Positions 1-64,000 of a DNA stretch of 64,000 nucleotides are shown piece after piece. A program made the translations under genes and the position numbers. Below the pieces are notes generated by a model that ran no database searches, was not told where the DNA came from, and saw only the letters and a program-made list of their open reading frames with translations. How positions within the stretch are numbered: the stretch's first letter is position 1; each line of letters opens with the position of its first letter. The stretch comes from Arthrobacter sp. SLBN-112 (GTDB lineage: Bacteria; Actinomycetota; Actinomycetes; Actinomycetales; Micrococcaceae). The stretch covers positions 3,658,001-3,722,000 of the forward strand of contig NZ_JAUSXY010000001.1 in the NCBI RefSeq assembly GCF_030944625.1, in the 5' to 3' direction.

Positions 1-738
1 GTCGATCTCGTCGGGGACCACGGTGGTGACGGCCTCAACGTTGGCTGCATAGCCGCCGGCGGAGCGGACGAAGGTATCCTCGCCGATCTCTGTCGGGAAC
101 AGGAATTCCTCGCTCTTGGAGCCGCCCATGGCCCCGGCGGTGGCTGCCACCGGAACGACCTCCAGCCCCAGGCGTTCAAAGATCTTCAGGTAGGCACCGC
201 GGTGGGCCGCGTAGCTGGCATCCAGGCCGGCGTCGTCGACGTCGAAAGAGTAGGAGTCCTTCATGATGAACTCGCGGCCGCGCAGGAGGCCTGCCCGCGG
301 GCGTGCCTCGTCACGGTACTTGTTCTGGATCTGGTACAGGCTGAGCGGCAGGTCCTTGTAGGAGGAGTACAGGTCCTTGACCAGGAGCGTGAACATTTCC
401 TCGTGCGTGGGGGCCAGCAGGTAATCGGCACCCTTGCGGTCCTGGAGCCGGAACAGGCCCTCACCGTATTCGGTCCACCGGTTGGTGGCCTCGTACGGCT
501 CGCGCGGGAGCAGTGCCGGGAAGTGCACTTCCTGGGCGCCGATGGCAGCCATTTCCTGGCGGATGATCTCCTCGACCTTACGCAGGACGCTCAGCCCCAG
601 CGGAAGCCACGTGTAGATTCCGGGAGCCGCGCGGCGGATGTAGCCGGCGCGGACCAACAGTTTGTGGCTGGCAACCTCGGCGTCGACGGGGTCTTCGCGC
701 AGCGTGCGCAGGAAAAGCTGGGAGAGTCGTAGGACCAC
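1..738 (-). CDS. proS: Prolyl-tRNA synthetase, partial (C-terminus missing)
   Basis: Charges tRNA-Pro with proline in the cytoplasm. Only the first 246 codons are present; the gene runs off the left edge. The translation opens with [15 protein letters not shown], followed by [20 protein letters not shown] and the motif 2 block [17 protein letters not shown], all typical of bacterial class II ProRS. The sequence then enters the editing insertion ([19 protein letters not shown]). The start is GTG at 738, chosen because it gives the family N-terminus MVLRLS. It is transcribed away from the ABC exporter across a 437-bp gap. It closes the ispG-GNAT-proS end of a core gene block common in actinobacteria. 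Confidence 0.97.
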
Positions 739-881
739 GGGTGGTATCCGTTTCTGGGGAGGTGCTGGGTCAGCAGTGCCGGACAATTCGTCTGGATACT
801 AATCTACCGGCACACAACCTGCAGTACGGACTGGCCGGGCACGGCGGCCGGGCACGGCATCCCGCCGCGCCGGAAACAGTA

Positions 882-951
882 GGGCCACGCCCGGAAAATA
901 CAAAGCCCCTGGCCCCCCAGTGAGGCTGGTCATCGCATCCGGGCGTGGCCC
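882..951. repeat. Long inverted repeat (14-bp perfect arms)
   Basis: The left arm GGGCCACGCCCGGA at 882-895 is the exact reverse complement of the right arm at 938-951. The 42-bp loop is itself rich in CCAG/CTGG pairs. It lies in a divergent promoter region where no gene ends, so it is not an ordinary terminator. Its role is unknown. Confidence 0.75.
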
Positions 952-1107
952 AACGCCGTTATCGCCTTAGTACTGGTGAGGACTGGTGAGACCGCCCACC
1001 CCACTTCCAGCGCAGCTAGATTGAACCTATGTGATGGTGCACACGTTTGACAAGTGTTTTCACATCGCGGGATGCCCTTGTCCGTTCTTCCGCCCAGGCC
1101 TACATTT

Positions 1108-1127
1108 AATTCACCAGGTGATGAATT
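1108..1127. promoter_or_regulatory. Operator-like palindrome and promoter of the ABC-TetR operon
   Basis: AATTCA and TGAATT arms (1108-1113, 1122-1127) flank a core TCACC-A-GGTGA (1111-1121). A TTGTCC box (1079-1084) and a TACATT box (1101-1106), 16 bp apart, would place the palindrome at the transcription start. That is a classic repressor position, and the operon encodes its own TetR-family regulator. Binding by that protein is inferred. Confidence 0.45.
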
Positions 1128-1175
1128 CTCCGGGCTGACCCGCCCGGCCAGGCCTGAGGCAGCGATGGAGGCGGC

Positions 1176-1991
1176 ATGTCCCACTCGGCAGCACCATTGG
1201 CACCGGCCCGCGGCCAGGACGCCGCGGCCATCGTGGCCTCAGCACTGACCGTGAAACTGGGCCGGCGTCCCGTACTGCTTGGAGTGGACTTCAGCATTCC
1301 CACCGGACGCATCACCGGCCTGCTGGGACCCTCCGGAAGCGGCAAGACCACCCTGATGCGCACCATCGTGGGGGTTCAGCGCATCGCCGGCGGGACGGTC
1401 GAGGTCCTGGGCATGCCCGCTGGAAGTTCCGCGCTGCGGCGGCAGGTTGGTTACGTCACCCAGTCCCCCAGTGTCTACCCGGACCTGACCGTCGAGGCGA
1501 ACGTCCGCTACTTCGGTGCCATGCACCGGAAACGGAAAGCCGACGTGGCCGAGGCAATTGCCGCCGTCGGCCTCGAAGCATTGGCACGCCGCAAAACCGC
1601 CGACCTGTCCGGCGGCCAGGTCAACCGCGTTTCCCTGGCCTGCGCCCTGGTGGCGCACCCCCGCCTGTTGGTGTTGGACGAGCCCACGGTCGGCCTGGAT
1701 CCTGTCCTCCGGGCCGATCTTTGGGAACGATTCCGGGCGATGGCACGGGCCGGAACGACGCTCCTGGTCTCCAGCCACGTCATGGAGGAGGCCAGCCGCT
1801 GCGACACGCTGCTGCTGTTGCGGGAGGGCCGGCTCCTCGCGCAGCTCACGCCCGGCGAGCTCAGCAGGAGGGGGCACAGCAGCAACCTGGAACAGGCCTT
1901 CCTGGCCATCATCCGGGACGCCGACCACGCCGGGACAGGGGTTGACCCTGCCGGCGTGGAAGCCGCCGGGCCGGACGGGAGGGTGCTCTGA
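1176..1991 (+). CDS. ABC transporter ATP-binding protein (drug/daunorubicin-type exporter)
   Basis: Cytoplasmic ATPase of an ABC-2 type exporter. The 271-residue protein has Walker A GPSGSGKTT at residues 51-59, a signature motif in the form LSGGQVNRVSLA, Walker B LLVLDEPTVGLDP and an H-loop in SSHVMEEA. The start at 1176 has a GGAGG-like ribosome binding site (1167-1171). Its stop overlaps the permease start (TGATG), so the two are translationally coupled. The TetR gene after the permease makes a three-gene self-regulated export operon. The substrate cannot be read from sequence; drugs, lipids or antibiotics are usual for the family. Confidence 0.93.
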   Translation: MSHSAAPLAPARGQDAAAIVASALTVKLGRRPVLLGVDFSIPTGRITGLLGPSGSGKTTLMRTIVGVQRIAGGTVEVLGMPAGSSALRRQVGYVTQSPSVYPDLTVEANVRYFGAMHRKRKADVAEAIAAVGLEALARRKTADLSGGQVNRVSLACALVAHPRLLVLDEPTVGLDPVLRADLWERFRAMARAGTTLLVSSHVMEEASRCDTLLLLREGRLLAQLTPGELSRRGHSSNLEQAFLAIIRDADHAGTGVDPAGVEAAGPDGRVL

Positions 1992-2746
1992 TGGACGCCC
2001 TGATGATGCTTGCCACCACCCGCCGGGTGCTCAGCCAGCTCCGCCACGACCACCGCAGCATCGCCATGATCCTGGTGGTGCCGGCGCTGCTGCTCACGGC
2101 GGTGTACTTCCTCTACGAGAACGAGACGCTGCCGCCAGGTGCTCCCCGGACGTTCGACCGCGTGGGACTGATGATGCTGGCCATCTTTCCGTTCGTGGTG
2201 ATGTTCCTGGTCACCTCCATCACCATGCTGCGGGAACGGACGTCCGGGACGCTGGAACGGCTGCTCACCACGCCGGTACACAAGGCCGACCTGCTGTTCG
2301 GGTACGGCGTGGCCTTCTCCCTGATGGCAGCCCTGCAGTCGCTGGTGGCCACGGCGGTGGCCTATTGGATTTTTGGCCTGGACATCGCCGGTGCTCCGGG
2401 CTTCGTGGTGTTGATCGCGGTGATCAACGCCGTCCTGGGCGTAGCGCTCGGCTTGTTCTGTTCGGCATTCGCCAGGACCGAATTCCAGGCAGTCCAGTTC
2501 ATGCCGGTGGTGGTGGTGCCGCAGATCCTGCTGTGCGGCCTTTTCGTTGCCCGCGACCGGATGAATGATGTCCTGGAGGCAATCTCCAACGTGCTTCCCC
2601 TGACCTATTCCGTGGACGCCCTCCAGGAGGTTGCTGCCCATGCGGACGCCACCGACCGGTTGTGGCAGGACGCCGCGGCCATGGCCGCCATCGCGCTCGG
2701 CGTCCTGGTGCTCGCCGCGCTCACCCTCCGCCGGCGGACGGCGTGA
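1991..2746 (+). CDS. ABC-2 type transporter permease
   Basis: Membrane subunit partnering the preceding ATPase. The 251-residue protein has about six hydrophobic segments (first near residues 22-40). It contains the family stretch ITMLRERTSGTLERLLTTPV, typical of ABC-2 permeases, and ends with a short Arg-rich cytoplasmic tail. The start codon overlaps the ATPase stop by one base and its own stop overlaps the GTG of the TetR gene (GTGA). One ATPase plus one permease presumably dimerise into a full exporter. Confidence 0.92.
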   Translation: MDALMMLATTRRVLSQLRHDHRSIAMILVVPALLLTAVYFLYENETLPPGAPRTFDRVGLMMLAIFPFVVMFLVTSITMLRERTSGTLERLLTTPVHKADLLFGYGVAFSLMAALQSLVATAVAYWIFGLDIAGAPGFVVLIAVINAVLGVALGLFCSAFARTEFQAVQFMPVVVVPQILLCGLFVARDRMNDVLEAISNVLPLTYSVDALQEVAAHADATDRLWQDAAAMAAIALGVLVLAALTLRRRTA

Positions 2747-3378
2747 CCCTCCCCGGACCGGGGACTCCTGCAGCCCGCCCGGTGGGGTCCGCCGGCCGCC
2801 GCGGACGCCGTGGCGGTGCCACCGCGTCCCGGGACCACATCCTCGAGGCCGCCCGGAGGCTCTTCGCCGAGCACGGCTTCGACGGGACCAGCCTTCGCCA
2901 GGTGGCCCGCACCGCGGGAGTGGATCCGGCAATGATCCACCACTTCTTCAACGGCAAGGACGAACTTTTCGCGCTTAGCGTGGAACTGCCTGCCGATCCG
3001 GAGCAGGTCCTGGCCGGCATGGCGGAATCAAACCCTGACCAGCGGGCGGAATTGATCGTCCGGACAGTGCTCCGGCTCTGGGAAAGCCCTGCCCAGGCCG
3101 GCCTCCTGGCCTTCCTGCGGGGAACCATCGGATCCACAGCCAAAACGTCGCTGCTGCGGGAGGCGGTGGCACGCCGGGTGATCAGCAGGATCACGGCGTC
3201 GGTTCCCGGGCCGCCCGAGGAGGTGGCGCTGCGCGGAAACCTCGTGGCAACCCAGATCGTGGGTTTGATGATGGTCCGCTATGTGGTGCGGCTGGAACCG
3301 CTGGCGTCAGCGCCACCGGAGGACGTTGTGCGGCTGGTCGCGCCGACCGTGCAGCGCTACCTGACCGGCCCTATTTGA
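2743..3378 (+). CDS. TetR-family transcriptional regulator of the exporter
   Basis: Predicted repressor of 211 residues. An N-terminal helix-turn-helix is visible in DHILEAARRLFAEHGF, then TSLRQVARTAGVDPAMIHHF and FNGKDELF. The C-terminal part resembles the ligand domain found in TetR regulators next to ABC-2 exporters. I chose the GTG at 2743, which overlaps the permease stop as GTGA; earlier in-frame starts would lie deep inside the permease gene. The last 8 bases overlap the convergent lipoprotein gene. The likely operator is the palindrome at 1108-1127. Confidence 0.9.
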   Translation: MTLPGPGTPAARPVGSAGRRGRRGGATASRDHILEAARRLFAEHGFDGTSLRQVARTAGVDPAMIHHFFNGKDELFALSVELPADPEQVLAGMAESNPDQRAELIVRTVLRLWESPAQAGLLAFLRGTIGSTAKTSLLREAVARRVISRITASVPGPPEEVALRGNLVATQIVGLMMVRYVVRLEPLASAPPEDVVRLVAPTVQRYLTGPI

Positions 3379-4129
3379 CCAGGGCGGCAGCCGCGTCGAG
3401 GAGCGCACCCGCCCGCTGGACGGCGTCGGCCTCGCTCGCGCCGCCGGACGCGACCGAGGTGAGCACCACGCCCTGGTGGACCACCTGGGCCGTGACCGTG
3501 GACTGCGTGCGGCCGTCCGGCAGCGAGCTGTCCGTGCGGTACGCGACGGCGCCGGGAACCGAACTGACCCCCGGCACGGCTTTCACGGTGACCGCAATCT
3601 CCATTCCCGAGGCAGTCATGGTCATGGACGAGCACTTCGCCAGCTGCTCCGACGAGTCCGCGACCTTGGCGAGGAAGCTCTGGTCCAGGCCCGCTATCAG
3701 TGACAGTGCCGTGGCTGCCCCGGTGCCGGTATCGGTGCTCATGCCTATCGCCATGGCGGCGCCGTCAACGGACGGCACGGTGCTGGCGGCAGCGAGTTCC
3801 TTGCACTCAGCAGGCTTGACATCGATGGAGGCGAGCATGGTTTTGGTTTGCTCCAGCGTGGTGGCGATGTCGCCTGTGGGCAGGACGGTCAGCCTCCGGT
3901 CCGCCGCATCCCTGACCTGTGCCACGATGGCTGCCAGCTGTTCGGCTGTATAGGCCTTGGCCGTGGGTGTGGGCGTTGCCGTGGGGGTCGGGGGCGCCGT
4001 CGTTTGGGACGCCGCGGGCGCTGCCGTGGAGGAATCTGCTGCCTGCGGGGATGCCGGTCCGCCGCATCCGGATACCGCAATGGCCAGAAGGGCAGAAGCC
4101 CCGAATATTCCCAGCACGGACTTCTTCAT
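3371..4129 (-). CDS. Putative lipoprotein of unknown function
   Basis: A 252-residue predicted lipoprotein. The N-terminus MKKSVLGIFGASALLAIAVSGC is a lipoprotein signal peptide with lipobox AVSGC, followed by a Pro/Thr/Ala-rich linker (TAAPAASQTTAPPTPTATPT) and a globular region. The reading frame stays open upstream, but the ATG at 4129 has the signal peptide and a GGGGGAAAA ribosome binding site. I do not recognise a domain family. It overlaps the TetR gene tail to tail. Confidence 0.8.
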   Translation of the reverse strand: MKKSVLGIFGASALLAIAVSGCGGPASPQAADSSTAAPAASQTTAPPTPTATPTPTAKAYTAEQLAAIVAQVRDAADRRLTVLPTGDIATTLEQTKTMLASIDVKPAECKELAAASTVPSVDGAAMAIGMSTDTGTGAATALSLIAGLDQSFLAKVADSSEQLAKCSSMTMTASGMEIAVTVKAVPGVSSVPGAVAYRTDSSLPDGRTQSTVTAQVVHQGVVLTSVASGGASEADAVQRAGALLDAAAALVK

Positions 4130-4167
4130 TTTTCCCCCAATTTTCAGTTCACCTCCGGCGGACGCCG

Positions 4168-4932
4168 CTAGAAAAGAACTGTAGCGAACGTGCCCACCTG
4201 CCGGAAGCCGACACGTTCGTAGGTGGACCTGGCCTTGGTGTTGAAACCGTTGACGTACAGGCTTGTCACCGGCGCGATCTTCTGCGCTTTTTCCACCACT
4301 GCCGACATGTAGCCGGAGCTCAGGCCCCGGCCGCGGTACCGGGGATTCATCCACACACCTTGGACCTGGGTGACGTCCGCGGTCACGGCCCCCAACTCGG
4401 CCTTGAATACCACTTCGTGGGCCTCGTTGAGGTGGACCAGGGAGTGGCCCTGCCGGATGAGGCCTTCCACCCTGCGGCTGTAGAACTCCCTGCCGCCCAG
4501 GTAGGGCGAGTACCCCACCTCTTCCTCGAACATGGCGGCGCAGGCGGGAAGGATGCGGTCAAAGTCGGCGAGGTTGCCCTGGGCCAGGCCGGGGTGGGGT
4601 TGGACGCGGGGCGGATCCTGGATGACCATCAGCGGCTGGTCTGCCCGGACTTCATGGGCACGGTGCCCCCGCTGGGCGAGTTCTGTATTGAGTGCAAGGA
4701 CGGCCTCGGCGGGGCCGAAGGCCGACGCATACCGGCGGCCGGAGCTGTTCGCGGCCTCTGCCACGAGGGGCGCCAGTGCGGGGTCCAGCTGGACCGGGAC
4801 CAGGTTGGCCCCGGCCCAGCAGGCGCCGGTCAGGACGCCGTTGTCGAAGACGCCGATAACGCCGGCCCCGCCGGCGGTGGGGGCCGCGGTGCCCGTGGCG
4901 CGCAAATGCGCCAGGATGAACACGTTGGTCAC
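4168..4932 (-). CDS. GNAT-family N-acetyltransferase (start uncertain)
   Basis: Predicted acyltransferase of at least 254 residues. The C-terminal half has the acetyl-CoA binding signature VWMNPRYRGRGLSSGYMSA followed by SLYVNGFNTKARSTYERVGF; the N-terminal half is a second, degenerate GNAT-like region. It lies just after ispG on the same strand, as it usually does in actinobacteria. The first standard start is GTG at 4932. The frame continues upstream through VRTLDGQDTASLSLLAQQDP, which looks like real coding sequence, yet that stretch contains no ATG, GTG or TTG (see findings). Confidence 0.85.
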   Translation of the reverse strand: MTNVFILAHLRATGTAAPTAGGAGVIGVFDNGVLTGACWAGANLVPVQLDPALAPLVAEAANSSGRRYASAFGPAEAVLALNTELAQRGHRAHEVRADQPLMVIQDPPRVQPHPGLAQGNLADFDRILPACAAMFEEEVGYSPYLGGREFYSRRVEGLIRQGHSLVHLNEAHEVVFKAELGAVTADVTQVQGVWMNPRYRGRGLSSGYMSAVVEKAQKIAPVTSLYVNGFNTKARSTYERVGFRQVGTFATVLF

Positions 4933-5030
4933 GGGATCCTGCTGCGCCAGAAGGCTCAGCGAGGCGGTGTCCTGGCCGTCAAGCGTACGGACGGAAATAC
5001 CCGCAGGGTCTGGAACGTCCCTACGAGACG

Positions 5031-6188
5031 CTAACCACGGGCGCTACCCTTGACAGCATCTTCGCCATCGGCCTCCCCCATCTCTTCCGCGATACGCATG
5101 GCCTCTTCGATCAGTGTCTCAACAATTGCGCTCTCAGGGACAGTCTTGATGACCTCGCCCTTCACAAAGATCTGGCCCTTGCCGTTTCCGGAGGCAACGC
5201 CGAGATCGGCCTCGCGGGCCTCGCCCGGACCGTTCACGACGCAGCCCATGACGGCGACACGCAGCGGGATCTCCATTCCTTCCAACCCTGCGGTGACCTG
5301 TTCGGCCAGGGTGTAGACGTCCACCTGGGCCCGGCCGCAGGAGGGGCAGGAGACGATTTCCAGCTTGCGGGGGCGAAGGTTCAGGGACTGGAGGATCTGG
5401 TTGCCTACCTTGATCTCCTCCACCGGCGGGGCAGAGAGGGACACGCGGATGGTGTCACCGATCCCGCGGGACAGGAGCGCCCCGAACGCGGTGGCGGACT
5501 TGATGGTTCCCTGGAATGCGGGGCCGGCCTCGGTGACGCCGAGGTGCAGCGGCCAGTCACCCTTTTCGGCGAGCATTTCGTAGGCGGCCACCATGACCAC
5601 GGGGTCGTTGTGCTTGACCGAGATTTTGAAGTCGTGGAAGCCGTGCTCCTCGAAGAGGGACGCTTCCCAGACAGCGGACTCGACCAGGGCTTCGGGAGTG
5701 GCCTTGCCGTACTTCTTGAGGATGCCCGGTTCCAGGGAGCCGGCGTTGACGCCGATGCGGATCGAGGTGCCGTGGTCCTTCGCCGCGGCCGCGATTTCCT
5801 TGATCTGGTCATCAAACTTCCGGATGTTGCCGGGATTCACGCGAACTGCCGCGCACCCGGCTTCAATGGCCGCGAACACGTACTTGGGCTGGAAGTGGAT
5901 GTCCGCGATCACCGGGATCTGGGACTTGCGGGCGATGATGGGCAGCGCCTCGGCATCGTCGGCGGACGGGCAGGCGACGCGCACGATGTCGCAGCCGGAC
6001 GCCGTCAGTTCGGCAATCTGCTGGAGGGTGGCATTGATGTCCGTGGTGGGCGTGGTGGTCATGGACTGCACGCTGATGGGGAAATCAGATCCTACGCCTA
6101 CCGAGCCGACTTTGATCTGGCGCGTCTTGCGGCGGGGCGCAAGGACGGGCGGCGGTGCTGACGGCATTCCCAGGCTGACCGAGGTCAC
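5031..6188 (-). CDS. ispG: 4-hydroxy-3-methylbut-2-enyl-diphosphate synthase (flavodoxin)
   Basis: Catalyses the step of the MEP isoprenoid pathway that reduces the cyclic diphosphate MEcPP to HMBPP. The 385-residue protein has the N-terminal barrel ([13 protein letters not shown]) and the C-terminal 4Fe-4S domain with cysteines in SCPSCGR and in [10 protein letters not shown]. The GTG at 6188 is preceded by AAGGAG with a 5-base spacer, which fixes the start; an upstream in-frame ATG would add 39 unrelated residues. dxr, an earlier gene of the same pathway, lies 3 kb upstream on the same strand. Confidence 0.97.
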
Positions 6189-6222
6189 GTGGACTCCTTG
6201 AGTTGAAAGGGTAGGGAGGCGG

Positions 6223-6516
6223 CTACGCGGCGAGCCCGGCGAGCATGCCGGTGACCGGTGACCATTCGGTGATACGGGTTCCGGCGACGACGCCGGCTGC
6301 GGCAAACGGGTCCTGCTTGAGGATCGAGTTCAGGGCTGCTTCGTCTGCGGCCGTGACGATCAAGAGGGCGCCGGCACCGTCGCCGTAGGGGCCGCTGGCG
6401 ACGATGACGCCGTCCTCTGCCAGGCCGCCGGTCCATTCCCGGTGCGCGGGCCGGACCTCGTTGCGGGTTTCGGTGGAGTTGGCGGCGTAAACGTACTCAA
6501 CGGCAAAAACTGTCAT
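6223..6516 (-). CDS. YciI-family protein
   Basis: Small cytoplasmic protein (97 residues) of the YCII superfamily, a ferredoxin-like fold. It starts [11 protein letters not shown], carries the family pattern [15 protein letters not shown] with a conserved His, and continues [14 protein letters not shown]. Some family members have dehalogenase- or lactone-isomerase-like roles, but the function here is unknown. It lies 34 bp upstream of ispG on the same strand and may share its transcript. Confidence 0.85.
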
Positions 6517-6586
6517 ACGGCTACCCTATCGCCATGCCTGCCTTCGCACCCATCCGGACCATCCCGGCACGGAGCCCGATGCCCGT

Positions 6587-7162
6587 TTACTGCAGGAAGA
6601 GGACCTTGACGGCGGCGGCGGTCCCGGCCGCCCAAAGCATGGAGGTGAGGGTTCCGATGATGAAGCGCTCCGCGGCCACCGGGGTTTCTTTGAGTTCGGC
6701 GAACCTGCCAAGGCCCTTGATGGCGACGATGTAGGCGATCGCGACCGGCTGGCCGGCCAGGATGGCAAGGCACACCCCCAGCCGTTCCAGCACGCCAATG
6801 ATGGCGCCGCCGCGCAGGATGCGCTGGCTGGGTGCTGAGGCTTCGGCGGCAGTGCCGTCCGACGACGGCGGGCCGGTATGCGCCGTCAACTCACCGTCAA
6901 CTGCCTGGCCTCCCGCCGTTCCCGCCGCTCCACGGAGCGCGTCCGCGTCCGGGGCGGCGTCCTGGCCGCCGAGAGACGGGGATGGCTCGTCCACGGTGAC
7001 GTCTGCGGACGGGTCCTGGGCAGCGGGACGGGCTTCCCCTGCCGTTCTGGCGGCGTCGGCTTTGTCATCAATGGTCCTGGCAAGCTTGAAGACCAGGGCC
7101 GTGACCGGCCATCCCGCGAAGCCTGCCACCACCAGGGCAACGGCCACCCACAGTGCGGTCAC
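6587..7162 (-). CDS. Membrane protein coupled to the SatD-like gene
   Basis: A 191-residue protein with one N-terminal membrane segment (TALWVAVALVVAGFAGWPV) and a long Ala/Pro/Asp-rich, probably disordered stretch (about residues 35-110). The C-terminal part has two or three hydrophobic segments around GGAIIGVLERLGVCLAILA. Its start overlaps the stop of the SatD-like gene by 4 bases, so the two are translationally coupled. In streptococci SatD is followed by the membrane protein SatE; whether this protein is the functional equivalent is an inference from position only. Confidence 0.75.
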   Translation of the reverse strand: MTALWVAVALVVAGFAGWPVTALVFKLARTIDDKADAARTAGEARPAAQDPSADVTVDEPSPSLGGQDAAPDADALRGAAGTAGGQAVDGELTAHTGPPSSDGTAAEASAPSQRILRGGAIIGVLERLGVCLAILAGQPVAIAYIVAIKGLGRFAELKETPVAAERFIIGTLTSMLWAAGTAAAVKVLFLQ

Positions 7163-7893
7163 TTGTCTCCTCCATTGCCGATGACTGTTTCTTCGGCCGG
7201 AACCACCCGCGCCTGGGCGACATCAAGCAGCATGGACGCAGCCGGCCGTGCTGCCCATTCTTCCTGCCACCCGGAGCGAAGCACGGTGCGGCTCACGGAC
7301 TGCTCCGAAATTCCGAGTTCCCTGGCCACCTGTTTCTGGCTGCCGTGCCGGGCCGGACCGTGCCGCCCTGCCCCGTCCGCGCCGGCATCAAGGTGCCGCA
7401 GTGCATCAATCACCCGCCACTGGGCGTCCGTCCGCTCCTGGACCAGGCGGCCCAGCAGCCTCAGCACCGCTTCCGCGTTGGCGCATGTCCGCTCCCCTTC
7501 CCCGGCAGGGACACTCCCGCCTGCCTCCCCTGCCATGATGCCGGCCACCACTGACAACGGCACCTGGGAACCGGCAGCCTTGGCACGTTCAACGGCCTTG
7601 CGGGCGGCAACAAACGCGGATCCGGCGCCTTCCCGCGGGCTGGCGCCTGCCGGCAGGGACACGGTTCCGACGCCGATGCCGACGTACCAGCGCCCTTCGC
7701 GCAGCGCGAACAGGGCGATGTCCACCACGGCGTCAGCGCCCCGAACCACCCCCTGGACTTCGTCGCCGACCGAGCGCTCAAAGACCGGCCTGTCAGCCCC
7801 CGCAGGTTCGAGGCGCGCGATCTGCTCAATGAACCCCGGGACCCGGTCCAGGTCGCCGGTGCTGCCGCGCTGGTCGATGGTCATCACAAACAT
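7159..7893 (-). CDS. SatD-like regulator with C-terminal helix-turn-helix
   Basis: A 244-residue protein resembling the SatD family. The N-terminal region (MFVMTIDQRGSTGDLDRVPG, then FERSVGDEVQGVV) recalls nucleotidyl-cyclase-like SatD domains. A helix-turn-helix near residues 195-215 (QKQVARELGISEQSVSRTV) is predicted to bind DNA. The family assignment is by resemblance. No Shine-Dalgarno sequence precedes the ATG at 7893. Instead an 18-bp palindrome begins four bases upstream, suggesting autoregulation and perhaps leaderless translation. Confidence 0.7.
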   Translation of the reverse strand: MFVMTIDQRGSTGDLDRVPGFIEQIARLEPAGADRPVFERSVGDEVQGVVRGADAVVDIALFALREGRWYVGIGVGTVSLPAGASPREGAGSAFVAARKAVERAKAAGSQVPLSVVAGIMAGEAGGSVPAGEGERTCANAEAVLRLLGRLVQERTDAQWRVIDALRHLDAGADGAGRHGPARHGSQKQVARELGISEQSVSRTVLRSGWQEEWAARPAASMLLDVAQARVVPAEETVIGNGGDK

Positions 7894-7896
7894 AGC

Positions 7897-7970
7897 TCAA
7901 CCATAGATGGTTGATTCATGATAATCAATCAAATCTGACTGATTTATTGAAGTCAGCCTAAAGCGGCTGA
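7897..7970. promoter_or_regulatory. Cluster of nested palindromes upstream of the SatD-like gene
   Basis: This AT-rich stretch, unlike its GC-rich surroundings, holds four symmetric elements. They are TCAACCAT-AG-ATGGTTGA (7897-7914), TTGATT-N6-AATCAA (7911-7928), AATCA-N8-TGATT (7927-7944) and TCAGCC-N6-GGCTGA (7953-7970). They lie between the SatD-like start and the end of rseP. Autorepressor sites of the helix-turn-helix protein are the simplest reading. Confidence 0.6.
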
Positions 7971-7973
7971 TTA

Positions 7974-9302
7974 TCAGAAGAGGTTGACGGGTTTCACGAT
8001 GTCCGCGTAGATCAACAGGGCGCTCATGCCCATCAACAAAGCCGCCACCACGTAGGTCACGGGCAGCAGTTTGGCGATGTCGAAGGCTCCCGGGTCCGGC
8101 CGTCCGCGCAGCCTGGCGACGGTGCGGCGTGCGCCTTCGTACAGGGCTCCGGCCACGTGGCCGCCGTCAAGGGGCAGCAGCGGGATGAGGTTGAACACCG
8201 CCAGGGCGAAGTTCAGGCCCGCCAGCAGGCCGACAAGGGTGGCAAGGCGGGACTGCAGCGGAACAGCTTCCATGGCGGCCACCTCGCCGGCCACCCTGCC
8301 CACGCCCACCACGCTGATGGGGCCGTTGGGGTCCCGCGGTTCTTCGCTGAAGGCGGCCTTGGCCACGCCCACCACACGGGCGGGGAGGTTGAACACGACG
8401 CCGGCCACCTGCCGGATGTTCTCTCCGGCCATGGGCAGGACGGACGACGCCGGCTGGGGCACCAGCGCCGTTTGCGCGCCGATGCCAAGGAATCCGACGT
8501 CCTGGTACCGGAGGGTGCCGGCGGCATCGGTGGCCTGGCGTCCGTCGGCGCCGATCACCGGCCGGGATGACAGGACCGGCGTGACTGTGGTGGACACGGC
8601 AGTGCCGTCCCGCTGCACCGTGATGGCCACTTCCTTGCCGGCCGAGGCGCGGATCCACTCCGTCAGCTGGTCCCAGCTGGTGACGGCCTTGCCGTCGAAG
8701 GAGGTGATGGTGTCATTGGGTTTCAGCCCCGCCGCGGCGGCGGGGGTCAGCTGGCAGTCGGCAGAGTCCGGGTCGACGGTTTGCCCCGCGGCCACCTGGC
8801 ATTTGGAGACGTCGGAGATGGTGGTGGTGGCGGTGGCAACACCAAATCCCATCAGCAGAACGGCCGTCAGCAGCACCCCGAGGATCATGTTCATGGCCGG
8901 CCCGCCCAGCATCACGATCACTTTTTTCCAGACCGGCAGCCGGTAGAAGACCCGGTTGTGGTCGGCGGGGCCTACCTCTTCGTGGGCCATGGACCGGGCT
9001 TCCGTAGCCAGCGTCTGGAACATGCCGGTACTGGAGGGCCGGACCGAGCCGTCCTCCTTGTTGGGTGGGTACATGCCGATCATCGAGACGTAGCCGCCCA
9101 GCGGAACGGCCTTCACGCCATATTCGGTTTCACCCTTGCGGCGTGACCAGAGGGTGGGGCCGAAGCCGATCATGTACTTGGTGACACGCACTTTGAAGAG
9201 CTTGGCCGGCACCAGGTGGCCCACCTCGTGGAGGGCAATGGACACGGCGATGCCGACGGCCACGAAGACGACGCCGAGGATGAAAAGTAGGACAGGGGTC
9301 AT
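7974..9302 (-). CDS. rseP: Site-2 protease, M50 family (RseP/Rip1-like)
   Basis: Integral-membrane zinc protease that cuts transmembrane substrates such as anti-sigma factors. The 442-residue protein shows HEVGH at residues 25-29 (zinc ligands H25, H29; catalytic E26) inside the first membrane segment. It also has a PDZ domain around GLKPNDTITSFDGKAV and the second metal motif NLIPLLPLDGGH near the C-terminus. The ATG at 9302 follows dxr by 17 bp on the same strand, an arrangement common in bacteria. Mycobacterial Rip1 is the best-studied actinobacterial relative. Confidence 0.96.
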   Translation of the reverse strand: MTPVLLFILGVVFVAVGIAVSIALHEVGHLVPAKLFKVRVTKYMIGFGPTLWSRRKGETEYGVKAVPLGGYVSMIGMYPPNKEDGSVRPSSTGMFQTLATEARSMAHEEVGPADHNRVFYRLPVWKKVIVMLGGPAMNMILGVLLTAVLLMGFGVATATTTISDVSKCQVAAGQTVDPDSADCQLTPAAAAGLKPNDTITSFDGKAVTSWDQLTEWIRASAGKEVAITVQRDGTAVSTTVTPVLSSRPVIGADGRQATDAAGTLRYQDVGFLGIGAQTALVPQPASSVLPMAGENIRQVAGVVFNLPARVVGVAKAAFSEEPRDPNGPISVVGVGRVAGEVAAMEAVPLQSRLATLVGLLAGLNFALAVFNLIPLLPLDGGHVAGALYEGARRTVARLRGRPDPGAFDIAKLLPVTYVVAALLMGMSALLIYADIVKPVNLF

Positions 9303-9319
9303 GGAGGTGCTGCTGCTTC

Positions 9320-10504
9320 CTAGAGACTGCTGACTGCTAAACGTTCGTGGGCGCGGGCGCGTGCCCAGCTTTCAGCATCCAGCACCGACTCCACCGTCAG
9401 CCCGGAGGAACCTGAATGTTCGCTGAGCACCCTGTCCACGGTATCGACGATGTCGGTGAACCGGATCCGGCCCGCGTGGAACGCCGTGACGGCCTCTTCA
9501 TTGGCCGCGTTGAAGACGGCAGGGAAGGTGCCGCCCTGCTTGGCGGCGTCCTTGGCGAGGGCCACGGCCGGGAAGGCACCCACGTCCAGGGGTTCAAAGG
9601 TCCATGTGGCGGCCTGGGTCCAGTCGCAGGCCGGCGCGGCCTTGGGCACCCGGGCTGGCCAGCCAAGGCCCAGGGCAATGGGAAGCCGCATGTCCGGCGG
9701 GGAGGCTTGGGCGATGGTGGAGCCGTCAACGAACTGGACCATGGAGTGGACGATGGATTGCGGGTGCACTACCACGTCGATCCGGTCCAGCGGAATGTCG
9801 AACAACAGGTGGGCCTCGATGACTTCCAGGCCCTTGTTGACCAGCGTGGCCGAGTTGGTGGTGACCATGACCCCCATGTCCCATGTGGGGTGCGCCAGTG
9901 CCTGCCGGGGCGTGACGGAGTGCAGTTGCTCCCGGCTCTTGCCGCGGAACGGACCCCCGGAGGCGGTCAGGATGAGCCGGTCCACCTCCGCTGCCGTACC
10001 TGAGCGCAGGCACTGGGCAATCGCCGAGTGTTCCGAGTCCACGGGCACAATCTGGCCGTCCCTGGCCGCCGCCTTGACCAGGCTGCCGCCAACGATCAGT
10101 GATTCCTTGTTGGCCAGGGCCAGGGTGGCCCCGGAGCGAAGTGCCGCAAGCGTTGGCGCCAGGCCAATGGAACCGGTGATGCCGTTCAGCACCACGTCCG
10201 CCTCCACGGCGGCGATCCGGGCTGAGGCGTCAGGTCCGGCCACGATCTCCGGACGGTACCCGGGGCGGCCCGCGGCGGCGGCTGCTTCCCGGATCAGCGA
10301 TTCCAGCCGGCCGGGGTCCCCGGTGGCGATGCCCACCGCTGCAGCGCCGGTATGGACCGCCTGGCGGGCCAACAGTTCCAGGTTGCCGCCGCCGGCACTG
10401 AGCGCCACCACTTCGAACAGGTGCGGGGCGCCGTCGACGACGTCGATCGCCTGGGTGCCGATGGAACCGGTGGATCCGAGGAGGACGATTCTGCGTGGCT
10501 GCAT
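9320..10504 (-). CDS. dxr: 1-deoxy-D-xylulose-5-phosphate reductoisomerase
   Basis: Converts DXP to MEP with NADPH in the isoprenoid pathway. The 394-residue protein has the Rossmann motif [14 protein letters not shown] at residues 8-21, the loop [12 protein letters not shown] with the catalytic-site acidic region [13 protein letters not shown], and the flexible-loop neighbourhood TASGGPF. It heads a minus-strand run (dxr, rseP, the SatD-like pair, YciI, ispG), the last of which acts in the same pathway. The divergent LMF-like gene begins about 70 bp away. Confidence 0.98.
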
Positions 10505-10542
10505 CCGTTAAGTATCCCGCACGCCGCCTGCCCTGCTGCGCC

Positions 10543-10577
10543 TTGACCGCCGGACGGCCGGGCGTAACGTGGAATCC
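10543..10577 (+). promoter_or_regulatory. Candidate promoter for a leaderless LMF-like mRNA
   Basis: TTGACC (10543-10548) and TAACGT (10565-10570) are separated by 16 bp. The -10 box overlaps the first possible GTG (10569) and ends 7 bp before the GTG at 10578. Transcription would therefore start at or next to 10578. Confidence 0.45.
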
Positions 10578-12044
10578 GTGGAGTGGCTCACCTGGTTCGA
10601 CGCGCCGGAGTATGAATTTGCGCGGCAGGTGCTGCAACGGGGCGTCGCAGCACTATATTTCGTTGCGTTCCTGTCCACGCTGAACCAGTTTCCGGCGTTG
10701 CTCGGCGAGCGCGGACTCCTTCCGGTGCCGGATTTCCTGGCCGCGTTTTCCCGGTTGTCCCGGCCCACCCTGTTCCGTTGGCGGTACTCGGACCGGCTGC
10801 TGCGGGGTGTTTGTGCCGTGGGCCTGGCGGTGTCGGCGCTGCTCGCGGCCGGGGTCCCGCAGGCGGGCCCGCCATGGGTTCCGTTGCTGGCGTTCCTTGC
10901 CCTGTGGCTGCTGTACATGTCAATCGTGAACGTGGGGCAGACGTTCTACGGGTTCGGCTGGGAGATGCTGCTGCTGGAAGCCGGTTTCACCGTGGCTTTC
11001 CTGGGGTCGGACCAGACGGAGCCGCCACGCATCATCCTCATCCTGGTGGTGTGGCTGGTGTTCCGGTTGGAATTCGGGGCCGGGATGATCAAGATCCGCG
11101 GCGGCCGCGAGTGGCGGGACCTGACTGCGTTGTACTACCACCACGAGACACAGCCCATGCCCGGGCCGCTCAGCCGGCAGGCACACCTGTTGCCGAAGCC
11201 GCTGCACCGGATCGAGGTGGTGGGTAATCACATCGCCCAGCTGGTGGTGCCGTTCCTGCTGTTCGCGCCGCAGCCGGTGGCTGGGGTGGCGGCGGCCGTC
11301 GTTGTCGCCACCCAGCTGTGGCTGGTGGCGAGCGGCAACTTTGCGTGGCTGAACTGGATGGCGATCGTGCTGGCGTTTGCCGCGGTCAGCGATCCCGTGG
11401 CCCATGCCGTGATACCGGCCGTCCCGGCGGACTGGCACGCGGGTGCCGCACGGGACACTCCCCTGTGGTGGCTGGCCATAACGCTGGCGGCGTCCCTCCT
11501 GCTGCTGGTCCTGAGCTACTGGCCGCTGCGGAATCTCTTCTCCCGCCGGCAGCTGATGAATGCCAGCTTCAACCGGTGGCAGCTGGTCAACGCCTATGGC
11601 GCATTCGGTACGGTCACCAGGCAACGCGTCGAGATCGTGGTGGAAGGCACCCTGGACGGGAACCCCGGTGACGCCTCCGACTGGCGCGAGTACGGCTTTA
11701 AGGGCAAACCCGGGGATATTCGGCGGATTCCACGGCAGTGGGCCCCCTACCATCTGCGGCTGGACTGGCTCATGTGGTTCCTGCCGCTGCGGAGCGTGCA
11801 CGAGGAATGGTTCTACGCCTTCCTGGGCAAGCTGCTCTCGGCGGACCGGCAGGTGCTGAGGCTGCTGCGGCATGACCCGTTCGACGGCGCCGCTCCGCGG
11901 CTGGTGCGCGTGCGCAGTTTCCACTACCGCTTCGCCAGCCGGAAAGAGTTCCGGGAGACCGGGAACCGCTGGGTGCGGACCCTGCTCTACGAGCCCATCC
12001 CGCCCACGTCGCTGCGCCGGCCGTCGGGGCGGAAGGGCAGCTAG
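10578..12044 (+). CDS. Lipase maturation factor-like membrane protein
   Basis: A 488-residue multi-pass protein resembling the lipase maturation factor (LMF1) family, which in animals acts in ER folding of lipases. Recognisable stretches are MEWLTWFDAPEYEFARQVLQ at the start, FYGFGWEMLLLEAGF, FRLEFGAGMIKIRGG and a soluble C-terminal part (RLDWLMWFLPL, HEEWFYAFLGKLL). About ten membrane segments are expected. I chose GTG 10578 because a promoter overlaps the GTG at 10569. Its bacterial role is not established. The 3' end overlaps citE by 4 bases, tail to tail. Confidence 0.85.
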   Translation: MEWLTWFDAPEYEFARQVLQRGVAALYFVAFLSTLNQFPALLGERGLLPVPDFLAAFSRLSRPTLFRWRYSDRLLRGVCAVGLAVSALLAAGVPQAGPPWVPLLAFLALWLLYMSIVNVGQTFYGFGWEMLLLEAGFTVAFLGSDQTEPPRIILILVVWLVFRLEFGAGMIKIRGGREWRDLTALYYHHETQPMPGPLSRQAHLLPKPLHRIEVVGNHIAQLVVPFLLFAPQPVAGVAAAVVVATQLWLVASGNFAWLNWMAIVLAFAAVSDPVAHAVIPAVPADWHAGAARDTPLWWLAITLAASLLLLVLSYWPLRNLFSRRQLMNASFNRWQLVNAYGAFGTVTRQRVEIVVEGTLDGNPGDASDWREYGFKGKPGDIRRIPRQWAPYHLRLDWLMWFLPLRSVHEEWFYAFLGKLLSADRQVLRLLRHDPFDGAAPRLVRVRSFHYRFASRKEFRETGNRWVRTLLYEPIPPTSLRRPSGRKGS

Positions 12045-12880
12045 GCGTCCCTGCCCGCACGGCGCAGGATGCCTTGGGCGTGCTTGAGGATTGGCCCGTC
12101 AATCATCTTTCCGTGGTGCTGGAAAACCCCGCTGCCGGCCGCCGTGGCGGCGTCCAGCAGCTCGTGCGCCGCGGCCACCTCCTCCTCGGAGGGCGCGTAG
12201 GCCTTGCGGACGACGGCGGCCTGGCCGGGATGGATGCACGCCTTGGAGCCGAAACCGGAGGCCACGGCGTCCGCGGTTTCGTCGGCCAGCCCGTCGAGGT
12301 CGGGGATGTTGGTGTAGACGGCGTCGATGGCTTCCTTGCCGAATGCCCTGGCGGCCAGGAGCACCGAGGAGCGGGCGTGCAGCGCCACGGCCCGGTAGCC
12401 GCCGTCGTCCTTCCTGCTGGAGGTGCCGCCCAACGTGGCCAGGAGGTCCTCGGCCCCCCACATCAGGGCTACCACGTTGGGGGCGGCGGCGATGGCGGGG
12501 GCGTTCAGCACGCCCAGGGCTGTTTCGCACAGCGCGATGACCTGGTAGCCCTCCAGCGCCTTGAGCTGTTCAGCCGATTCCGCCTTGGCCAGCATGACGG
12601 TGCGGTATGGCGTGTGCGCCAGGCAGTGCAGGTCCTTTGCGAAGTCCTCCGTGGTGACCGGGTTGACCCTGACGATGGTCCGGCTGGGGTCCAGTTCGGG
12701 GTCGTCGCCGGCTGCGCCCACCTGGGCAAGGATTGCACCGCGCGCCCGTTGCTTGTCCGGCGGCGCCACGGCGTCCTCAAGGTCCAGGATCACGGCATCT
12801 GCCCGCGCTGCTGCTTTCAGGTAACGCTCCGGGCGGTCGGCGGGGCAAAAGAGCAGGGAGGGGCCCATCGAAAATGTCAT
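12041..12880 (-). CDS. citE: CitE-like beta-hydroxyacyl-CoA lyase
   Basis: Member of the HpcH/HpaI aldolase / CitE family, 279 residues, starting [20 protein letters not shown]. Visible are AVILDLEDAVAPPDK (metal-binding acidic residues), the VRVNPVTTEDF strand with its substrate Arg, and ALMWGAEDLLATLGG. The neighbouring gene set matches that around M. tuberculosis Rv2498c, a CitE-like lyase reported to act on HMG-CoA-type substrates in leucine catabolism; the same role is inferred here. Its start overlaps the maoC stop (ATGA). The frame opens upstream, but ATG 12880 has the GGGGAG site and the family N-terminus. Confidence 0.88.
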   Translation of the reverse strand: MTFSMGPSLLFCPADRPERYLKAAARADAVILDLEDAVAPPDKQRARGAILAQVGAAGDDPELDPSRTIVRVNPVTTEDFAKDLHCLAHTPYRTVMLAKAESAEQLKALEGYQVIALCETALGVLNAPAIAAAPNVVALMWGAEDLLATLGGTSSRKDDGGYRAVALHARSSVLLAARAFGKEAIDAVYTNIPDLDGLADETADAVASGFGSKACIHPGQAAVVRKAYAPSEEEVAAAHELLDAATAAGSGVFQHHGKMIDGPILKHAQGILRRAGRDA

Positions 12881-13449
12881 ACGGGCATTCTCCCCTGTGC
12901 GCCGGGCTGGTCCTGGTGTGCGTCCCGGGTCCACATCAGGCAGCTCCTCGTGGCTCGTGCCACTACGTCTCCGTCCTGGTTGCGTCCGGTGTGCTCCATG
13001 GTAACGATGCCCTGCCCCGGCCGTGAGGCCGAAAGCCGCTTGCCGGTGATCACCGTCTCGGTGTAGAGCGTGTCCCCGTGGTAGAGCGGGTGCGGGAAGG
13101 TGACGTCGGTCAGGCCGAGCTGGGCGATGATGGTCCCTTGGGTCAACTGGGTGACGGACTGGCCCACCATGGTGGCGAGGGTGAACATGGAGTTCATCAG
13201 CCGCTGGCCAAAGGGCTGCCCCGCGCTCCAGGCCGCATCCAGGTGCAGCGCCTGCGTGTTCATGGTGAGGGTGGTGAAGAGGACGTTGTCGGTTTCCGTC
13301 ACGGTGCGTCCGGGCCGGTGGGCATACAGCACGCCTTCCTCCAGTTCGTCGAAGTAGAGCCCGCGCTGCTCGATGACTCGCCGGCCGCCGTCGCCACCTC
13401 CTGCCGTTGAGCCTGCCGGGACCGTGTCCGTGGGGTTGTTGCCGGTCAT
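12877..13449 (-). CDS. MaoC-like hot-dog dehydratase
   Basis: A 190-residue MaoC-family protein, a hot-dog fold often acting as an enoyl-CoA hydratase. Visible are [34 protein letters not shown] and [10 protein letters not shown] containing the family's catalytic-type His/Asp region, followed by [15 protein letters not shown]. The equivalent M. tuberculosis gene is Rv2499c, beside citE. The island has no crotonase, so this protein may hydrate 3-methylglutaconyl-CoA (inference). ATG 13449 overlaps the scoB stop as ATGA, which decides the start. Confidence 0.87.
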
Positions 13450-14225
13450 ACGGTGAGTTCCTGGTCTTCCTCGTACAGCTCCGCGCCAGTGGCGGCCACC
13501 ACGTCCTCTACGGAGACGTTGGGGGCCAGTTCGCGCAGGACCAGCCGGGACGGGCCGCCGTCCCGGACGACGTCGATCACGGCGAGGTCGGTGATGATCC
13601 GGTCCACGCATCCCTTGCCGGTCAACGGGAGCGAGCACTCCCGGACGATCTTGGGATTGCCGTTGCGGTCCACGTGCTCCATCATCACAATCACCCGTTT
13701 GGCGCCAAACACCAGGTCCATGGCGCCGCCCATTCCCTTGACCATCTTTCCCGGGACCATCCAGTTGGCGAGGTCTCCGTTGGCGGCGACCTCCATCGCG
13801 CCCAGGACGGCGAGGTCCACGTGGCCGCCGCGGATCATGCCGAAGGATGTTGCCGAGTCGAAGAACGCCGCTCCCCTGTTGACTGTCACGGTCTCCTTGC
13901 CCGCGTTGATCAGGTCCGGATCCACCGCGTCCTCTGCCGGGTAGGGGCCAACACCCAATATCCCGTTTTCAGAGTGCAGCACCACTTCCACCCCGGCCGG
14001 GATGTAGTTGGGAATCAGGGTGGGCATCCCGATACCCAGGTTGACGTACTGGCCGTTGCGGAGCTCCCGGGCCACCCGGGCGGCCAGTTCGTTCCGCGTC
14101 CAGCCTTTGCTTCCTGCAGCGGCGGCCAAATCGCCGCGACCGGGCTGGTGCTCCCCGGCACGCCGGTATTCCGGCCGGACGGCTTCCGGGCGGGGCGCCT
14201 CAGGGCTGTTGGGATCCATGGTCAT
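13446..14225 (-). CDS. scoB: Succinyl-CoA:3-oxoacid CoA-transferase subunit B
   Basis: Beta subunit of the transferase that moves CoA from succinyl-CoA to acetoacetate. The 259-residue product has [19 protein letters not shown] and the family's glutamate motif in [14 protein letters not shown], the active-site Glu that forms the thioester. An N-terminal extension of about 35 residues precedes the conserved domain. The start at 14225 overlaps the scoA stop (ATGA). In the island it would activate acetoacetate released by the lyase step. Confidence 0.94.
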
Positions 14226-15025
14226 GCTCCTGCCTGCTGGTCGCTGCCAAGTGTTCTTCCGCCCGCCGGCGGCGCCGCCAGGGCCACCGTCCGCTTTTCG
14301 ATGCGCTTTTCCCCGCCGGCCGCCAGGACCACCCGCTGGACGAAAATCCCGGGGGTGTGGATGTGTTCGGGGTCCAGTTCGCCAGGTTCGACGAGTTCCT
14401 CCACCTCGGCGATGGTGATGCGTCCGGCCATGGCGCACAGCGGGTTGAAGTTCATGGCCGTGGCATGGAAGACCAGGTTGCCATGCCGGTCGCCCTTCCA
14501 GGCGTGCACCAGCCCGAAGTCAGGAGTGAGGGACTCTTCCAGGACATAGTCCACTCCCCCAAAGGAGCGCACTTCCTTGGCCGCGGACGCGATAGCGATG
14601 CCGCCGTTGGCGTCGTACTTCTGCGGCAGGCCGCCGTCGGACACCTGCGTCCCCACCCCCGCCTTGGTATAGAAGGCCGGGATGCCGGCGCCCCCGGCCC
14701 GCAGCTTCTCGGCCAGGGTGCCCTGCGGGGTCAGCACCACCTCCAGCTCACCAGCAAGGTACTGGCGGGCGAACTCCTTGTTTTCCCCCACGTAGGAGCT
14801 GATGGTGCGGCGGATGCGGCCGTCGCGGAGCAGGATGCCCAGGCCCCAATCATCCACGCCGCAGTTATTGCTGACCGTTTCCAGGCCGGAGGTGCCGGCG
14901 CGGTGCAGGGCGTCGATCAGGGCCACCGGGATCCCGCAGAGCCCGAACCCGCCCACCGCCAGGGACGCCCCGTCCGGGATGTCGGCCACGGCGGCGTCGG
15001 CGCTGGCTACAACCTTGTCAATCAT
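14222..15025 (-). CDS. scoA: Succinyl-CoA:3-oxoacid CoA-transferase subunit A
   Basis: Alpha subunit of the same transferase, 267 residues. It opens [20 protein letters not shown] and shows the subunit A signature GGFGLCGIP followed by [18 protein letters not shown]. It continues [19 protein letters not shown]. It is coupled to scoB by a 4-base overlap and follows the acyl-CoA dehydrogenase gene after 48 bp. The order scoA-scoB next to an acyl-CoA dehydrogenase and an acyl-CoA carboxylase is that of mycobacterial leucine clusters. Confidence 0.95.
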
Positions 15026-15073
15026 CAGTGATCCTCTCAGGCCGGCTGCGTTCGGTGCTGCTGGCGCAGGCGC

Positions 15074-16237
15074 TTACAGTCCCAGTTCGCGGGCGATCAG
15101 CATCAGCTGGACTTCCGTGGTGCCCTCCCCCACTTCAAGGATCTTGGAGTCGCGGTAGTGGCGCGCCACGGTGAACTCGTTGATGAAGCCATAGCCGCCG
15201 AATACCTGGGTGGCATCCCGCGCGTTGTCCATGGCCGCCTCGCCTGCGACCATCTTAGCGATGGCCGCCTGGGTCTTGAACGGCTTGCCGGCAAGCATCC
15301 TGGCGGCCGCATCGTAGTAGGCCAGGCGGGCAGTATGGGCCCGGGCTTCCATCCGTGCGATCTTGAAGGAGATGGCCTGGTACTTGCCGATTTCGCTCCC
15401 GAACGCCCTGCGTTCTTGGGCATACTTGACCGACAGGTCCACGCAGCCCTGGGCGGCACCGGTAGCCAGCGCGGCGATGGCGATCCGGCCTTCGTCCAGG
15501 ATGGACAGGAAATTCGCGTACCCGCGCCCCTCCGCGCCGAGGAGGTTTTCCTCCGGGACGCGGACGTCCTTGAGGGTCAGCGGGTGGGTGTCCGAGGCGT
15601 TCCAGCCCACCTTGTTGTACGGCTTTTCGGCCTTGAAGCCCGGCGTGTCGGTGGGCACCAGGATGGTGGAGATCTCCTTCCGGACGCTGCCGTCCGCGGC
15701 TTCCTTCCGGCCGGTGACGGCGGTGACGGTGACCAGCCGGGTGATGTCGGTTCCGGAGTTGGTGATGAACTCTTTATTGCCGTTGATCACCCAGTGGCCA
15801 TCCTCGCGCCGGGCGGAGGTCTTGGTGCCGCCGGCATCGGAGCCGGCTTCGGGTTCGGTGAGTCCAAAGCCCGCGAGCGCCTGGCCGGACGCCAGCATGG
15901 GCAGCCACTCCTGCTTCTGGGCATCGGTTCCGAAGCGGTACACCGGCATGGCGCCCAGGGAAACGCCGGCCTCCAGCGTGATGGCCACCGACTGGTCCAC
16001 CCGGCCGAGCTGTTCCAGGGCCAGGGCGAGCGCGAAGTAGTCCCCGCCCATGCCGCCGAATTCCTCCGGGAACGGCAGGCCGAACAGGCCCATTTCGGCC
16101 ATCTGCTTCACCACTTCATACGGGAAGCTGTGTTCTTCATCGTGTTTGGCGGAGACCGGGGCCACCACGTTGTCCGCGAAGTCGCGGACGGTGTCGCTGA
16201 GGTCCTGGTATTCGTCGCTGAGTTCGAATCCGGTCAT
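15074..16237 (-). CDS. Acyl-CoA dehydrogenase (isovaleryl-CoA dehydrogenase candidate)
   Basis: FAD enzyme of 387 residues, predicted to oxidise isovaleryl-CoA to 3-methylcrotonyl-CoA. The family signatures are GFGLTEPEAGSDAGGTKT (flavin site) and QVFGGYGFINEFTVARHYRD near the C-terminus, ending in EVGEGTTEVQLMLIARELGL; the Glu of EGTTE sits where short-chain acyl-CoA dehydrogenases carry their base. Its start is 2 bp after the biotin carboxylase stop, so the two are coupled. The substrate is inferred from the carboxylase and 2-oxoacid dehydrogenase neighbours. Confidence 0.9.
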   Translation of the reverse strand: MTGFELSDEYQDLSDTVRDFADNVVAPVSAKHDEEHSFPYEVVKQMAEMGLFGLPFPEEFGGMGGDYFALALALEQLGRVDQSVAITLEAGVSLGAMPVYRFGTDAQKQEWLPMLASGQALAGFGLTEPEAGSDAGGTKTSARREDGHWVINGNKEFITNSGTDITRLVTVTAVTGRKEAADGSVRKEISTILVPTDTPGFKAEKPYNKVGWNASDTHPLTLKDVRVPEENLLGAEGRGYANFLSILDEGRIAIAALATGAAQGCVDLSVKYAQERRAFGSEIGKYQAISFKIARMEARAHTARLAYYDAAARMLAGKPFKTQAAIAKMVAGEAAMDNARDATQVFGGYGFINEFTVARHYRDSKILEVGEGTTEVQLMLIARELGL

Positions 16238-16239
16238 GG

Positions 16240-18402
16240 TCAGGCTCCTTCGCCTTGGATGGTGGCTGTGTCTGATTCTGCGGACGCTGGTTCTGCGTCC
16301 GCAGGGTGGGGGTGGATGGTGGCCAGGACCTGGTCTGCCTTCACCAGGTCACCGGTGCGGGCACCGAGGTGCACGGTCCCGGCCAGCGGGGCAACGAGGT
16401 GGTGTTCCATCTTCATGGCTTCCACGGACACCAGGACCTCCCCGGCCTTTACGGTGTCCCCGTCAGAGACCGGGACGGCAACCACGGTTCCGGGCATCGG
16501 TGAGCGCACCTCGGGGTCGGCTGAGCCTTCCTCGCGCTCCATGGCGGCCAGCACCCGGTCCAGCCTTGCCTCGCGGGTGAGGACCTCAAACCGGCAGGAC
16601 CAGCCATCACTGCCCAGGAAGATCCGGGTGCGCTGGCCGGGGGCCACGCCCACGGCGTAGCTGCGGGTTTCGTCGCCGAGCCTGATGACGGCGCGCCGCG
16701 AGTTCTGGAGGGACAGGCCGGCACTGCGCTGCGGGCCCCCGTCAACGGCTGCCGTGACGGCGGCGCCCCCTGCGGGCCTGCCGGTTACCGCCACGGATGC
16801 CACGCCGTCGTCGGCCGTTCCGAGGCTGATCCGACGCGGCGCCGGGGTTCCAAGCCGCCAGCCGCTCCTGCTGTTCCACGGGCCGCCCACCGGTCCGGGG
16901 CTGTCCCGGTCCTCGACGGTGGCGGCGTACAGCGCAGCGGCCACCAGGTCCGCGTCCCCGACCTTCCGGAATTCCATGCCCGGCAGCTTGCGTTCGATCA
17001 GGCCGGTATCGAGGTGCCCCGCCCGGACGTCGGGGTCGTTCAGGAGGAGCCGGAGGTACTCCACGTTCGTGTCGATTCCCAATGCGGTGTAGCCGGCCAG
17101 GGCACCGTCCAGGGTTTCCAGCGCGGCCGCACGGTCCGCGCCCCAGGCAATCACCTTGGAAATCATGGGGTCGTAGTGGGCCGGGAGCTCCAGCCCCTCC
17201 AGCAGGGAGGAATCCACCCGGACCCGGCCTTCGGTTGGTGACGGCAGTTCATCCAGCACCAGCACGGTTCCGGTGGACGGGAGGAAGTTCTTCTCCGGCA
17301 CCTCGGCGTAGACGCGTGCCTCCACGGCGTGGCCGGAGAGTTCGACGTCGGCCTGCCGGAGCGTCAGTTCGGCACCGGCGGCGATCCGTACCTGCCATTC
17401 CACCAGGTCTGTGCCGGTGACCATCTCCGTCACCGGGTGCTCCACCTGCAGCCGAGTGTTCATCTCCATGAAGAAGAACTCGTCAGGCGCGTCGTCGGAC
17501 ACCAGGAATTCCACCGTTCCTGCACCCTGGTAGTTAACGCTGCGGGCGGCGTTGCAGGCGGCTTCCCCGATCCGTGCGCGGATGGCCGCCCCGTCCGGAA
17601 GGCCTTCCAGCAGGGGCGACGGTGCTTCCTCGATGACTTTCTGGTGCCGCCGCTGCAGCGAGCATTCGCGCTCGCCGAGGTGGATGACGTTGCCGTGGCC
17701 GTCGGCCAGCACCTGCACTTCGATGTGCCGCGGCGTGGTCACCAGGCGTTCCAGGAACAGGGTGTCGTCACCGAACGCTGCCGCGGCTACGCGCCGCGCC
17801 GTTGCCAGGGCAGCGGGAAGGTCCTCCGGCCTTTCCACGGCCTGCATCCCCTTGCCGCCACCGCCGGCGGAGGGCTTGATCAGGAGCGGAAAGCCGACCC
17901 CGCCGGCGGCCTCCACCAGTTCACTGTCCGTCATGCCGGGCCTGGCAATGCCGGGCACCACGGGCACGCCGTAGCCGGCCACATGGTTCTTGGCCCGGAT
18001 CTTGTCCCCCATGACGTTCAGCGCCTCCACGCCGGGGCCGATGAAGGTGATGCCGGCTTTTTCCAGGGCCCTGGCGAAGTCCACGTTCTCGCTCAGGAAA
18101 CCGTAGCCGGGGTGGACCGCTTCGGCCCCGGACTGCCGGCACGCATCGATGATCGCGTCCGCGCTCAGGTAGCTTTCGACGGCGGGTGCCGGGCCGATGC
18201 GCACGGCCGCGTCAGCTTCGCGCACGTGGCGGGCACCGGCGTCGGCATCGCTGTAGACGGCCACCGACCGGATTCCCAGGTGGCGCAGGCTGCGGATGAT
18301 GCGGCAGGCGATTTCACCGCGGTTGGCCACCAGGACCGTGCCGAACAGGCGCGGAGTGGAGGTGCCGCCGGGGGCTGGTTCTGTTCGGGTTTGCATACTC
18401 AT
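16240..18402 (-). CDS. accA: Acyl-CoA carboxylase alpha subunit (biotin carboxylase + BCCP)
   Basis: A 720-residue biotin-dependent carboxylase subunit. The biotin carboxylase domain occupies roughly residues 17-470: [18 protein letters not shown], the ATP-grasp loop [12 protein letters not shown] and the site region [16 protein letters not shown] linker follows, then a C-terminal biotinyl domain with VEAMKMEHH, in which K664 is the biotin attachment site. With the next gene it should form 3-methylcrotonyl-CoA carboxylase; the neighbours match M. tuberculosis accA1/accD1. It lies 7 bp after the accD stop. Confidence 0.95.
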
Positions 18403-18409
18403 TGCTGGC

Positions 18410-20017
18410 TCACATCCGGAAGAGGCCGAAGGAGGTCTCCGGCAAGGGGGTGCGGGAGACGACGTCGAGCGCCAGTCCCAGGACGGTGCGGGTGTCTGCG
18501 GGGTCGATCACGGCGTCATCCCAGAGCCTGGCCGTGGAGTAGTAAGGGCTGCCCTGGTCCTCGTACTGGCGGCGGATGGGTGCCTTGAAAGCCTCTTCGT
18601 CGTCGGCCGGCCATTGTTCGCCGGCCGCCTCGTACTGGTCGCGCTTCACGGTGGCCAGGACGCTGGCGGCCTGGTTGCCGCCCATGACCGAGATCCGCGC
18701 CGCAGGCCACATCCACAGGAACCGCGGCGAGTAGGCGCGGCCGCACATCGAATAGTTGCCGGCACCGAAGGAGCCGCCGATCACCACGGTCAGCTTGGGA
18801 ACGCGGGCGGTGGCGACGGCGGTCACCATCTTGGCGCCGTTCTTGGCGATGCCGCCTTGTTCGGCGTCCTTGCCCACCATGAAGCCGGAGATGTTCTGCA
18901 GGAACAGCAACGGGATGCCGCGCTGGTCGCAGAGCTCAATGAAATGGGCGCCCTTGAGCGATGATTCGCTGAACAGCACGCCGTCGTTGGCCACGATTCC
19001 GACAGGGTGTCCGCAGATCCGGGCGAATCCCGTGACGAGGGTGGTGCCGTACTCCCTTTTGAACTCGTGGAACCTGCTGCCGTCCACCAGCCGGGCGATC
19101 ACCTCGTGGACGTCGTAGGGGGCGTTGACGTCCGTGGGCACGGCACCGTAGAGCCCGTCCGGGTCGGCGGCAGGTTCGACGACGGGTTCCACCTGCCAGG
19201 CCGGCGCGGCCGGCGGCGGCAGCGTGGCAACTATGTCCCTGATGATCTGCAGTGCATGCTCATCGTTTTCGGCCAGGTGGTCGGTCACCCCGGAAATCCG
19301 GGCGTGAACCTCACCGCCGCCGAGTTCCTCGGCGGTCACGATCTCCCCGATCGCGGCCTTCACCAGAGGGGGGCCGCCCAGGAATATGGTGCCCTGGTTC
19401 CGGACGATCACCGTTTCGTCGCTCATGGCGGGGACGTAGGCGCCGCCGGCGGTGCAGGACCCCATGACGGCCGCGATCTGCGGGATTTTGGCGGCGGAGA
19501 GCCGGGCCTGGTTGTAGAAGATGCGGCCGAAGTGGTCCTTGTCCGGGAAGACCTCATCCTGCTTGGGGAGGAATGCCCCGCCCGAATCCACCAGGTAGAT
19601 GCAGGGCAGCCGGTTTTCCAGCGCAATCTCCTGGGCGCGCAGGTGCTTCTTCACCGTCATGGGGTAGTAGGTGCCGCCCTTGACGGTGGCGTCGTTGGAA
19701 ATCACCAGGACCTGCCGTCCGTGCACCAGCCCGATCCCGGCAATGACGCCGGCGCCTGGCGCTTCGTCGCCGTACATCCCGTTGGCGGCCAGGGGCGCGA
19801 TCTCCAGGAACGGGCTGCCGTCATCGAGCAACTGGTCAATCCTGTCCCGCGGCAGGAGTTTCCCCCGGGCCACGTGCCGGTCCCGCGATTTCTGCGGTCC
19901 GCCCAGCGCGGCATCTGCCAGCCTTTTCCGCAGGTCTCCGGCGAGCGCCAGTTGCGCTTCCCGGTTGGCGCGGAAGGACTCGCTTGCGGGGTCGAGCCGG
20001 CTGGCCAGGGTCTCCAT
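18410..20017 (-). CDS. accD: Acyl-CoA carboxylase beta subunit (carboxyltransferase)
   Basis: Carboxyltransferase subunit, 535 residues, likely for 3-methylcrotonyl-CoA. It shows [20 protein letters not shown], the crotonase-fold region [36 protein letters not shown] and [20 protein letters not shown]. The ATG at 20017 (METLASRL) fits the family N-terminus; an upstream in-frame ATG would add 12 residues. It is the first gene of the minus-strand block accD-accA-acd-scoA-scoB-maoC-citE and faces a TetR gene across a palindrome-rich gap. Confidence 0.95.
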
Positions 20018-20062
20018 TGACGATCCGTTCCTGTCTGGACCGGGCGGCTGCATGCCAACTCG

Positions 20063-20106
20063 GTTAGTGACTAATAACTGAAATTCAGGTTAGTCTCGAT
20101 TAACTG
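20063..20106. promoter_or_regulatory. Operator cluster between accD and its TetR regulator
   Basis: The 144-bp divergent gap contains TTAGT-G-ACTAA (20064-20074), CTGAA-A-TTCAG (20078-20088) and a direct repeat GGTTAGT at 20063-20069 and 20089-20095, 26 bp apart. A further GTTA...TAAC pair ends near 20104. The 26-bp period is two to three helical turns, suiting binding of two TetR dimers. The target of the divergent TetR protein is inferred. Confidence 0.55.
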
Positions 20107-20161
20107 TGATGTCCAACACATGGCGGTCTTGGTAGAATCTGCGTCGGTCCGAGGAGGAAAA

Positions 20162-20839
20162 GTGCCCAGCACGGGAACACACCCCAACAATGCAACGCAG
20201 CCAGCCATGCCGCAGCCGGCTCCCACCACCCAGCGAGGCAAGGCCAAGGAGAACCGGCGGCAGGCACTGCTGACAGCGGCGGCGTCACTCTTCGCGCTTA
20301 ACGGGTTCAACCGGGTATCGCTCGAAGACCTGGGCGCGGCTGCGGGTGTGAGCGGCCCCGCGGTTTACCGCCACTTCCCGGGCAAGCAGGCAGTCCTCGC
20401 CGACCTCCTGGTGACCGTGAGCCAGGAGCTGCTGGACGGTGGACGCCAGGTGGTGGAAAGCACCGCCGATCCGGCAGCCGCACTGCAGCAGTTGGTGGAA
20501 TTCCAGGTGGACTTTGCGCTCGGCAAGCCCGACGTGATCCGCGTCCAGGACCGGGACCTCAGCAACCTCTCCGAACAGGACCAGTCCGCAGTACGCACCC
20601 TGCAGCGCAGCTACGTGGAGTTATGGGTGGACGTCCTCGCCAAGGTCCATCCCGGCACAGAGTCCGCTGAACTCCGGATGCGGGCCCACGCGACCTTTGG
20701 CCTCATCAACTCCACGCCGCACTCCGTCCGCAGCCACGGCAGGCGGATCGGGGCGGGCGTCGCCCGCCCCCTGCTGGAGCGCATGGCATTGGCTGCCCTG
20801 CTGGTGGACAGCACAGGGGGCGTCCAGTCCCCCGGTTAG
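20162..20839 (+). CDS. TetR-family regulator of the leucine-degradation operon
   Basis: A 225-residue TetR protein. The helix-turn-helix region is RQALLTAAASLFALNGFNR, then SLEDLGAAAGVSGPAVYRHF and the typical PGKQAVLADLL. The GTG at 20162 is preceded by a strong GGAGG (spacing 7), which decides the start over an ATG at 20120. It is divergent from accD, as Rv2506 accompanies the equivalent M. tuberculosis genes. An acyl-CoA intermediate such as isovaleryl- or methylcrotonyl-CoA is a plausible inducer. Its end overlaps the E2 gene by 4 bases, tail to tail. Confidence 0.9.
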   Translation: MPSTGTHPNNATQPAMPQPAPTTQRGKAKENRRQALLTAAASLFALNGFNRVSLEDLGAAAGVSGPAVYRHFPGKQAVLADLLVTVSQELLDGGRQVVESTADPAAALQQLVEFQVDFALGKPDVIRVQDRDLSNLSEQDQSAVRTLQRSYVELWVDVLAKVHPGTESAELRMRAHATFGLINSTPHSVRSHGRRIGAGVARPLLERMALAALLVDSTGGVQSPG

Positions 20840-22260
20840 ACCATGGTCAACACCATTCCCGGCTCGGCCAGGATGGCGCCGACGTCGGCAAGGAACCGGG
20901 AGCCTTGCTCGCCGTCCACCAGGCGGTGGTCGAAGGACAGGCTCAGCGTGATCACCTGGCGCAAGGCCACCTCACCCCGGTACTCCCACGGCAGGGTCCG
21001 GACTGCGCCCAGCCCCAGGATGGCCGCCTCGCCCGGGTTGAGGATGGGGGTACCGGCGTCAATGCCGAAAACGCCGATGTTGGTGATCGAAATGGTGCCG
21101 CCGGACAGCTCGGCAGGGGTGGTCTTGCCGGCGCGCGCAGTTTCGGCGAGCGCAGTTAAAGCCTGGGCCAGTTGCGGAAGCGGCATGGTGTCCGCATCTT
21201 TGATGTTGGGAACGGTGAGGCCACGGGGCGTGGCCGCCGCGATGCCCAGGTTCACGTAGTTGTAGGTGACGATTTCCTGGTGTTCCTCATCCCAGTGGGA
21301 GTTCAGCGCCGGGTTCCTGCGCAGGGCGACGAGCACTGCCTTGGCTGCGAGCGTCAGCGGGGTGAGCTTGAGCCCGGCGAACTCCCTGCTGTTCTTGAGC
21401 CTTGCCAGCAGTTCAAGGCTTGGCGTGACATCCACGGTGAGGAATTCGGTGGCGTGCGGCGCGGTGAAGGCACTCTGCACCATCGCGGCTGCGGTGTATT
21501 TGCGGACACCCTTGATGGGAGTCCTGGTCTCCCGCTCCCCCTGCCGCGTTCCGGACACCGCCGGCGCTCCATGCTTCGCCGCGGCCGGTTCGTCGTGGTG
21601 CCGGGCAAATCCGAGCACGTCCTCGCGCGTAATCAGCCCGCCGGGGCCGCTCCCCGGTACCTGGGTGAGGTCCAGGCTGAGATCCTTGGCCAACTTGCGG
21701 ACCGGCGGCGTTGAACGTGGCCGCCCTGCAGGCGCGGACTCGGCAGGCGCTGATTCAACAGGCCTGATTTCGACAGGCCTGGTTTCGACGGGCTCAACCA
21801 CCGGGGTTCTGGTTTCTGCAGGCCTGGTTTCGACCGGCTCAACCACCGGGGCGGCGAAGTTCCGTGGCCGGCGCGTTGGCCGGCCGGACCCTTCGACGAC
21901 GGCGCCGTAGCCCACCAGGTTCGGTTCCCGTTTCTGCGTTTCCACCCCGCGCTCCCCCGGCCCCGCCGGCAACGCGCCGGCCGGGCCCGAAGGTTCCGCC
22001 CCGGCGTCGTCCGGCACCTCAAACGAGACGATGGGCTTCCCCACCTCAACCACTGACCCGGGCTGCTCGTGGAGCTCCTTGATGACCCCGGCAAACGGGG
22101 AGGGAAGCTCCACCACGGCTTTGGCTGTCTCTACCTCGGCAATGACCTGGTTCAGGCTGACGGTGTCCCCCACCTCCACTTTCCAGCTGAGGATTTCGGA
22201 CTCTGTGAGCCCTTCACCCAGGTCCGGGAGACGGAATTCCTTGATCATGGTGGCGCTCAT
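20836..22260 (-). CDS. bkdC: Branched-chain 2-oxoacid dehydrogenase E2 (dihydrolipoyl acyltransferase)
   Basis: Acyltransferase core of the branched-chain 2-oxoacid dehydrogenase, 474 residues. A single lipoyl domain carries K47 in EVETAKAVVE. A long linker (about residues 125-210) follows, then a peripheral-subunit-binding domain (PPVRKLAKDLSLDLTQVPGS) and a catalytic domain ending with SFDHRLVDGEQGSRFLAD. The linker encodes PVVEPVETRP twice from a near-identical DNA repeat (see repeat entries). ATG 22260 overlaps the E1beta stop (ATGA). No E3 gene lies nearby, so a shared lipoamide dehydrogenase is assumed. Confidence 0.93.
   Translation of the reverse strand: MSATMIKEFRLPDLGEGLTESEILSWKVEVGDTVSLNQVIAEVETAKAVVELPSPFAGVIKELHEQPGSVVEVGKPIVSFEVPDDAGAEPSGPAGALPAGPGERGVETQKREPNLVGYGAVVEGSGRPTRRPRNFAAPVVEPVETRPAETRTPVVEPVETRPVEIRPVESAPAESAPAGRPRSTPPVRKLAKDLSLDLTQVPGSGPGGLITREDVLGFARHHDEPAAAKHGAPAVSGTRQGERETRTPIKGVRKYTAAAMVQSAFTAPHATEFLTVDVTPSLELLARLKNSREFAGLKLTPLTLAAKAVLVALRRNPALNSHWDEEHQEIVTYNYVNLGIAAATPRGLTVPNIKDADTMPLPQLAQALTALAETARAGKTTPAELSGGTISITNIGVFGIDAGTPILNPGEAAILGLGAVRTLPWEYRGEVALRQVITLSLSFDHRLVDGEQGSRFLADVGAILAEPGMVLTMV
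21781..21805. repeat. Short repeat copy 1 inside the E2 linker
   Basis: GGTTTCGACGGGCTCAACCA followed by CCGGG. On the coding strand it reads as codons for Val-Val-Glu-Pro-Val-Glu-Thr. A second copy lies 45 bp away and partial TTTCGACAGGC fragments lie just before it (about 21767-21779). Confidence 0.85.
21826..21850. repeat. Short repeat copy 2 inside the E2 linker
   Basis: GGTTTCGACCGGCTCAACCA followed by CCGGG, differing from copy 1 at one base over 25. It lies in the same reading frame and again gives VVEPVET. Confidence 0.85.
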
Positions 22261-23267
22261 CCTTCCAGCCCGCTCAGGGAATTCGGGCGGCCCAGGGCAC
22301 GGTCCACGCCGTCGAGGATACGGTCCAGGCCGGGCAGGTGGTGCATTTCCAGCTTGGAGTACGGGTACGGAATGTCGAACCCGGTGACCCGGACCGGAGC
22401 AGCCTCGAGGTGGTAAAAGCACCGCTCGGTGATGCTGGCCGCCACCTCCGCTCCCAGGCCGCCGGATTGTCCGGCCTCGTGCGTGACCACCAGGCGCCCG
22501 GTCTTCCGCACGGAGGCCACCACGGCGTCGTAGTCCACCGGGGCCAGCGAGCGCAGGTCGATGACTTCGAGGGAGATTCCCTCGTCCGCTGCGGCCGCGG
22601 CGGCATCCAGCGCGGTCTTGACCAAGGGGCCGTAGGCCACCAGGGTGGCATCGGTGCCCTCGGTCAGCACGCGGGCCTTGTCCATGGGCAGGGCGGACGC
22701 AAGGGCAGCCGACTCATCCACCTCGCCTTTGTCGTGGTAGCGGCGCTTGGGTTCGAAATACAGGACGGGATCGTCGCAGGAAATGGCCTGCTGGATCACG
22801 GTGTAGGCGTCCTGGGGGTTGGAAACCGCCACCACGCGCAGCCCGGAGGTGTGCGTGAAGTACGCTTCCGGGGACTCGGAGTGGTGCTCCGGCGAGCCGA
22901 TCCCGCCACCGAAGGGGACCCTGATGGTGATGGGCATCTTCACGGCGCCGCGGGTGCGGTAATGCAGCTTCGCCACCTGGCTGACGATCTGGTCGAACGC
23001 CGGATAGATGAATCCGTCGAACTGGATCTCCAGCACCGGGCGGTAGCCGCGGTAGGCCAGGCCGACGGCGGTCCCCACGATGGCGGATTCCGCCAGCGGC
23101 GTGTCCACCACCCGGTGCGTGCCGAAGTCTTTCTGCAGGCCGTCCGTTACCCGGAACACCCCGCCGAGGGCGCCGATGTCCTCGCCGAGGAGGACCACCT
23201 TGGAGTCGTTTTCCAGCGACTTCCGCAGGCCGGCGTTGATGGCGCGGGCAAAGGTCAACTGGGTCAT
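22257..23267 (-). CDS. bkdB: Branched-chain 2-oxoacid dehydrogenase E1 beta subunit
   Basis: A 336-residue transketolase-type subunit that, with E1 alpha, decarboxylates branched 2-oxoacids using thiamine diphosphate. It begins MTQLTFARAINAGLRKSLEN and shows VLLGEDIGALGGVFRVT with the conserved Glu of the cofactor site. The substrate region is EIQFDGFIYPAFDQIVSQ and GGGIGSPEHHSESPEAYF, and the C-terminal domain contains VTHEAGQSGGLGAEVAASI. It shares an overlapping ATG/stop junction with E1 alpha upstream (23267) and E2 downstream. Confidence 0.95.
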   Translation of the reverse strand: MTQLTFARAINAGLRKSLENDSKVVLLGEDIGALGGVFRVTDGLQKDFGTHRVVDTPLAESAIVGTAVGLAYRGYRPVLEIQFDGFIYPAFDQIVSQVAKLHYRTRGAVKMPITIRVPFGGGIGSPEHHSESPEAYFTHTSGLRVVAVSNPQDAYTVIQQAISCDDPVLYFEPKRRYHDKGEVDESAALASALPMDKARVLTEGTDATLVAYGPLVKTALDAAAAAADEGISLEVIDLRSLAPVDYDAVVASVRKTGRLVVTHEAGQSGGLGAEVAASITERCFYHLEAAPVRVTGFDIPYPYSKLEMHHLPGLDRILDGVDRALGRPNSLSGLEG

Positions 23268-24436
23268 CAGCGTGCACCTTCCTCTGAAACTGCTCCTGCG
23301 GGGTCGCCGAATGAAGCCAGGTAGCGGGCGTAGTGGTCCTGCTGGCGTTCCAGCCAGGAGTTGGGAGTGCTGTAGACGTGCTTGAAGACGTCCATCGGCT
23401 CGGGGTCCGGCATGGTGGTGCAGCCCCGGCGCATTTCCGCCGCAACGGAATCGGCCTTGTCCTGGACCTGCTGCTGCAACTCCGCGGTCAGGAGTCCCTT
23501 CCGGTCCAGGAGCGATGCCAGCCTGGAGATGGGGTCCTTCGCGGCCCAGTCCTCCAGTTCGTTGGCGTCCCGGTAACGGGTGGGATCATCGGCGGTGGTG
23601 TGCGGTCCCATCCGGTAGGTGACGGCCTCAATGAACGTGGGGCCGCCGCCGCGCCGGGCCCGGTCCAACGCGAGCCGGGTGGCGGCCATGACGGCCAGGA
23701 CGTCGTTTCCGTCCACCCGCAGGCTGGGGATGCCGAAGCCGGTGGCCCGCTCCGCGAGGTGGATGTGCGACTGGAGCCCTACGGGCTCCGAGATGGCCCA
23801 ATGGTTGTTCGTGCAGAAGAACACCACAGGGGCCTGGAAACTGGCGGCGAACACCATGGCCTCGTTGACGTCGCCTTCGCTGGTGGCGCCGTCGCCGAAG
23901 TAGGTAACGGCCACGGCATCGGCGCCGTCGTTCTGGATCCCCATGGCATATCCGGTGGCATGGAGGGTTTGGGCGCCAATGATGATCTGCGGCGTGGCCA
24001 TGTTGATGCCGTACGGGTCCCAACCGCCGGAGGCGTTGCCGCGCCAGACCCGGAGAAGGTCCGTCAGGTCCACGCCGCGGCAGTACGCCACACCGTTCTC
24101 GCGGTAACTGGAGAAGACAAAGTCGTCCGCCCGCATGGCCCGTCCCGAACCGATCTGGGCCGCTTCCTGCCCCAGCAGCGGCGGCCAGAGCGCCAGTTCC
24201 CCCTGCCTTTGCAGGGCGGTGGCCTCCACGTCGATCCGGCGGATGACGGTCATGTCCTCGAACAGGGAACACAACTGCTCGTCAGTGATGTCCCTGACCC
24301 AAGAATCGAACTCCGGGTGGCTGATGCGCTCGCCCGCCGGGGTGATCAACTGGAGAAATTCCTGCCCGGCCGCGGTGGAGGCCCCTGCGTTTTCGGGGGT
24401 TATTGCACCGCCATGGCCCGTTTCGTCTGTAGACAC
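23267..24436 (-). CDS. bkdA: Branched-chain 2-oxoacid dehydrogenase E1 alpha subunit
   Basis: Thiamine-diphosphate-binding subunit of 389 residues. The cofactor motif runs from FGDGATSEGDVNEAMVFAAS to CTNNHWAIS. Also visible are FSSYRENGVAYCRGVDL and the phosphorylation-loop-like TYRMGPHTTADDPTRYR. I chose GTG 24436; the frame stays open to 24562 without family similarity. It is the first gene of the E1alpha-E1beta-E2 operon. A perfect CRP/GlxR-type box is centred about 100 bp upstream, and a divergent Lrp-type regulator adjoins. A pyruvate dehydrogenase role is the main alternative; the island favours branched-chain substrates. Confidence 0.92.
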   Translation of the reverse strand: MSTDETGHGGAITPENAGASTAAGQEFLQLITPAGERISHPEFDSWVRDITDEQLCSLFEDMTVIRRIDVEATALQRQGELALWPPLLGQEAAQIGSGRAMRADDFVFSSYRENGVAYCRGVDLTDLLRVWRGNASGGWDPYGINMATPQIIIGAQTLHATGYAMGIQNDGADAVAVTYFGDGATSEGDVNEAMVFAASFQAPVVFFCTNNHWAISEPVGLQSHIHLAERATGFGIPSLRVDGNDVLAVMAATRLALDRARRGGGPTFIEAVTYRMGPHTTADDPTRYRDANELEDWAAKDPISRLASLLDRKGLLTAELQQQVQDKADSVAAEMRRGCTTMPDPEPMDVFKHVYSTPNSWLERQQDHYARYLASFGDPAGAVSEEGAR

Positions 24437-24529
24437 GATTGCCGCAACCTTCGTACGTCGTTGACCTGTGGTTTTCGGGCTTTTGGCACCAGCCACCACC
24501 GGCCTTCCGGGCGCCATTGCCCCAGATAC

Positions 24530-24545
24530 TGTGACCCTACTCACA
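24530..24545. promoter_or_regulatory. CRP/GlxR-type binding site
   Basis: TGTGACCCTACTCACA is a full match to the TGTGA-N6-TCACA consensus of CRP-family regulators, represented in actinobacteria by GlxR/Crp. It lies 94 bp upstream of the E1 alpha start and 85 bp upstream of the lrp-type start, so it could affect either gene. Confidence 0.75.
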
Positions 24546-24633
24546 ATGCTCAGGGGGTACAACCACCACGGCAGTTTCTGAGCATAATGCCCTGTCTGGC
24601 GCGCTTACACCGTGCTAGCGTTGCGCATTATGC
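24546..24633. promoter_or_regulatory. Lrp-type operator pair between bkdA and the Lrp-like gene
   Basis: GCAT-A-ATGC (24582-24590) and GCAT-T-ATGC (24625-24633) are the same 9-bp palindrome 43 bp (four helical turns) apart. The second is embedded in TTGC-N7-GCAA (24621-24635) and covers the regulator's ATG. An additional 8-bp inverted repeat joins ATGCTCAG (24546-24553) to CTGAGCAT (24578-24585). Spaced sites suit an octameric Lrp/AsnC protein. Confidence 0.6.
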
Positions 24634-25103
24634 AAGCTTTGGATGGCACTGACACCCGCCTGCTGTCGGCACTGTCGCAGGACCCGCGCCGCACCGTGGT
24701 GGCACTGGCGCAAAAGCTCGGCCTGTCCCGGAACACCGTCCAGGCGCGGATGGCCCAGCTCGAGAAGAAGCACGTCTTCCTGTCCTTTGAACGGCGCATC
24801 AATCCGGTGGCGCTGGGGTATCCGCTGATGGCCTTCATCTCCGTGCACGTCCAGCAGCAGAAACTCGGGCGGCTGGCCGATGAGATGGCGGCAATCCCCG
24901 AGATATTGGAGGGGTACGGGCTCACGGGATCGGCGGACCTGCTGCTGCGCGTGGTGGCCAGGGACGCCGAGGACCTGTTCCGGATCAACGGAAAGATCCT
25001 GGCGTGCGACGGCGTGGAGCGGGCAGACACGGCACTGGCCATGGGCGAACTGATCCCTTTCCGGGTGCAACCGCTGCTGGAACGGGGCTCGGAGGGCGGG
25101 TAA
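24630..25103 (+). CDS. Lrp/AsnC-family regulator
   Basis: A 157-residue regulator with an N-terminal AsnC-type helix-turn-helix (DTRLLSALSQDPRRTVVALA, then QKLGLSRNTVQARMAQLEKK) and a C-terminal RAM ligand domain (AFISVHVQQQKLGRLADEMA ... GSADLLLRVVARDAEDLF). ATG 24630 gives the family N-terminus; a GTG at 24612 would add six residues. It is divergent from the branched-chain 2-oxoacid dehydrogenase genes, like the BkdR-type regulators known from other bacteria. Branched-chain amino acids are the likely effectors (inference). Its start codon lies inside one of the palindromes. Confidence 0.92.
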   Translation: MQALDGTDTRLLSALSQDPRRTVVALAQKLGLSRNTVQARMAQLEKKHVFLSFERRINPVALGYPLMAFISVHVQQQKLGRLADEMAAIPEILEGYGLTGSADLLLRVVARDAEDLFRINGKILACDGVERADTALAMGELIPFRVQPLLERGSEGG

Positions 25104-25226
25104 CAGCGCCACGGGAGGCACGACGCCGGCGGGCAGGGTTATAGGCTGGTTCCAGTTATGTGCCGGGCCGGGAAGGCCCGGGCAGTCCGCCGGTGCCACC
25201 ACGCCCGTCCCCGAAAGGCTCCCCCC

Positions 25227-25772
25227 TTGAGCAGTCCCCAGGATTCGTACCGGCACGGCCACGCGGACCCGGCGCCGCAGGAGCTGCCCCCGATGCCTGG
25301 GCAGCCGGCCCCGTTCGGCCTGCCCGGAGAACGACCGCGGGTGCAGAGCCGGCGGAAGCCGGGGATCGTCCTTGGCAGCATCGGCGGGGTGCTGCTGCTG
25401 GTGATCCTCGGCGTCGTGATCCTGGTGAACGTGGTGAACAGCGCCACCAACCAGGCCAGGGGCCTCGCCGACGACTTCACCAAGAAGGTGATCGCCGGGG
25501 AAGTATCCACCGCGTACGACGACTACCTTGACCCCTTGCTCAAGGAGCAGCTTTCCAAGGAGGCGTTCATCTCCGGCGTGAAAAGCCTGGAACTGGATGA
25601 CTCGTGCACGCCCGCCTACACCGAACTCAAGGTGGCCACCGAGAACGGCATGAAATCAGCCGATGTGGCGGGCCAGATCAGCTGTTCCGGCAAGAAGGTC
25701 GACCTCGCCTACCGCTTCGAGGGAGCCAACGACCTCAAAATGACCAACATCAAGCTGCGGCCCGCTGCCTGA
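25227..25772 (+). CDS. Single-pass membrane protein, unknown function
   Basis: A 181-residue protein from TTG 25227. It has a Pro-rich cytoplasmic N-terminus, one membrane helix (GIVLGSIGGVLLLVILGVVILVN without its ends) and an extracellular domain with two cysteines (SCTPAY, ISCSGKK) that may form a disulfide. The domain resembles DUF4878-type lipocalin-like extracellular folds only weakly. An ATG at 25158 is the alternative start; the TTG has AAAGG upstream and a more typical N-terminus. The gene is followed by a GC hairpin (25777-25805). Confidence 0.75.
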   Translation: MSSPQDSYRHGHADPAPQELPPMPGQPAPFGLPGERPRVQSRRKPGIVLGSIGGVLLLVILGVVILVNVVNSATNQARGLADDFTKKVIAGEVSTAYDDYLDPLLKEQLSKEAFISGVKSLELDDSCTPAYTELKVATENGMKSADVAGQISCSGKKVDLAYRFEGANDLKMTNIKLRPAA

Positions 25773-25776
25773 CCCG

Positions 25777-25805
25777 CCGGCCCGCGCGGCCCCGTGGAGG
25801 GCCGG
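25777..25805 (+). terminator. Hairpin after the single-pass membrane protein
   Basis: CCGGCCC (25777-25783) pairs with GGGCCGG (25799-25805). It lies five bases after the stop codon and is followed by AAAAT rather than a T-run, so it is a weak or factor-assisted terminator. Confidence 0.4.
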
Positions 25806-25932
25806 AAAATGAAAAGGGTGCTGATCTTTTCACCCATCCTTCTCCCGGGATGATGCGAACTGCTTCCGAGGGTCCCGCCCGGGGACCCTGCGTTCGGGGA
25901 ACAGTCCCCGCACTTCAGGAAGGAATCGGACC

Positions 25933-26337
25933 ATGCGCAACTCACCCAACCGCCTCGTCGCCACCATTTTCGGAGCCGTCTACCTGCTGGTGGGCCTCCT
26001 GGGCTTCGCCGTCACGTCCGGCGTAGGATTCGTCGCCACCGAGGGTGCGAACCTGATCATCTTCGAGGTCAACCCCCTGCATAACGTCATCCACCTGGCC
26101 ATTGGCGCCGCGCTGCTGTTCGCCGGACTGCGGGGGACGGACACTGCGCGTACGCTCAACGCCACCGTGGGCGCCGTCTATCTCCTGGTGGGCATCGTGG
26201 GACTGTTCCTGCTGGACTCCGCGCTGAACATCATCGCCCTGAACGGTGCCGACAACGTCCTGCACCTCGCCAGCGCCGTCCTGCTCCTGGGCGTGGGCCT
26301 GTCCCTGGACAAGTCACCGGCCGCAGCCCGGGCATAG
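25933..26337 (+). CDS. DUF4383 membrane protein
   Basis: A 134-residue protein with four membrane helices matching the DUF4383 pattern: MRNSPNRLVATIFGAVYLLV, then NPLHNVIHLAIGAALLFAGL, and a second half-repeat VGAVYLLVGIVG ... NGADNVLHLASAVLLLGVGL. Each half carries a conserved NxxHxxxG/A-type His. The function of the family is unknown. AGGAAGG precedes the ATG. The next gene begins 3 bp after the stop, so the two are probably co-transcribed. Confidence 0.9.
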   Translation: MRNSPNRLVATIFGAVYLLVGLLGFAVTSGVGFVATEGANLIIFEVNPLHNVIHLAIGAALLFAGLRGTDTARTLNATVGAVYLLVGIVGLFLLDSALNIIALNGADNVLHLASAVLLLGVGLSLDKSPAAARA

Positions 26338-26339
26338 TC

Positions 26340-26966
26340 ATGGCGGCATCCGGCATGACGGGTCCCGCGCCCGCTGCCGACGGGCCGGCGTCCCACGCGA
26401 TTCCTACGGTGCGGCTTGTTGCCGGATTTGCGGGATTCGGTGCAGGATCGGTCAACCTGGCCATTGCATCCAGCATCTTCGCGGCAGCAACCCGGCCCCC
26501 GCAACCGGTTGAGCTCCTCGCCGGCGCTGCGGCCGGGCTCTGGGGCACCGCGCTGCTGGCTGGAGCCATCGTGTTCCTGGCCAAGGACCGGCCGGCCGGC
26601 GGCCGGTGGGCAGGATGTGCCCTGGCCGGCGCCGCCGCGGTCCACCTGGCCGCCGTGGCATTCGCCGTCCCGCGGACATCCAGCCTCAACCTGACGCAAC
26701 TCTCGGCTTTGCTGCTCACGCTGATGATCCTTGCGTCGTTCGGCTGGCTCCGGCGGGCCGAGTCACGCAGGGAAAGTGGCCGGCAGGGAGGCCGCGTCAC
26801 GGCAGCATCAGTCCGGCCCGGGCAGCTGCTGCTGGGAGCCTTCGCCGGGGCCCTCCTGGTGGCAGGAATAGCGACGCCGGGACTCGCCGCGTCGACGGCC
26901 GGCCAGTACGCCGTCCCCCACGGTGAGCACGGGAACCTGGCCCCCGGCGGCCACCACCAACGCTGA
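26340..26966 (+). CDS. Multi-pass membrane protein, unknown function
   Basis: A 208-residue protein with about five hydrophobic segments (around RLVAGFAGFGAGSVNLAIA, LLAGAAAGLWGTALLAGAIV, WAGCALAGAAAVHLAAVAFA, LLLTLMILASFGWL and a last one ending ATPGLA). Its tail HGEHGNLAPGGHHQR is His-rich and could bind metal. I do not recognise the family. It follows the DUF4383 gene by 2 bp and ends before a strong bidirectional terminator. Confidence 0.8.
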   Translation: MAASGMTGPAPAADGPASHAIPTVRLVAGFAGFGAGSVNLAIASSIFAAATRPPQPVELLAGAAAGLWGTALLAGAIVFLAKDRPAGGRWAGCALAGAAAVHLAAVAFAVPRTSSLNLTQLSALLLTLMILASFGWLRRAESRRESGRQGGRVTAASVRPGQLLLGAFAGALLVAGIATPGLAASTAGQYAVPHGEHGNLAPGGHHQR

Positions 26967-27018
26967 AGCCCCGATGGGAACGCCAACCGCGGCCGTTCGA
27001 CCAACAATCCGACAACCC

Positions 27019-27059
27019 GACGAGCCTCCACACCGCACCCAGCGGCATGGAGGCTCGTC
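27019..27059. terminator. Bidirectional terminator between convergent genes
   Basis: A 12-bp perfect stem, GACGAGCCTCCA (27019-27030) with TGGAGGCTCGTC (27048-27059), around a 17-base loop. It separates the plus-strand membrane protein gene (ends 26966) from the minus-strand symporter gene (ends 27082). Confidence 0.75.
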
Positions 27060-27081
27060 CGGTTTCCGGTCGGCGCGGCGG

Positions 27082-28698
27082 TTAGTGGTCCACTGCTTTC
27101 TCGGCCCCGATGCCCGTCAGCGAGCGGACTTCCATTTCGGCCTGCTTGGCCGGGTCCTCCCGCCGCTTGTCCAGCGTGGTGCCCAGCCAGCCCAGCAGGA
27201 ACGCCAGCGGGATGGAGACAATGCCCGGGTTGCTGAGCGGGAAGAGGGCGAAGTTGGCGCCCGGGATCATCGAGGTCTTGGCACCGGAAACCACCGGGGA
27301 GAAGACAATGAGCAGGATCGCCGAGGCCAGGCCGCCGTACATGCTCCACACGGCGCCCTGGGTGGTGAACTTTCGCCAGAACAGCGAGTAGATGATGGTG
27401 GGGAGGTTGGCCGAGGCGGCGACGGCGAAGGCCAGCGCCACCAGGAAGGCCACGTTCTGGCCATTGGCGAAGATACCGCCCAGGATGGCGAGGATGCCGA
27501 TCACCACCACGGTGCGCCGGGCCACCCGGACTTCCGTGGCGGCGTCGGCCTTGCCCTTGGCGATGACATTGGCGTAGATGTCGTGCGCAAAGGAAGCGGC
27601 GGCCGTGATGGTCAACCCGGCAACCACGGCCAGGATGGTGGCGAACGCGACCGCGGAGATGAAGCCGAGGAGCAACGGGCCGCCCAGGTGGAACGCCAGC
27701 AGCGGGGCGGCCGCGTTGACGCCGCCCGGGGCGCTCTTGATGGTGTCCGCGCCCACCAGGGCTGCGGCACCGTAGCCGAGCACCAGGGTGAAGAGGTAGA
27801 ACAGCCCGATCAGCCAAATGGACCAGACCACGGATTTCCGTGCTTCCTTGGCCGTGGGCACGGTGTAGAAGCGCATCAGCACGTGCGGCAGGGCTGCCGT
27901 GCCCAGGACCAAAGCCAGGCCCAGGGACATGAAGTCCAGCTTGGAGGTTTCCGTCTTGCCGTACTGCAGGCCGGGGTTCAGGACGGCAGGGTTGTTGGCG
28001 GTCTCCACTGCGCCGCCCAGGAGGGCGGAGAGGTTGAAGCCGTAGATGGCCAGGACCCACAGCGTCATGACTGCGGCGCCGGCGATCAACAGCATGGCCT
28101 TGATGATCTGGACCCAGGTGGTGCCTTTCATGCCGCCGATCAGGACGTACATGATCATGAGGGCACCGACGACGATAATCACCAGCGCCTGTCCGCCCCA
28201 GTCGCTGATGCCCAGCAGGAGGGAAATCAGGCTTCCCGCACCGGCCATTTGGGCCAGCAGGTAGAAGAAGCAGACGGCAAGCGTGGAGATGGCCGCGGCG
28301 ATCCGGACCGGGCGCTGTTTCAGCCGGAAGGACAGGACGTCCGCCATGGTGAATTTGCCGGTATTGCGCAGCAGTTCGGCCACCAGGAGCAGCGCCACGA
28401 GCCACGCCACCAGGAAGCCGATGGAGTACATGAATCCGTCATAGCCGTTGATGGCGATGGCGCCGGTGATCCCCAGGAAGGATGCAGCGGACAGGTAGTC
28501 GCCCGCGATGGCGGTGCCGTTTTGCGAGCCGGTGAACGACCGGCCCGCGGCGTAGTAGTCGGCGGCGGTCTTGTTGTTGCGGCTGGCCCGGAACACGATC
28601 ACCATGGTCACGGCCACGAACAGGCCGAAGATGCCCATGTTCAAGAGGGTGGTGTCCTTGAGGGCGGCAACGTCCACCGCAGCTGGGATCGCGATCAT
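27082..28698 (-). CDS. actP: Cation/acetate-type solute symporter (SSS family)
   Basis: Sodium-coupled monocarboxylate (acetate/pyruvate) transporter of 538 residues with about 13 membrane segments. It shows AADYYAAGRSFTGSQNGTAI, GDYLSAASFLGITGAIA and the family stretch GTAALPHVLMRFYTVPTA. ATG 28698 overlaps the DUF485 stop as ATGA and gives the family start; an upstream in-frame start is spurious. Pairing with a DUF485 protein is standard for ActP/MctC-type carriers. The exact substrate is not readable. A CRP-type box lies upstream of the operon. Confidence 0.93.
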   Translation of the reverse strand: MIAIPAAVDVAALKDTTLLNMGIFGLFVAVTMVIVFRASRNNKTAADYYAAGRSFTGSQNGTAIAGDYLSAASFLGITGAIAINGYDGFMYSIGFLVAWLVALLLVAELLRNTGKFTMADVLSFRLKQRPVRIAAAISTLAVCFFYLLAQMAGAGSLISLLLGISDWGGQALVIIVVGALMIMYVLIGGMKGTTWVQIIKAMLLIAGAAVMTLWVLAIYGFNLSALLGGAVETANNPAVLNPGLQYGKTETSKLDFMSLGLALVLGTAALPHVLMRFYTVPTAKEARKSVVWSIWLIGLFYLFTLVLGYGAAALVGADTIKSAPGGVNAAAPLLAFHLGGPLLLGFISAVAFATILAVVAGLTITAAASFAHDIYANVIAKGKADAATEVRVARRTVVVIGILAILGGIFANGQNVAFLVALAFAVAASANLPTIIYSLFWRKFTTQGAVWSMYGGLASAILLIVFSPVVSGAKTSMIPGANFALFPLSNPGIVSIPLAFLLGWLGTTLDKRREDPAKQAEMEVRSLTGIGAEKAVDH

Positions 28699-29075
28699 TT
28701 GTTGGCTCCGCCCACTCGGTGTCCGTCCTTGTCGAATTCGTGCCCCTCGATCTCGTTCCTGATTTCGGTGGCGATCGGGTCCAGCTTCCGGTTGGAGTAG
28801 TGCACGTACCAGCCGGTGATGGCGAAGGTGGAGACGAACTGGAGCAGGCCGAGGACCAGGCCGACGTTGATGTTGCCCCAGAGCTTGGTGGACATGAAGT
28901 CCACCGCGTAGTCGGCTAGCAGGACGTAGGCGAAGTACCACAGCAGGAACGCCACTGCCATGGGGAAGACAAAGCTGCGGTGACGCTTGCGCAGTTCCTG
29001 GAACTGCCCGGTCGACTGGACTTCTTCAAAGTCCACGGACGCCGCTGCGTCCGGAGTGTGGGCCTCGTAACCCAT
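28695..29075 (-). CDS. DUF485 membrane subunit of the symporter
   Basis: A 126-residue protein with two membrane helices (FPMAVAFLLWYFAYVLLADY and GLVLGLLQFVSTFAITGWYV). The DUF485 hallmarks are LRKRHRSFVFP and HYSNRKLDPIATEIRNEIE. It is the usual small partner of ActP-type symporters; a role in assembly or stability is assumed. Its stop overlaps the actP start. The promoter should lie in the 205-bp divergent gap shared with lytS, which contains a CRP/GlxR-type box. Confidence 0.93.
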   Translation of the reverse strand: MGYEAHTPDAAASVDFEEVQSTGQFQELRKRHRSFVFPMAVAFLLWYFAYVLLADYAVDFMSTKLWGNINVGLVLGLLQFVSTFAITGWYVHYSNRKLDPIATEIRNEIEGHEFDKDGHRVGGANK

Positions 29076-29165
29076 CGTTCCTCCTCATTGAGTCGTGCGG
29101 TACACACCGGGCGGCAGGGCCTGCGGCAGGAAGACTGCCGTGGACCCTGCCAGGGAAACCGCGGA

Positions 29166-29181
29166 TGTGACTGCAATCACT
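29166..29181. promoter_or_regulatory. CRP/GlxR-type binding site between the symporter operon and lytS
   Basis: TGTGACTGCAATCACT matches TGTGA-N6-TCACA except for the last base. It lies about 90 bp upstream of the DUF485 start and about 100 bp upstream of the sensor kinase start, a position able to control the symporter operon. Confidence 0.65.
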
Positions 29182-29280
29182 CTGCGGCCTGTCCGGCCCC
29201 CATTCCAGAACTTCACCGCGCGGGGTCGCTCAACGGCTGCGATGCTGCGGCAAACGGCACCCGCCGCTACGCTGGGCACC

Positions 29281-30462
29281 ATGCCGGACTCCCCCCTCCT
29301 GACCGCCGCGGCGGTGGCGGTGATCGCCATGGCCATTGCCGTCGTCGTCGGCGTGGGCCTGAAGGTGCTCCGTTCCTTCCGGGAGCTGGGCACCGACGCC
29401 GAGCGCGCCACCTACCAGACGCTGCACGCCGCCTCCCAGGCCGGCCAGCATCTGCGCCGTGGGCTGAACCCGGCAGGCGCGGCGAAAGCCAGCCGCCAGC
29501 TCCGCTCCCTGCTGGGCTGCGACGCCCTGGCCATCACCGACACATCAGGCGTCCTGGCATGGGACGGCGGAGCCGAGGACATCAGGCCGCGGCTGATGGA
29601 CCTCGCCGCAGGGGTACTGGAATCAGGCCGGGCCGCCGTGCTCCCGCCAGGCGCGGAGGGAACCGGCGGCCACCTTGCCGGCGTCATCGCCCCGGTGCGG
29701 GCCGGCACCCGGGTGGTGGGTGCGGTGGCGGCGTTCGCGCCGGCGGCCGGCGCGGGCCTGGTCCGGGCCACCGGGGAAGTGGCCGACTGGGTGGCGGTAC
29801 AGGTGGAACTGGCGGAACTGGACGCGTCCCGCACGTTGCTGATGGAGGCGGAAGTGCGGGCACTGCGCGCCCAGATCAGCCCGCACTTCATCTACAACTC
29901 GCTCAACGCCATCGCATCGTTCATCAACACGGACCCGGAGCGGGCCAGGGAGCTGGTGGTGGAGTTCGCGGACTTTACCCGGTACTCCTTCCGCCGGCAC
30001 GGCGACTTCACCACCCTTGCCGAGGAGCTCCGCTGCATCGACCGATACCTGCTGCTGGAGCGGGCCCGGTTCGGCGAACGTGTCCAGGTCAGCCTGCGCA
30101 TTGCTCCCGAGGTCCTCAGCACAGTCATCCCCTTCCTGAGCCTCCAGCCGCTGGTGGAAAATGCCGTCCGGCACGGGCTTGAGGCCAAGGAGGGACCCGG
30201 ACACATCAGCATCACTGCCGAGGACGCCGGGGCCTTCGCCGAGGTCACCATCGAAGACGACGGCGTGGGGATGGATCCCGAACAGCTCAAGTCCGTACTG
30301 GCGGGCCATACCGACGGGGACCATGTGGGGCTGCGGAACGTGGACGCCCGGCTCCGGCAGGTGTATGGCAACGACCACGGGCTGGTGGTGGAAACGGCGC
30401 CCGGTGAGGGAACACTGATCACCATGCGGGTGCCGAAGTCCCAGCCCGGCCACGATGCGTGA
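29281..30462 (+). CDS. LytS-type sensor histidine kinase
   Basis: A 393-residue kinase with one N-terminal membrane helix (residues about 7-30) and a GAF-like sensor region (about 60-185). A His_kinase domain follows with the phosphoacceptor H202 in ISPHFIYNSLNAIASFIN, then an HATPase domain (PLVENAVRHGLEAKE, EDDGVGMD). ATG 29281 lies 7 bp after a TACGCT box, suggesting a leaderless message; upstream in-frame starts are unlikely. Its response regulator follows. Flanking carboxylate symporters suggest that it senses such nutrients, as BtsS/YpdA do in E. coli. Confidence 0.92.
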   Translation: MPDSPLLTAAAVAVIAMAIAVVVGVGLKVLRSFRELGTDAERATYQTLHAASQAGQHLRRGLNPAGAAKASRQLRSLLGCDALAITDTSGVLAWDGGAEDIRPRLMDLAAGVLESGRAAVLPPGAEGTGGHLAGVIAPVRAGTRVVGAVAAFAPAAGAGLVRATGEVADWVAVQVELAELDASRTLLMEAEVRALRAQISPHFIYNSLNAIASFINTDPERARELVVEFADFTRYSFRRHGDFTTLAEELRCIDRYLLLERARFGERVQVSLRIAPEVLSTVIPFLSLQPLVENAVRHGLEAKEGPGHISITAEDAGAFAEVTIEDDGVGMDPEQLKSVLAGHTDGDHVGLRNVDARLRQVYGNDHGLVVETAPGEGTLITMRVPKSQPGHDA

Positions 30463-30495
30463 GGCGGCTCCCGCCGCTGGAAGTACCCTAGGAGC

Positions 30496-31212
30496 ATGAT
30501 TAACGTCCTCGTCGTTGACGATGAGTTGCCCGCCGTTGAGGAACTGGCCTTCCTGCTCGGCAGGGATGAGCGCATCGGCAAGGTGCTGCGGGCAACGTCC
30601 GGCGCGGAAGCCCTGGCAGCCCTGGCCGGCGGCGGCATCGATGCCGTCTTTCTGGACATCCACATGCCCGCCGTGTCCGGCCTGGACATCGCCGGTTTCA
30701 TTGCCCGGAGCAGCAATCCGCCGGCAGTTGTCTTCGTCACCGCCGACGAGGACCACGCCCTGGCCGCGTTTGAACTGGCCGCCGTCGACTACCTGCTCAA
30801 ACCCGTCCGCACCGAGCGCCTGGCCCGCTCCGTAGGGCGGATCAGCGAACTGCGCGACGGCGGCAGCGCGCCGGAGATGATCACGGTGGACCAGGGCGGG
30901 ACCACCAGGATGATCCGGCGCGACGACGTCACGTACGTGCAGGCGCAGGGCGACTATGCCCGCCTGCACACCGCCGACGCCAGCTACCTCATCCGGGTTC
31001 CGCTGGCCGACCTTGAACAGCAGTGGGCGGAGGCCGGTTTCATCCGGACACACCGTTCCTACCTGGTGGCGCTGAAGCACGTGTCCTCGATGAAGCTGGC
31101 TGCCGACGCTCCCCGGGTGACCGTCGCCGGGGCGGGGCTGCCCATCAGCCGGCGCCACCTGCCGCTCGTGCGCGAGAAGCTCGAAGCCACCCGGATCAGG
31201 CCGCACGCATGA
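30496..31212 (+). CDS. LytTR-type response regulator
   Basis: A 238-residue regulator with a receiver domain (acidic pocket D8/D9, phosphoacceptor D54 in VFLDIHMP, K in YLLKPV) and a C-terminal LytTR DNA-binding domain (DDVTYVQAQGDYARLHT, then FIRTHRSYLVALKHV). AGGAG sits immediately before the ATG. The stop overlaps the next gene's start (ATGA), so the regulator is co-translated with the second DUF485-like/symporter pair, its probable target. Confidence 0.95.
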   Translation: MINVLVVDDELPAVEELAFLLGRDERIGKVLRATSGAEALAALAGGGIDAVFLDIHMPAVSGLDIAGFIARSSNPPAVVFVTADEDHALAAFELAAVDYLLKPVRTERLARSVGRISELRDGGSAPEMITVDQGGTTRMIRRDDVTYVQAQGDYARLHTADASYLIRVPLADLEQQWAEAGFIRTHRSYLVALKHVSSMKLAADAPRVTVAGAGLPISRRHLPLVREKLEATRIRPHA

Positions 31213-31580
31213 CCAGGGTCCGGGTCACTGCCCCGCACGCTTCCCCCGGCAACCCGGGGCGGGGCGGACCCCGGCCGCTGGAATCACGCGAAGCCGCCCA
31301 GGATTCCGAAGTGGGCCAGGTTTTCGTCCGGTCGCTGATCAGGTCGCAGCTGCGGCTGGCCTTGGTGGTGGCCGGCGGTTTCCTGCTGATCCTGGCCGCG
31401 TTTCCGCTGGTCCTCGTTGCAGTTCCCGGCCTGGCCGACACCCGGATCGCCGGCATCCCCTTCGACTGGCTCCTGCTGGGCATTGGGATCTACCCGGTGA
31501 TCGGGTTGAGCGCCTGGCTGTACGTCAGGACGGCGGCCCGCAACGAAGCGCGCTACCGCGACCTGGCCGGCGAACAGTGA
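31209..31580 (+). CDS. DUF485-like small membrane protein, partner of the second symporter
   Basis: A 123-residue protein with a disordered basic N-terminus and two membrane helices (LALVVAGGFLLILAAFPLVL and FDWLLLGIGIYPVIGLSAWL). It ends in YVRTAARNEARYRDLAGE, corresponding to the DUF485 tail. The preceding FVRSLIRSQLRL replaces the usual LRKRHR motif, so it is a divergent member. ATG 31209 overlaps the regulator stop. The symporter gene starts 34 bp later. Confidence 0.85.
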   Translation: MTRVRVTAPHASPGNPGRGGPRPLESREAAQDSEVGQVFVRSLIRSQLRLALVVAGGFLLILAAFPLVLVAVPGLADTRIAGIPFDWLLLGIGIYPVIGLSAWLYVRTAARNEARYRDLAGEQ

Positions 31581-31614
31581 GCACGGCTGCACAGGACGGC
31601 CGGGTGGGGCAGCA

Positions 31615-33087
31615 GTGAACGCCGGCGTCGCCATCGCAGCGGTCACGGTGGTGTCCCTCGCCACGGCCATCATCGGGTTCTACGGGCTGCGGATCTCGCG
31701 CACCACCGGAGATTTCTACGTCGCCTCCCGGACGGTCCGGCCCTGGTGGAACGCGTCGGCGATCGGCGGCGAATACCTGTCCGCCGCCAGCTTCCTTGGC
31801 GTGGCCGGACTCATCCTGCTGTCCGGGACGGACGCCTTATGGTTCCCGGTGGGCTATACCGCCGGTTACCTGATGCTGCTGCTCTTTGTCGCCGCGCCGC
31901 TGCGCCGGTCCGGGGCCTACACCATCCCGGACTTCACCGAGTCCAGGCTGGCGTCACGGACCGTCCGCAGGGTCACCAGCCTGGTGGTGGTGATGGTCGG
32001 CTGGCTGTACATCGTGCCCCAGCTCCATGGCGCGGCGCTGACTATCCGCATCACCACGGGCCTGCCGTCCTGGGTGGGCTCGGTGGCTGTCGTGGTGGTG
32101 GTATGCCTCACCGTGGTGGCCGGCGGCATGCGGTCCATCACGTTCGTCCAGGCGTTCCAGTACTGGCTCAAGCTGACGGCCCTTGCCGTGCCCTTCCTGT
32201 TCATCGTCTTCGTGCTGGCCGGGCACGGGACGGAACCGCTGGCCCCGGCCGCCGCCAACCCCACGGGGGCGCCCCCCGCCGGCCCGTACCAAAACATTTC
32301 CCTGCTGGTGGCATTGCTCTTCGGCACGCTGGGACTGCCGCATGTGCTGGTGCGTTTCTACACCAATCCGGACGGGCACACGGCCAGGCGTACCACGCTG
32401 ATCGTCCTGGGGCTGTTGTCGGTGTTCTACCTGTTCCCCACCGCGTATGGCCTGGTGGCGCGGATGTTCGCCCCGGACCTGGCCCGTTCGGGCCAGCCGG
32501 ACGCCATGGTCCTGCGGCTGCCCGGCGAATTCGTTGGCGGTACGGCCGGCAGCCTGCTCTCCGCCCTGGTGGTGGCCGGGGCCTTCGCTGCGTTCCTCTC
32601 CACAACCTCCGGCCTGGTGGTCTCCCTGGCCGGCGTCATCAGCCAGGACGTCCTGGGTGGAAGCGTGCGGGGGTTCCGGCTCGCCGCCGTCGTGTCCGCC
32701 GTCGTTCCGCTGGGCTTTGCCTTCATGACCGATTCCCTTGCCCTGGCCGGAAGCGTGGGACTGGTGTTCGCGTTCACCGCCTCGACGGTCTGCCCCGTGC
32801 TGCTGCTGGGCATCTGGTGGCGGGGGCTGACGGACACCGGAGCCATCGCGGGCATGGTGACGGGCGGGGTGCTGTGTGGCGGGGCGATGATCGCCGGCTC
32901 GCTGGCGCTGGCCGGTTCGGGGCAGACGCCGGCGTGGCTCGCCCAGCCTGCGGCCTGGAGCGTGCCCACGGCCTTCGCCGTCATGGTCCTGGTTTCCCGG
33001 GCCACGGCCAACCGTGTTCCCGCCACGATGCCGCGGACCATGACGCGCCTCCACACCCCGGAACGGCCGCTGGCAACCGGACGGTGA
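31615..33087 (+). CDS. Second solute:sodium symporter (cation acetate symporter-like)
   Basis: A 490-residue SSS-family transporter with about 13 membrane segments. It shares IGGEYLSAASFLGVAGLIL and FGTLGLPHVLVRFYTNPDGH with the ActP-like protein at 27-28.7 kb but diverges elsewhere, so it is a paralogue and not a recent copy. The start is GTG 31615. It is the fourth gene of the lytS-lytR-DUF485-symporter operon, which makes control by that two-component system likely. Confidence 0.9.
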   Translation: MNAGVAIAAVTVVSLATAIIGFYGLRISRTTGDFYVASRTVRPWWNASAIGGEYLSAASFLGVAGLILLSGTDALWFPVGYTAGYLMLLLFVAAPLRRSGAYTIPDFTESRLASRTVRRVTSLVVVMVGWLYIVPQLHGAALTIRITTGLPSWVGSVAVVVVVCLTVVAGGMRSITFVQAFQYWLKLTALAVPFLFIVFVLAGHGTEPLAPAAANPTGAPPAGPYQNISLLVALLFGTLGLPHVLVRFYTNPDGHTARRTTLIVLGLLSVFYLFPTAYGLVARMFAPDLARSGQPDAMVLRLPGEFVGGTAGSLLSALVVAGAFAAFLSTTSGLVVSLAGVISQDVLGGSVRGFRLAAVVSAVVPLGFAFMTDSLALAGSVGLVFAFTASTVCPVLLLGIWWRGLTDTGAIAGMVTGGVLCGGAMIAGSLALAGSGQTPAWLAQPAAWSVPTAFAVMVLVSRATANRVPATMPRTMTRLHTPERPLATGR

Positions 33088-33106
33088 TCGGGAGGACAAT
33101 AACGCC

Positions 33107-33649
33107 ATGTCCATCGAGGACGGCGGCCCGGCCCGCCGGCAAGGCGCAGTCCCCGCGTCCGTGCGGGCGCAACTGCTGGCCACCGAGCACTGGGGCCTGC
33201 TGGCGTCGCGGAGCACTGCCCAAAGCGAGGTGCTGACGCGGATCAGCATGTTCCTGACCTTCACCTCCGCGAGCGTGGTCAGTGTTGCCCTGGTGGGCCA
33301 GGCGACGGGGTTCTCGGACGCCTTTGTGCTGCTGGCCGTGGTGGTCCTGTTCATCGATACCGCGATTGGCCTGCTGACCCAACTGCGGGTCATGAACGTG
33401 GCCCATGAGGACCTCATGTACGTCACAGCCATGAACCGGCTGCGGGCCGCGTACGTTGACCTTGACCCCGGCGTGGCCCCGTACTTGTTGGCGTCCTGCC
33501 ACGACGACGAGGCCGGGTCCGTCCAGACGTACTATTTCTTCGGCAACCGGGGCACCTTCAGCCACGTGGCCGGGAGCAGCATGATTTTCATGACGACGGC
33601 GTGGCGGCGGTTCAGGCCGCTCTCCCCCACCCCGCCGGAAGGGGATTGA
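33107..33649 (+). CDS. Two-helix membrane protein, unknown function
   Basis: A 180-residue protein with two adjacent membrane helices (about residues 45-62 and 68-90: SMFLTFTSASVVSVALVGQA and FVLLAVVVLFIDTAIGLLTQ) and a cytoplasmic C-terminal region (VMNVAHEDLMYVTAMNRLRA, then VQTYYFFGNRG). GGGAGG precedes the ATG. It is 19 bp after the symporter and probably in the same transcript. I do not recognise a family. Confidence 0.75.
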   Translation: MSIEDGGPARRQGAVPASVRAQLLATEHWGLLASRSTAQSEVLTRISMFLTFTSASVVSVALVGQATGFSDAFVLLAVVVLFIDTAIGLLTQLRVMNVAHEDLMYVTAMNRLRAAYVDLDPGVAPYLLASCHDDEAGSVQTYYFFGNRGTFSHVAGSSMIFMTTAWRRFRPLSPTPPEGD

Positions 33650-33671
33650 CCGGCCCGCTGCACCTGACGGT

Positions 33672-34256
33672 TCAGTCGATGGCCGCCATCAGCTCGACCA
33701 CGCGGTCCAGGAAGGCGTCCACCTGGGATTCCTCGTAACCGTCGTGGCCCACGGCCGGACGGAAAACCGCGCGCCGGACGCTGTCCACGCTCAGGGGTTT
33801 GTCCTGCTCCAGGTAGGCGACGAGTTCGCGGCACAACCGGTCGACGTCGGCCGTGTTGTAGCTGCGGGCCTTCTTCTTGGTTGGCCGGCGGAACCGCTCA
33901 CCGTCCGGCCGGTGCAGCCGTCCCCTGAGGATGCCGGAGAGGCTTCCGATTTCGCGCAGCCAGGCTTCCTCGCCGCGGGCCGCAATCAGCTCATCCCGCT
34001 CGCGGCGGGCGAAAGCGTCCTCAAGCCGGTCCAGTGCGGCGTCCACCACAGCGGCGGAGTAGCCGCCCTTGACGGGGTCGAAGGACACGGACCTGACGTC
34101 GGAGCTGTTGACGGGGTCCCCGGCGGTTTCGGGGGTTTCCAGCGAGACCCGCGCCCGCTGCAGGAACTGGTCCACCTGCTTGGCGTTGTAGCCGTACTCA
34201 CTGCGCTGCACGCGCTCAAAGGACGCAGGGATCTGCCGATGAATGTCCAATGCCAC
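33672..34256 (-). CDS. DivIVA-domain-like protein with four repeated modules
   Basis: A 194-residue cytoplasmic protein annotated in relatives as DivIVA-domain containing. Four modules share Y-x4-V-D followed by a hydrophobic helix: Y23-VD(28-29)QFL, Y66-VD(71-72)AAL, Y133-VD(138-139)RLC and Y174-VD(179-180)AFL. The canonical DivIVA has one such motif followed by a long coiled coil, which is absent here. Position beside cdsA suggests a role near cell-envelope synthesis, but no function is known. Confidence 0.8.
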   Translation of the reverse strand: MALDIHRQIPASFERVQRSEYGYNAKQVDQFLQRARVSLETPETAGDPVNSSDVRSVSFDPVKGGYSAAVVDAALDRLEDAFARRERDELIAARGEEAWLREIGSLSGILRGRLHRPDGERFRRPTKKKARSYNTADVDRLCRELVAYLEQDKPLSVDSVRRAVFRPAVGHDGYEESQVDAFLDRVVELMAAID

Positions 34257-34400
34257 TTCGATTCCTTCAATGCTTCTTCAGCCGGAGTGCTTCCGCACCA
34301 GTTTAAGGTGCCGGAGAGGGTGAAACCGTCCGGACCTGTTGTGTGTCATGTGGGCACGGGCGGGGGCGGTTCCTTCGCGGCCCCGTGCCACGGGCTTCGC

Positions 34401-35321
34401 TCAGGCGCCGGCCACGAGTCCGTACAGGATGAAGGCCACGGGTGAGGCGAAAACGATGGAGTCCAGCCTGTCCATCACTCCGCCGTGGCCGGGCAGGATG
34501 CTGCTCATGTCCTTGACCCCGAGTTCACGCTTGACCATGGACTCGGCCAGGTCCCCGGCGGTGGAGGCGGCCACGGTTCCCACCGCGAGGACCACACCTA
34601 CCCACCACGGCTTGTCCAGTACGAAGATGGCAGCCAGGACGCCGATCAGCATGGCGCCGGCCGCCGACCCGGCAAAGCCCTCCCAGGACTTCTTGGGGCT
34701 TATCTTCGGCGCCATGGGGTGCTTCCCGATGGAGGCTCCCACCAGGTAGCCGAAGGTGTCGTTGGAGACCACCAGCAGCAGCATGACCGCAATCTCCCAG
34801 GCGCCGATGGGCGCAAGGCCGCCTGGCCACAGCCCCAGCGGTATGGTCCCGGCAGCGTGCAGCGGCAGTGTCGCGAAGCTGATGAAGAACGGAACCCAGC
34901 CCAACGTGAAAACGCCGGCGAAAATGCTGTTGGCCGATCCCGCGGCGCTTTCGATCGAACGCCACAGCAGGACGGCCACGGCGCTGAGCAGCAGGGCGAA
35001 CAGTTGGCTCTCAATGCCACCGAAGTAAGCCGCGAACGGAAGAGCCACGGTGCCGGTCATCACCGGCACGATGGGCATCCTGGTCCCGTTGGCCTCCAGC
35101 GCCCGGTAGATTTCCCAGACACCGAAGACGGCGAAGGCCGTCACGATGGCTACGAATGCCAGCGGGAGGAACAGCAGGCCGCCCAGGACGCCCAGCAACA
35201 TGGCCAGGCCCACCATGACGGCGGCGGGCAGGTTCCGCCCGGCCTTCGGCGTCGGGTTGCTCCTGGGCTGCTTCCCCCGTGTGCGGGCCCGTGAAGCGGG
35301 GGCCTGATCTGCCTGGCCCAT
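34401..35321 (-). CDS. cdsA: Phosphatidate cytidylyltransferase
   Basis: Integral-membrane enzyme making CDP-diacylglycerol from phosphatidic acid and CTP. The 306-residue protein has a basic disordered N-terminus (about 30 residues), about seven membrane helices and the CDS signature in ESMVKRELGVKDMSSILPGH followed by GGVMDRLDS. The central region GKHPMAPKISPKKSWEG is also conserved. Its start overlaps the frr stop by one base (TGATG). The CDP-alcohol phosphatidyltransferase at 43.5 kb would use its product type. Confidence 0.96.
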   Translation of the reverse strand: MGQADQAPASRARTRGKQPRSNPTPKAGRNLPAAVMVGLAMLLGVLGGLLFLPLAFVAIVTAFAVFGVWEIYRALEANGTRMPIVPVMTGTVALPFAAYFGGIESQLFALLLSAVAVLLWRSIESAAGSANSIFAGVFTLGWVPFFISFATLPLHAAGTIPLGLWPGGLAPIGAWEIAVMLLLVVSNDTFGYLVGASIGKHPMAPKISPKKSWEGFAGSAAGAMLIGVLAAIFVLDKPWWVGVVLAVGTVAASTAGDLAESMVKRELGVKDMSSILPGHGGVMDRLDSIVFASPVAFILYGLVAGA

Positions 35322-35878
35322 CAGACTTCGAGCAGCTCTGCTTCCTTGCGCTTGAGCAGCTCGTCAATGCCGTCCACGTGGGCCTTGGTGAGGCCGTCCA
35401 GTTCCTTCTCGGCCCGGCTGCCTTCGTCCTCGCCGGCTTCGCCGTCCTTGACCAGGCGGTCCAGGGTTTCCTTGGCCTTGCGGCGGATGTTGCGGATGGA
35501 GACCTTCGCGTCCTCGCCCTTGGTCTTGACGATCTTGACGTATTCCTTGCGGCGTTCCTTGGTCAGTTCAGGAATGGTGATCCGGATGACGTTGCCGTCA
35601 TTGGACGGATTGGCGCCAACCTCGGAGTCGCTCAAGGCGCGTTCGATGTCCCGCAGGGCGGTCTTGTCGAACGGGGTGATCAGGATGGTGCGGGCGTCCG
35701 GGATGGCGAACGAGGCCAGCTGCTGCAGCGGTGTGGGCGAGCCGTAGTACTCCACCAGGACCTTGTTGTAGAGGCCGGGGTTGGCGCGGCCGGTGCGGAT
35801 GGAAGCGAAGTCTTCCTTGGCTACCTCTACGGCCTTGTCCATCTTTTCTTCGGCTTCGAGCAAGGTTTCTTCGATCAC
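35321..35878 (-). CDS. frr: Ribosome recycling factor
   Basis: Releases ribosomes from mRNA after termination, together with EF-G. The 185-residue length is standard. It starts with GTG ([20 protein letters not shown]) and shows [13 protein letters not shown], the hinge-region sequence [14 protein letters not shown] and the C-terminal [13 protein letters not shown] helix. The order pyrH-frr-cdsA is conserved. It is one-base coupled to cdsA. Confidence 0.98.
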
Positions 35879-35951
35879 GGTCTCTCCTGACGGTTCTGGT
35901 GCAGTCCGGTGGCGCCGGTTGCACTCACGTGGTTCTTTGTTGCTGTTTCCA

Positions 35952-35973
35952 TCCCCGCCGTCGCGGGCGGGGA
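35952..35973. terminator. GC hairpin between pyrH and frr
   Basis: TCCCCGCC (35952-35959) pairs with GGCGGGGA (35966-35973) around a six-base loop. There is no T-run on the minus strand, so it may be an mRNA processing or stability element and not a full terminator. Confidence 0.4.
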
Positions 35974-36004
35974 CGGAACTGTCCTGAAATCATCCTAGCC
36001 GGAG

Positions 36005-36742
36005 CTAGGCGCTGACCAGCGTGCCCAGCTTTTCGCCAAGGATGGCGCGGGTGACGTTGCCTTCACCCTCCATGCCGAAGACCACCATCGACAGATCGTT
36101 GTCCTTGCACATGGTCATGGCTGTCTGGTCCATGACCCGGATGTCGCGGCGCAGCGCATCGTCGTAGCTGAGGGTTTCCAGGCGCTCGGCGGTGGGGTCC
36201 TTCTTGGGGTCTGCCGTGTAGACGGCGTCAACCCCGCTCTTGGCCATCAGGACGACGTCGGCGTGGACTTCCAGGGCGCGTTGGGCGGCCACGGTGTCCG
36301 TGGAGAAGTAGGGCAGGCCGGCGCCGGCTCCGAAGATGACCACACGCCCCTTTTCCATGTGGCGGATGGCGCGGCGCGGAATGTAGGCCTCGGCCACCTG
36401 GCCCATGGTGATGGCGCTCTGGACGCGGGTTTCCACTCCTGCCTGCTCCAGGAAGTCCTGCAGGGCGAGGCAGTTCATGACGGTTCCCAGCATGCCCATG
36501 TAGTCGGCGCGCGAGCGGTCCATGCCGCTCTGGGACAGTTCGGCGCCGCGGAAGAAGTTGCCGCCACCCACCACGATGGCCACTTCAACCTGCGGAACGG
36601 CCGCTGCGATCTGCTTGGCGACGTCGCGGACGGTCTCGGGGTCGACACCCAGTTTCCCGCCGCCGAAGACCTCGCCGGAGAGCTTCAGGAGGACCCGCCG
36701 CTTGCTCTTCTCTGAATGCATGTCAGTGTTGACGGCTTCCAT
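36005..36742 (-). CDS. pyrH: UMP kinase
   Basis: Phosphorylates UMP to UDP with ATP. The 245-residue amino-acid-kinase-fold protein has [46 protein letters not shown] and [15 protein letters not shown], all diagnostic. ATG 36742 has AAGG upstream; the frame stays open further up without homology. It lies between the terminator after tsf and frr on the minus strand. Confidence 0.97.
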
Positions 36743-36847
36743 GATGCCTTCCCGTTGGTGATTCTGAAAAAAGGGTATCCTGCCGGGTCCACTGCTCGGA
36801 ACCGGCCGCGCTTGCCGCTGCGATTCCAGCGGATTGGGCGCATGCAA

Positions 36848-36877
36848 AAGGGGCGGCCACCGAAGTGGCCACCCCTT
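36848..36877 (-). terminator. Terminator after tsf
   Basis: AAGGGG-c-GGCCAC (36848-36860) pairs with GTGGCC-a-CCCCTT (36865-36877) around a CGAA tetraloop. Read on the minus strand the stem ends in CCCCTTTTGC, giving a short T-run 11 bp downstream of the tsf stop. Confidence 0.75.
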
Positions 36878-36887
36878 GCAGTTTCGA

Positions 36888-37724
36888 CTAGGAGCCGACG
36901 CGGAAACGCGTGAACGCAGTTCCCTTGACACCGGCCTCTTCGAGGATCTGTGCCACGGACTTCTTGGCGTCCTTGGCGAATGCCTGGTCTACCAGGACCT
37001 CGCCCTTGTAGAAGCCCGTCACGCGGCCTTCGACGATCTTGGTGAGGGCTGCCTCGGGCTTGCCTTCAGCCTTGGCGGTCTCCTCGGCGATGCGGCGCTC
37101 GGACTCAACGAGATCGGCGGGAACGTCCTCACGGGTGAGGTAGTTCGGAGCCATTGCTGCGATGTGGACGGCGACGTCGTGGGCAGCGGTGGCTGCGGCT
37201 TCGCCTTCACCGTCAACGGCGAACAGCACGCCGACCTGGGCCGGGAGGTCCTTGGAGGTCTTGTGCAGGTAAGCGTCGACCGTTGCACCCTCGATGCGGG
37301 AGATGCGGCGGACCACGACCTTCTCGCCCAGGATGGCGCCCTCTTCGACGACGACCTCGGACAGCGGCTTGCCGTCGACGTCGGTGGCGAGCAGGGTTTC
37401 GAGGTCGGCAGCGCCGGACTCGACAGCGACGGCCAGGACCTTGTCGGCCAGCTGGATGAACTTGTCAGCCTTGGCAACGAAGTCGGTCTCGCAGTTGACC
37501 TCGATCATGACGCCGACGCCGTTGCTGACCTTTGCGGCCACCAGGCCCTCGGCGGTGGAGCGGCCTTCACGCTTGGTAGCGCCCTTCAGGCCCTTGATGC
37601 GGATGATCTCGATGGCCTTCTCGGCGTCACCGTTGGCTTCGTCAAGAGCCTTCTTGACGTCCATCATGCCGGCGCCGGTGCGCTCGCGCAGGGCCTTGAT
37701 GTCCGCGGCAGTGTAGTTCGCCAT
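36888..37724 (-). CDS. tsf: Translation elongation factor Ts
   Basis: Nucleotide-exchange factor for EF-Tu, 278 residues. The N-terminal UBA-like domain is [20 protein letters not shown] then [13 protein letters not shown]. The diagnostic EF-Ts signature [16 protein letters not shown] follows, and the core has two subdomains. ATG 37724 has GAGGGG upstream; the frame continues far upstream over the rpsB tail but without meaning. It follows rpsB after 127 bp that hold two overlapping hairpins. Confidence 0.98.
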
Positions 37725-37765
37725 GTGAACCCCTCTGTCTAGAAATGTTTGGTGGTGTACGGACC

Positions 37766-37826
37766 GACAGGACGGCAGCCCACGGGTGTGGGCTGCCATC
37801 CTGTCAGCAGCTCCGGCTGCTGACAG
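37766..37826 (-). promoter_or_regulatory. Overlapping hairpins (attenuator-like) between rpsB and tsf
   Basis: In transcript order, hairpin A joins 37826-37817 with 37810-37801 (10 bp, CTGTCAGCAG/CTGCTGACAG). Hairpin B joins 37805-37788 with 37783-37766 (18 bp, one mismatch, GGGT loop on the plus strand). The five bases at 37801-37805 are needed by both, so the two structures exclude each other. No T-run follows B. Confidence 0.65.
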
Positions 37827-37851
37827 CGCGGAGAATCCGGGTTGACGTGTC

Positions 37852-38757
37852 TTACTTGGCGTCTTCGGCGGGAGCCTCAGCAGCGGGAGCCTCAGCAGCA
37901 GCGGGAGCTTCTTCGGCCGGAGCCTCAGCAGCGGGTGCTTCTGCGGCCGGAGCCTCGGCGTTCTCGGCCGGAGCAGCAGCGGCTTCTGCCTTGTTGCCTT
38001 CGAGGAGCTCGCGCTCCCATTCGGCCAGGGGCTCTTCCGGAGCTTCGGTGGTGCCGGTGCCGCGGTTGTTGCGGGCGATGAGGCCCTCGGCGACGGCGTC
38101 GGCGACAACGCGGGTCAGGAGGTTCACGGAGCGGATGGCGTCGTCGTTGCCCGGGATCGGGAAGTCGACTTCGTCGGGATCGCAGTTGGTGTCCAGGATG
38201 GCAACAACCGGGATGTTCAGCTTCTTGGCCTCGTCAACGGCGAGGTGTTCCTTCTTAGTGTCGACAACCCAGAGCACGGACGGAGCCTTGGTCAGGTTGC
38301 GGATACCGCCGAGGTTGGACTCGAGCTTGGTCAGTTCACGCTTGAGGAGCAGCAGCTCCTTCTTGGTGTATGCGGAACCGGCGACGTCGTCGAAGTCGAT
38401 CTCTTCGAGTTCCTTCATGCGCTGGATGCGCTTGGCGACGGTCTGGAAGTTGGTCAGCATACCGCCGAGCCACCGCTGGTTCACGTAGGGCTGGCCCACG
38501 CGGGTTGCCTGCTCTGCGATCGCTTCCTGGGCCTGCTTCTTGGTGCCGACGAACAGCACGGTGCCGCCGTGGGCAACAGTGGCCTTGACGAACTCGTAAG
38601 CGCGGTCGATGTAGGACAGCGACTGCTGCAGGTCGATGATGTAGATGCCGTTGCGCTCGGTGAAGATGAATCGCTTCATCTTCGGGTTCCAACGGCGGGT
38701 CTGGTGTCCAAAGTGGACGCCGCTGTCAAGCAGCTGGCGCATGGTTACGACGGGCAT
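37852..38757 (-). CDS. rpsB: 30S ribosomal protein S2 with Ala/Glu-rich tail
   Basis: Small-subunit ribosomal protein, 301 residues. The core is typical: [20 protein letters not shown], then [31 protein letters not shown] and [20 protein letters not shown]. After about residue 255 comes a low-complexity tail of [16 protein letters not shown] repeats, common in actinobacterial S2. ATG 38757 is set by AAGGAG seven bases upstream. It heads rpsB-tsf and is preceded by a long structured leader. Confidence 0.98.
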
Positions 38758-39101
38758 TCCGACGCTCCTTATTTTCCGGCAGGTCATTCATGAGAAACCC
38801 CTGGGGTTTCTTACCCTGCCAATAGTTGACGGTTGGTCAGCGTGGCCCGGACGGGCCGTGCTCCTGGCATCCTCCGGTTTTCCCATCAGGGCCAAAGCCC
38901 TGACCGCAGGAACCCCGGACCTCCATGGGCAACGCCGTGGCGTTGGCTCCCGGAGGGCTGGATGCGCGTAGTCAGCCGCTGCTCCCCCACACTCCTGAAT
39001 GAGATGTGCCGACACAACCCGGACAGGGGCATACACCGCGGAGGTGAACCACTGGGACGGGAAGCGTTGAGGGCGCAGCAAACTGCTCCATCAAGTGTAC
39101 T
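38758..39101 (-). promoter_or_regulatory. Long structured 5' leader of rpsB (candidate)
   Basis: The 448-bp gap between rpsB and the M23 peptidase gene contains no gene. On the rpsB strand it holds a perfect 9-1-9 palindrome AGAAACCCC-T-GGGGTTTCT (38793-38811), TCAGGGC-N4-GCCCTGA (38886-38903) and CAACGCC-N2-GGCGTTG (38930-38945). A TACACT box (39099-39094 on the minus strand) is a possible -10, giving a leader of over 300 nt. Autoregulation by S2 is the obvious hypothesis. Confidence 0.45.
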
Positions 39102-39205
39102 ACAGGCGCCCCTGCGCGCCGGACAGTCCAGGCACCCCGGGCAGCTTATCCACATAGCCGTTTCGTGCCCTGCCGGCATGTCTTACCCCCGGGCATGCTG
39201 GTCGC

Positions 39206-39793
39206 ATGAAACCACCAGTCCTGCTGGCCGCCCTCCTGCTCCTGCCGGCGTCCCTGGCTTCGGCCGGGCAGCCTCCGCCGGGCAGGTCCGTTCCGGCCGT
39301 CGCCTCAGACGCCGGCATCCCGGGAGTACACCAACAGGGAAGCACGACGACGGCTGCCGAGGCAGGTGCCAGGCCTTCCTGGCGCTGGCCGCTGGCTCCC
39401 CGGCCGCCCGTGCTCCGGAGCTTCGATCCGCCGCCAAAACCCTGGCTCAGCGGGCACCGCGGCGTGGACCTGGGGTTCACGGCGGGCGGCACCGGAGTCC
39501 TCTCCCCCGCGCCGGGAACGGTAAGTTTCGTGGGCGTCGTGGTGGACCGGCCCGTAATCACCATCGACCACGGGGACGGCCTGCGGAGCAGTTTCGAACC
39601 GGTGGAAAGCACACTGGCAGTGGGGGCTGCGGTGGGCGCCGGCGAGGTGATCGGCACGGCGCTGCCTGGACATTGCCCTGCTTCACAATGCCTGCACTGG
39701 GGCGTCAGGGACGGGGAAGAGTACGTCAATCCGCTGCAGTTCGTCCTGGACCTGCGCCCGTCCATCCTGCTCCCGCCGGCCGGAGGACCCTAG
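39206..39793 (+). CDS. Secreted M23-family peptidase (LytM-like)
   Basis: Predicted secreted peptidoglycan endopeptidase of 195 residues. A signal peptide (MKPPVLLAALLLLPASLASA) is followed by a Pro/Ala-rich linker and an M23 domain with GHRGVDLGFTAGGTGVLSPA (zinc ligands His and Asp) and CLHWGVRDGEEYVNPLQF (HxG-type motif with H and the NP-L end). The length is short but the catalytic core looks complete. It is divergent from rpsB and convergent with an acyl-CoA dehydrogenase gene that ends 12 bp beyond. Confidence 0.88.
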   Translation: MKPPVLLAALLLLPASLASAGQPPPGRSVPAVASDAGIPGVHQQGSTTTAAEAGARPSWRWPLAPRPPVLRSFDPPPKPWLSGHRGVDLGFTAGGTGVLSPAPGTVSFVGVVVDRPVITIDHGDGLRSSFEPVESTLAVGAAVGAGEVIGTALPGHCPASQCLHWGVRDGEEYVNPLQFVLDLRPSILLPPAGGP

Positions 39794-39804
39794 CAGGCAG
39801 CGGA

Positions 39805-40995
39805 TCACACGATGGCTGAGATACCCGTGACAGCGCGGCCCGTCACCAAGCTGTTGATCTCGGCCGTGCCCTCGTAGGAGTAGATGGCCTCGGCGTCGGC
39901 GAAGATCTTGGCCATCTCGAAGTCGGTCACGATCCCGTTGCCGCCAAGGATTCCGCGGCCCAGGGCCACGCTGTCCCGCATGCGGGCCGTGGTGAAGGCC
40001 TTGGCCAGCGCGGATTGCTCATCCTTCGCCACGCCGGCGTCCTCCAGCTGCGACAAGCGGACCATCATGCCCATGGAGCTGACCGCGTTGCCGAGGATCC
40101 GCACCAGCTGGTCCTGGATGAGCTGGAAGGAGGCCAGCGGACGGCCGAACTGCTGACGCTCCACCGCATAGCGGCGGGCCACGTCGAACGCCGCCAGCTG
40201 GAGTCCCACGGCCTGCCAGGCGACGGCCAGGCGGGTAACCTTCAGGACTTTGTTGACGTCGCGAAAGCTGTTGGCGTTCGCGAGTTTGAAGTGCTCCGGT
40301 ACCGCCACGTTATCCAGGACGATGTCGGCGTTCTGGACAGTTCGGAGGGATATCTTGTTCTCGATTTTTGTCGCACTGAAGCCAGCCAGCGCGGTGTCCA
40401 CCATGAAGCCCTTGACCTGGTTGTCCGCCTCGTCGCGGGCGTACACCACCACCCAGTCAGAGAAGGTGGCGTTGCCGATCCACCGCTTGGCGCCATTGAG
40501 GATCCAGTGGCCGCCGTCCTTGCGTGCCGTGGTGCGCGTCCCGCCGGCGACGTCGCTGCCGCCCAGCGGTTCAGTCAGGCCGAAGGCCCCGATCTTCTTC
40601 AGTGCGTAAATGTCGGGCAGCCACTCGTCCTGCTGCTCCCGGGATGCCAGCAATTCGATGGAACCGGTGAACAGCCCGTCATGCACGCCCAGGAACGTGG
40701 CGATGGAGGCGTCGGCCCGCGTGGCTTCGGCGTGCAGCAAGCCGGCGAACAGGTTGGAGTAGCCCTGCCGCCGGACGGGGCTGACCAGGTCCACGGTGGC
40801 GAGCTTGGGCACCAGGTCCATCGGAAACTCCCCGCGGTTCCAGCAGTCCACGGCGATCGGACGGACCTCGCGTGCCAGGAAGTCCCGGACTTCGGCCAGC
40901 CGGTCCCGTTCCTTGTCGGAGAGGAGTTGCTCGAAGGCGAAGAAGTCGCCGTCGGCGTAGGGAAGCTCGTGGGGATCAACTGCCGAGGTGGGCAT
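39805..40995 (-). CDS. Acyl-CoA dehydrogenase (glutaryl-CoA dehydrogenase-like)
   Basis: FAD enzyme of 396 residues. It shows KIGAFGLTEPLGGSDVAGG and GRGILGGNGIVTDFEMAKIF, then the C-terminal YEGTAEINSLVTGRAVTG with a conserved Arg, as in glutaryl-CoA dehydrogenases. The Glu of YEGT is the expected catalytic base. The gene stands alone, so its pathway (lysine/tryptophan or fatty acid breakdown) is uncertain. A 30-bp near-perfect palindrome 46 bp upstream of the start is an evident operator. Confidence 0.9.
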   Translation of the reverse strand: MPTSAVDPHELPYADGDFFAFEQLLSDKERDRLAEVRDFLAREVRPIAVDCWNRGEFPMDLVPKLATVDLVSPVRRQGYSNLFAGLLHAEATRADASIATFLGVHDGLFTGSIELLASREQQDEWLPDIYALKKIGAFGLTEPLGGSDVAGGTRTTARKDGGHWILNGAKRWIGNATFSDWVVVYARDEADNQVKGFMVDTALAGFSATKIENKISLRTVQNADIVLDNVAVPEHFKLANANSFRDVNKVLKVTRLAVAWQAVGLQLAAFDVARRYAVERQQFGRPLASFQLIQDQLVRILGNAVSSMGMMVRLSQLEDAGVAKDEQSALAKAFTTARMRDSVALGRGILGGNGIVTDFEMAKIFADAEAIYSYEGTAEINSLVTGRAVTGISAIV

Positions 40996-41041
40996 CAGTA
41001 CCTTCTTTGGTGATCAGTGGCAGCCAGGCCGCGGTGGCCGG

Positions 41042-41071
41042 CAGGTATGTTACTGGTCAGTAACATACCTG
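41042..41071. promoter_or_regulatory. 30-bp palindromic operator upstream of the acyl-CoA dehydrogenase gene
   Basis: CAGGTATGTTACTG (41042-41055) is mirrored exactly by 41058-41071 around a central GT, i.e. 14-bp perfect arms. The inner TTACTGGTCAGTAA resembles TetR-type operators of fatty-acid regulators. No regulator gene is adjacent, so its protein is encoded elsewhere. Confidence 0.75.
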
Positions 41072-41094
41072 AGGGTGCCCCGTTAACCAAGAAG

Positions 41095-41129
41095 GCCGCG
41101 GCCGACAAGGATTGTCGGCCGCGGCTTTT
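41095..41129. terminator. Strong hairpin between the operator and the CAU tRNA
   Basis: A 13-bp perfect stem, GCCGCGGCCGACA (41095-41107) with TGTCGGCCGCGGC (41113-41125), and an AGGAT loop. TTTT follows on the plus strand; on the minus strand (tRNA direction) CTTCTT follows. It probably ends the tRNA transcript. Confidence 0.7.
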
Positions 41130-41138
41130 CCACGGCGG

Positions 41139-41212
41139 TAGGGCTACTCGGACTTGAACCGAGGACCTTAGGATTATGAGTCCCGCGCTCTAACCAGCTG
41201 AGCTATAGCCCC
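41139..41212 (-). tRNA. tRNA with anticodon CAU (Met or Ile2)
   Basis: A 74-nt cloverleaf: acceptor GGGGCTA/TAGCCCT, D arm GCTCAGCTGGTTAGAGC, anticodon loop CTCATAA, T arm CTCGGTTCAAGTCCGAG, discriminator A, CCA not encoded. CAU is read as elongator Met or, after lysidine modification, as Ile (AUA). The acceptor stem resembles that of tRNA-Ile(GAU), so Ile2 is possible; I cannot separate them by eye. The 27-43 pair is a C-A mismatch. Confidence 0.92.
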
Positions 41213-41287
41213 CAGCGGCCCCTGGGAGCGGGCGCAAACGCGACGCTCCGGCAGGGCAAAAACACTCTAGCAAACCCGGGAAAGGGT

Positions 41288-42484
41288 TCAGACCACTTTG
41301 TCCTCGTACGTGGCGCCGCGGTAGAGGTCCTCGAAGGTCTGCAGCGTGCCCTGGATGCTGTGGGGCTCCACCATCTGCCGGCTGGCCCGGCCCATGGCGC
41401 GCCGTTCGTCCTCGGGCAGTTCCAGGACCTGGGTGATCTTCTTGGCGAGGTCGTCACTGTCGTTGGGCGTGAAGAGGTAGCCGTTCTCGCCATCGCGCAC
41501 CAGGTGCGGCAGGGCCATGGCGTCGGCCAGGACCACAGGTGTGGAGGCGGACATCGCCTCGAGGGTCACCAGCGACTGCAGTTCGGCGGTTCCGGGCATG
41601 CAGAAGAGGTCGGCCGCGATGTAGGCCCTGCGGAGTTCGTCGTCGCTGGCAAGCCCCAGGAACTTCACTCTGCCGCCAAGGCCCAGCCGCCGCACCAGGT
41701 CCTCGAGGGCGGTCCGCACTTCGCCGCCGCCCACGATCTCCAGGTGGACATTCAGTTCCGCCGGCGTCTTGCCGATTGCTTCGATGAGCACGTCAACGTG
41801 TTTTTCCTCGGCGAGGCGCCCGGCAAAGAGCACAGTGGGGTTGGCATGCGGTTCGATGTGTTCACCGGGCTGCAGCTCGTAGGCGGCGGAGTCGATGCCA
41901 TTGGACAGCGGCAGGACCTTCCGCAGGAACGCGTGCTCGTGCATGGCCTTGGCGGCCAGCGGCGTGGGCGTGGTGACGACGTCCGCCTGGCCCATGACCT
42001 TGCCCATGTCTTTCCAGGAGACACGCCCGATGATGTCCTTCAGCCACTGCGGGAACGGCAGGAACGGGTTGAGGTTCTCCGGCATGAAGTGGTTGGTGGC
42101 CACTACCCGGATGCCGCGTTTCACGGCCTCATAGAGGACGTGCTCGCCGATCATGTAGTGGCTTTGGATGTGCACCACGTCCGGCTTGACCCGGTCGAAG
42201 AGCATGCTGATTTCCCCCTTGATTTCCCAGGGGAAGCAGAGGCGGAAGGTCTCGTGGGTGAACGCCTTGTGCGAGCGGAGCCGGTGCACGGTTGCTTCGC
42301 CGTGGAATTCGGTGAAGCTCTTTCCCTTGCTGTCGCGGGAGGCCAGGACATGGACGTTGTGTCCCCGGGCAGTCATTCCCTTGGCCAGCCGGTATCCGAA
42401 CTGGGCCGCGCCGTTGACGTCCGGCGGATAGGTGTCCGCCGCGATCAGGATGGTCAGGGGGCGCTGGTCGGCTGGCGTGGTCAT
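41288..42484 (-). CDS. GT4-family glycosyltransferase
   Basis: A 398-residue GT-B glycosyltransferase. The N-terminal domain starts LTILIAADTYPPDVNGAAQF; the C-terminal GT1-type domain has FAGRLAEEKHVDVLIEAIGK and the E-x7-E motif in ELQSLVTLEAMSASTPVVLA. It resembles the mannosyl- and glucosyltransferases that build phosphatidylinositol mannosides or glycolipids in actinobacteria. The nearby CDP-alcohol phosphatidyltransferase fits a lipid acceptor, but the acceptor is unproven. Confidence 0.9.
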   Translation of the reverse strand: MTTPADQRPLTILIAADTYPPDVNGAAQFGYRLAKGMTARGHNVHVLASRDSKGKSFTEFHGEATVHRLRSHKAFTHETFRLCFPWEIKGEISMLFDRVKPDVVHIQSHYMIGEHVLYEAVKRGIRVVATNHFMPENLNPFLPFPQWLKDIIGRVSWKDMGKVMGQADVVTTPTPLAAKAMHEHAFLRKVLPLSNGIDSAAYELQPGEHIEPHANPTVLFAGRLAEEKHVDVLIEAIGKTPAELNVHLEIVGGGEVRTALEDLVRRLGLGGRVKFLGLASDDELRRAYIAADLFCMPGTAELQSLVTLEAMSASTPVVLADAMALPHLVRDGENGYLFTPNDSDDLAKKITQVLELPEDERRAMGRASRQMVEPHSIQGTLQTFEDLYRGATYEDKVV

Positions 42485-42597
42485 GTGGAGTACTCCTGAT
42501 GGTCACGGTGCGGGCAGCGTGGAACTGACTGCACGGTTGGCCGCCGGCGCAGTTGGCTCACGGCCTCGCGGGATTGCTTGGGATGTGCGGGAATGGG

Positions 42598-43506
42598 CTA
42601 TTGGGTCGTTTTGCCGGCGGCCTTCCGCGCGTCCTTCTTGCGCTTGGTGACCTCCGGGTGGTGCCGGGAGAGGGCGATAACCCCAACGATAGCAAGGCAC
42701 GCCGCCGTTCCCATCGCGATGGCCATGACCGCGTGGACGTCGGGGCGGAGTTCGCCCAGGATGATGATGCCGATGGCTATGCCAACCATGGGGTCGACCA
42801 CCGTAAGTCCGGCAATCACCAGGTCCGGAGGGCCGGTGGAGTACGCGCTCTGGACAAACCAGGAGCCCAGGCCGCCGGCAGCGATGATGGCCACCACCGA
42901 GTACCACTGCACGTTCAGCAGGAACAGCCCGTTGGGGTCCAGCAGGTGCTTGCCGATGATCCGGGTCAGGACCGCCACGAAGCCGAACAGGATACCGGCG
43001 CCAAGGATGTAGACGAAGGCGTTCATGCGGTGCTTGAACGTTACCGCCAGCGTGCCGAACAAGCCCACCGCGAGGGCAAGCAGCAGCACGATGGTCAGCT
43101 CGTCTGCGAGGCTGACGTGGTGGCTTTCCTGGGTGACGTTGACCGCAAGGAGGACAAAGAGCGCCGATCCCGTGACGCAGGCCGCTATGGAAACCGCCGT
43201 GGCACGGTTGATGGTGAGGTCCTGGTCCCGGGCATTGACCACCGTGGTGATCACCAGGGCAATGGCGCCAATGGGCTGCACCACGGTCAGCGGGGCTGAC
43301 ACCAGGGCGACGGCGTTCATGGCCATGCCCAGGCACAACAACAGGAGCCCGAACACCCAGCGGGGGTTGCGCAGCAGGCGGAGGAAACCGTTGGAGCTCA
43401 GCGCGAGGCCGCCGGTATCGGCCTTGACGGCGCTCCCCTGCCGTTGGGCACCGAGGGCCAGGCAGAAGGCGCCAAGGACCGCCAGGGCGACGGCGATCCA
43501 CACCAT
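42598..43506 (-). CDS. DMT-superfamily membrane transporter
   Basis: A 302-residue protein with nine or ten membrane helices arranged as two EamA-like halves. It shows LGAFCLALGAQRQGSAVKAD, LVSAPLTVVQPIGAIALVIT and VVDPMVGIAIGIIILGELRP, a pattern shared with DMT proteins including NIPA-type magnesium transporters. The start overlaps the phosphatidyltransferase stop by one base (TGATG). A lysine-rich tail (RKKDARKAAGK) is cytoplasmic. The substrate is unknown. Confidence 0.85.
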   Translation of the reverse strand: MVWIAVALAVLGAFCLALGAQRQGSAVKADTGGLALSSNGFLRLLRNPRWVFGLLLLCLGMAMNAVALVSAPLTVVQPIGAIALVITTVVNARDQDLTINRATAVSIAACVTGSALFVLLAVNVTQESHHVSLADELTIVLLLALAVGLFGTLAVTFKHRMNAFVYILGAGILFGFVAVLTRIIGKHLLDPNGLFLLNVQWYSVVAIIAAGGLGSWFVQSAYSTGPPDLVIAGLTVVDPMVGIAIGIIILGELRPDVHAVMAIAMGTAACLAIVGVIALSRHHPEVTKRKKDARKAAGKTTQ

Positions 43507-44129
43507 CAGCCGTTACCGCCGTTGTGTTGCTCCACTTCACGGCCTTTGCGCAGCATGGCCCAAAAATAGTTGTAGGCGGCAATCCAGTGGCCCACCAGGC
43601 CCAGGCCCAGCACCACCCAGGCGGCGGCCAGGAGTTGACCGGCGAAACCGGTGTCCAGGCGGGACAGGAGCAGCAGCGGCGTTCCCAGGAGGAGGAGCCC
43701 GGTCCTGACCTTGCCCACGACGCTGACCGGGAGGTCGGGATGGCCGTGGAAGAGGAAAAGCGTCAGGACCAGCAGGATCGCGTCCGGGACCACCAGTGCG
43801 GCGAGGTAGAGCCAGTGCACGACGCCGGCGATCACCAGGGTGACAGCCACGGCAAGCAGTGCCAGCCGGTCCGCAATGGGATCGAGGACTCGGCCGAGCT
43901 TGGAGGCTTGGTCAAAACGGCGGGCAATGTACCCGTCAATCCAGTCCGTTCCGGCCATGACCACCAGGACGATCACCCCGGCTCCGTACTCCCTTTGGGC
44001 CAGGACAAGCCAGATGAAGAGCGGAACGCCCATGAACCGCACCACAGTGAGCAGGTTGGGGATGGTGAACATGCGGTCGTGGTCCACCAGGGGGTGGCCG
44101 GGGCGGGCGCCTGCACCAATGAACCTCAC
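43506..44129 (-). CDS. CDP-alcohol phosphatidyltransferase (PgsA-like)
   Basis: Membrane enzyme transferring a phosphatidyl group from CDP-diacylglycerol to an alcohol. The 207-residue protein contains the complete active-site signature in DWIDGYIARRFDQASKLGRV followed by LDPIADR (all four acidic residues present) and five or six membrane helices. GTG 44129 has GGAGAGGGGG upstream; an internal ATG at 44072 (MFTIPNLLTVVR) is the alternative. The acceptor (glycerol-3-phosphate, inositol-phosphate or other) cannot be read. It is coupled to the DMT gene. Confidence 0.92.
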   Translation of the reverse strand: MRFIGAGARPGHPLVDHDRMFTIPNLLTVVRFMGVPLFIWLVLAQREYGAGVIVLVVMAGTDWIDGYIARRFDQASKLGRVLDPIADRLALLAVAVTLVIAGVVHWLYLAALVVPDAILLVLTLFLFHGHPDLPVSVVGKVRTGLLLLGTPLLLLSRLDTGFAGQLLAAAWVVLGLGLVGHWIAAYNYFWAMLRKGREVEQHNGGNG

Positions 44130-44192
44130 CCGTCCCCCTCTCCTTGCTGGTGCGCCGCAGCGCGGTCTTTCGGTTGTGCGTTACAGGCCTGT

Positions 44193-45050
44193 TCAGGCCT
44201 GGTTGGAGCGGAGAAGCCTCCGGAGCAGGACCACCAGGACGGCGCCGGCAGCTGCGAGGGCGGCCAGCGGCCTCCAGCGCCGGGCCAGGTCCGCGGATTC
44301 TGCCACTTCCGCAAACCGCTGTCCTGCCGCGTCCGCGCCGCGGGCGGCGAGCACCTGGCCCTCCCGGGCTTTGACCCGGGCGGCGGCCAGCAGGTACCGG
44401 GCCTGCGTCTTGAAGTCCAACTCCGTGCCGAGTTCATCCCGGACCTCGGTGAGGTGGTGGCGGCGCTGGCTGAGCCGGCGCACCAGCTCCGGTTCGGAAG
44501 CGTGCGGGAACTCCTGGTCGTGCTGGGCGGCCTTGGCTTCCTTCCCAGCCTTCGCCTTGGCGGCGGCCTCGGCCTTGGCAGCCTTCGCGGCCTTTGCTTC
44601 CGGGCTGTCCGGATCCAGGACGGCGGGGTTGAAGGCGGATCCTTCGCGGGCGACGCCGAGATCGTACTTGATGCCGCGGATAGTTTCTTCCGGCATCAGC
44701 GGCATGGCTTTCTTGAACCTGGCAAGGCCCACCAGGCCGCCAACCAGGGCGATGACCAGGAAGGCGGCGGACACCAGGAGCGCTGCCAGCCAGGCGGGCA
44801 TGATGGTGGCCAGGCCCATGATGGCGGCGACAATCAGGCCCACCACCAGGAACGCCACGAAGACCAGGGCGATGGCGAAGAAGGCTGCCGCCACCCCCAC
44901 CTGGATGCCCTTGCGCTTGAGTTCGATCTTGGCGAAGGCGATCTCGTCGTTGAGCTGGCGGGGGGCCAACCGGAAAAGGAGTCTTGCCGTCCCGGGCAGC
45001 GCGGTGATGCGCAATCCGGGACTGGTGCGCCCGCTGTGACGTCCACTCAT
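44193..45050 (-). CDS. Phage-holin-family-like membrane protein
   Basis: A 285-residue protein whose N-terminal half fits the actinobacterial phage holin / putative Actinobacterial Holin-X family: LNDEIAFAKIELKRKGIQVG followed by two membrane helices. The central part (about residues 130-180) is an Ala/Lys-rich charged stretch (SPEAKAAKAAKAEAAAKAKA), and a last helix sits near the C-terminus. Despite the family name there is no phage context. ATG 45050 is chosen because translation upstream has no family character. Confidence 0.82.
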   Translation of the reverse strand: MSGRHSGRTSPGLRITALPGTARLLFRLAPRQLNDEIAFAKIELKRKGIQVGVAAAFFAIALVFVAFLVVGLIVAAIMGLATIMPAWLAALLVSAAFLVIALVGGLVGLARFKKAMPLMPEETIRGIKYDLGVAREGSAFNPAVLDPDSPEAKAAKAAKAEAAAKAKAGKEAKAAQHDQEFPHASEPELVRRLSQRRHHLTEVRDELGTELDFKTQARYLLAAARVKAREGQVLAARGADAAGQRFAEVAESADLARRWRPLAALAAAGAVLVVLLRRLLRSNQA

Positions 45051-45216
45051 CGGTTCCGCCTTACTGGTCGTCTGGGTCGATAATGCATCCGTTGTGCTGT
45101 GGAAATGTGCAGCCGCACAGTCCACGCCACCCAAACTATCATTCAGGTTCAGGGCGAACTCCGGGGCTTGCCGGGCGGCGCGGCCTACAACGCTGCAAAT
45201 CCTAACCGGCCGGGCC

Positions 45217-45230
45217 TAGGATTGGTGACC
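45217..45230 (+). promoter_or_regulatory. Candidate -10 box for the leaderless MFS gene
   Basis: TAGGAT (45217-45222) ends 8 bp before GTG 45231 and 2 bp before GTG 45225. A transcript starting 7-8 bases after the box would begin at the 45231 codon. Confidence 0.35.
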
Positions 45231-46454
45231 GTGACCAATGCCCCCAATCCAGGCGACCTGCTGACCCGCCGCCGGAAGCTGCTGTACATCCTCCTCCTGG
45301 GCGCCCTGACTGCCTTGGGTCCATTTACGATCGACCTTTACCTGCCGGCCTTTCCGGCGCTGGAGGCAAGCCTCGGCGTGACAGAAGCACAGGTGCAGCT
45401 GACCCTGGCCGGAACCACCGTGGGCTTTGCGTTCGGGCAGCTGGTGGTGGGGCCCTTCAGCGACAAGTTTGGCCGCAGGATTCCCCTGATCCTTGCCACC
45501 GCCCTGCATATCGCCGCATCCGTGGGTGCGGCCCTGTCCGCGGACATCACCACACTGGGGATTTTCCGGGTGCTGATGGGGGTCGGCGCCGCCGGAGGCG
45601 GCGTGGTGGCCATGGCCATGGTGCGTGACCTTTTCTCCGGGTACGCCATGGTGCGGATGTTCTCCCGGATGGCCCTGGTCAACGGCCTGGCGCCCATCCT
45701 GGCACCCGTGATCGGCTCCCAGCTGCTGCTGGTGATGCCCTGGCCCGGGATCTTCGTGTTCCTGGCCAGTTACGGAACCCTGGTCATCGTTGCCGCGCTG
45801 CTCCTGGTGCGCGAGACGCTTCCGCCGGAGAAACGGGGCCAAAGCGGCATGACGGCCCGGCAGCGGTACAAAGCACTCTTCAGCGACCGGATCTTCGTGG
45901 GACTGCTCATGGTGGCCGGGTTCAATTTTGGCGGCCTCTTCACCTACTTGTCGGCGTCGCCCTTCCTGTTCCAGGACGTGTTCGGGTTCTCCGCCCAGCA
46001 GTACGGGCTGCTCTTTGGCATCAACTCCCTGGGCATCGTGGCCGGCGTGCAAACCAGTTCGCGCCTGATCCGGATTGTCCCGCCGCAGTGGATCCTGGCC
46101 TGCGCCACGGCCTGGATGTTCCTGATGGCCCTGCTGATTGTCGTGTTCGACCGCGTGGGCCTGGGGCTTTGGGGGGTGATGATCCCGCTGTGGTTCTACA
46201 TCATGGGTACGGGTTTCATGTTCCCCTGCGTCCAGGTGCTGGCACTTGCCGGCCATGCGGCCCAGGCGGGGACGGCGGCGTCACTGCTGGGTGCGGCCAC
46301 GTTCCTCATGGCCGGACTGATCTCCCCCGTGGTGGGCTGGCTCGGCATTACCAGCGCGGCACCCATGGGTTCGGTCCAGGCCGCGTGCATCCTGCTGGCT
46401 ATCGCGGCCCTGTGGCTGGTTGTCCGCCCGCGCACGGTCCCGTCGATCCACTAA
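45231..46454 (+). CDS. Bcr/CflA-family multidrug efflux transporter (MFS)
   Basis: Drug:proton antiporter of 407 residues with twelve membrane helices. It shows ALGPFTIDLYLPAFPALEAS, the MFS motif A in GPFSDKFGRRIPLI and motif C-like GVGAAGGGVVAMAMVRDLFS, all Bcr/CflA hallmarks. GTG 45231 is favoured by a -10 box placed for leaderless transcription; GTG 45225 or an upstream ATG at 45099 are alternatives. It is divergent from the holin-like gene. The substrate is unknown. Confidence 0.93.
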   Translation: MTNAPNPGDLLTRRRKLLYILLLGALTALGPFTIDLYLPAFPALEASLGVTEAQVQLTLAGTTVGFAFGQLVVGPFSDKFGRRIPLILATALHIAASVGAALSADITTLGIFRVLMGVGAAGGGVVAMAMVRDLFSGYAMVRMFSRMALVNGLAPILAPVIGSQLLLVMPWPGIFVFLASYGTLVIVAALLLVRETLPPEKRGQSGMTARQRYKALFSDRIFVGLLMVAGFNFGGLFTYLSASPFLFQDVFGFSAQQYGLLFGINSLGIVAGVQTSSRLIRIVPPQWILACATAWMFLMALLIVVFDRVGLGLWGVMIPLWFYIMGTGFMFPCVQVLALAGHAAQAGTAASLLGAATFLMAGLISPVVGWLGITSAAPMGSVQAACILLAIAALWLVVRPRTVPSIH

Positions 46455-46477
46455 AAGTCGACCAGTAAAGGCGCCCG

Positions 46478-46657
46478 ATGAGCCGGAAACCGCACCGCAA
46501 CGGACGGGGACTCTTCCTGGGAGCCGTGCTTGGCGCCGTCGTCGGCTATTTTGCCGGCCGGGCCCTGGGCAACCCGGCCTGGGGCATCATCCTGGGGACG
46601 CTGGCCGGCGCCGCGCTGCTGTACCGGATCAACCCGGGTTCCCGGAAACGGCGCTGA
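46478..46657 (+). CDS. Small membrane protein of 59 residues
   Basis: An ORF MSRKPHRNGRGLFLGAVLGA continuing VVGYFAGRALGNPAWGIILG and ending in RKRR. One or two membrane helices with glycine-zipper spacing (GxxxGxxxG) lie between basic ends. It starts 24 bp after the MFS stop and is probably co-transcribed. No ribosome binding site is obvious and the function is unknown, so the call rests on composition and position. Confidence 0.6.
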   Translation: MSRKPHRNGRGLFLGAVLGAVVGYFAGRALGNPAWGIILGTLAGAALLYRINPGSRKRR

Positions 46658-46710
46658 CTGGCGGGCCTGGCGGGGGCCGCGGCTCCCTGCCTTACTGCGC
46701 CTTCGCGCGA

Positions 46711-46722
46711 TAAAATGTTGCC
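46711..46722 (+). promoter_or_regulatory. Candidate -10 box for a leaderless small gene
   Basis: TAAAAT (46711-46716) is followed by six bases and then GTG 46723. No Shine-Dalgarno sequence intervenes, so the mRNA should start at the GTG. Confidence 0.5.
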
Positions 46723-47130
46723 GTGCCCAACTGGCAGAACCAACCGCCACTTCCGGCCACATGGCAACGGTGCGACGCCCGGATCCTGCCACTGTGGTGG
46801 GAGCGTCTGTGTGCCCAGGCCGGGCAGCAGTCAGCGGCGCTCTACGCCGCGGGGCTGTTCACCGAGGACCGCCGCCGTCCCATCGCCCAGTGGTTCAATC
46901 CCGCCTTCAACGCGGCCCTGCTGGTGGCTCCTGAGACCTCGCCGGAGTGGCCGGTGCAGCGGTTCGGGATTTTCTACGCCCCGCCGGATGCCGGCTTTGT
47001 CCGCATCCACTCGGCACCGCACGAATGGAACCCGCGCCAGCCCCGGAGGTCGCCTACGGAAAACGAGGCCTTCAACGCGGCGATCGCGGAGGCCGAAAGA
47101 TTCCTGCAGGTGGAAATGGACTTCGTCTAA
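46723..47130 (+). CDS. Conserved-looking protein of unknown function (135 residues)
   Basis: A soluble protein rich in Trp and Pro (MPNWQNQPPLPATWQRCDAR, ILPLWWERLC, EWNPRQPRRSP). It has no signal peptide or membrane helix, and it ends EAERFLQVEMDFV. Codon use is like its neighbours and the start sits just after a -10 box, so it is very probably a real gene. I recognise no family. It ends before the bidirectional terminator shared with the tRNA-Asn genes. Confidence 0.75.
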   Translation: MPNWQNQPPLPATWQRCDARILPLWWERLCAQAGQQSAALYAAGLFTEDRRRPIAQWFNPAFNAALLVAPETSPEWPVQRFGIFYAPPDAGFVRIHSAPHEWNPRQPRRSPTENEAFNAAIAEAERFLQVEMDFV

Positions 47131-47167
47131 ACCTGTGACTGCGTTAAACCTGTGCCCGCGGAAAGAA

Positions 47168-47205
47168 AAAATCCCTGTTCCTCCAGCTGGAGGAACAGGG
47201 ATTTT
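47168..47205. terminator. Terminator between the 135-residue gene and tRNA-Asn copy 1
   Basis: A 17-bp perfect stem, AAAATCCCTGTTCCTCC (47168-47184) with its complement (47189-47205) around AGCT. A-rich sequence on one side and T-rich on the other make it an intrinsic terminator, strongest on the minus strand (TTTTTTCTTTC). Confidence 0.85.
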
Positions 47206-47213
47206 CCGTTGCG

Positions 47214-47286
47214 CTCCTCCTGCTGGACTTGAACCAGCAACCCTTCGATTAACAGTCGAATGCTCTGCCAATTGAGCTAAGGAGGA
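47214..47286 (-). tRNA. tRNA-Asn (GUU), copy 1
   Basis: A 73-nt cloverleaf: acceptor TCCTCCT/AGGAGGA, D arm AGCTCAATTGGCAGAGC, anticodon loop CTGTTAA (GTT), T arm TGCTGGTTCAAGTCCAGCA, discriminator G, CCA not encoded. It is identical to copy 2, 123 bp away on the same strand. Confidence 0.97.
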
Positions 47287-47373
47287 ATGAAGCAGGTATG
47301 ACATTAGCAAAGGATTCCGGCCCAAGGGAAATCGGCGGTTTTCCGGGCCCAAACAGCCCCTCCGGCAAAGAAA

Positions 47374-47404
47374 AGTCCCCGTTCCGGAGGCCGGAACGGG
47401 GACT
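47374..47404 (-). terminator. Terminator after tRNA-Asn copy 2
   Basis: A 14-bp perfect stem, AGTCCCCGTTCCGG (47374-47387) with 47391-47404, around AGG. On the minus strand it is followed by TTTTCTTT. It sits 6 bp beyond the tRNA, so each tRNA-Asn copy has its own terminator. Confidence 0.85.
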
Positions 47405-47409
47405 GGGCG

Positions 47410-47482
47410 CTCCTCCTGCTGGACTTGAACCAGCAACCCTTCGATTAACAGTCGAATGCTCTGCCAATTGAGCTAAGGAGGA
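47410..47482 (-). tRNA. tRNA-Asn (GUU), copy 2
   Basis: Sequence identical to copy 1 over all 73 nt, with the same GAATGAAGC 5' flank and the GCGC 3' flank, showing a tandem duplication. The region between the copies and up to dnaG is otherwise empty. Confidence 0.97.
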
Positions 47483-47566
47483 ATGAAGCGGGTATTAGCC
47501 TAGCAAACACCTGCGGCGGAAACGAAATCGGGACGCTGCCCGGCCCGGCCACCCGCCTGAGTGCCG

Positions 47567-49501
47567 CTACGCCTCGGCGCGCAGGGCCCGGCGTTCCATT
47601 TCCAGCATCATCAGTTCGCGGTTGAGCCGCTGGTAGGTTTCCGGATCCGCAGCGGGATCGAGCCGCTGCAGCTGCCCCATCTTCTCTGCCTTGACCCGGG
47701 TGATCTGCAGTTCGAACAGGCGGGACAGGATGTCGCGGCAGTACTTCAGCACGGCTTCCTCCGTATGGGCTGGCAGCGGCACCACGGCCAGCTCCGAGAC
47801 CAGCGGCCGGAGGGGTTCCGGAACTTCATGCATCACGTGTTCCACCCAGCGCACCGGATCACCGGCCGCCTGCCCCGGGCCGCTGGCGCGCATGGCGTCG
47901 TGGACGGCCTGGAAGGCGGGCGTGGCGAACCGGGCGGCAGCGAAGCGGTCCCAGACGGCGCCGGCCAGCAACGCCGGCTGCTGGAGCGCCACCTCCAGGG
48001 CCTGGCGTTCCATCGAGGCCACGGGATCCCGCGGGTCCGGTCGGTGGAAAGAAGGGACAGCGCCCGACGACGGCCCGGCAGCAACGCCGGGGCCGCCGGG
48101 CCGGGCGGCACCCGGCTGGGCGGGGTTGCCGGCCTGCTGCTGGCCCGGGGCGGCCGGACGTGCCGTGTCCCCCCGTTTCACGGCCGCCGTAACCAGGCGA
48201 AGCACCTCGTTGGGGTCCGGCATGCCCAGCCAGCCGGTCAGCGCCTGGCAGTAGCCCGTCCGGGTGGAGGCGTCCCGGATGGCGGCCACCACGGGCACGG
48301 AGGCTTTCAGGCCCTGTACCCGGCCCTCCACGGTGTCCAGGTTGAACTGCTTCAACGTGGTGCGGATGGCGAATTCAAACAGCGGCCGGCGGGACTGGAT
48401 GAGGGCGTGCACGGCTTCGTCGCCGCGGCTCAGGCGCAGGTCGCAGGGATCGGCCCCGGTGGGTTCCACGGCCACGTAGGTCTGGGCCGTGAAGCGCTGG
48501 TCTTCCTCGAAGGCCCGCAGGGCCGCTTTCTGACCGGCGGCGTCCCCGTCGAAGGTGAACACCACTTCTCCCCCGGTGCCGTCGTCGGACAACAGCCGGC
48601 GGGCGATCTTGATGTGCTCGGTGCCGAACGCCGTGCCACAGGTGGCCACCGCCGTCGTTATTCCGGCCAAGTGGCAGGCCATCACGTCGGTGTAGCCCTC
48701 CACCACCACCAGTTGGCGGTCCTTGGCGATGCTGCGCTTGGCGAGGTCGATTCCGTACAGGACCTGGGACTTCTTGTAGAGCGTGGTTTCGGGGGTGTTG
48801 AGGTATTTGGGGCCTTGGTCGTCCTCGTAGAGCTTGCGGGCCCCGAAGCCGATGGTGTCGCCGGCGATGTCCTTGATGGGCCAGATGAGGCGGCCCCGGA
48901 AGCGGTCGTAGATTCCGCGGTTGCCCTCTGAGAACATGCCGGTGAGCTTCAGCTCGGCGTCGGTGAAGCCGCGGCCCCGGAGGTGCTTCAGGAGCGCGTC
49001 CCAGCCCTGGGGGGCGTATCCGCAGCCGAAGTGTTCGGCTGCGGCCCGGTCGAAGCCCCTGCCGTGCAGGAAGTTCCGGGCCTCGGCGGCACCGGGCGTG
49101 AGCAGCTGGGCGCGGAAGAACTCGTCGGCGATCTTGTGGGCGTCCAGCAGCCGCTGCCGCCGCCCCACTTCTTCCCGGTTGGGCCCGGTTCCACCGTCCT
49201 CGTAGCGCAGCTCGTAGCCGATCCGGGCGGCAAGCTTTTCCACCGCTTCGTGGAAGGAGCTGTGGTCCTGCTTTTGGACGAAGGCGATGACGTCTCCGTC
49301 CTCGCCGCAGCCAAAGCAGTGGTACCGGCCTACCTGGGGGCGGACGGTGAAGGACGGCGAGCGCTCGTCGTGGAAGGGGCACAGACCCTTGAAGGTTCCC
49401 AGCCCGGCGCCTTTGAGCGTGACGTAGCCGTCAACAACTTCCTTGATGTCCGTGCGCTGGCGTACTTCGTCGATATCTTCACGTTTAATCAGCCCAGCCA
49501 C
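47567..49501 (-). CDS. dnaG: DNA primase
   Basis: Makes RNA primers at the replication fork. The 644-residue protein has a CHC2 zinc finger (C41, H44, C62, C65), then an RNA polymerase core with TOPRIM motifs VVVEGYTDVMA and TFDGDAAGQKAA. After a Pro/Gly/Ala-rich linker (about 430-475) comes a C-terminal helicase-binding-type domain (SMERQALEVALQQPALLAGA). Length and order are standard for actinobacteria. It is followed by the tRNA-Asn pair; the ferredoxin gene ends 15 bp upstream of its start. Confidence 0.97.
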   Translation of the reverse strand: MAGLIKREDIDEVRQRTDIKEVVDGYVTLKGAGLGTFKGLCPFHDERSPSFTVRPQVGRYHCFGCGEDGDVIAFVQKQDHSSFHEAVEKLAARIGYELRYEDGGTGPNREEVGRRQRLLDAHKIADEFFRAQLLTPGAAEARNFLHGRGFDRAAAEHFGCGYAPQGWDALLKHLRGRGFTDAELKLTGMFSEGNRGIYDRFRGRLIWPIKDIAGDTIGFGARKLYEDDQGPKYLNTPETTLYKKSQVLYGIDLAKRSIAKDRQLVVVEGYTDVMACHLAGITTAVATCGTAFGTEHIKIARRLLSDDGTGGEVVFTFDGDAAGQKAALRAFEEDQRFTAQTYVAVEPTGADPCDLRLSRGDEAVHALIQSRRPLFEFAIRTTLKQFNLDTVEGRVQGLKASVPVVAAIRDASTRTGYCQALTGWLGMPDPNEVLRLVTAAVKRGDTARPAAPGQQQAGNPAQPGAARPGGPGVAAGPSSGAVPSFHRPDPRDPVASMERQALEVALQQPALLAGAVWDRFAAARFATPAFQAVHDAMRASGPGQAAGDPVRWVEHVMHEVPEPLRPLVSELAVVPLPAHTEEAVLKYCRDILSRLFELQITRVKAEKMGQLQRLDPAADPETYQRLNRELMMLEMERRALRAEA

Positions 49502-49516
49502 ACAGCAATCTTAGTG

Positions 49517-49777
49517 TCACCGGCCAGGCTTCCGGCTTTCGCGTGCGGGCCCCGTCCGTTCCTGGAGGCTCAGGGCCAGCTTGGGGCAGAGGAACACAGC
49601 CTCCTGCGCGGCTTCCCGGTCCGCGTCCCGCAGCGGAACATCCGTCCGGTCGCGGCCCGCCTTCCCGCGCGCCACCGGGTAGCCCCAGTCATCCCGGTCC
49701 AGCACGCCGGGAAGCAGTTCCGTACAGAGGCCGCGGCCGTCACAGCTGGTCCAGTCGATGTGAAGGATGGTGGTCAT
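49517..49777 (-). CDS. [3Fe-4S]-type ferredoxin
   Basis: An 86-residue ferredoxin. Only three cysteines are present, C12 and C18 (CDGRGLC) and C64 followed by Pro (FLCPKLAL). That is the C-x5-C...CP pattern of the single-cluster [3Fe-4S] ferredoxins that serve P450s or related enzymes in actinobacteria. Its start overlaps the NuoF-like stop (ATGA). It is the last gene of the redox operon and could be the electron acceptor or donor of the NuoF-like protein. Confidence 0.88.
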   Translation of the reverse strand: MTTILHIDWTSCDGRGLCTELLPGVLDRDDWGYPVARGKAGRDRTDVPLRDADREAAQEAVFLCPKLALSLQERTGPARESRKPGR

Positions 49778-51030
49778 GCCGCCACCCCTCCCGGGGCCGC
49801 GCAGTAGCCGGCGAGGTGGGCACGGAAGTCCGCCGCGAAGACCTCAAGGGCGCTGCTGACCAGCCCGGTGGTGCCCTCCGGATGGCGGCACGCCCCGCGT
49901 CCGGAGACCAGCCTCCCCAGGCGGTCAAGTTCGGAGGCGAGGCGGGGATTGCGTTCCCCTCCCGCGATCCGGTTGAGGACGGACGCCATGGCCGGCAGGC
50001 CGAACATGCAGGGTCCGCATTGCCTGGCGGATTCGTTGGCGAGGTAGGTGAGGATCCGGGCGGTCGCCTGGATGCCGCAGGAGTTCGGATCAAGCGCATG
50101 GATCACGCCTGCCCCGGGCCGCGCCGTCCCGGCCACCGGCCCCACCGGTGAGAGCACATGGGCAGCGGGCCGTACCCAGCGGCCGTGATAGCCGCCCACC
50201 AGGACGGCGGACAAGGGAGCCGGATCCATCCCCGCTTCCTTGAGGACTGCGGACAGCTCCACCCCGCCCGGCACCTCCAGCACCACGTCCCTGACCGGGG
50301 CGGGCCCGGAGACGGACACCAGCCGCGTCCCCGGATCCGCCGCTGTCCCCGCTTCGCGGAACCAGTGCGCCCCGTAGCGGGCGATCAGGGCAACCTGCGC
50401 CAGGGTTTCGACGTTCACCACCAGCGTGGGGCGGCCATTCAGGCCGGACTCGCTGAGACGCCGGCGTTGGTCAAGGGGCACCGCCGTTCCGGTGGCAATC
50501 ATGTTGACGACGGCGCTCGACTCGCCGGAGATGAACGTTTCGGGTGCTTCCACGACGCGGACCCGTTTGGTGCCGGGACGCCCGGCGAGGGCCTGCCGGA
50601 CGCGGGGAAGTCCGGCTGCCGGCGCGTACACGTACATGCTTGCCCCGCCCAGGGCTGATGCCAGGGTTAGCAGCCCGTCGATGACCAGGTGCGGTGCATG
50701 GGTGAGGAGGGTCCGGTCCTTGAAGCTCAGTGGTTCGCCCTCGGCGCCGTTGGCGATCAGCACCGGACGGGACGGAAACAGCCCCTTCCGGCCCGACTCC
50801 GCCGTCGCGGTCACCTTGCGCCACGTTTCGAACGCGGCCCCGCCCCGGCCGGTCAGCCCCGACGCTGCAAGTGCGTCAAGCAACCCTGGTGCGGCGACGT
50901 CCGCGTCCAGGGGCCCGAAAGTGTCCAGGTGCTGGTCCCAGCCGGCGTCCGGGCCGGCCGCGAGGAGGCGCGGTTCCTGCCGTGCCGCGGCCGGAGGCGC
51001 CGGCTGGCAGGTGTCTCGGGCTTGGCTCAC
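49774..51030 (-). CDS. NuoF-like NADH/FMN and iron-sulfur protein
   Basis: A 418-residue protein related to complex I subunit NuoF. The NADH-binding glycine motif is GRGGAAF at 61-67 and the FMN region includes NGAEGEPLSFKDRTLL. It lacks the full N3 cluster signature: where NuoF has ESCGKCxPC it has ESARQCGPC, with Ala335 in place of the first Cys; C338, C341 and C381 remain. No NuoE or other complex I genes are present. GTG 51030 overlaps the ferric-reductase-like stop. Confidence 0.88.
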   Translation of the reverse strand: MSQARDTCQPAPPAAARQEPRLLAAGPDAGWDQHLDTFGPLDADVAAPGLLDALAASGLTGRGGAAFETWRKVTATAESGRKGLFPSRPVLIANGAEGEPLSFKDRTLLTHAPHLVIDGLLTLASALGGASMYVYAPAAGLPRVRQALAGRPGTKRVRVVEAPETFISGESSAVVNMIATGTAVPLDQRRRLSESGLNGRPTLVVNVETLAQVALIARYGAHWFREAGTAADPGTRLVSVSGPAPVRDVVLEVPGGVELSAVLKEAGMDPAPLSAVLVGGYHGRWVRPAAHVLSPVGPVAGTARPGAGVIHALDPNSCGIQATARILTYLANESARQCGPCMFGLPAMASVLNRIAGGERNPRLASELDRLGRLVSGRGACRHPEGTTGLVSSALEVFAADFRAHLAGYCAAPGGVAA

Positions 51031-51584
51031 GGGAGGTTTCCTTGCCTGGCAGTCGAGGTTTCAAGAAATGTCGGGGACAGCCGCCACAGCATCGCTGCGG
51101 CCACGGCCACTGCGGATGCCGCGGCAAGCAGCAGGAACCAGCCGCTGGAGGCATCGGTGCCGTTTCCGAGGGCGTGCGCCATGGCCACCGGCCAGACGCC
51201 ATAGCTGAGCCAATGGACTGCCTTGAAGGCCCGCTGCCCGATCCTGTGCCGCAGCAACCCCGTCACCACCACGGCCAGGACCAGGTCCAGGGCCACCGTC
51301 CCAAGGCCCTGCCAGAACGGTTGGAAGGAGCCCAGGAACGGCACCACGATATCCACCGGGTTCAGCTTGGCAAAGGAGTCCAGCAGCAGGGAGCCCACGT
51401 GGAGCCCCAGGAAGACGGCAGCGAGCAGGGCGATGTTCCGGTGCAGGAGGCTGATGGAGAACCGCGGCACCACCATCAACGGGCGGCCGGACCTGTTGAG
51501 GATTCCCAGCAGCACGGAAGCGGTGAACAGCGCCAAGGAGATGAAGCCGCTGACCCGGCCGAAGGCCCACATTGCCTCATCCAT
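51027..51584 (-). CDS. Ferric-reductase-like transmembrane (cytochrome b type) protein
   Basis: A 185-residue membrane protein of about five or six helices with the ferric reductase-like transmembrane domain. Histidines in paired helices (ISLLHRNIALLAAVFLGLHV; KAVHWLSYGVWPVAMAHAL) could ligate haem across the membrane. No cytoplasmic flavin/NAD domain is attached; the NuoF-like protein may supply it. ATG 51584 lies inside the end of the apbE gene (8-base overlap), coupling the two. Confidence 0.87.
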   Translation of the reverse strand: MDEAMWAFGRVSGFISLALFTASVLLGILNRSGRPLMVVPRFSISLLHRNIALLAAVFLGLHVGSLLLDSFAKLNPVDIVVPFLGSFQPFWQGLGTVALDLVLAVVVTGLLRHRIGQRAFKAVHWLSYGVWPVAMAHALGNGTDASSGWFLLLAAASAVAVAAAMLWRLSPTFLETSTARQGNLP

Positions 51585-52713
51585 GGCGGGCACCCCCTGC
51601 GGCGCCGGGGCCGGCTGCCTGGTTGTGCGCGTCCGCTGGGGTGGAACCGCTGCCGGCGGGGCCGGGGCTTTCAGCCGGCCAGCCGCCGGTGGTGACAATC
51701 CGGCCGCGGCTGTCCACGAGCCGGGCCGCGGTGTCTTCTGCGCGGAACCAGTCCACGGCTGCGTGACCGCGGACAATGGCGGCCGTGCTGTAGGCGTTGG
51801 CTTCCAGGCACGTTGGCGCGGCAACTGTCACAGAACGCCAGACGGGCTCGGCCGGGAGCCCGAAGCGCGGGTCAAGGATGTGGTGGACGTCGGCTCCCTG
51901 GTGCTTCCAGCGGCGCTTTTGGGTGCTGGACGTGGCCAGGGCGTATCCGGGCGCCAGGGAGATGTGTTGGGCGGGGTCGGCGGGAAGGTCCTGCACCAGG
52001 ATCTGCCACTGGCCGGGTTTGCCGTCCACCTGCGGCGCCTGTCCTGCGCTGGCCAGGTCTCCCCCCAGCCCCACCAGGACCCCGCAGCCCAGCCGCTGGT
52101 GCACTTCGGCGGCAGCGAGGTCCGCCGCCACCGCCTTGGCTGTGGCGCCCAGGTCCAGCCGGAGTTCGGCCGGCACGGTCAAGGTCATGGAGTCCAGGCC
52201 CAGCCTGGTCCAGCCGGGTGCCCGCGGCACCGGATTTTCCGGGGTTGCAGCCGACGGCGGTGCGGGAGTTCGCACCGGTGCGTTCGCCAGTGCCTGCACC
52301 GGCACGCTGCGGAGCCCTGCCGTGCCGTTCCCCTTCGGGCCGTGGCCCAGGGCGGCGAGGTCCGCTCCGAGGGTGGGGTCGACGTCGCCGCCGGTCATCG
52401 CCGCGGCGTCCAGGGCCCGCTGCAGGAGCAGCCGGAACATCGGGCTGACCATGACGCCCTGCGCCATCCAGGGCTGGAGGCTCATGAGTTCCGAGTCGCT
52501 GCGGAAACGGCTGCAGGCGGCGTCGACGGCGGCCACCACGTAGCGGACGATCTCTTCCGCGTCCGCCAGGAAACCGGCGTCGGTGACGGTGACGAAAGCC
52601 TCAAGCTCCCAGACCGTCCAGCTGGATTGCGCCGCCGTCCCGCGTTCCGCCGTCGAGCTGCCGGCCATGCCGGAACCGTTCATGCCGGAACCGAGCGTGT
52701 CAGGAGCGTTCAT
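51577..52713 (-). CDS. apbE: FAD:protein FMN transferase (ApbE family)
   Basis: Attaches FMN covalently to a Thr of target flavoproteins. The 378-residue protein shows WELEAFVTVTDAGFLADAEE, SRFRSDSELMSLQ, LDLGATAKAVAADLAAAEVH and the catalytic-metal region HHILDPRFGLPAEPVWRSVT with NAYSTAAIVRG. An internal Pro/Ala stretch (about 130-165) is longer than usual, and the C-terminus is low complexity. No FMN_bind target gene lies in the window, so its substrate is encoded elsewhere or is unusual. Confidence 0.92.
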   Translation of the reverse strand: MNAPDTLGSGMNGSGMAGSSTAERGTAAQSSWTVWELEAFVTVTDAGFLADAEEIVRYVVAAVDAACSRFRSDSELMSLQPWMAQGVMVSPMFRLLLQRALDAAAMTGGDVDPTLGADLAALGHGPKGNGTAGLRSVPVQALANAPVRTPAPPSAATPENPVPRAPGWTRLGLDSMTLTVPAELRLDLGATAKAVAADLAAAEVHQRLGCGVLVGLGGDLASAGQAPQVDGKPGQWQILVQDLPADPAQHISLAPGYALATSSTQKRRWKHQGADVHHILDPRFGLPAEPVWRSVTVAAPTCLEANAYSTAAIVRGHAAVDWFRAEDTAARLVDSRGRIVTTGGWPAESPGPAGSGSTPADAHNQAAGPGAAGGARHG

Positions 52714-52714
52714 G

Positions 52715-53029
52715 TCAGGACCCCGAGGACCTGCCGTGGACCTTGCTGCCGTTGCCGGGTTGGACCGGCGTGGTGCTGCCGTAGCTCTTGGAACGGCGCG
52801 TGCCGTCCTGCCGGCTTCCGGAGCCGTCGCTGCCGGAACTGGTGGACCCGCCCGATTTCGGCGTACTGCCCTGGGTGCCGGTGCTGGTTGCGGGTGTGGT
52901 CCTGGCGATCACGGAAGGCGTGGCGGCGTACACGGCGGCCGCGCTGACGCCGGCAACTGCGACGCTGCCCACGCCCACCGCCACGGTAATCCCGGTGGCG
53001 AGGCGCTTGCCCCTGCTGCGAGTACTCAT
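52715..53029 (-). CDS. Ser/Gly-rich exported protein at the head of the redox operon
   Basis: A 104-residue protein with a signal or anchor helix (LATGITVAVGVGSVAVAGVS) and an extracellular tail made almost only of Ser, Gly, Thr, Pro, Lys and Arg. There is no cysteine. It is adjacent to apbE (1-bp gap). Because ApbE flavinylates Ser/Thr-containing motifs, this tail was considered as a target, but no D-x2-(S/T)-(G/A)-A-T motif is visible. Function unknown. Confidence 0.75.
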   Translation of the reverse strand: MSTRSRGKRLATGITVAVGVGSVAVAGVSAAAVYAATPSVIARTTPATSTGTQGSTPKSGGSTSSGSDGSGSRQDGTRRSKSYGSTTPVQPGNGSKVHGRSSGS

Positions 53030-53153
53030 GACCTGCTCCCGGTGCTCTTAACGGCCTGCCTTTTCCCCTATCTTGCCCCTCATTCCTGTGGAAACTCTTT
53101 GAGCAAGCTGTTGATCGGGCGGGAGTTCCCAGGGTCCACCAAGGCCGTCACGG

Positions 53154-54494
53154 CTACCAGAGCGAAGGCAGGCTCCCCACCAGGCGCTCGTACATGGCCA
53201 GCGCCGAGCCGTCCGTGAGGGACGCCACCTGGTCGATGACCACCCTGAGCCGTGCCCCGTCGTCGGCCGCATCCCGCCAGTCCGCGGCGAACATCGGTTC
53301 CAGGTGCCGGTCCCCCGTGGCGCTGAGGGCTGTGACCAGGGCGTGGAGCACTTCGCGCTGGCGTTCGTAGATGGGCTGCCGGTGTTCGGTGGTCATCACG
53401 AACGTGGTGGCGAGGCCCTTCATGACCGCGATCTCCATGACCGTCTCATCCGGCACCATGAGTTCGGCGCTGTATCGGGTCAGGTTTTCCGGCCCGTAGA
53501 CGGCGCGGGTGGTTTCCAGGGCGCTCTGGCAGAACCTGCCGATCAACTGGCTGGTCATGTTCTTCAGGGCCCCCATCGACTTGCGGCTGCCGTCCGCCTC
53601 GCGCACCCACACGTCCGTGGCCTCAAGCCGGGCCAGGGCGGCGTCGATCGCGGCGGGATCGTTGTGCGGCAGGTACCACTGCTTGGCGTACCCCACTACA
53701 CGGGCGCGGTGGTCCGGGTTGTCCAGCCAGCGCAGCTGGAAATGGCCGGCAACGATCGCGTCCTCCACGTCGTGCACCGAGTAGGAGATGTCGTCCGCAA
53801 GGTCCATTACCTGGGCTTCCAGGCACGACCGTCGCTCCGGGGCACCTTCGCGGATCCAGCTGAAGATGGGCAGATCGTCCTCGTAGGCGCCGAACTTACT
53901 GGTCCGTTGGCCGTGGATCACCGGGGCGTCCAAGGCAGACCACGGGTATTTCGACGCCGCGTCGAGGCTCGCGCGGGTGAGGTTCAGTCCGGCCGGATGG
54001 CCGTCAGCCGTGAGCACCTTCGGCTCGAGCCGGGTGAGCAGGCGGAGCGTCTGGGCGTTGCCCTCGAACCCGCCGATCGCGTGCGCCACCTCGTTCAGGG
54101 CCGATTCGCCGTTGTGTCCGAACGGCGGGTGGCCGAGGTCGTGGCTCAGGCAGGCCGTGTCCACCACATCGGGGTCGCAGCCAAGGGCCCTGCCCAGCTC
54201 GCGGCCCACCTGCGCCACCTCCAGGCTGTGCGTGAGCCGGGTGCGGACGAAGTCGTCCGTATCCGGGGCCACCACCTGGGTTTTGGCGCCCAGCCGGCGC
54301 AGCGCCGAGGAGTGCAGCACCCGGGCGCGGTCCCGCTCGAAGTCGGAACGGTACGTGTTCTTGGGCGGCTCCTCCACCCAGCGGGCGGAATCGTGCAGGT
54401 CGTAGCCGGGCAACGCGAGGGCCGCGGTGGGGGTGCCGGGCGCCGGGGTTTCGGCGACCGGGGTACTCAAGGGGGCCTCAGCCACCGGAAACAT
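53154..54494 (-). CDS. dgt: Deoxyguanosinetriphosphate triphosphohydrolase-like protein
   Basis: HD-domain dNTPase of 446 residues. The HD ligands are visible in RLTHSLEVAQVGRELGRALG and CLSHDLGHPPFGHNGESALN. Further conserved stretches are YRSDFERDRARVLHSSALRR at the start and EAQVMDLADDISYSVHDVED. It degrades dNTPs, and the family is often tetrameric and allosterically controlled by dNTPs. Its start lies 17 bases inside the end of dusB, an actinobacterial pairing. Confidence 0.95.
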   Translation of the reverse strand: MFPVAEAPLSTPVAETPAPGTPTAALALPGYDLHDSARWVEEPPKNTYRSDFERDRARVLHSSALRRLGAKTQVVAPDTDDFVRTRLTHSLEVAQVGRELGRALGCDPDVVDTACLSHDLGHPPFGHNGESALNEVAHAIGGFEGNAQTLRLLTRLEPKVLTADGHPAGLNLTRASLDAASKYPWSALDAPVIHGQRTSKFGAYEDDLPIFSWIREGAPERRSCLEAQVMDLADDISYSVHDVEDAIVAGHFQLRWLDNPDHRARVVGYAKQWYLPHNDPAAIDAALARLEATDVWVREADGSRKSMGALKNMTSQLIGRFCQSALETTRAVYGPENLTRYSAELMVPDETVMEIAVMKGLATTFVMTTEHRQPIYERQREVLHALVTALSATGDRHLEPMFAADWRDAADDGARLRVVIDQVASLTDGSALAMYERLVGSLPSLW

Positions 54495-55656
54495 CCAGTT
54501 CGGCAGCGGCGATGTCCCGGGACTGGTGCTCGTTCAGGGCGCGGGACTCGAGCCAGTCCTTGGGCAAGGCAGGCCGTTTCGGGGAGCCGGCGCGGCCGCG
54601 CGGGCCCTCTGCATCCACCCCGGGGTACGGCGAGTCCAGGTCAAGCTCCGCGAGGGTGTCCCGCAGCACCTCCAGGCTGGTCACCAGGGCCAGCCGGGTG
54701 CGCAGCTCGCCCCCCACCACGTAGCCCTTGAAGTACCAGGCGATGTGCTTGCGGATTTCACGGAGCGCCTTGCCTTCGTCACCGAAGGTCTCCACCATCA
54801 GTTCCGCGTGCCGGTAGACGCCCTCCGCCACCTGGCGCAGGTTGGGCCGGTGCCGGACGTCGCTGCCTTCGAACGCTGCCTGCAGGTCCCCGAAAAGCCA
54901 CGGGCGCCCCTGGCAGCCGCGGCCCACCACCACGCCGTCCACGCCGGTTTCGCGGACCATCCGGACGGCGTCCTCTGCTGACCAGATATCGCCGTTGCCC
55001 AGCACCGGGATGTCCGGCAGGGCTTCGCGGAGCCGGGCGATGGCGGACCAGTCCGCCTTGCCGGAGTAGAACTGGGCGGCCGTGCGGCCGTGCAGCGCGA
55101 CGGCGGCCACGCCGGAGTCGCGGGCGATGCGGCCGGCGTCGAGGTACGTCAGGTGGTCATCATCGATGCCCTTGCGCATCTTGATGGTCAACGGGATGTT
55201 GCCTTTGGAGGCTTCTTTGACGGCGGTCTGCACGATCGCGGTGAAGAGGTCGGTCTTCCACGGCAGGGCGGACCCGCCGCCGCGGCGGGTGACCTTGGGG
55301 ACCGGGCAGCCGAAGTTGAGGTCGATGTGGTCCGCCCGGTCTTCCTCCACCAGCATCCGCACGGCGGCGCCGACCGTGCCCGGATCCACGCCGTACAGCT
55401 GGACCGAACGGACCTTCTCGTCGTCGTCGTGCGAAATGATGCGCAGCGATTCAGGGGTCCGCTCCACCAGCGCGCGGGACGTGACCATCTCCGCCACGTA
55501 CATGCCGCCGCCGTATTCACGGCAGAGCCTGCGGAAGGCGGAGTTGGTGATGCCGGCCATGGGCGCCAGGATCACCGGGGTGTCAACGGTGATGGGTCCC
55601 AGCTTCAGGGGCGGGAGTTCCAGCTTGGGGGCAGGAGGGGTTGCTGCAACAGTCAC
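54478..55656 (-). CDS. dusB: tRNA-dihydrouridine synthase (DusB-like)
   Basis: FMN enzyme reducing uridines in the tRNA D-loop. The 392-residue TIM-barrel protein has VILAPMAGITNSAFRRLCRE, VQLYGVDPGTVGAAVRMLVE, the signature HIDLNFGCPVPKVTRRGGGS with the catalytic Cys, and HGRTAAQFYSGKADW then GNGDIWSAEDAVRM. The C-terminal helical domain includes IRKHIAWYFKGY. It overlaps dgt by 17 bases. The 112-bp gap upstream (55657-55768) shows nothing but a probable promoter. Confidence 0.96.
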   Translation of the reverse strand: MTVAATPPAPKLELPPLKLGPITVDTPVILAPMAGITNSAFRRLCREYGGGMYVAEMVTSRALVERTPESLRIISHDDDEKVRSVQLYGVDPGTVGAAVRMLVEEDRADHIDLNFGCPVPKVTRRGGGSALPWKTDLFTAIVQTAVKEASKGNIPLTIKMRKGIDDDHLTYLDAGRIARDSGVAAVALHGRTAAQFYSGKADWSAIARLREALPDIPVLGNGDIWSAEDAVRMVRETGVDGVVVGRGCQGRPWLFGDLQAAFEGSDVRHRPNLRQVAEGVYRHAELMVETFGDEGKALREIRKHIAWYFKGYVVGGELRTRLALVTSLEVLRDTLAELDLDSPYPGVDAEGPRGRAGSPKRPALPKDWLESRALNEHQSRDIAAAELDVSGG

Positions 55657-55768
55657 CTGTCCATTGTTGCAAAGCCGGGCAAATCGGGGGTTTCCGGCCG
55701 TGCCGGAGGGAGGTTTGAGGGGGGTCCCGCGCCCTACGGGGCGGTTTGCCGGGTTGCCGGGGTTCCGG

Positions 55769-57265
55769 TCAGCCGCGCTCTGCCCGCCGGCCCCGGCGGG
55801 TGGTGGGTTCGGGCACGGGTTCGACGCCGGCTCGCCGGCTGCGTTCCCCCAGCGCGGCTGCGGCGAGCGCCCCGGTGTCCGCCACGTCCTCGGCGTGGAC
55901 GTGGCCGTCGTCGTGCTGTACGCCCCCGGCGCGGCCGTCCGCTGCCTTGATGCCGGTGGCCTTGACCACGAGCACGGCGATCAGGGTAGTGACCGGGATG
56001 GCCAGGACCAGGCCGATGGAGCCCACCAGCGTGCGGATGACTTCTTCGGACAGTTCCGAACTGGTGAGCGTATCCATCAGGGGCCGGTCGTAAAGCATCA
56101 CGATGATCAGGATGGGAAGCGCGGCCCCCGCGTAGGCGAAGGCGATGGTGTAGACGGTGGAGGCGATGTGGTCGCGGCCGATCCGCATGGCGGAGGTGAA
56201 CAGCTTCCTGGCGCTGCTGGCCGGTGCCAGCTCGTAGAGCTCCCACACGGCCGAGGACTGGGTGATGGTGACGTCGTTCAGGACGCCCAGGCCCGAAATG
56301 ATGAGCCCGCACAGGATCACGCCGGAGATGGAGATGTTTGCCGAGGTGTTCACCAGGGTGGCGGCGTCGTGGCTGCCGACGCCGGCGAGGTTGGCGGCGT
56401 CGGTGGCCCAGGCGGCCAAGAGCGACGTGATGCCCAGGCCGAAGATGGTGCCCAACAATGCCGTGGACGTCCTCGCCGAGAATCCGTGGGCGAAATAGAG
56501 GACCCCGATCATGATCACGGTGGAGCCCACGAGGGTCAGCAGCAGGGGTGGTTTGCCCTCCACCAGGCCCGGGAGGAGGAAATTGGCCAGGACGAAGTAG
56601 GCACCGACGAGTCCGATCAGGGCGCGCAGCCCGCGCCACCGGGCGACGGCGATGACCACTGCGGCGTAGAGCACGGCGAGCAGGACAATCGGCAGGGTGC
56701 GGACGAAGTCCACGAAGATGTAGGCCGGCGAGCCCTGTGCCCCGGCGGCCCCCTGGGCGCTTGAGAGGTTCAGGTACCGGATCTGGTCCCCTGGCTTGAC
56801 CCCGTGCGAGGAGGCCACATCCGGGTTGATGACCACCTTGACCGGGCTTCCGCCCTTGTCCGGCTCCGTGAAGGCGAATGTGCAGTCCGAGCCCTGCCGG
56901 GGAGCCTGCCCGCCGGAATCCTGGCCCGTTCCCTGCTGGCCGGCTTGCTGGCCGGGTGGGGTTTGCTGGCCGGTTCCTTGCTGTCCGCTGCCCTGCGGGC
57001 TTGTCCCCTGCATGCAGTTCCCGGTGACCACGCTTTGGATGGTTCCCGTATCGAATGTCACGCCGGGAGCGGTGGAGTACGGGTTGGCGAGCGTGATTCC
57101 TTCCTTGCTGCCGGAGGGCCACAGCGCGGCCATCCCGGCCAGGGTGAGCAGCGCCAACGGGATGAGGACCGCCGCCAGGATGCGGTTCGCCTTGCTGCGG
57201 GCAGCCATCGCTTGGGGGTTCGGCTCCGAATGGCTCCCGGAAGTGTGGGAGTGACCGGCGCCCAT
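55769..57265 (-). CDS. YibE/F-family membrane protein
   Basis: A 498-residue multi-pass protein of the YibE/F family (function unknown; the E. coli-type name has no assigned reaction). An N-terminal helix is followed by an extracytoplasmic domain (residues about 55-165) holding a Gly/Gln-rich insert, SGQQGTGQQTPPGQQAGQQG, between two cysteines (GNCMQG and SDCTFAF). Seven or eight membrane helices follow, with SGVILCGLIISGLGVLNDVT, and a charged C-terminal tail. A short palindrome lies immediately upstream of the start. Confidence 0.9.
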   Translation of the reverse strand: MGAGHSHTSGSHSEPNPQAMAARSKANRILAAVLIPLALLTLAGMAALWPSGSKEGITLANPYSTAPGVTFDTGTIQSVVTGNCMQGTSPQGSGQQGTGQQTPPGQQAGQQGTGQDSGGQAPRQGSDCTFAFTEPDKGGSPVKVVINPDVASSHGVKPGDQIRYLNLSSAQGAAGAQGSPAYIFVDFVRTLPIVLLAVLYAAVVIAVARWRGLRALIGLVGAYFVLANFLLPGLVEGKPPLLLTLVGSTVIMIGVLYFAHGFSARTSTALLGTIFGLGITSLLAAWATDAANLAGVGSHDAATLVNTSANISISGVILCGLIISGLGVLNDVTITQSSAVWELYELAPASSARKLFTSAMRIGRDHIASTVYTIAFAYAGAALPILIIVMLYDRPLMDTLTSSELSEEVIRTLVGSIGLVLAIPVTTLIAVLVVKATGIKAADGRAGGVQHDDGHVHAEDVADTGALAAAALGERSRRAGVEPVPEPTTRRGRRAERG

Positions 57266-57269
57266 CAGC

Positions 57270-57292
57270 AGTACAACCTCATGGCTTGTACT
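57270..57292. promoter_or_regulatory. Palindrome at the YibE/F start
   Basis: AGTACAA (57270-57276) and TTGTACT (57286-57292) are perfect 7-bp arms around nine bases, five bases upstream of the YibE/F ATG and in the 82-bp divergent gap shared with the hydrolase gene. It may be an operator or an mRNA hairpin over the ribosome binding site. Confidence 0.45.
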
Positions 57293-57347
57293 CTACGTGC
57301 GGCGCCATAGGGTTTATAAATGGACCATCGGATGGGGAGGAACCAGC

Positions 57348-58130
57348 ATGGATAACGGTGGGACACATGGAACCGATACCCGCGGGACGGGGAACAGCGG
57401 CGGAGAACAGGCCGGACAGGCTCGTGCAGCTTCCCTGCACCAGCCAGCACTGAGCATCCTTGAGGCATCCGGCGCCACCAAGGGCGTTGTCCTGGTCCTG
57501 CACGGGGGCAGGGCCCACAGCCGCGACCCGGTGGAGGCCCGGCACCTGAGCCCGGCCAGGATGGTCCCGTTCGCCCGTAACCTGCACCGTGCCGGCAGGA
57601 AGCACGGGCTGGCAGTCTGGTCGCTGCGCAACAGCGTCCGCGGCTGGAACGGCCCTGACATGACCCCGCTGCAGGACGCACGGTGGGCGCTCCGGCAGAT
57701 CGAAGAACGCCACCCCGGCGTCCCGATCTTCCTGCTGGGCCACTCGATGGGCGGCCTGACCGCCGTCTGCGCCGCCGACCACCCCCAGGTGGAGGCCGTG
57801 GTGGCCCTTGCGCCGTGGCTGAGCCCGGAAACCCCGTCCGCCCCGGTGGCCGGAAGGAAGGTGCTGATCGTGCACGGAACCACTGACCACATGACCAGCC
57901 CCAAGCAGTCACTGGCGTTTTCCCGCCGCGCCACCGCGGAGGCGGCAAGCATGCAGTACGTATCCCTTAAGGGCGTCGGGCACTTCATGCTCCGCAAGGT
58001 CAGGGTGTGGCAAACGCTGGCCTCCGGGTTCGTGATCAAGTCGTTCGCCGAGAGCACGGGCGCCGCCGTGCGGCCGTCCAGGGCCTTCACGCAGCTGCTG
58101 CCGGAATCGTCCGTGCACGTCACCCTCTAG
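57348..58130 (+). CDS. Alpha/beta hydrolase
   Basis: A 260-residue hydrolase. The core begins GVVLVLHGGRAHSRDPVEAR; the nucleophile elbow is GHSMGG (Ser), a candidate Asp lies in LIVHGTTDHMT and the His in LKGVGHFMLRKV. The first 30 residues are Gly/Thr-rich and probably disordered. GGGAGGAA precedes ATG 57348, so the open frame upstream was not used. The substrate is unknown. The acyltransferase gene starts 11 bp downstream, suggesting a lipid-related pair. Confidence 0.88.
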   Translation: MDNGGTHGTDTRGTGNSGGEQAGQARAASLHQPALSILEASGATKGVVLVLHGGRAHSRDPVEARHLSPARMVPFARNLHRAGRKHGLAVWSLRNSVRGWNGPDMTPLQDARWALRQIEERHPGVPIFLLGHSMGGLTAVCAADHPQVEAVVALAPWLSPETPSAPVAGRKVLIVHGTTDHMTSPKQSLAFSRRATAEAASMQYVSLKGVGHFMLRKVRVWQTLASGFVIKSFAESTGAAVRPSRAFTQLLPESSVHVTL

Positions 58131-58141
58131 GCGCGGTCCCG

Positions 58142-58969
58142 ATGCCTTGGCGTCCCCCGCCCAACGACCGCTTCTACCGGGTCATCGTCCGCACCGGGCA
58201 GTTCCTGCGTTGGGCCTTCCGGCTGGACATCGTGGCCACGGGCCTGGAACACCTGCCCGCGAAGGAACCCGGCGCCGGCCCCTTCCGCCAGGCGTCCGCC
58301 GGGAAGGGAGCCGTCTTCGCCATCACGCACTTCGGCTATGTGGACTTTGCGGTGGTCGAACTGCTCCTGTGGCGGCACACCCGCGCCCAGTTGCGGTTCC
58401 TGATCCATCAAGGCGCCGCGGACCACTGGCTGGCCGGCCCCGCCATCAGCGCCAGCGGCCATGTGGTGGTGGGATATACGGACCGTTCAGACGCCTACGA
58501 CGCCGCGGTGGCCAAGTTGCGGTCCGGCGAGTACCTCGCGGTCTTCCCGGAGGCCGGGGTGAGCCGCAGCTTCACGGTCCGCGAGTGCCGGACCGGTGCC
58601 GTGCGGATGGCGGCGGAGGCCGGCGTCCCGGTCATTCCGGTTTCGGTCTGGGGCGCGCACCGGGTGATGACCCGCGGCCACGGATTCTCCCTTCGGCGCA
58701 GCTGGCGGGCGCCAGTGCGGCTTGAAGTGGGAGAGCCGATCGTCTTTCCGCGTGACGTTGACGTGGAGGAAGCCACAGAGGGGCTGCGCCGCACGCTCCA
58801 GGCCGGGATCGATCGGTGCACCGCAGGCTTTCCGCGCCAGCCGGAGCCCGGGGCGTGGTGGATGCCGGCGCACCTGGGCGGCGGCGCTCCCTCGGATGCC
58901 GAGCGGCAACTCCTGGACGCTGCGGACGCCGCCGCGGGCCGTCGTCGTGGTTCCCGCCAAACCAGGTAA
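58142..58969 (+). CDS. 1-acyl-glycerol-3-phosphate acyltransferase-like protein (PlsC family)
   Basis: A 275-residue acyltransferase of the PlsC family. The catalytic H-x4-D motif is in ITHFGYVDFAVV. The second motif is FPEAGVSRSF, a variant of the usual FPEGTRS, and VPVIPVSVWGAHRVMTRG follows. There is no clear membrane anchor beyond the N-terminal hydrophobic patch. It probably acylates a lipid or glycolipid in the membrane interface; the acceptor is unknown. ATG 58142 fits the family start; the earlier open frame overlaps the hydrolase gene. Confidence 0.9.
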   Translation: MPWRPPPNDRFYRVIVRTGQFLRWAFRLDIVATGLEHLPAKEPGAGPFRQASAGKGAVFAITHFGYVDFAVVELLLWRHTRAQLRFLIHQGAADHWLAGPAISASGHVVVGYTDRSDAYDAAVAKLRSGEYLAVFPEAGVSRSFTVRECRTGAVRMAAEAGVPVIPVSVWGAHRVMTRGHGFSLRRSWRAPVRLEVGEPIVFPRDVDVEEATEGLRRTLQAGIDRCTAGFPRQPEPGAWWMPAHLGGGAPSDAERQLLDAADAAAGRRRGSRQTR

Positions 58970-59011
58970 GCGCCAGGTCTCGCCGTGCAGGTCACGACGA
59001 CACCTGGCGCT
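58969..59011. terminator. Bidirectional hairpin between convergent genes
   Basis: AGCGCCAGGT (58969-58978) pairs exactly with ACCTGGCGCT (59002-59011), and TCG/CGA pairs extend the stem inward. It lies in the 75-bp gap between the acyltransferase and double-GNAT genes. No T-run follows. Confidence 0.55.
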
Positions 59012-59044
59012 GTCTTGGCCGCCGGAAGGGCGGGCCAACCTTGA

Positions 59045-60076
59045 TTAGTCGGAGACCACCAGGGTTTCCGCCGCCGCGAGGCGCGCCTTGCCGGACTCCA
59101 GGAGGGGTTCGACGGCGGCGCGCAGGGCGGTCATGGAGTCGTCCAGTTCCAGCATCACCGGGTGCTGGTACGCGATGAGGGCGAGCATGTCCCGCACGGC
59201 CTCGGCAGCATCCCCGGCGGACAGTGCCGGCTCATGCCCCACGAAAACGTCCGTCGGCGTGTCGGGCCCCGCGGCCTCGGTCCCCGGCGCGGCGTCCGGG
59301 TCGGCCGGGGCAGCGTAGCTGACGGCGAAAGCCCGGATGCGGCCCTTCTTGCTCGGCGCCACTCCCGCTCCGAAGGCCGATTCCGGCTGGGCCCGCAGCA
59401 CTATGGCGCCGTGGGCGCCGGTGAGCTCGTCAAGGAAGAGCTTCTGCACCTGCCCCATGGACAGGACCCCGGGTGAGTCCCAGTCGTGGATGGATGTGTA
59501 GTACCGGCCCACCACGTCGGTGAGCTCGACCGATCCCGTGGCCAGGTCCATGACGACGTCGGAGCCGGCGTCCTCGCCGCCGGCCGCACCCTCGCCGTCC
59601 TTGGCCGGGAAGACGGGGAGCCGGAGGGCGCCCGGCTCCACGACCACCAGGCGCGAACGCTGGATGGGTTCCAGCCCGAACGCTTCGGCGAATGCGGCGC
59701 CGGCCGTGCCGGGCTCCACTTTGGCGCGGAGCTTGGTGACGCCCGACGGCGCGTTTTCGGCTTCGCGCCGCAGCATGGTCAGGAGGCTGGCCCCGATGCC
59801 GGCGCGGCGGTGGTCGCGGGCCACCTCGATGTAGGTCCAGAGCCGTTCGGGGTGCAGGGACGCCTCGTAGGCGACGCCGGCTGCCACCGGGATGCCGACG
59901 CCGTCAATGACGTCCTCGGCCACGATGCAGCGGCGCCACGGCGTGCCGTCCCGGCCGTTGGAGGACAGCGCCAGGGCGCCGCGGAACTGGCGGGCCTCCC
60001 CGGTGTCGGGGTCACCCCAGATTTCCAAGAGCGCAAGGTCATCGCCGTCGCGCCATGGACGGTATTCGATGGCCAT
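59045..60076 (-). CDS. Double-domain GNAT N-acetyltransferase
   Basis: A 343-residue protein. The N-terminal GNAT domain has the acetyl-CoA motif ARDHRRAGIGASLLTMLRRE at about residues 85-105. The C-terminal half is a second, degenerate GNAT-like unit (DDMTALRAAV-type acidic end region, GHEPALSAGDAAEAV), an organisation seen in mycothiol synthase-type proteins. It starts 2 bp after the glyS stop (same strand), so it is translated with glycyl-tRNA synthetase. The substrate is unknown. Confidence 0.82.
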   Translation of the reverse strand: MAIEYRPWRDGDDLALLEIWGDPDTGEARQFRGALALSSNGRDGTPWRRCIVAEDVIDGVGIPVAAGVAYEASLHPERLWTYIEVARDHRRAGIGASLLTMLRREAENAPSGVTKLRAKVEPGTAGAAFAEAFGLEPIQRSRLVVVEPGALRLPVFPAKDGEGAAGGEDAGSDVVMDLATGSVELTDVVGRYYTSIHDWDSPGVLSMGQVQKLFLDELTGAHGAIVLRAQPESAFGAGVAPSKKGRIRAFAVSYAAPADPDAAPGTEAAGPDTPTDVFVGHEPALSAGDAAEAVRDMLALIAYQHPVMLELDDSMTALRAAVEPLLESGKARLAAAETLVVSD

Positions 60077-60078
60077 GC

Positions 60079-61464
60079 TCAGGCGCCGATCAGCCGTGCG
60101 GCCAGGTAACCCTCCACCTTGTCCAGGGAAACTCGTTCCTGGCTCATGGTGTCCCGCTCGCGGATGGTGACGGCCTGGTCCTCGAGGGTGTCGAAGTCCA
60201 CGGTGATGCAGAACGGGGTGCCGATCTCATCCTGGCGGCGGTAGCGGCGGCCGATTGCGCCGGCGTCGTCGAAGTCGATATTCCAGTTCTTGCGCAGCTG
60301 GGCGCCCAGGGTCTTGGCCTTCGGCGACAGGTCTTCGTTGCGGCTCAGCGGCAGCACGGCGGCCTTGACCGGGGCCAGGCGCGGGTCCAGCTTCAGCACG
60401 GTGCGGACGTCCACGCCGCCCTTGGCGTTGGGGGCCTCATCCTCGGTGTAGGCGTCCACCAGGAACGCCATGAAGGAGCGGGTCAGGCCGGCGGCGGGTT
60501 CGATCACGTACGGGGTGTAGCGCTCGTTGGTGGCCTGGTTGAAGTAGCTCAGGTCCGTGCCGGAGGCCTTCGCGTGGGTGGAGAGGTCAAAGTCGGTCCG
60601 GTTGGCGATGCCTTCCAGCTCGCCCCACTCCGAGCCCTGGAAACCGAAGCGGTACTCGATGTCCGTGGTGCCCTTGGAGTAGTGGCTGAGCTTCTCCTTG
60701 GGGTGCTCAAAGAAGCGCAGGTTCTCCTCGCGGATGCCCAGGCCCGTGTACCAGGCCATGCGCTCGTTCATCCAGTATTTGTGCCACTCTTCATCCGTGC
60801 CGGGCTCGACGAAGAACTCCATTTCCATCTGCTCGAACTCGCGGGTGCGGAAGATGAAGTTGCCGGGGGTGATCTCGTTGCGGAAGGACTTGCCGATCTG
60901 GCCGATGCCGAACGGCGGCTTCTTCCGCGACGTGGTGAGGACGTTGTTGAAGTTCACGAAGATGCCCTGGGCGGTTTCGGGGCGCAGGTAGTGCAGGCCT
61001 TCCTCGCTGGCCACCGGTCCCAGGTAGGTCTTGAGCAGGCCGGAGAACTCCTGCGGCTCGGTCCACTGGCCGCGGGTGCCGCAGTTGGCGCAGGCAATGT
61101 CCTTCAGGCCGTTTTCGGCCGGGCGGCCCTTCTTTTCCTCGTACTCTTCCTCGAGGTGGTCCGCACGGTAGCGCTTGTGGCAGGAAAGGCACTCCACCAG
61201 GGGATCGGAGAAGACCTCGACGTGGCCGGAGGCTTCCCATACCTGGCGGGGCAGGATCACGGAAGAGTCAAGGCCCACCACGTCCTCGCGGCCGCGGACC
61301 ATGGACTGCCACCACTGGCGCTTGATGTTTTCCTTCAGTTCCGCGCCCAGGGGTCCGTAGTCCCAGGCAGAACGCGAGCCCCCGTAGATCTCACCGGCCT
61401 GGAACACGAAGCCCCTCCGCTTGGAGAGGGAAATGACCTGGTCGAGGACGGATTTTGCTGCCAT
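60079..61464 (-). CDS. glyS: Glycyl-tRNA synthetase (single-chain alpha2 type)
   Basis: Charges tRNA-Gly. The 461-residue class II enzyme is of the eukaryote/actinobacterial homodimeric type, without a separate alpha subunit gene. It shows [20 protein letters not shown] at the N-terminus, a zinc-like insertion (CLSCHKRY ... ACANCGTRG), motif 2 [20 protein letters not shown] and the C-terminal anticodon domain ([20 protein letters not shown]). ATG 61464 begins [10 protein letters not shown], the family start. The 129-bp upstream region shows no T-box that I can recognise. Confidence 0.97.
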
Positions 61465-61593
61465 GGGATAACTCCAATTTCTACAGGGCCGCTGGGTGCG
61501 GTCCGCGGGTTGTCGGGCCCCGGCTGCTTTGTGCGTGAGCACAGTGGCCAGCGCGTCAGGGCGGATGAAGGAAGACGTGGGAAAGCTTGTGTC

Positions 61594-62589
61594 CTAGCGT
61601 ACCGGCCGCTGCCTGCGCAGCGCGCCCCGCGGCCAGGGCAGGGTTGCCAGGATAATGGCACCGAGCGTGAGCAGGGTCCCCAGGACGGTGGCGGGGGCGA
61701 CGACGGTGCCCGGCGCGGGCAGCACCAGGTCCAGGGCCAGCGAGCCCAGCAGCTGGCCGGCGATCATGCCCAGCCCGGTGACCAGCACGCCGAGGCTGCG
61801 GACCAGGAGGGCGCCCAAGCCGATGAAGACGCAGCCCATGGGACCGCCCAGGTAGTACCACCAGTCGGCGGGCAACGGATTGCCCGGCCCGGCCACGGCG
61901 AGCTTCACGGCGAACGCTGCCCACAGCACGATTGTGCCGGCCACGAAGTTGACCAGCGTGGCCGCGATGGGGGTGCCGTAGTGGACCGTGGCGGTGCCGT
62001 TCATGGCCTGCTGGAAGCTCATGAGGAACCCTGCCGCCACCGGCAGCAGCAGCGGAACGAGCAACGCACCCGGGCCGGCATCGCTGCCGGCCCCCGCTCC
62101 GCTGAACCGCGGCGACACTGCCCAGGCGACGGCGGCGATGGTCAGGACGCAACCGATGATGCGGATTCCCGTGACGGATTTCTTCCCGGCCGGCCCGATC
62201 CCCAGCCGGTCCACGAGCAACCCGCTCACGGTCTGCCCGGTGACGGTGGCGACGGTAAAGAGGGCCACCCCAAGAAGGCCGACGGTAAACGACTGGGCAA
62301 AAACGAACAGCGCGCCGATGGCACCGGCCAGCACATAGATGCGCGGAAAAGCGCGGGTACGGACGGCCGGGAGAATGCTCGCCAGACCGGCACGGCCGCG
62401 CGGCAGGACCAGGGAGATCAGGATCATCAGCAGCAGGCCTGTGCTGAAACTCACCACGGCTGTGGCGATTCCGTCATTGAGCCGGGCACCGAGCGCCCCG
62501 TTGATGCGCCCCTGGACGGGAATGGCAAGGCCGGAACCCACGGCCAAGGGCAGGCCTGCGAGCACCGGCAGGCGTGAAGGGGAGGTCAT
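61594..62589 (-). CDS. DMT transporter with two DUF606 (YdcZ-like) halves
   Basis: A 331-residue membrane protein of ten helices in two homologous halves. The first contains AIPVQGRINGALGARLNDGI and the second SFQQAMNGTATVHYGTPIAA, each with the N-G and small-residue pattern of DUF606 proteins. Single DUF606 units are normally half this length, so this is an internal duplication or fusion, as is usual in actinobacteria. ATG 62589 is set by AAGGTGG; a GTG three codons upstream lies within that site. The substrate is unknown. Confidence 0.85.
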   Translation of the reverse strand: MTSPSRLPVLAGLPLAVGSGLAIPVQGRINGALGARLNDGIATAVVSFSTGLLLMILISLVLPRGRAGLASILPAVRTRAFPRIYVLAGAIGALFVFAQSFTVGLLGVALFTVATVTGQTVSGLLVDRLGIGPAGKKSVTGIRIIGCVLTIAAVAWAVSPRFSGAGAGSDAGPGALLVPLLLPVAAGFLMSFQQAMNGTATVHYGTPIAATLVNFVAGTIVLWAAFAVKLAVAGPGNPLPADWWYYLGGPMGCVFIGLGALLVRSLGVLVTGLGMIAGQLLGSLALDLVLPAPGTVVAPATVLGTLLTLGAIILATLPWPRGALRRQRPVR

Positions 62590-62609
62590 TGAATCCACCT
62601 TAGTTCAGG

Positions 62610-62621
62610 CATTATTGCTGT
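62610..62621 (+). promoter_or_regulatory. Candidate -10 box for the leaderless S4 gene
   Basis: CATTAT (62610-62615) followed by six bases and ATG 62622, with TTGAAT at 62589-62594 as a possible -35. The -35 overlaps the start of the divergent transporter gene. Confidence 0.4.
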
Positions 62622-62855
62622 ATGAGCAACCCCATTGACGACGTCCCCATCCGCGACAACATGATCCGGCTGGGCCAGCTGTTGAAGCTTGCCAACCTCG
62701 TGGAGGACGGTGTGGAGGCAACGGAGCTCATCAAGAACGGGCTGGTCAAGGTCAACGGCGAAATCGAAGACCGCCGCGGACGCCAGCTGCACAATGGCGA
62801 CACCGTCACCGTCAACGGCCAGACCGTCCGAGTGGTGGCGCCCGAAGCGGACTGA
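62622..62855 (+). CDS. S4-domain RNA-binding protein
   Basis: A 77-residue protein consisting only of an S4 RNA-binding fold: IRLGQLLKLANLVEDGVEAT, then ELIKNGLVKVNGEIEDRRGR and GDTVTVNGQTVRVV. It resembles YbcJ/RlbA-type and Hsp15-like single S4 proteins; binding to structured RNA or stalled ribosomal subunits is likely. The message appears leaderless. After the gene, 101 bp to the esterase end show no clear terminator. Confidence 0.92.
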   Translation: MSNPIDDVPIRDNMIRLGQLLKLANLVEDGVEATELIKNGLVKVNGEIEDRRGRQLHNGDTVTVNGQTVRVVAPEAD

Positions 62856-62956
62856 CCCCGGGCCGCCCGGCTGCTGCACCGAAGCAGACCCGGCCGGCAC
62901 CCGGTAACTTGCACCTTGGAAACGGCCGCCGGGACTAAAACGCCGCCGTCGTACGC

Positions 62957-63607
62957 CTACTTGTTCAGGACCTCATGGGTGAGGAACTCCCCCACGTGCC
63001 CGATCTCCTGCTGGTTGATGCCGTGCCACATGCCGGTGTAGAGCACCTTGGTGAGCTTGACGTGCTTGCGCACCCAGCCCATGGTGAACTCGATCTTGTC
63101 CTCGGTGATCACCGGGTCCTGCTGGTCCCGGCCCCAGAACATGGGGACGGTTCCGTCCAGTTCGGCGTCCCTGAAGGTGGGGTCGCCGACGGCGTCCACC
63201 ACGAAGCCTGAGAGTCCGACGACGGCTGCGAAGTCCGTGGGGCGCTGGCGCAGGAGAGTGGTGGCCATGGCCATGCCCATGGAGAAGCCCAGCAGTGAGA
63301 CGGAGGGGTGGCCTTCCCTGATGGTGTCGATCCATTCCAGGACGTACGCCGAAGCCGCCTTGACCCGGTCCAGGGAGTAGTCGATGGAGGCCGTGAGGGG
63401 GAACCAGGTGAAGCCGGGTCCCATGGCGATCGGCGCCCGGACGGATGCCACCGCGAAGTCCCCGGGAAGCATATCGGCCAGGCTGAACAGGTCCTGCTCG
63501 TTCGCGCCGTAGCCGTGCAGCAGCACCAGCAGCGGCTTGCCGGCACGCTGGTCTTCGTGATGGGACCACAGGACAACGGGAGCGGGAAATACTTCGGCGT
63601 CAGTCAT
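62957..63607 (-). CDS. Phospholipase/carboxylesterase-family hydrolase
   Basis: A 216-residue serine esterase. It shows LLVLLHGYGANEQDLFSLAD, the nucleophile elbow GFSMGMAMA (G-F-S-M-G) and an Asp in RDQQDPVI. The catalytic His is in MWHGINQQEI near the C-terminus, completing the triad of the YpfH/carboxylesterase 2 family. Starts at 63616 (MET) or 63607 (MTDAEV) are possible; GGAAACC before the second favours 63607. It is divergent from the SGNH hydrolase gene. Confidence 0.9.
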   Translation of the reverse strand: MTDAEVFPAPVVLWSHHEDQRAGKPLLVLLHGYGANEQDLFSLADMLPGDFAVASVRAPIAMGPGFTWFPLTASIDYSLDRVKAASAYVLEWIDTIREGHPSVSLLGFSMGMAMATTLLRQRPTDFAAVVGLSGFVVDAVGDPTFRDAELDGTVPMFWGRDQQDPVITEDKIEFTMGWVRKHVKLTKVLYTGMWHGINQQEIGHVGEFLTHEVLNK

Positions 63608-63684
63608 GGTTTCCATTCTTACAGTTACCGGAAAGTAACAACCTACGTTGGCGTAGCCAGTGAAGCGGAAGGCAGGATAGGACA

Positions 63685-64000
63685 GTGACTGACGCAAGTG
63701 CCATCCAGACCCCGTCCGTGCACCCCGGTTCCCACCCCTGGAACCGGTACGTGGCGATGGGCGATTCCTTCACCGAGGGCATCGGCGACCCCGAGCCCTC
63801 AAGCCCCGGCGGCCACCGCGGCTGGGCCGACAGGGTGGCCGAAGAACTGGGCCGCACCAAGCCGGACTTCGCCTACGCCAACCTGGCCGTCCGCGGCCGG
63901 CTCCTGCAGCAGATCGTGGACCAGCAGCTGGCTCCGGCCTTGGAGCTGAAGCCGGACCTGGTCACCCTGTCCGCCGGCGGCAACGACCTGATCCGTCCGG
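63685..64000 (+). CDS. SGNH/GDSL hydrolase, partial (cut by the right edge)
   Basis: The first 105 codons of an SGNH-fold esterase/lipase. Block I is WNRYVAMGDSFTEGIGDPEP with the nucleophile Ser in GDSFTEG. A block II-like Gly lies in NLAVRGRLLQQ, and block III is TLSAGGNDLIRP with G-x-N-D. There is no signal peptide, so it is probably cytoplasmic. GTG 63685 follows a GATAGG stretch and lacks a Shine-Dalgarno sequence, so it may also be leaderless. Confidence 0.9.
   Translation, partial: MTDASAIQTPSVHPGSHPWNRYVAMGDSFTEGIGDPEPSSPGGHRGWADRVAEELGRTKPDFAYANLAVRGRLLQQIVDQQLAPALELKPDLVTLSAGGNDLIRP

Follow-up and report, generated by a model that had tools for sequence, protein, structure and literature searches.

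A small exported protein with a near-invariant C-terminus as predicted flavin carrier of an actinobacterial ApbE/NuoF-like cassette

The five-gene cassette at positions 49517–53029 of the window (the whole 64,000-nucleotide stretch of Arthrobacter sp. SLBN-112 DNA that was analysed) would carry electrons across the membrane and hand them, at its outer end, to a tether that has no fold of its own and bears a covalently bound flavin; we assign this reading a probability of about 64%. The carrier overlooked by the original prediction is likely the small exported protein encoded upstream of apbE, judging from its near-invariant, flavinylation-like C-terminal motif. The fuller picture, for which we see somewhat better than even odds, is that of a swinging flavin arm in Actinobacteria: a disordered exported string without a flavin-binding fold would bear FMN on its last Ser, attached by a dedicated Asn-type ApbE, and would receive electrons from a NuoF-like/ferredoxin/di-haem conduit and take them across the wall.

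The five minus-strand ORFs are all open and free of internal stops, which agrees with the compact operon described originally. The small gene (52715–53029, 104 aa) encodes a basic N-terminus, a hydrophobic segment and a Ser/Thr/Gly-rich linker, and its last seven codons (52718–52738), His-Gly-Arg-Ser-Ser-Gly-Ser, are predicted to specify the site of attachment by ApbE, the terminal Ser being the putative acceptor. After a gap of 1 bp follows the ApbE-domain protein (51577–52713, 378 aa; ApbE domain in the Pfam profile search, 8.8e-44), a predicted flavin transferase lacking an N-terminal hydrophobic stretch. It overlaps by 8 bp the gene of the FRD/MsrQ-like membrane protein (51027–51584, 185 aa from ATG, or 265 aa in an alternative longer reading from TTG), which matches Ferric_reduct (PF01794; 1.4e-7, 32.1 bits, cut-off 28). 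Overlaps of 4 bp each lead to a stand-alone NuoF-like NAD(P)H:FMN subunit (49774–51030, 418 aa, GTG start; Complex1_51K, 2.3e-26; NADH_4Fe-4S, 1e-16) and to a ferredoxin (49517–49777, 86 aa; Fer4_15, 1.2e-11). The cassette is flanked by dgt (53154–54494) and dnaG (47567–49501).

The gene order is kept among relatives; of 161 NuoF-like loci inspected, the window's among them, 114 have apbE together with FRD, the gene of the haem membrane protein. The earlier proposal of one electron-transfer unit running from NAD(P)H through the NuoF-like protein and ferredoxin to a membrane haem, with ApbE, is supported. The system is not rare: at E 1e-40, 114 of 296 genomes of the class contain a relative of the NuoF-like protein. 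Loci were fetched at 80 of the 133 NuoF-like places found in the class survey, the best 80 of 244 loci were kept in one gathering step, and one locus/ApbE survey used 56 hand-picked genomes. Two loci (L118 and L125) are apparently one contig and both enter the counts; related loci were treated as independent in the statistics, which was held against the flavinylated tether.

Conservation extends to the small exported protein. Its gene stands before apbE across cassettes, and the exported product, rich in Ser, Thr and Gly and apparently unfolded, has 77–214 residues, with a linker of 44–178 residues after the hydrophobic core. No credible Pfam match was obtained for the window protein and seven diverse counterparts, the FMN_bind domain (PF04205) was not found in the small protein, and annotated relatives are named hypothetical or uncharacterized. 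The counterparts were collected as exported low-complexity ORFs directly upstream of apbE, picked blind to their ends. A tail of the form [ST]-x-[GA]-[ST]-COOH was present in 96 of these 101 proteins, window included (86/91 after thinning), often resembling H-A-T-S-S-G-S, with GS as the final two residues in 94/101. By comparison, four-residue matches to [ST]x[GA][ST] occur at a rate of 5.0% within the linkers.

The tail follows the register of the ApbE motif D-x-x-[ST]-G-A-[ST] (PMC12052999), from which most tails depart in the strict sense. The window tail, HGRSSGS, has neither the Asp nor the Gly-Ala, so the small protein is called a predicted substrate and not a member of the ApbE substrates. 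Only one of the 101 tails ends in the strict Asp form (L115, DSTSGAS), and [ST]GA[ST] without the Asp lies in the last residues of three others (L114, L137 and L146; HATSGAT-S in L137 and HATSGAS-GG in L146); a further tail, that of L214, reads HTTTGAS-GVIK. His or Asp six residues ahead of the last residue, together with the rest of the motif, is found in 43/91. These cases speak for the shared register, while their limited share and the non-strict tails were weighed against flavinylation of the tether. Also weighed against it were three tails without a match to [ST]x[GA][ST] (L132, L152 and L161), and one family of five ApbE loci (L227, L229 and L231–L233) whose tails bear Cys and lack the motif, yet whose ApbE is of the Asn type.

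Two trivial origins of the tail were rejected. A habit of Ser-rich exported proteins does not account for it: under the same composition cut it ended 13 of 106 control ORFs versus 90 of 95 small proteins, and 12 of those 13 matches were judged on reading to be small-protein genes, leaving a 212-residue protein (L091) as the only unrelated case. Constraint from the apbE start that lies downstream was dismissed as an origin because the tail persists without apbE behind it (L085, L096, L099, L102, L121, L124 and L135, and L127, where the gene stands after the ferredoxin) and because all four codons are used for the penultimate Gly; the final Ser is encoded by both TCN and AGY. Thirteen of the 114 apbE+FRD loci lie outside the 101 counted. 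Relaxed inspection revealed a motif-ended gene at six of them (L078, L093, L107, L127, L182 and L191), while others comprise L120, whose genome has the gene at another place, a truncated fusion (L049), a masked case (L063) and two contig ends (L084 and L136). At the last two, L130 and L195, apbE and FRD are present and no small gene of this kind was found, which was also counted against the tether.

When apbE and FRD do not lie together, the small gene sits with one or both of them. It accompanies a moved apbE at L207, and remains with FRD, with ApbE elsewhere in the genome, at the seven loci from L085 to L135 named above. The cassette at L120 has no adjacent small gene; as predicted, the same genome carries one elsewhere, with the tail HVTVSRGS. 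The seven loci, along with the five Cys-tailed ones, would fit an unflavinylated partner or anchor whose C-terminus docks on ApbE or FRD, with ApbE modifying another protein of the cassette. This reading is considered unlikely. It leaves aside the seven-residue ApbE-like register and the exact [ST]GA[ST] of a few members, and in 17 genomes without any ApbE match no small gene was present at the fetched NuoF-like loci. Moreover, a search for the strict form of the ApbE motif gave 0/114 for the FRD, NuoF-like and ferredoxin domains, and 1/114 for the ApbE domains.

The absence of the usual FMN-binding target gene, noted originally, holds for the window, and no FMN_bind gene was found within a cassette of the relatives tested. 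It had also been suggested that ApbE flavinylates an FMN_bind carrier encoded elsewhere, which would make the small protein incidental. The genome of the window does contain two FMN_bind genes, each of them adjoining its own ApbE. As a general answer such a target in trans was rejected and is now regarded as very unlikely: profile search gave no PF04205 match in 12 of 36 cassette genomes (taken from 80 named loci) or in 43 of 76 NuoF-like genomes tested (out of 113 other NuoF-positive genomes), and 11 of the 12 cassette genomes have a single ApbE. Among these 12, DUF2271 was found in none and the NqrB/RnfD family in one, as a weak partial match (G323). The profile is not fully sensitive, so that these absences may include divergent forms: none scored in genome G148, yet an FMN_bind-like protein encoded at its locus L213 shares 45% identity with the FMN_bind protein of L008. 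This gap favours a target in trans and was likewise set against the tether.

The cassette ApbE belongs to the ApbE domain family (PF02424) by domain and fold and retains His278, Thr261-Ser262, Lys193 and Asp187. The canonical Mg-binding Asp is replaced by Asn in 108 of 114 cassette ApbEs (Asn306 in the window, codon 51796–51798, the position of the Mg-binding/triad Asp in other ApbEs). ApbEs encoded next to an FMN_bind or FMN_bind-like gene (L007, L008, L213 and L218) have Asp at that place. The catalytic set of FmnB, Asp301-Ser257-His273, is therefore incomplete, with Ser262 and His278 present and Asn306 for the Asp; because of this replacement, the protein is classed within the domain family as Asn-type and not as a canonical transferase. 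In the available part of the FmnB work, the change of the same Asp to Ala is among those greatly reducing or abolishing activity (PMC8906456); that Asn takes the place of an Asp needed in FmnB was also put on the debit side of the tether. The substitution could instead point to an FAD pyrophosphatase or a flavin chaperone giving FMN to the NuoF-like protein, in line with a fold match to T. pallidum Ftp, by title a bifunctional FMN transferase/FAD pyrophosphatase. We regard this as very unlikely, given the retained residues and the NuoF-like loci that occur in genomes with no match to ApbE; it would also leave the constant tail encoded by the adjacent gene unexplained.

The partners expected of a flavinylated tether carry candidate cofactor ligands. 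Four His of the FRD protein (48, 62, 124 and 137) are kept in 114/114 and are read as ligands of two haems, with the pairing deduced; PF01794 and these residues fit the earlier view of a haem-type membrane protein, and the lack of a flavin domain of its own was confirmed. Its structural model resembles b561, NOX and STEAP, with scores close to those of unrelated helical bundles. In the NuoF-like protein, Pfam, structures and residues indicate an N3-type cluster with Cys338, Cys341, Cys381 and the conserved His383; the first N3 Cys is Ala335 (Ala in 113/114), so the four-Cys form is absent. The score against complex I NuoF (TIGR01959) is 149.6 bits, below the cut-off of 558.65. Complex I was rejected as cassette partner since the genome of the window has no PF00346 match; the same is true of 9 of the 13 cassette genomes tested, window's included, and a constant association of the NuoF-like protein with complex I genes, raised originally as an objection, was not observed. 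The ferredoxin has three Cys (12, 18 and 64) in 114/114 and is predicted to hold a [3Fe-4S] cluster.

In the proposed mechanism, electrons from NAD(P)H would enter at the FMN of the NuoF-like protein and pass through its Fe-S cluster to the [3Fe-4S] ferredoxin and on to the two FRD haems. The ApbE-domain protein would move FMN from FAD onto the small protein at its C-terminal Ser; the modified protein would be exported and then anchored by, or freed from, its N-terminal hydrophobic segment. By hydrophobicity, 5/114 cassette ApbEs have N-termini above the threshold, and the enzyme is probably cytosolic; a signal-less ApbE implies flavinylation ahead of export, requiring a suitable export route. 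RR precedes the hydrophobic core in 48/91 small proteins, a proportion counted against the tether. The flexible linker would let the flavin swing between the outer FRD haem and an acceptor within the cell wall or outside it, for which ferric iron is a weak candidate.

Flavinylation of the tail would mean that a flexible string with a seven-residue end is enough to carry a flavin, whereas in the ApbE substrates described in the available parts of the cited papers a folded domain holds or bears it. This would explain the role of ApbE in genomes without an FMN_bind match, and would provide a new route for charge through the thick Gram-positive wall and a natural enzyme/tag pair for biotechnology.

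The claim that a system of this exact composition had not been functionally described stands in part. The MsrQ-like/NuoF-like association is published, with 31 MsrQ-like flavinylation clusters containing a NuoF-like (PF10589) protein in the available part of Meheust et al. 2021 (eLife, PMC8238504); no report of such a tail was found among open-licence papers. As in those actinobacterial clusters, the cassette combines a PF01794 membrane haem protein with apbE, within the five genes used as criterion, and a NuoF-like protein, and their VIT1 link to iron is a further likeness. According to the same portion of that paper, MsrQ-like clusters typically include an FMN_bind gene and passed a filter that required ApbE, FMN_bind or DUF targets to have a signal peptide or lipidation site, whereas the cassette lacks the former and its ApbE seems to lack the latter; the small tail protein and ferredoxin are not mentioned there. 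The NuoF-like protein shares its FMN and Fe-S architecture with the NuoF, HydB and HoxF flavoprotein subunits, but it is stand-alone and its N3-type ligands are three Cys and a conserved His. FMN_bind carriers of the NqrC, RnfG and PplA type are likewise exported, and ApbE flavinylates them where a short motif ends, as predicted for the tail; their folded domain holds the flavin, whereas the small protein has no recognised domain and its motif is the C-terminus itself. Flavinylated Flavodoxin_4 and FMN_red proteins, in the part available of Huang et al. 2024 (mSystems, PMC11334425), show that ApbE motifs are not confined to FMN_bind, and in one kind the motif lies on a C-terminal extension without structure; those motifs sit on folded flavin-binding domains and mostly in Firmicutes. 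A short terminal peptide suffices for ApbE in the engineered Flavin-tag: in the accessible part of that work, seven residues are enough, the motif is most effective at the protein end, and loss of its Asp has little effect (PMC12052999). That tag is man-made, and the small-protein tail, with His oftener than Asp at the first position, is proposed as its natural counterpart.

The five genes on the minus strand (49517-53029) and their close spacing agree with the original prediction, and Pfam backs its assignments of ApbE, the ferric-reductase-like membrane protein (Ferric_reduct), the NuoF-like protein and the Fer4_15 ferredoxin. The first gene, encoding a small exported Ser/Thr/Gly-rich protein of 104 residues that is the predicted flavin carrier, fell into no Pfam family in the same type of search, and the named ones among its 30 database relatives are all hypothetical or uncharacterized proteins. 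The host genome is a single contig of 4.39 Mb, and the closest relatives of the NuoF-like protein (94% identity) are named Pseudarthrobacter or Arthrobacter. The cassette sits between dgt and dnaG (47567-54494); relatives of dgt and of dnaG each turn up at 16/81 loci, whose source names are Arthrobacter, Pseudarthrobacter or Micrococcaceae, and elsewhere the neighbouring genes are different.

Conservation was surveyed in 161 loci, the window plus 160 others: the best 80 of 244 relatives from a scan of GTDB representatives, and 80 of the 133 NuoF-like places in a class-wide sample, where 114/296 genomes carry a NuoF-like relative. Both apbE and the gene for the MsrQ-like haem membrane protein (PF01794, here FRD) lie close to the NuoF-like gene in 114/161 loci, FRD without apbE in 31, apbE without FRD in one and neither in 15, with a ferredoxin match in 158/161. 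A second locus type (L150, L155, L162, L173 and similar) comprises NuoF-like, ferredoxin and FRD genes without ApbE or the small protein, and its FRD protein bears long unstructured-looking extensions. Recurring neighbours, with a possible link to iron or envelope stress, are the VIT1 family (10/113 loci), OmpR-type response regulators (24/113) and histidine kinases (18/113), exemplified at L063:269-1000, L072:4244-4858 and L107:4091-5293. At L166 (6602-8158), a 518-residue ORF between the FRD and NuoF-like genes is, by its look, presumably an IscB-type HNH/RuvC nuclease. The association of MsrQ-like, ApbE and NuoF-like proteins is already published (PMC8238504). The cluster filter of that paper accepted clusters in which ApbE, FMN_bind or DUF targets have a signal peptide or lipidation site, a requirement that would tend to exclude the present loci.

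Four His of FRD are kept in 114/114 loci and are read, from the sequence, as ligands of two haems. The ferredoxin retains three Cys in 114/114 and is therefore probably of the [3Fe-4S] type. In the NuoF-like protein, which in a sequence search of solved structures best matches flavoprotein subunits of hydrogenases and of complex I, Cys338, Cys341 and Cys381 are invariant across the 114 cassette loci; the first N3 Cys is replaced by Ala in 113/114, and His383, a possible fourth cluster ligand, is present in 112/114. The order of these three proteins suggests electron flow along the chain.

Small proteins were picked at all apbE+FRD loci as exported-looking low-complexity ORFs ending no more than 160 bp from the ApbE domain, ignoring the C-terminus. 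This yielded a protein of 77-214 residues in 101/114 loci, of which 96 terminate in [ST]x[GA][ST] and 94 in Gly-Ser (86/91 and 84/91 in a thinned, diverse set). The linker beyond the hydrophobic core varies from 44 to 178 residues and consists of 26% Ser, 15% Thr and 14% Gly; the terminal 4-mer occurs within linkers at a rate of 5.0%. The residues preferred at the last seven positions (n=91) are H (38/91), A/G, T/R/Q, S/T (86/91), S/G, G (86/91) and S (87/91). Since tail Gly is encoded by all four codons and Ser by both TCN and AGY, the constraint acts on the protein. As a control, 106 further exported-looking low-complexity ORFs were taken from these loci; the motif ends 13 of them, 12 of which were judged on reading to be additional small-protein genes. 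L127, L228 and L068 have two such genes each, all motif-ended, with both lying downstream of the ferredoxin in L127. In L049 (Arthrobacter sp. H-02-3, about 6789-7400), an N-terminal segment of the small protein is in frame with a truncated ApbE, the tail and the ApbE front half being jointly absent. In L201, L208, L211, L214, L234, L236, L237 and L238, the region upstream of apbE encodes an additional exported protein of low complexity, whose end is acidic, with several Asp or Glu.

The usual ApbE targets carry the FMN_bind domain (PF04205). The window's genome has two further ApbE loci, each with an adjoining FMN_bind gene: judging from the translations, L007 would combine them with a full-length ferric reductase, and L008 appears to be a two-subunit Nqr/Rnf-like locus (FMN_bind, ApbE and an RnfD-like membrane protein with a FAD/NAD domain). 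With this genome's own FMN_bind protein as query, 1/81 loci matched (L096), in a separate cluster on the opposite strand. The PF04205 profile found no match in 12/36 cassette genomes; all ApbE matches fall within one gene in 11 of these, G331, the remaining one, has an additional weak ApbE match, and DUF2271 gave 0/12 matches. In the 24 positive genomes, FMN_bind lies on a different contig from the strongest ApbE place or more than 100 kb away, and in the profile search of NuoF-positive genomes every FMN_bind place was more than 14 kb away from any NuoF-like one. Divergent FMN_bind proteins may escape the profile, since G148 has no PF04205 match, yet its locus L213 encodes a protein that shares 45% identity with the FMN_bind protein of L008 over 100 residues.

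A phylum-wide ApbE profile search matched 128/396 genomes, a count that includes other ApbE kinds. Fifteen new loci were read (L222, L223, L226-L238): eight have motif-ended small genes, two have the motif a few residues ahead of the C-terminus, and five (L227, L229, L231, L232, L233) have a Cys-bearing tail without it, perhaps another carrier form. These five belong to one family, three other members of which (L226, L228, L230) have the motif. The ApbE of the five is of the Asn type (the canonical Mg-binding/triad Asp replaced by Asn, Asn306 in the window), and the final stretch of their upstream exported protein has two Cys around a Ser-Gly. Together with L130, L195, L132, L152 and L161, the five are exceptions to the small-protein pattern.

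The small gene is also found where the cassette is naturally split. Sinomonas susongensis has its apbE apart from the FRD, NuoF-like and ferredoxin genes; its small gene adjoins apbE (L207), and none was found next to FRD (L073). S. humi shows the opposite arrangement, with the small gene accompanying FRD (L102) and none found near the separate apbE (L206). G332, G333 and G334 have motif-ended genes at both places (L085/L202, L096/L203, L099/L205). Seven FRD-only loci have a motif-ended small gene, and all seven genomes encode ApbE elsewhere. No ApbE match was obtained in 17/56 genomes of a hand-picked set, and the fetched NuoF-like loci of these 17 contained no small gene. The G231 cassette (L120) lacks an adjoining small gene; a whole-genome search located a relative of the L123 small protein on another contig, with the tail HVTVSRGS.

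Folded proteins that bear an ApbE motif on a C-terminal extension have been published (PMC11334425); no description of a fold-less ApbE substrate with a terminal motif was found in the open-licence papers searched. According to a review (PMC12052999), ApbE attaches FMN at the final residue of D-x-x-[ST]-G-A-[ST], seven residues are enough, protein ends work best, replacing Asp has a minor effect, and replacing Gly or Ala loses about half. At the cassette loci scanned, the strict motif is absent from the FRD, NuoF-like and ferredoxin domains (0/114) and present in one of 114 ApbE domains. The small-protein tail shares length and register with the ApbE motif, as [H/D]-x-x-[ST]-x-[GA]-[ST], which is complete in 43/91 tails. 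L223 has DSFSGGT-GD; the canonical core is followed by extra residues in L137 (HATSGAT-S), L146 (HATSGAS-GG) and L214 (HTTTGAS-GVIK), and stands at the extreme end in L115 (DSTSGAS).
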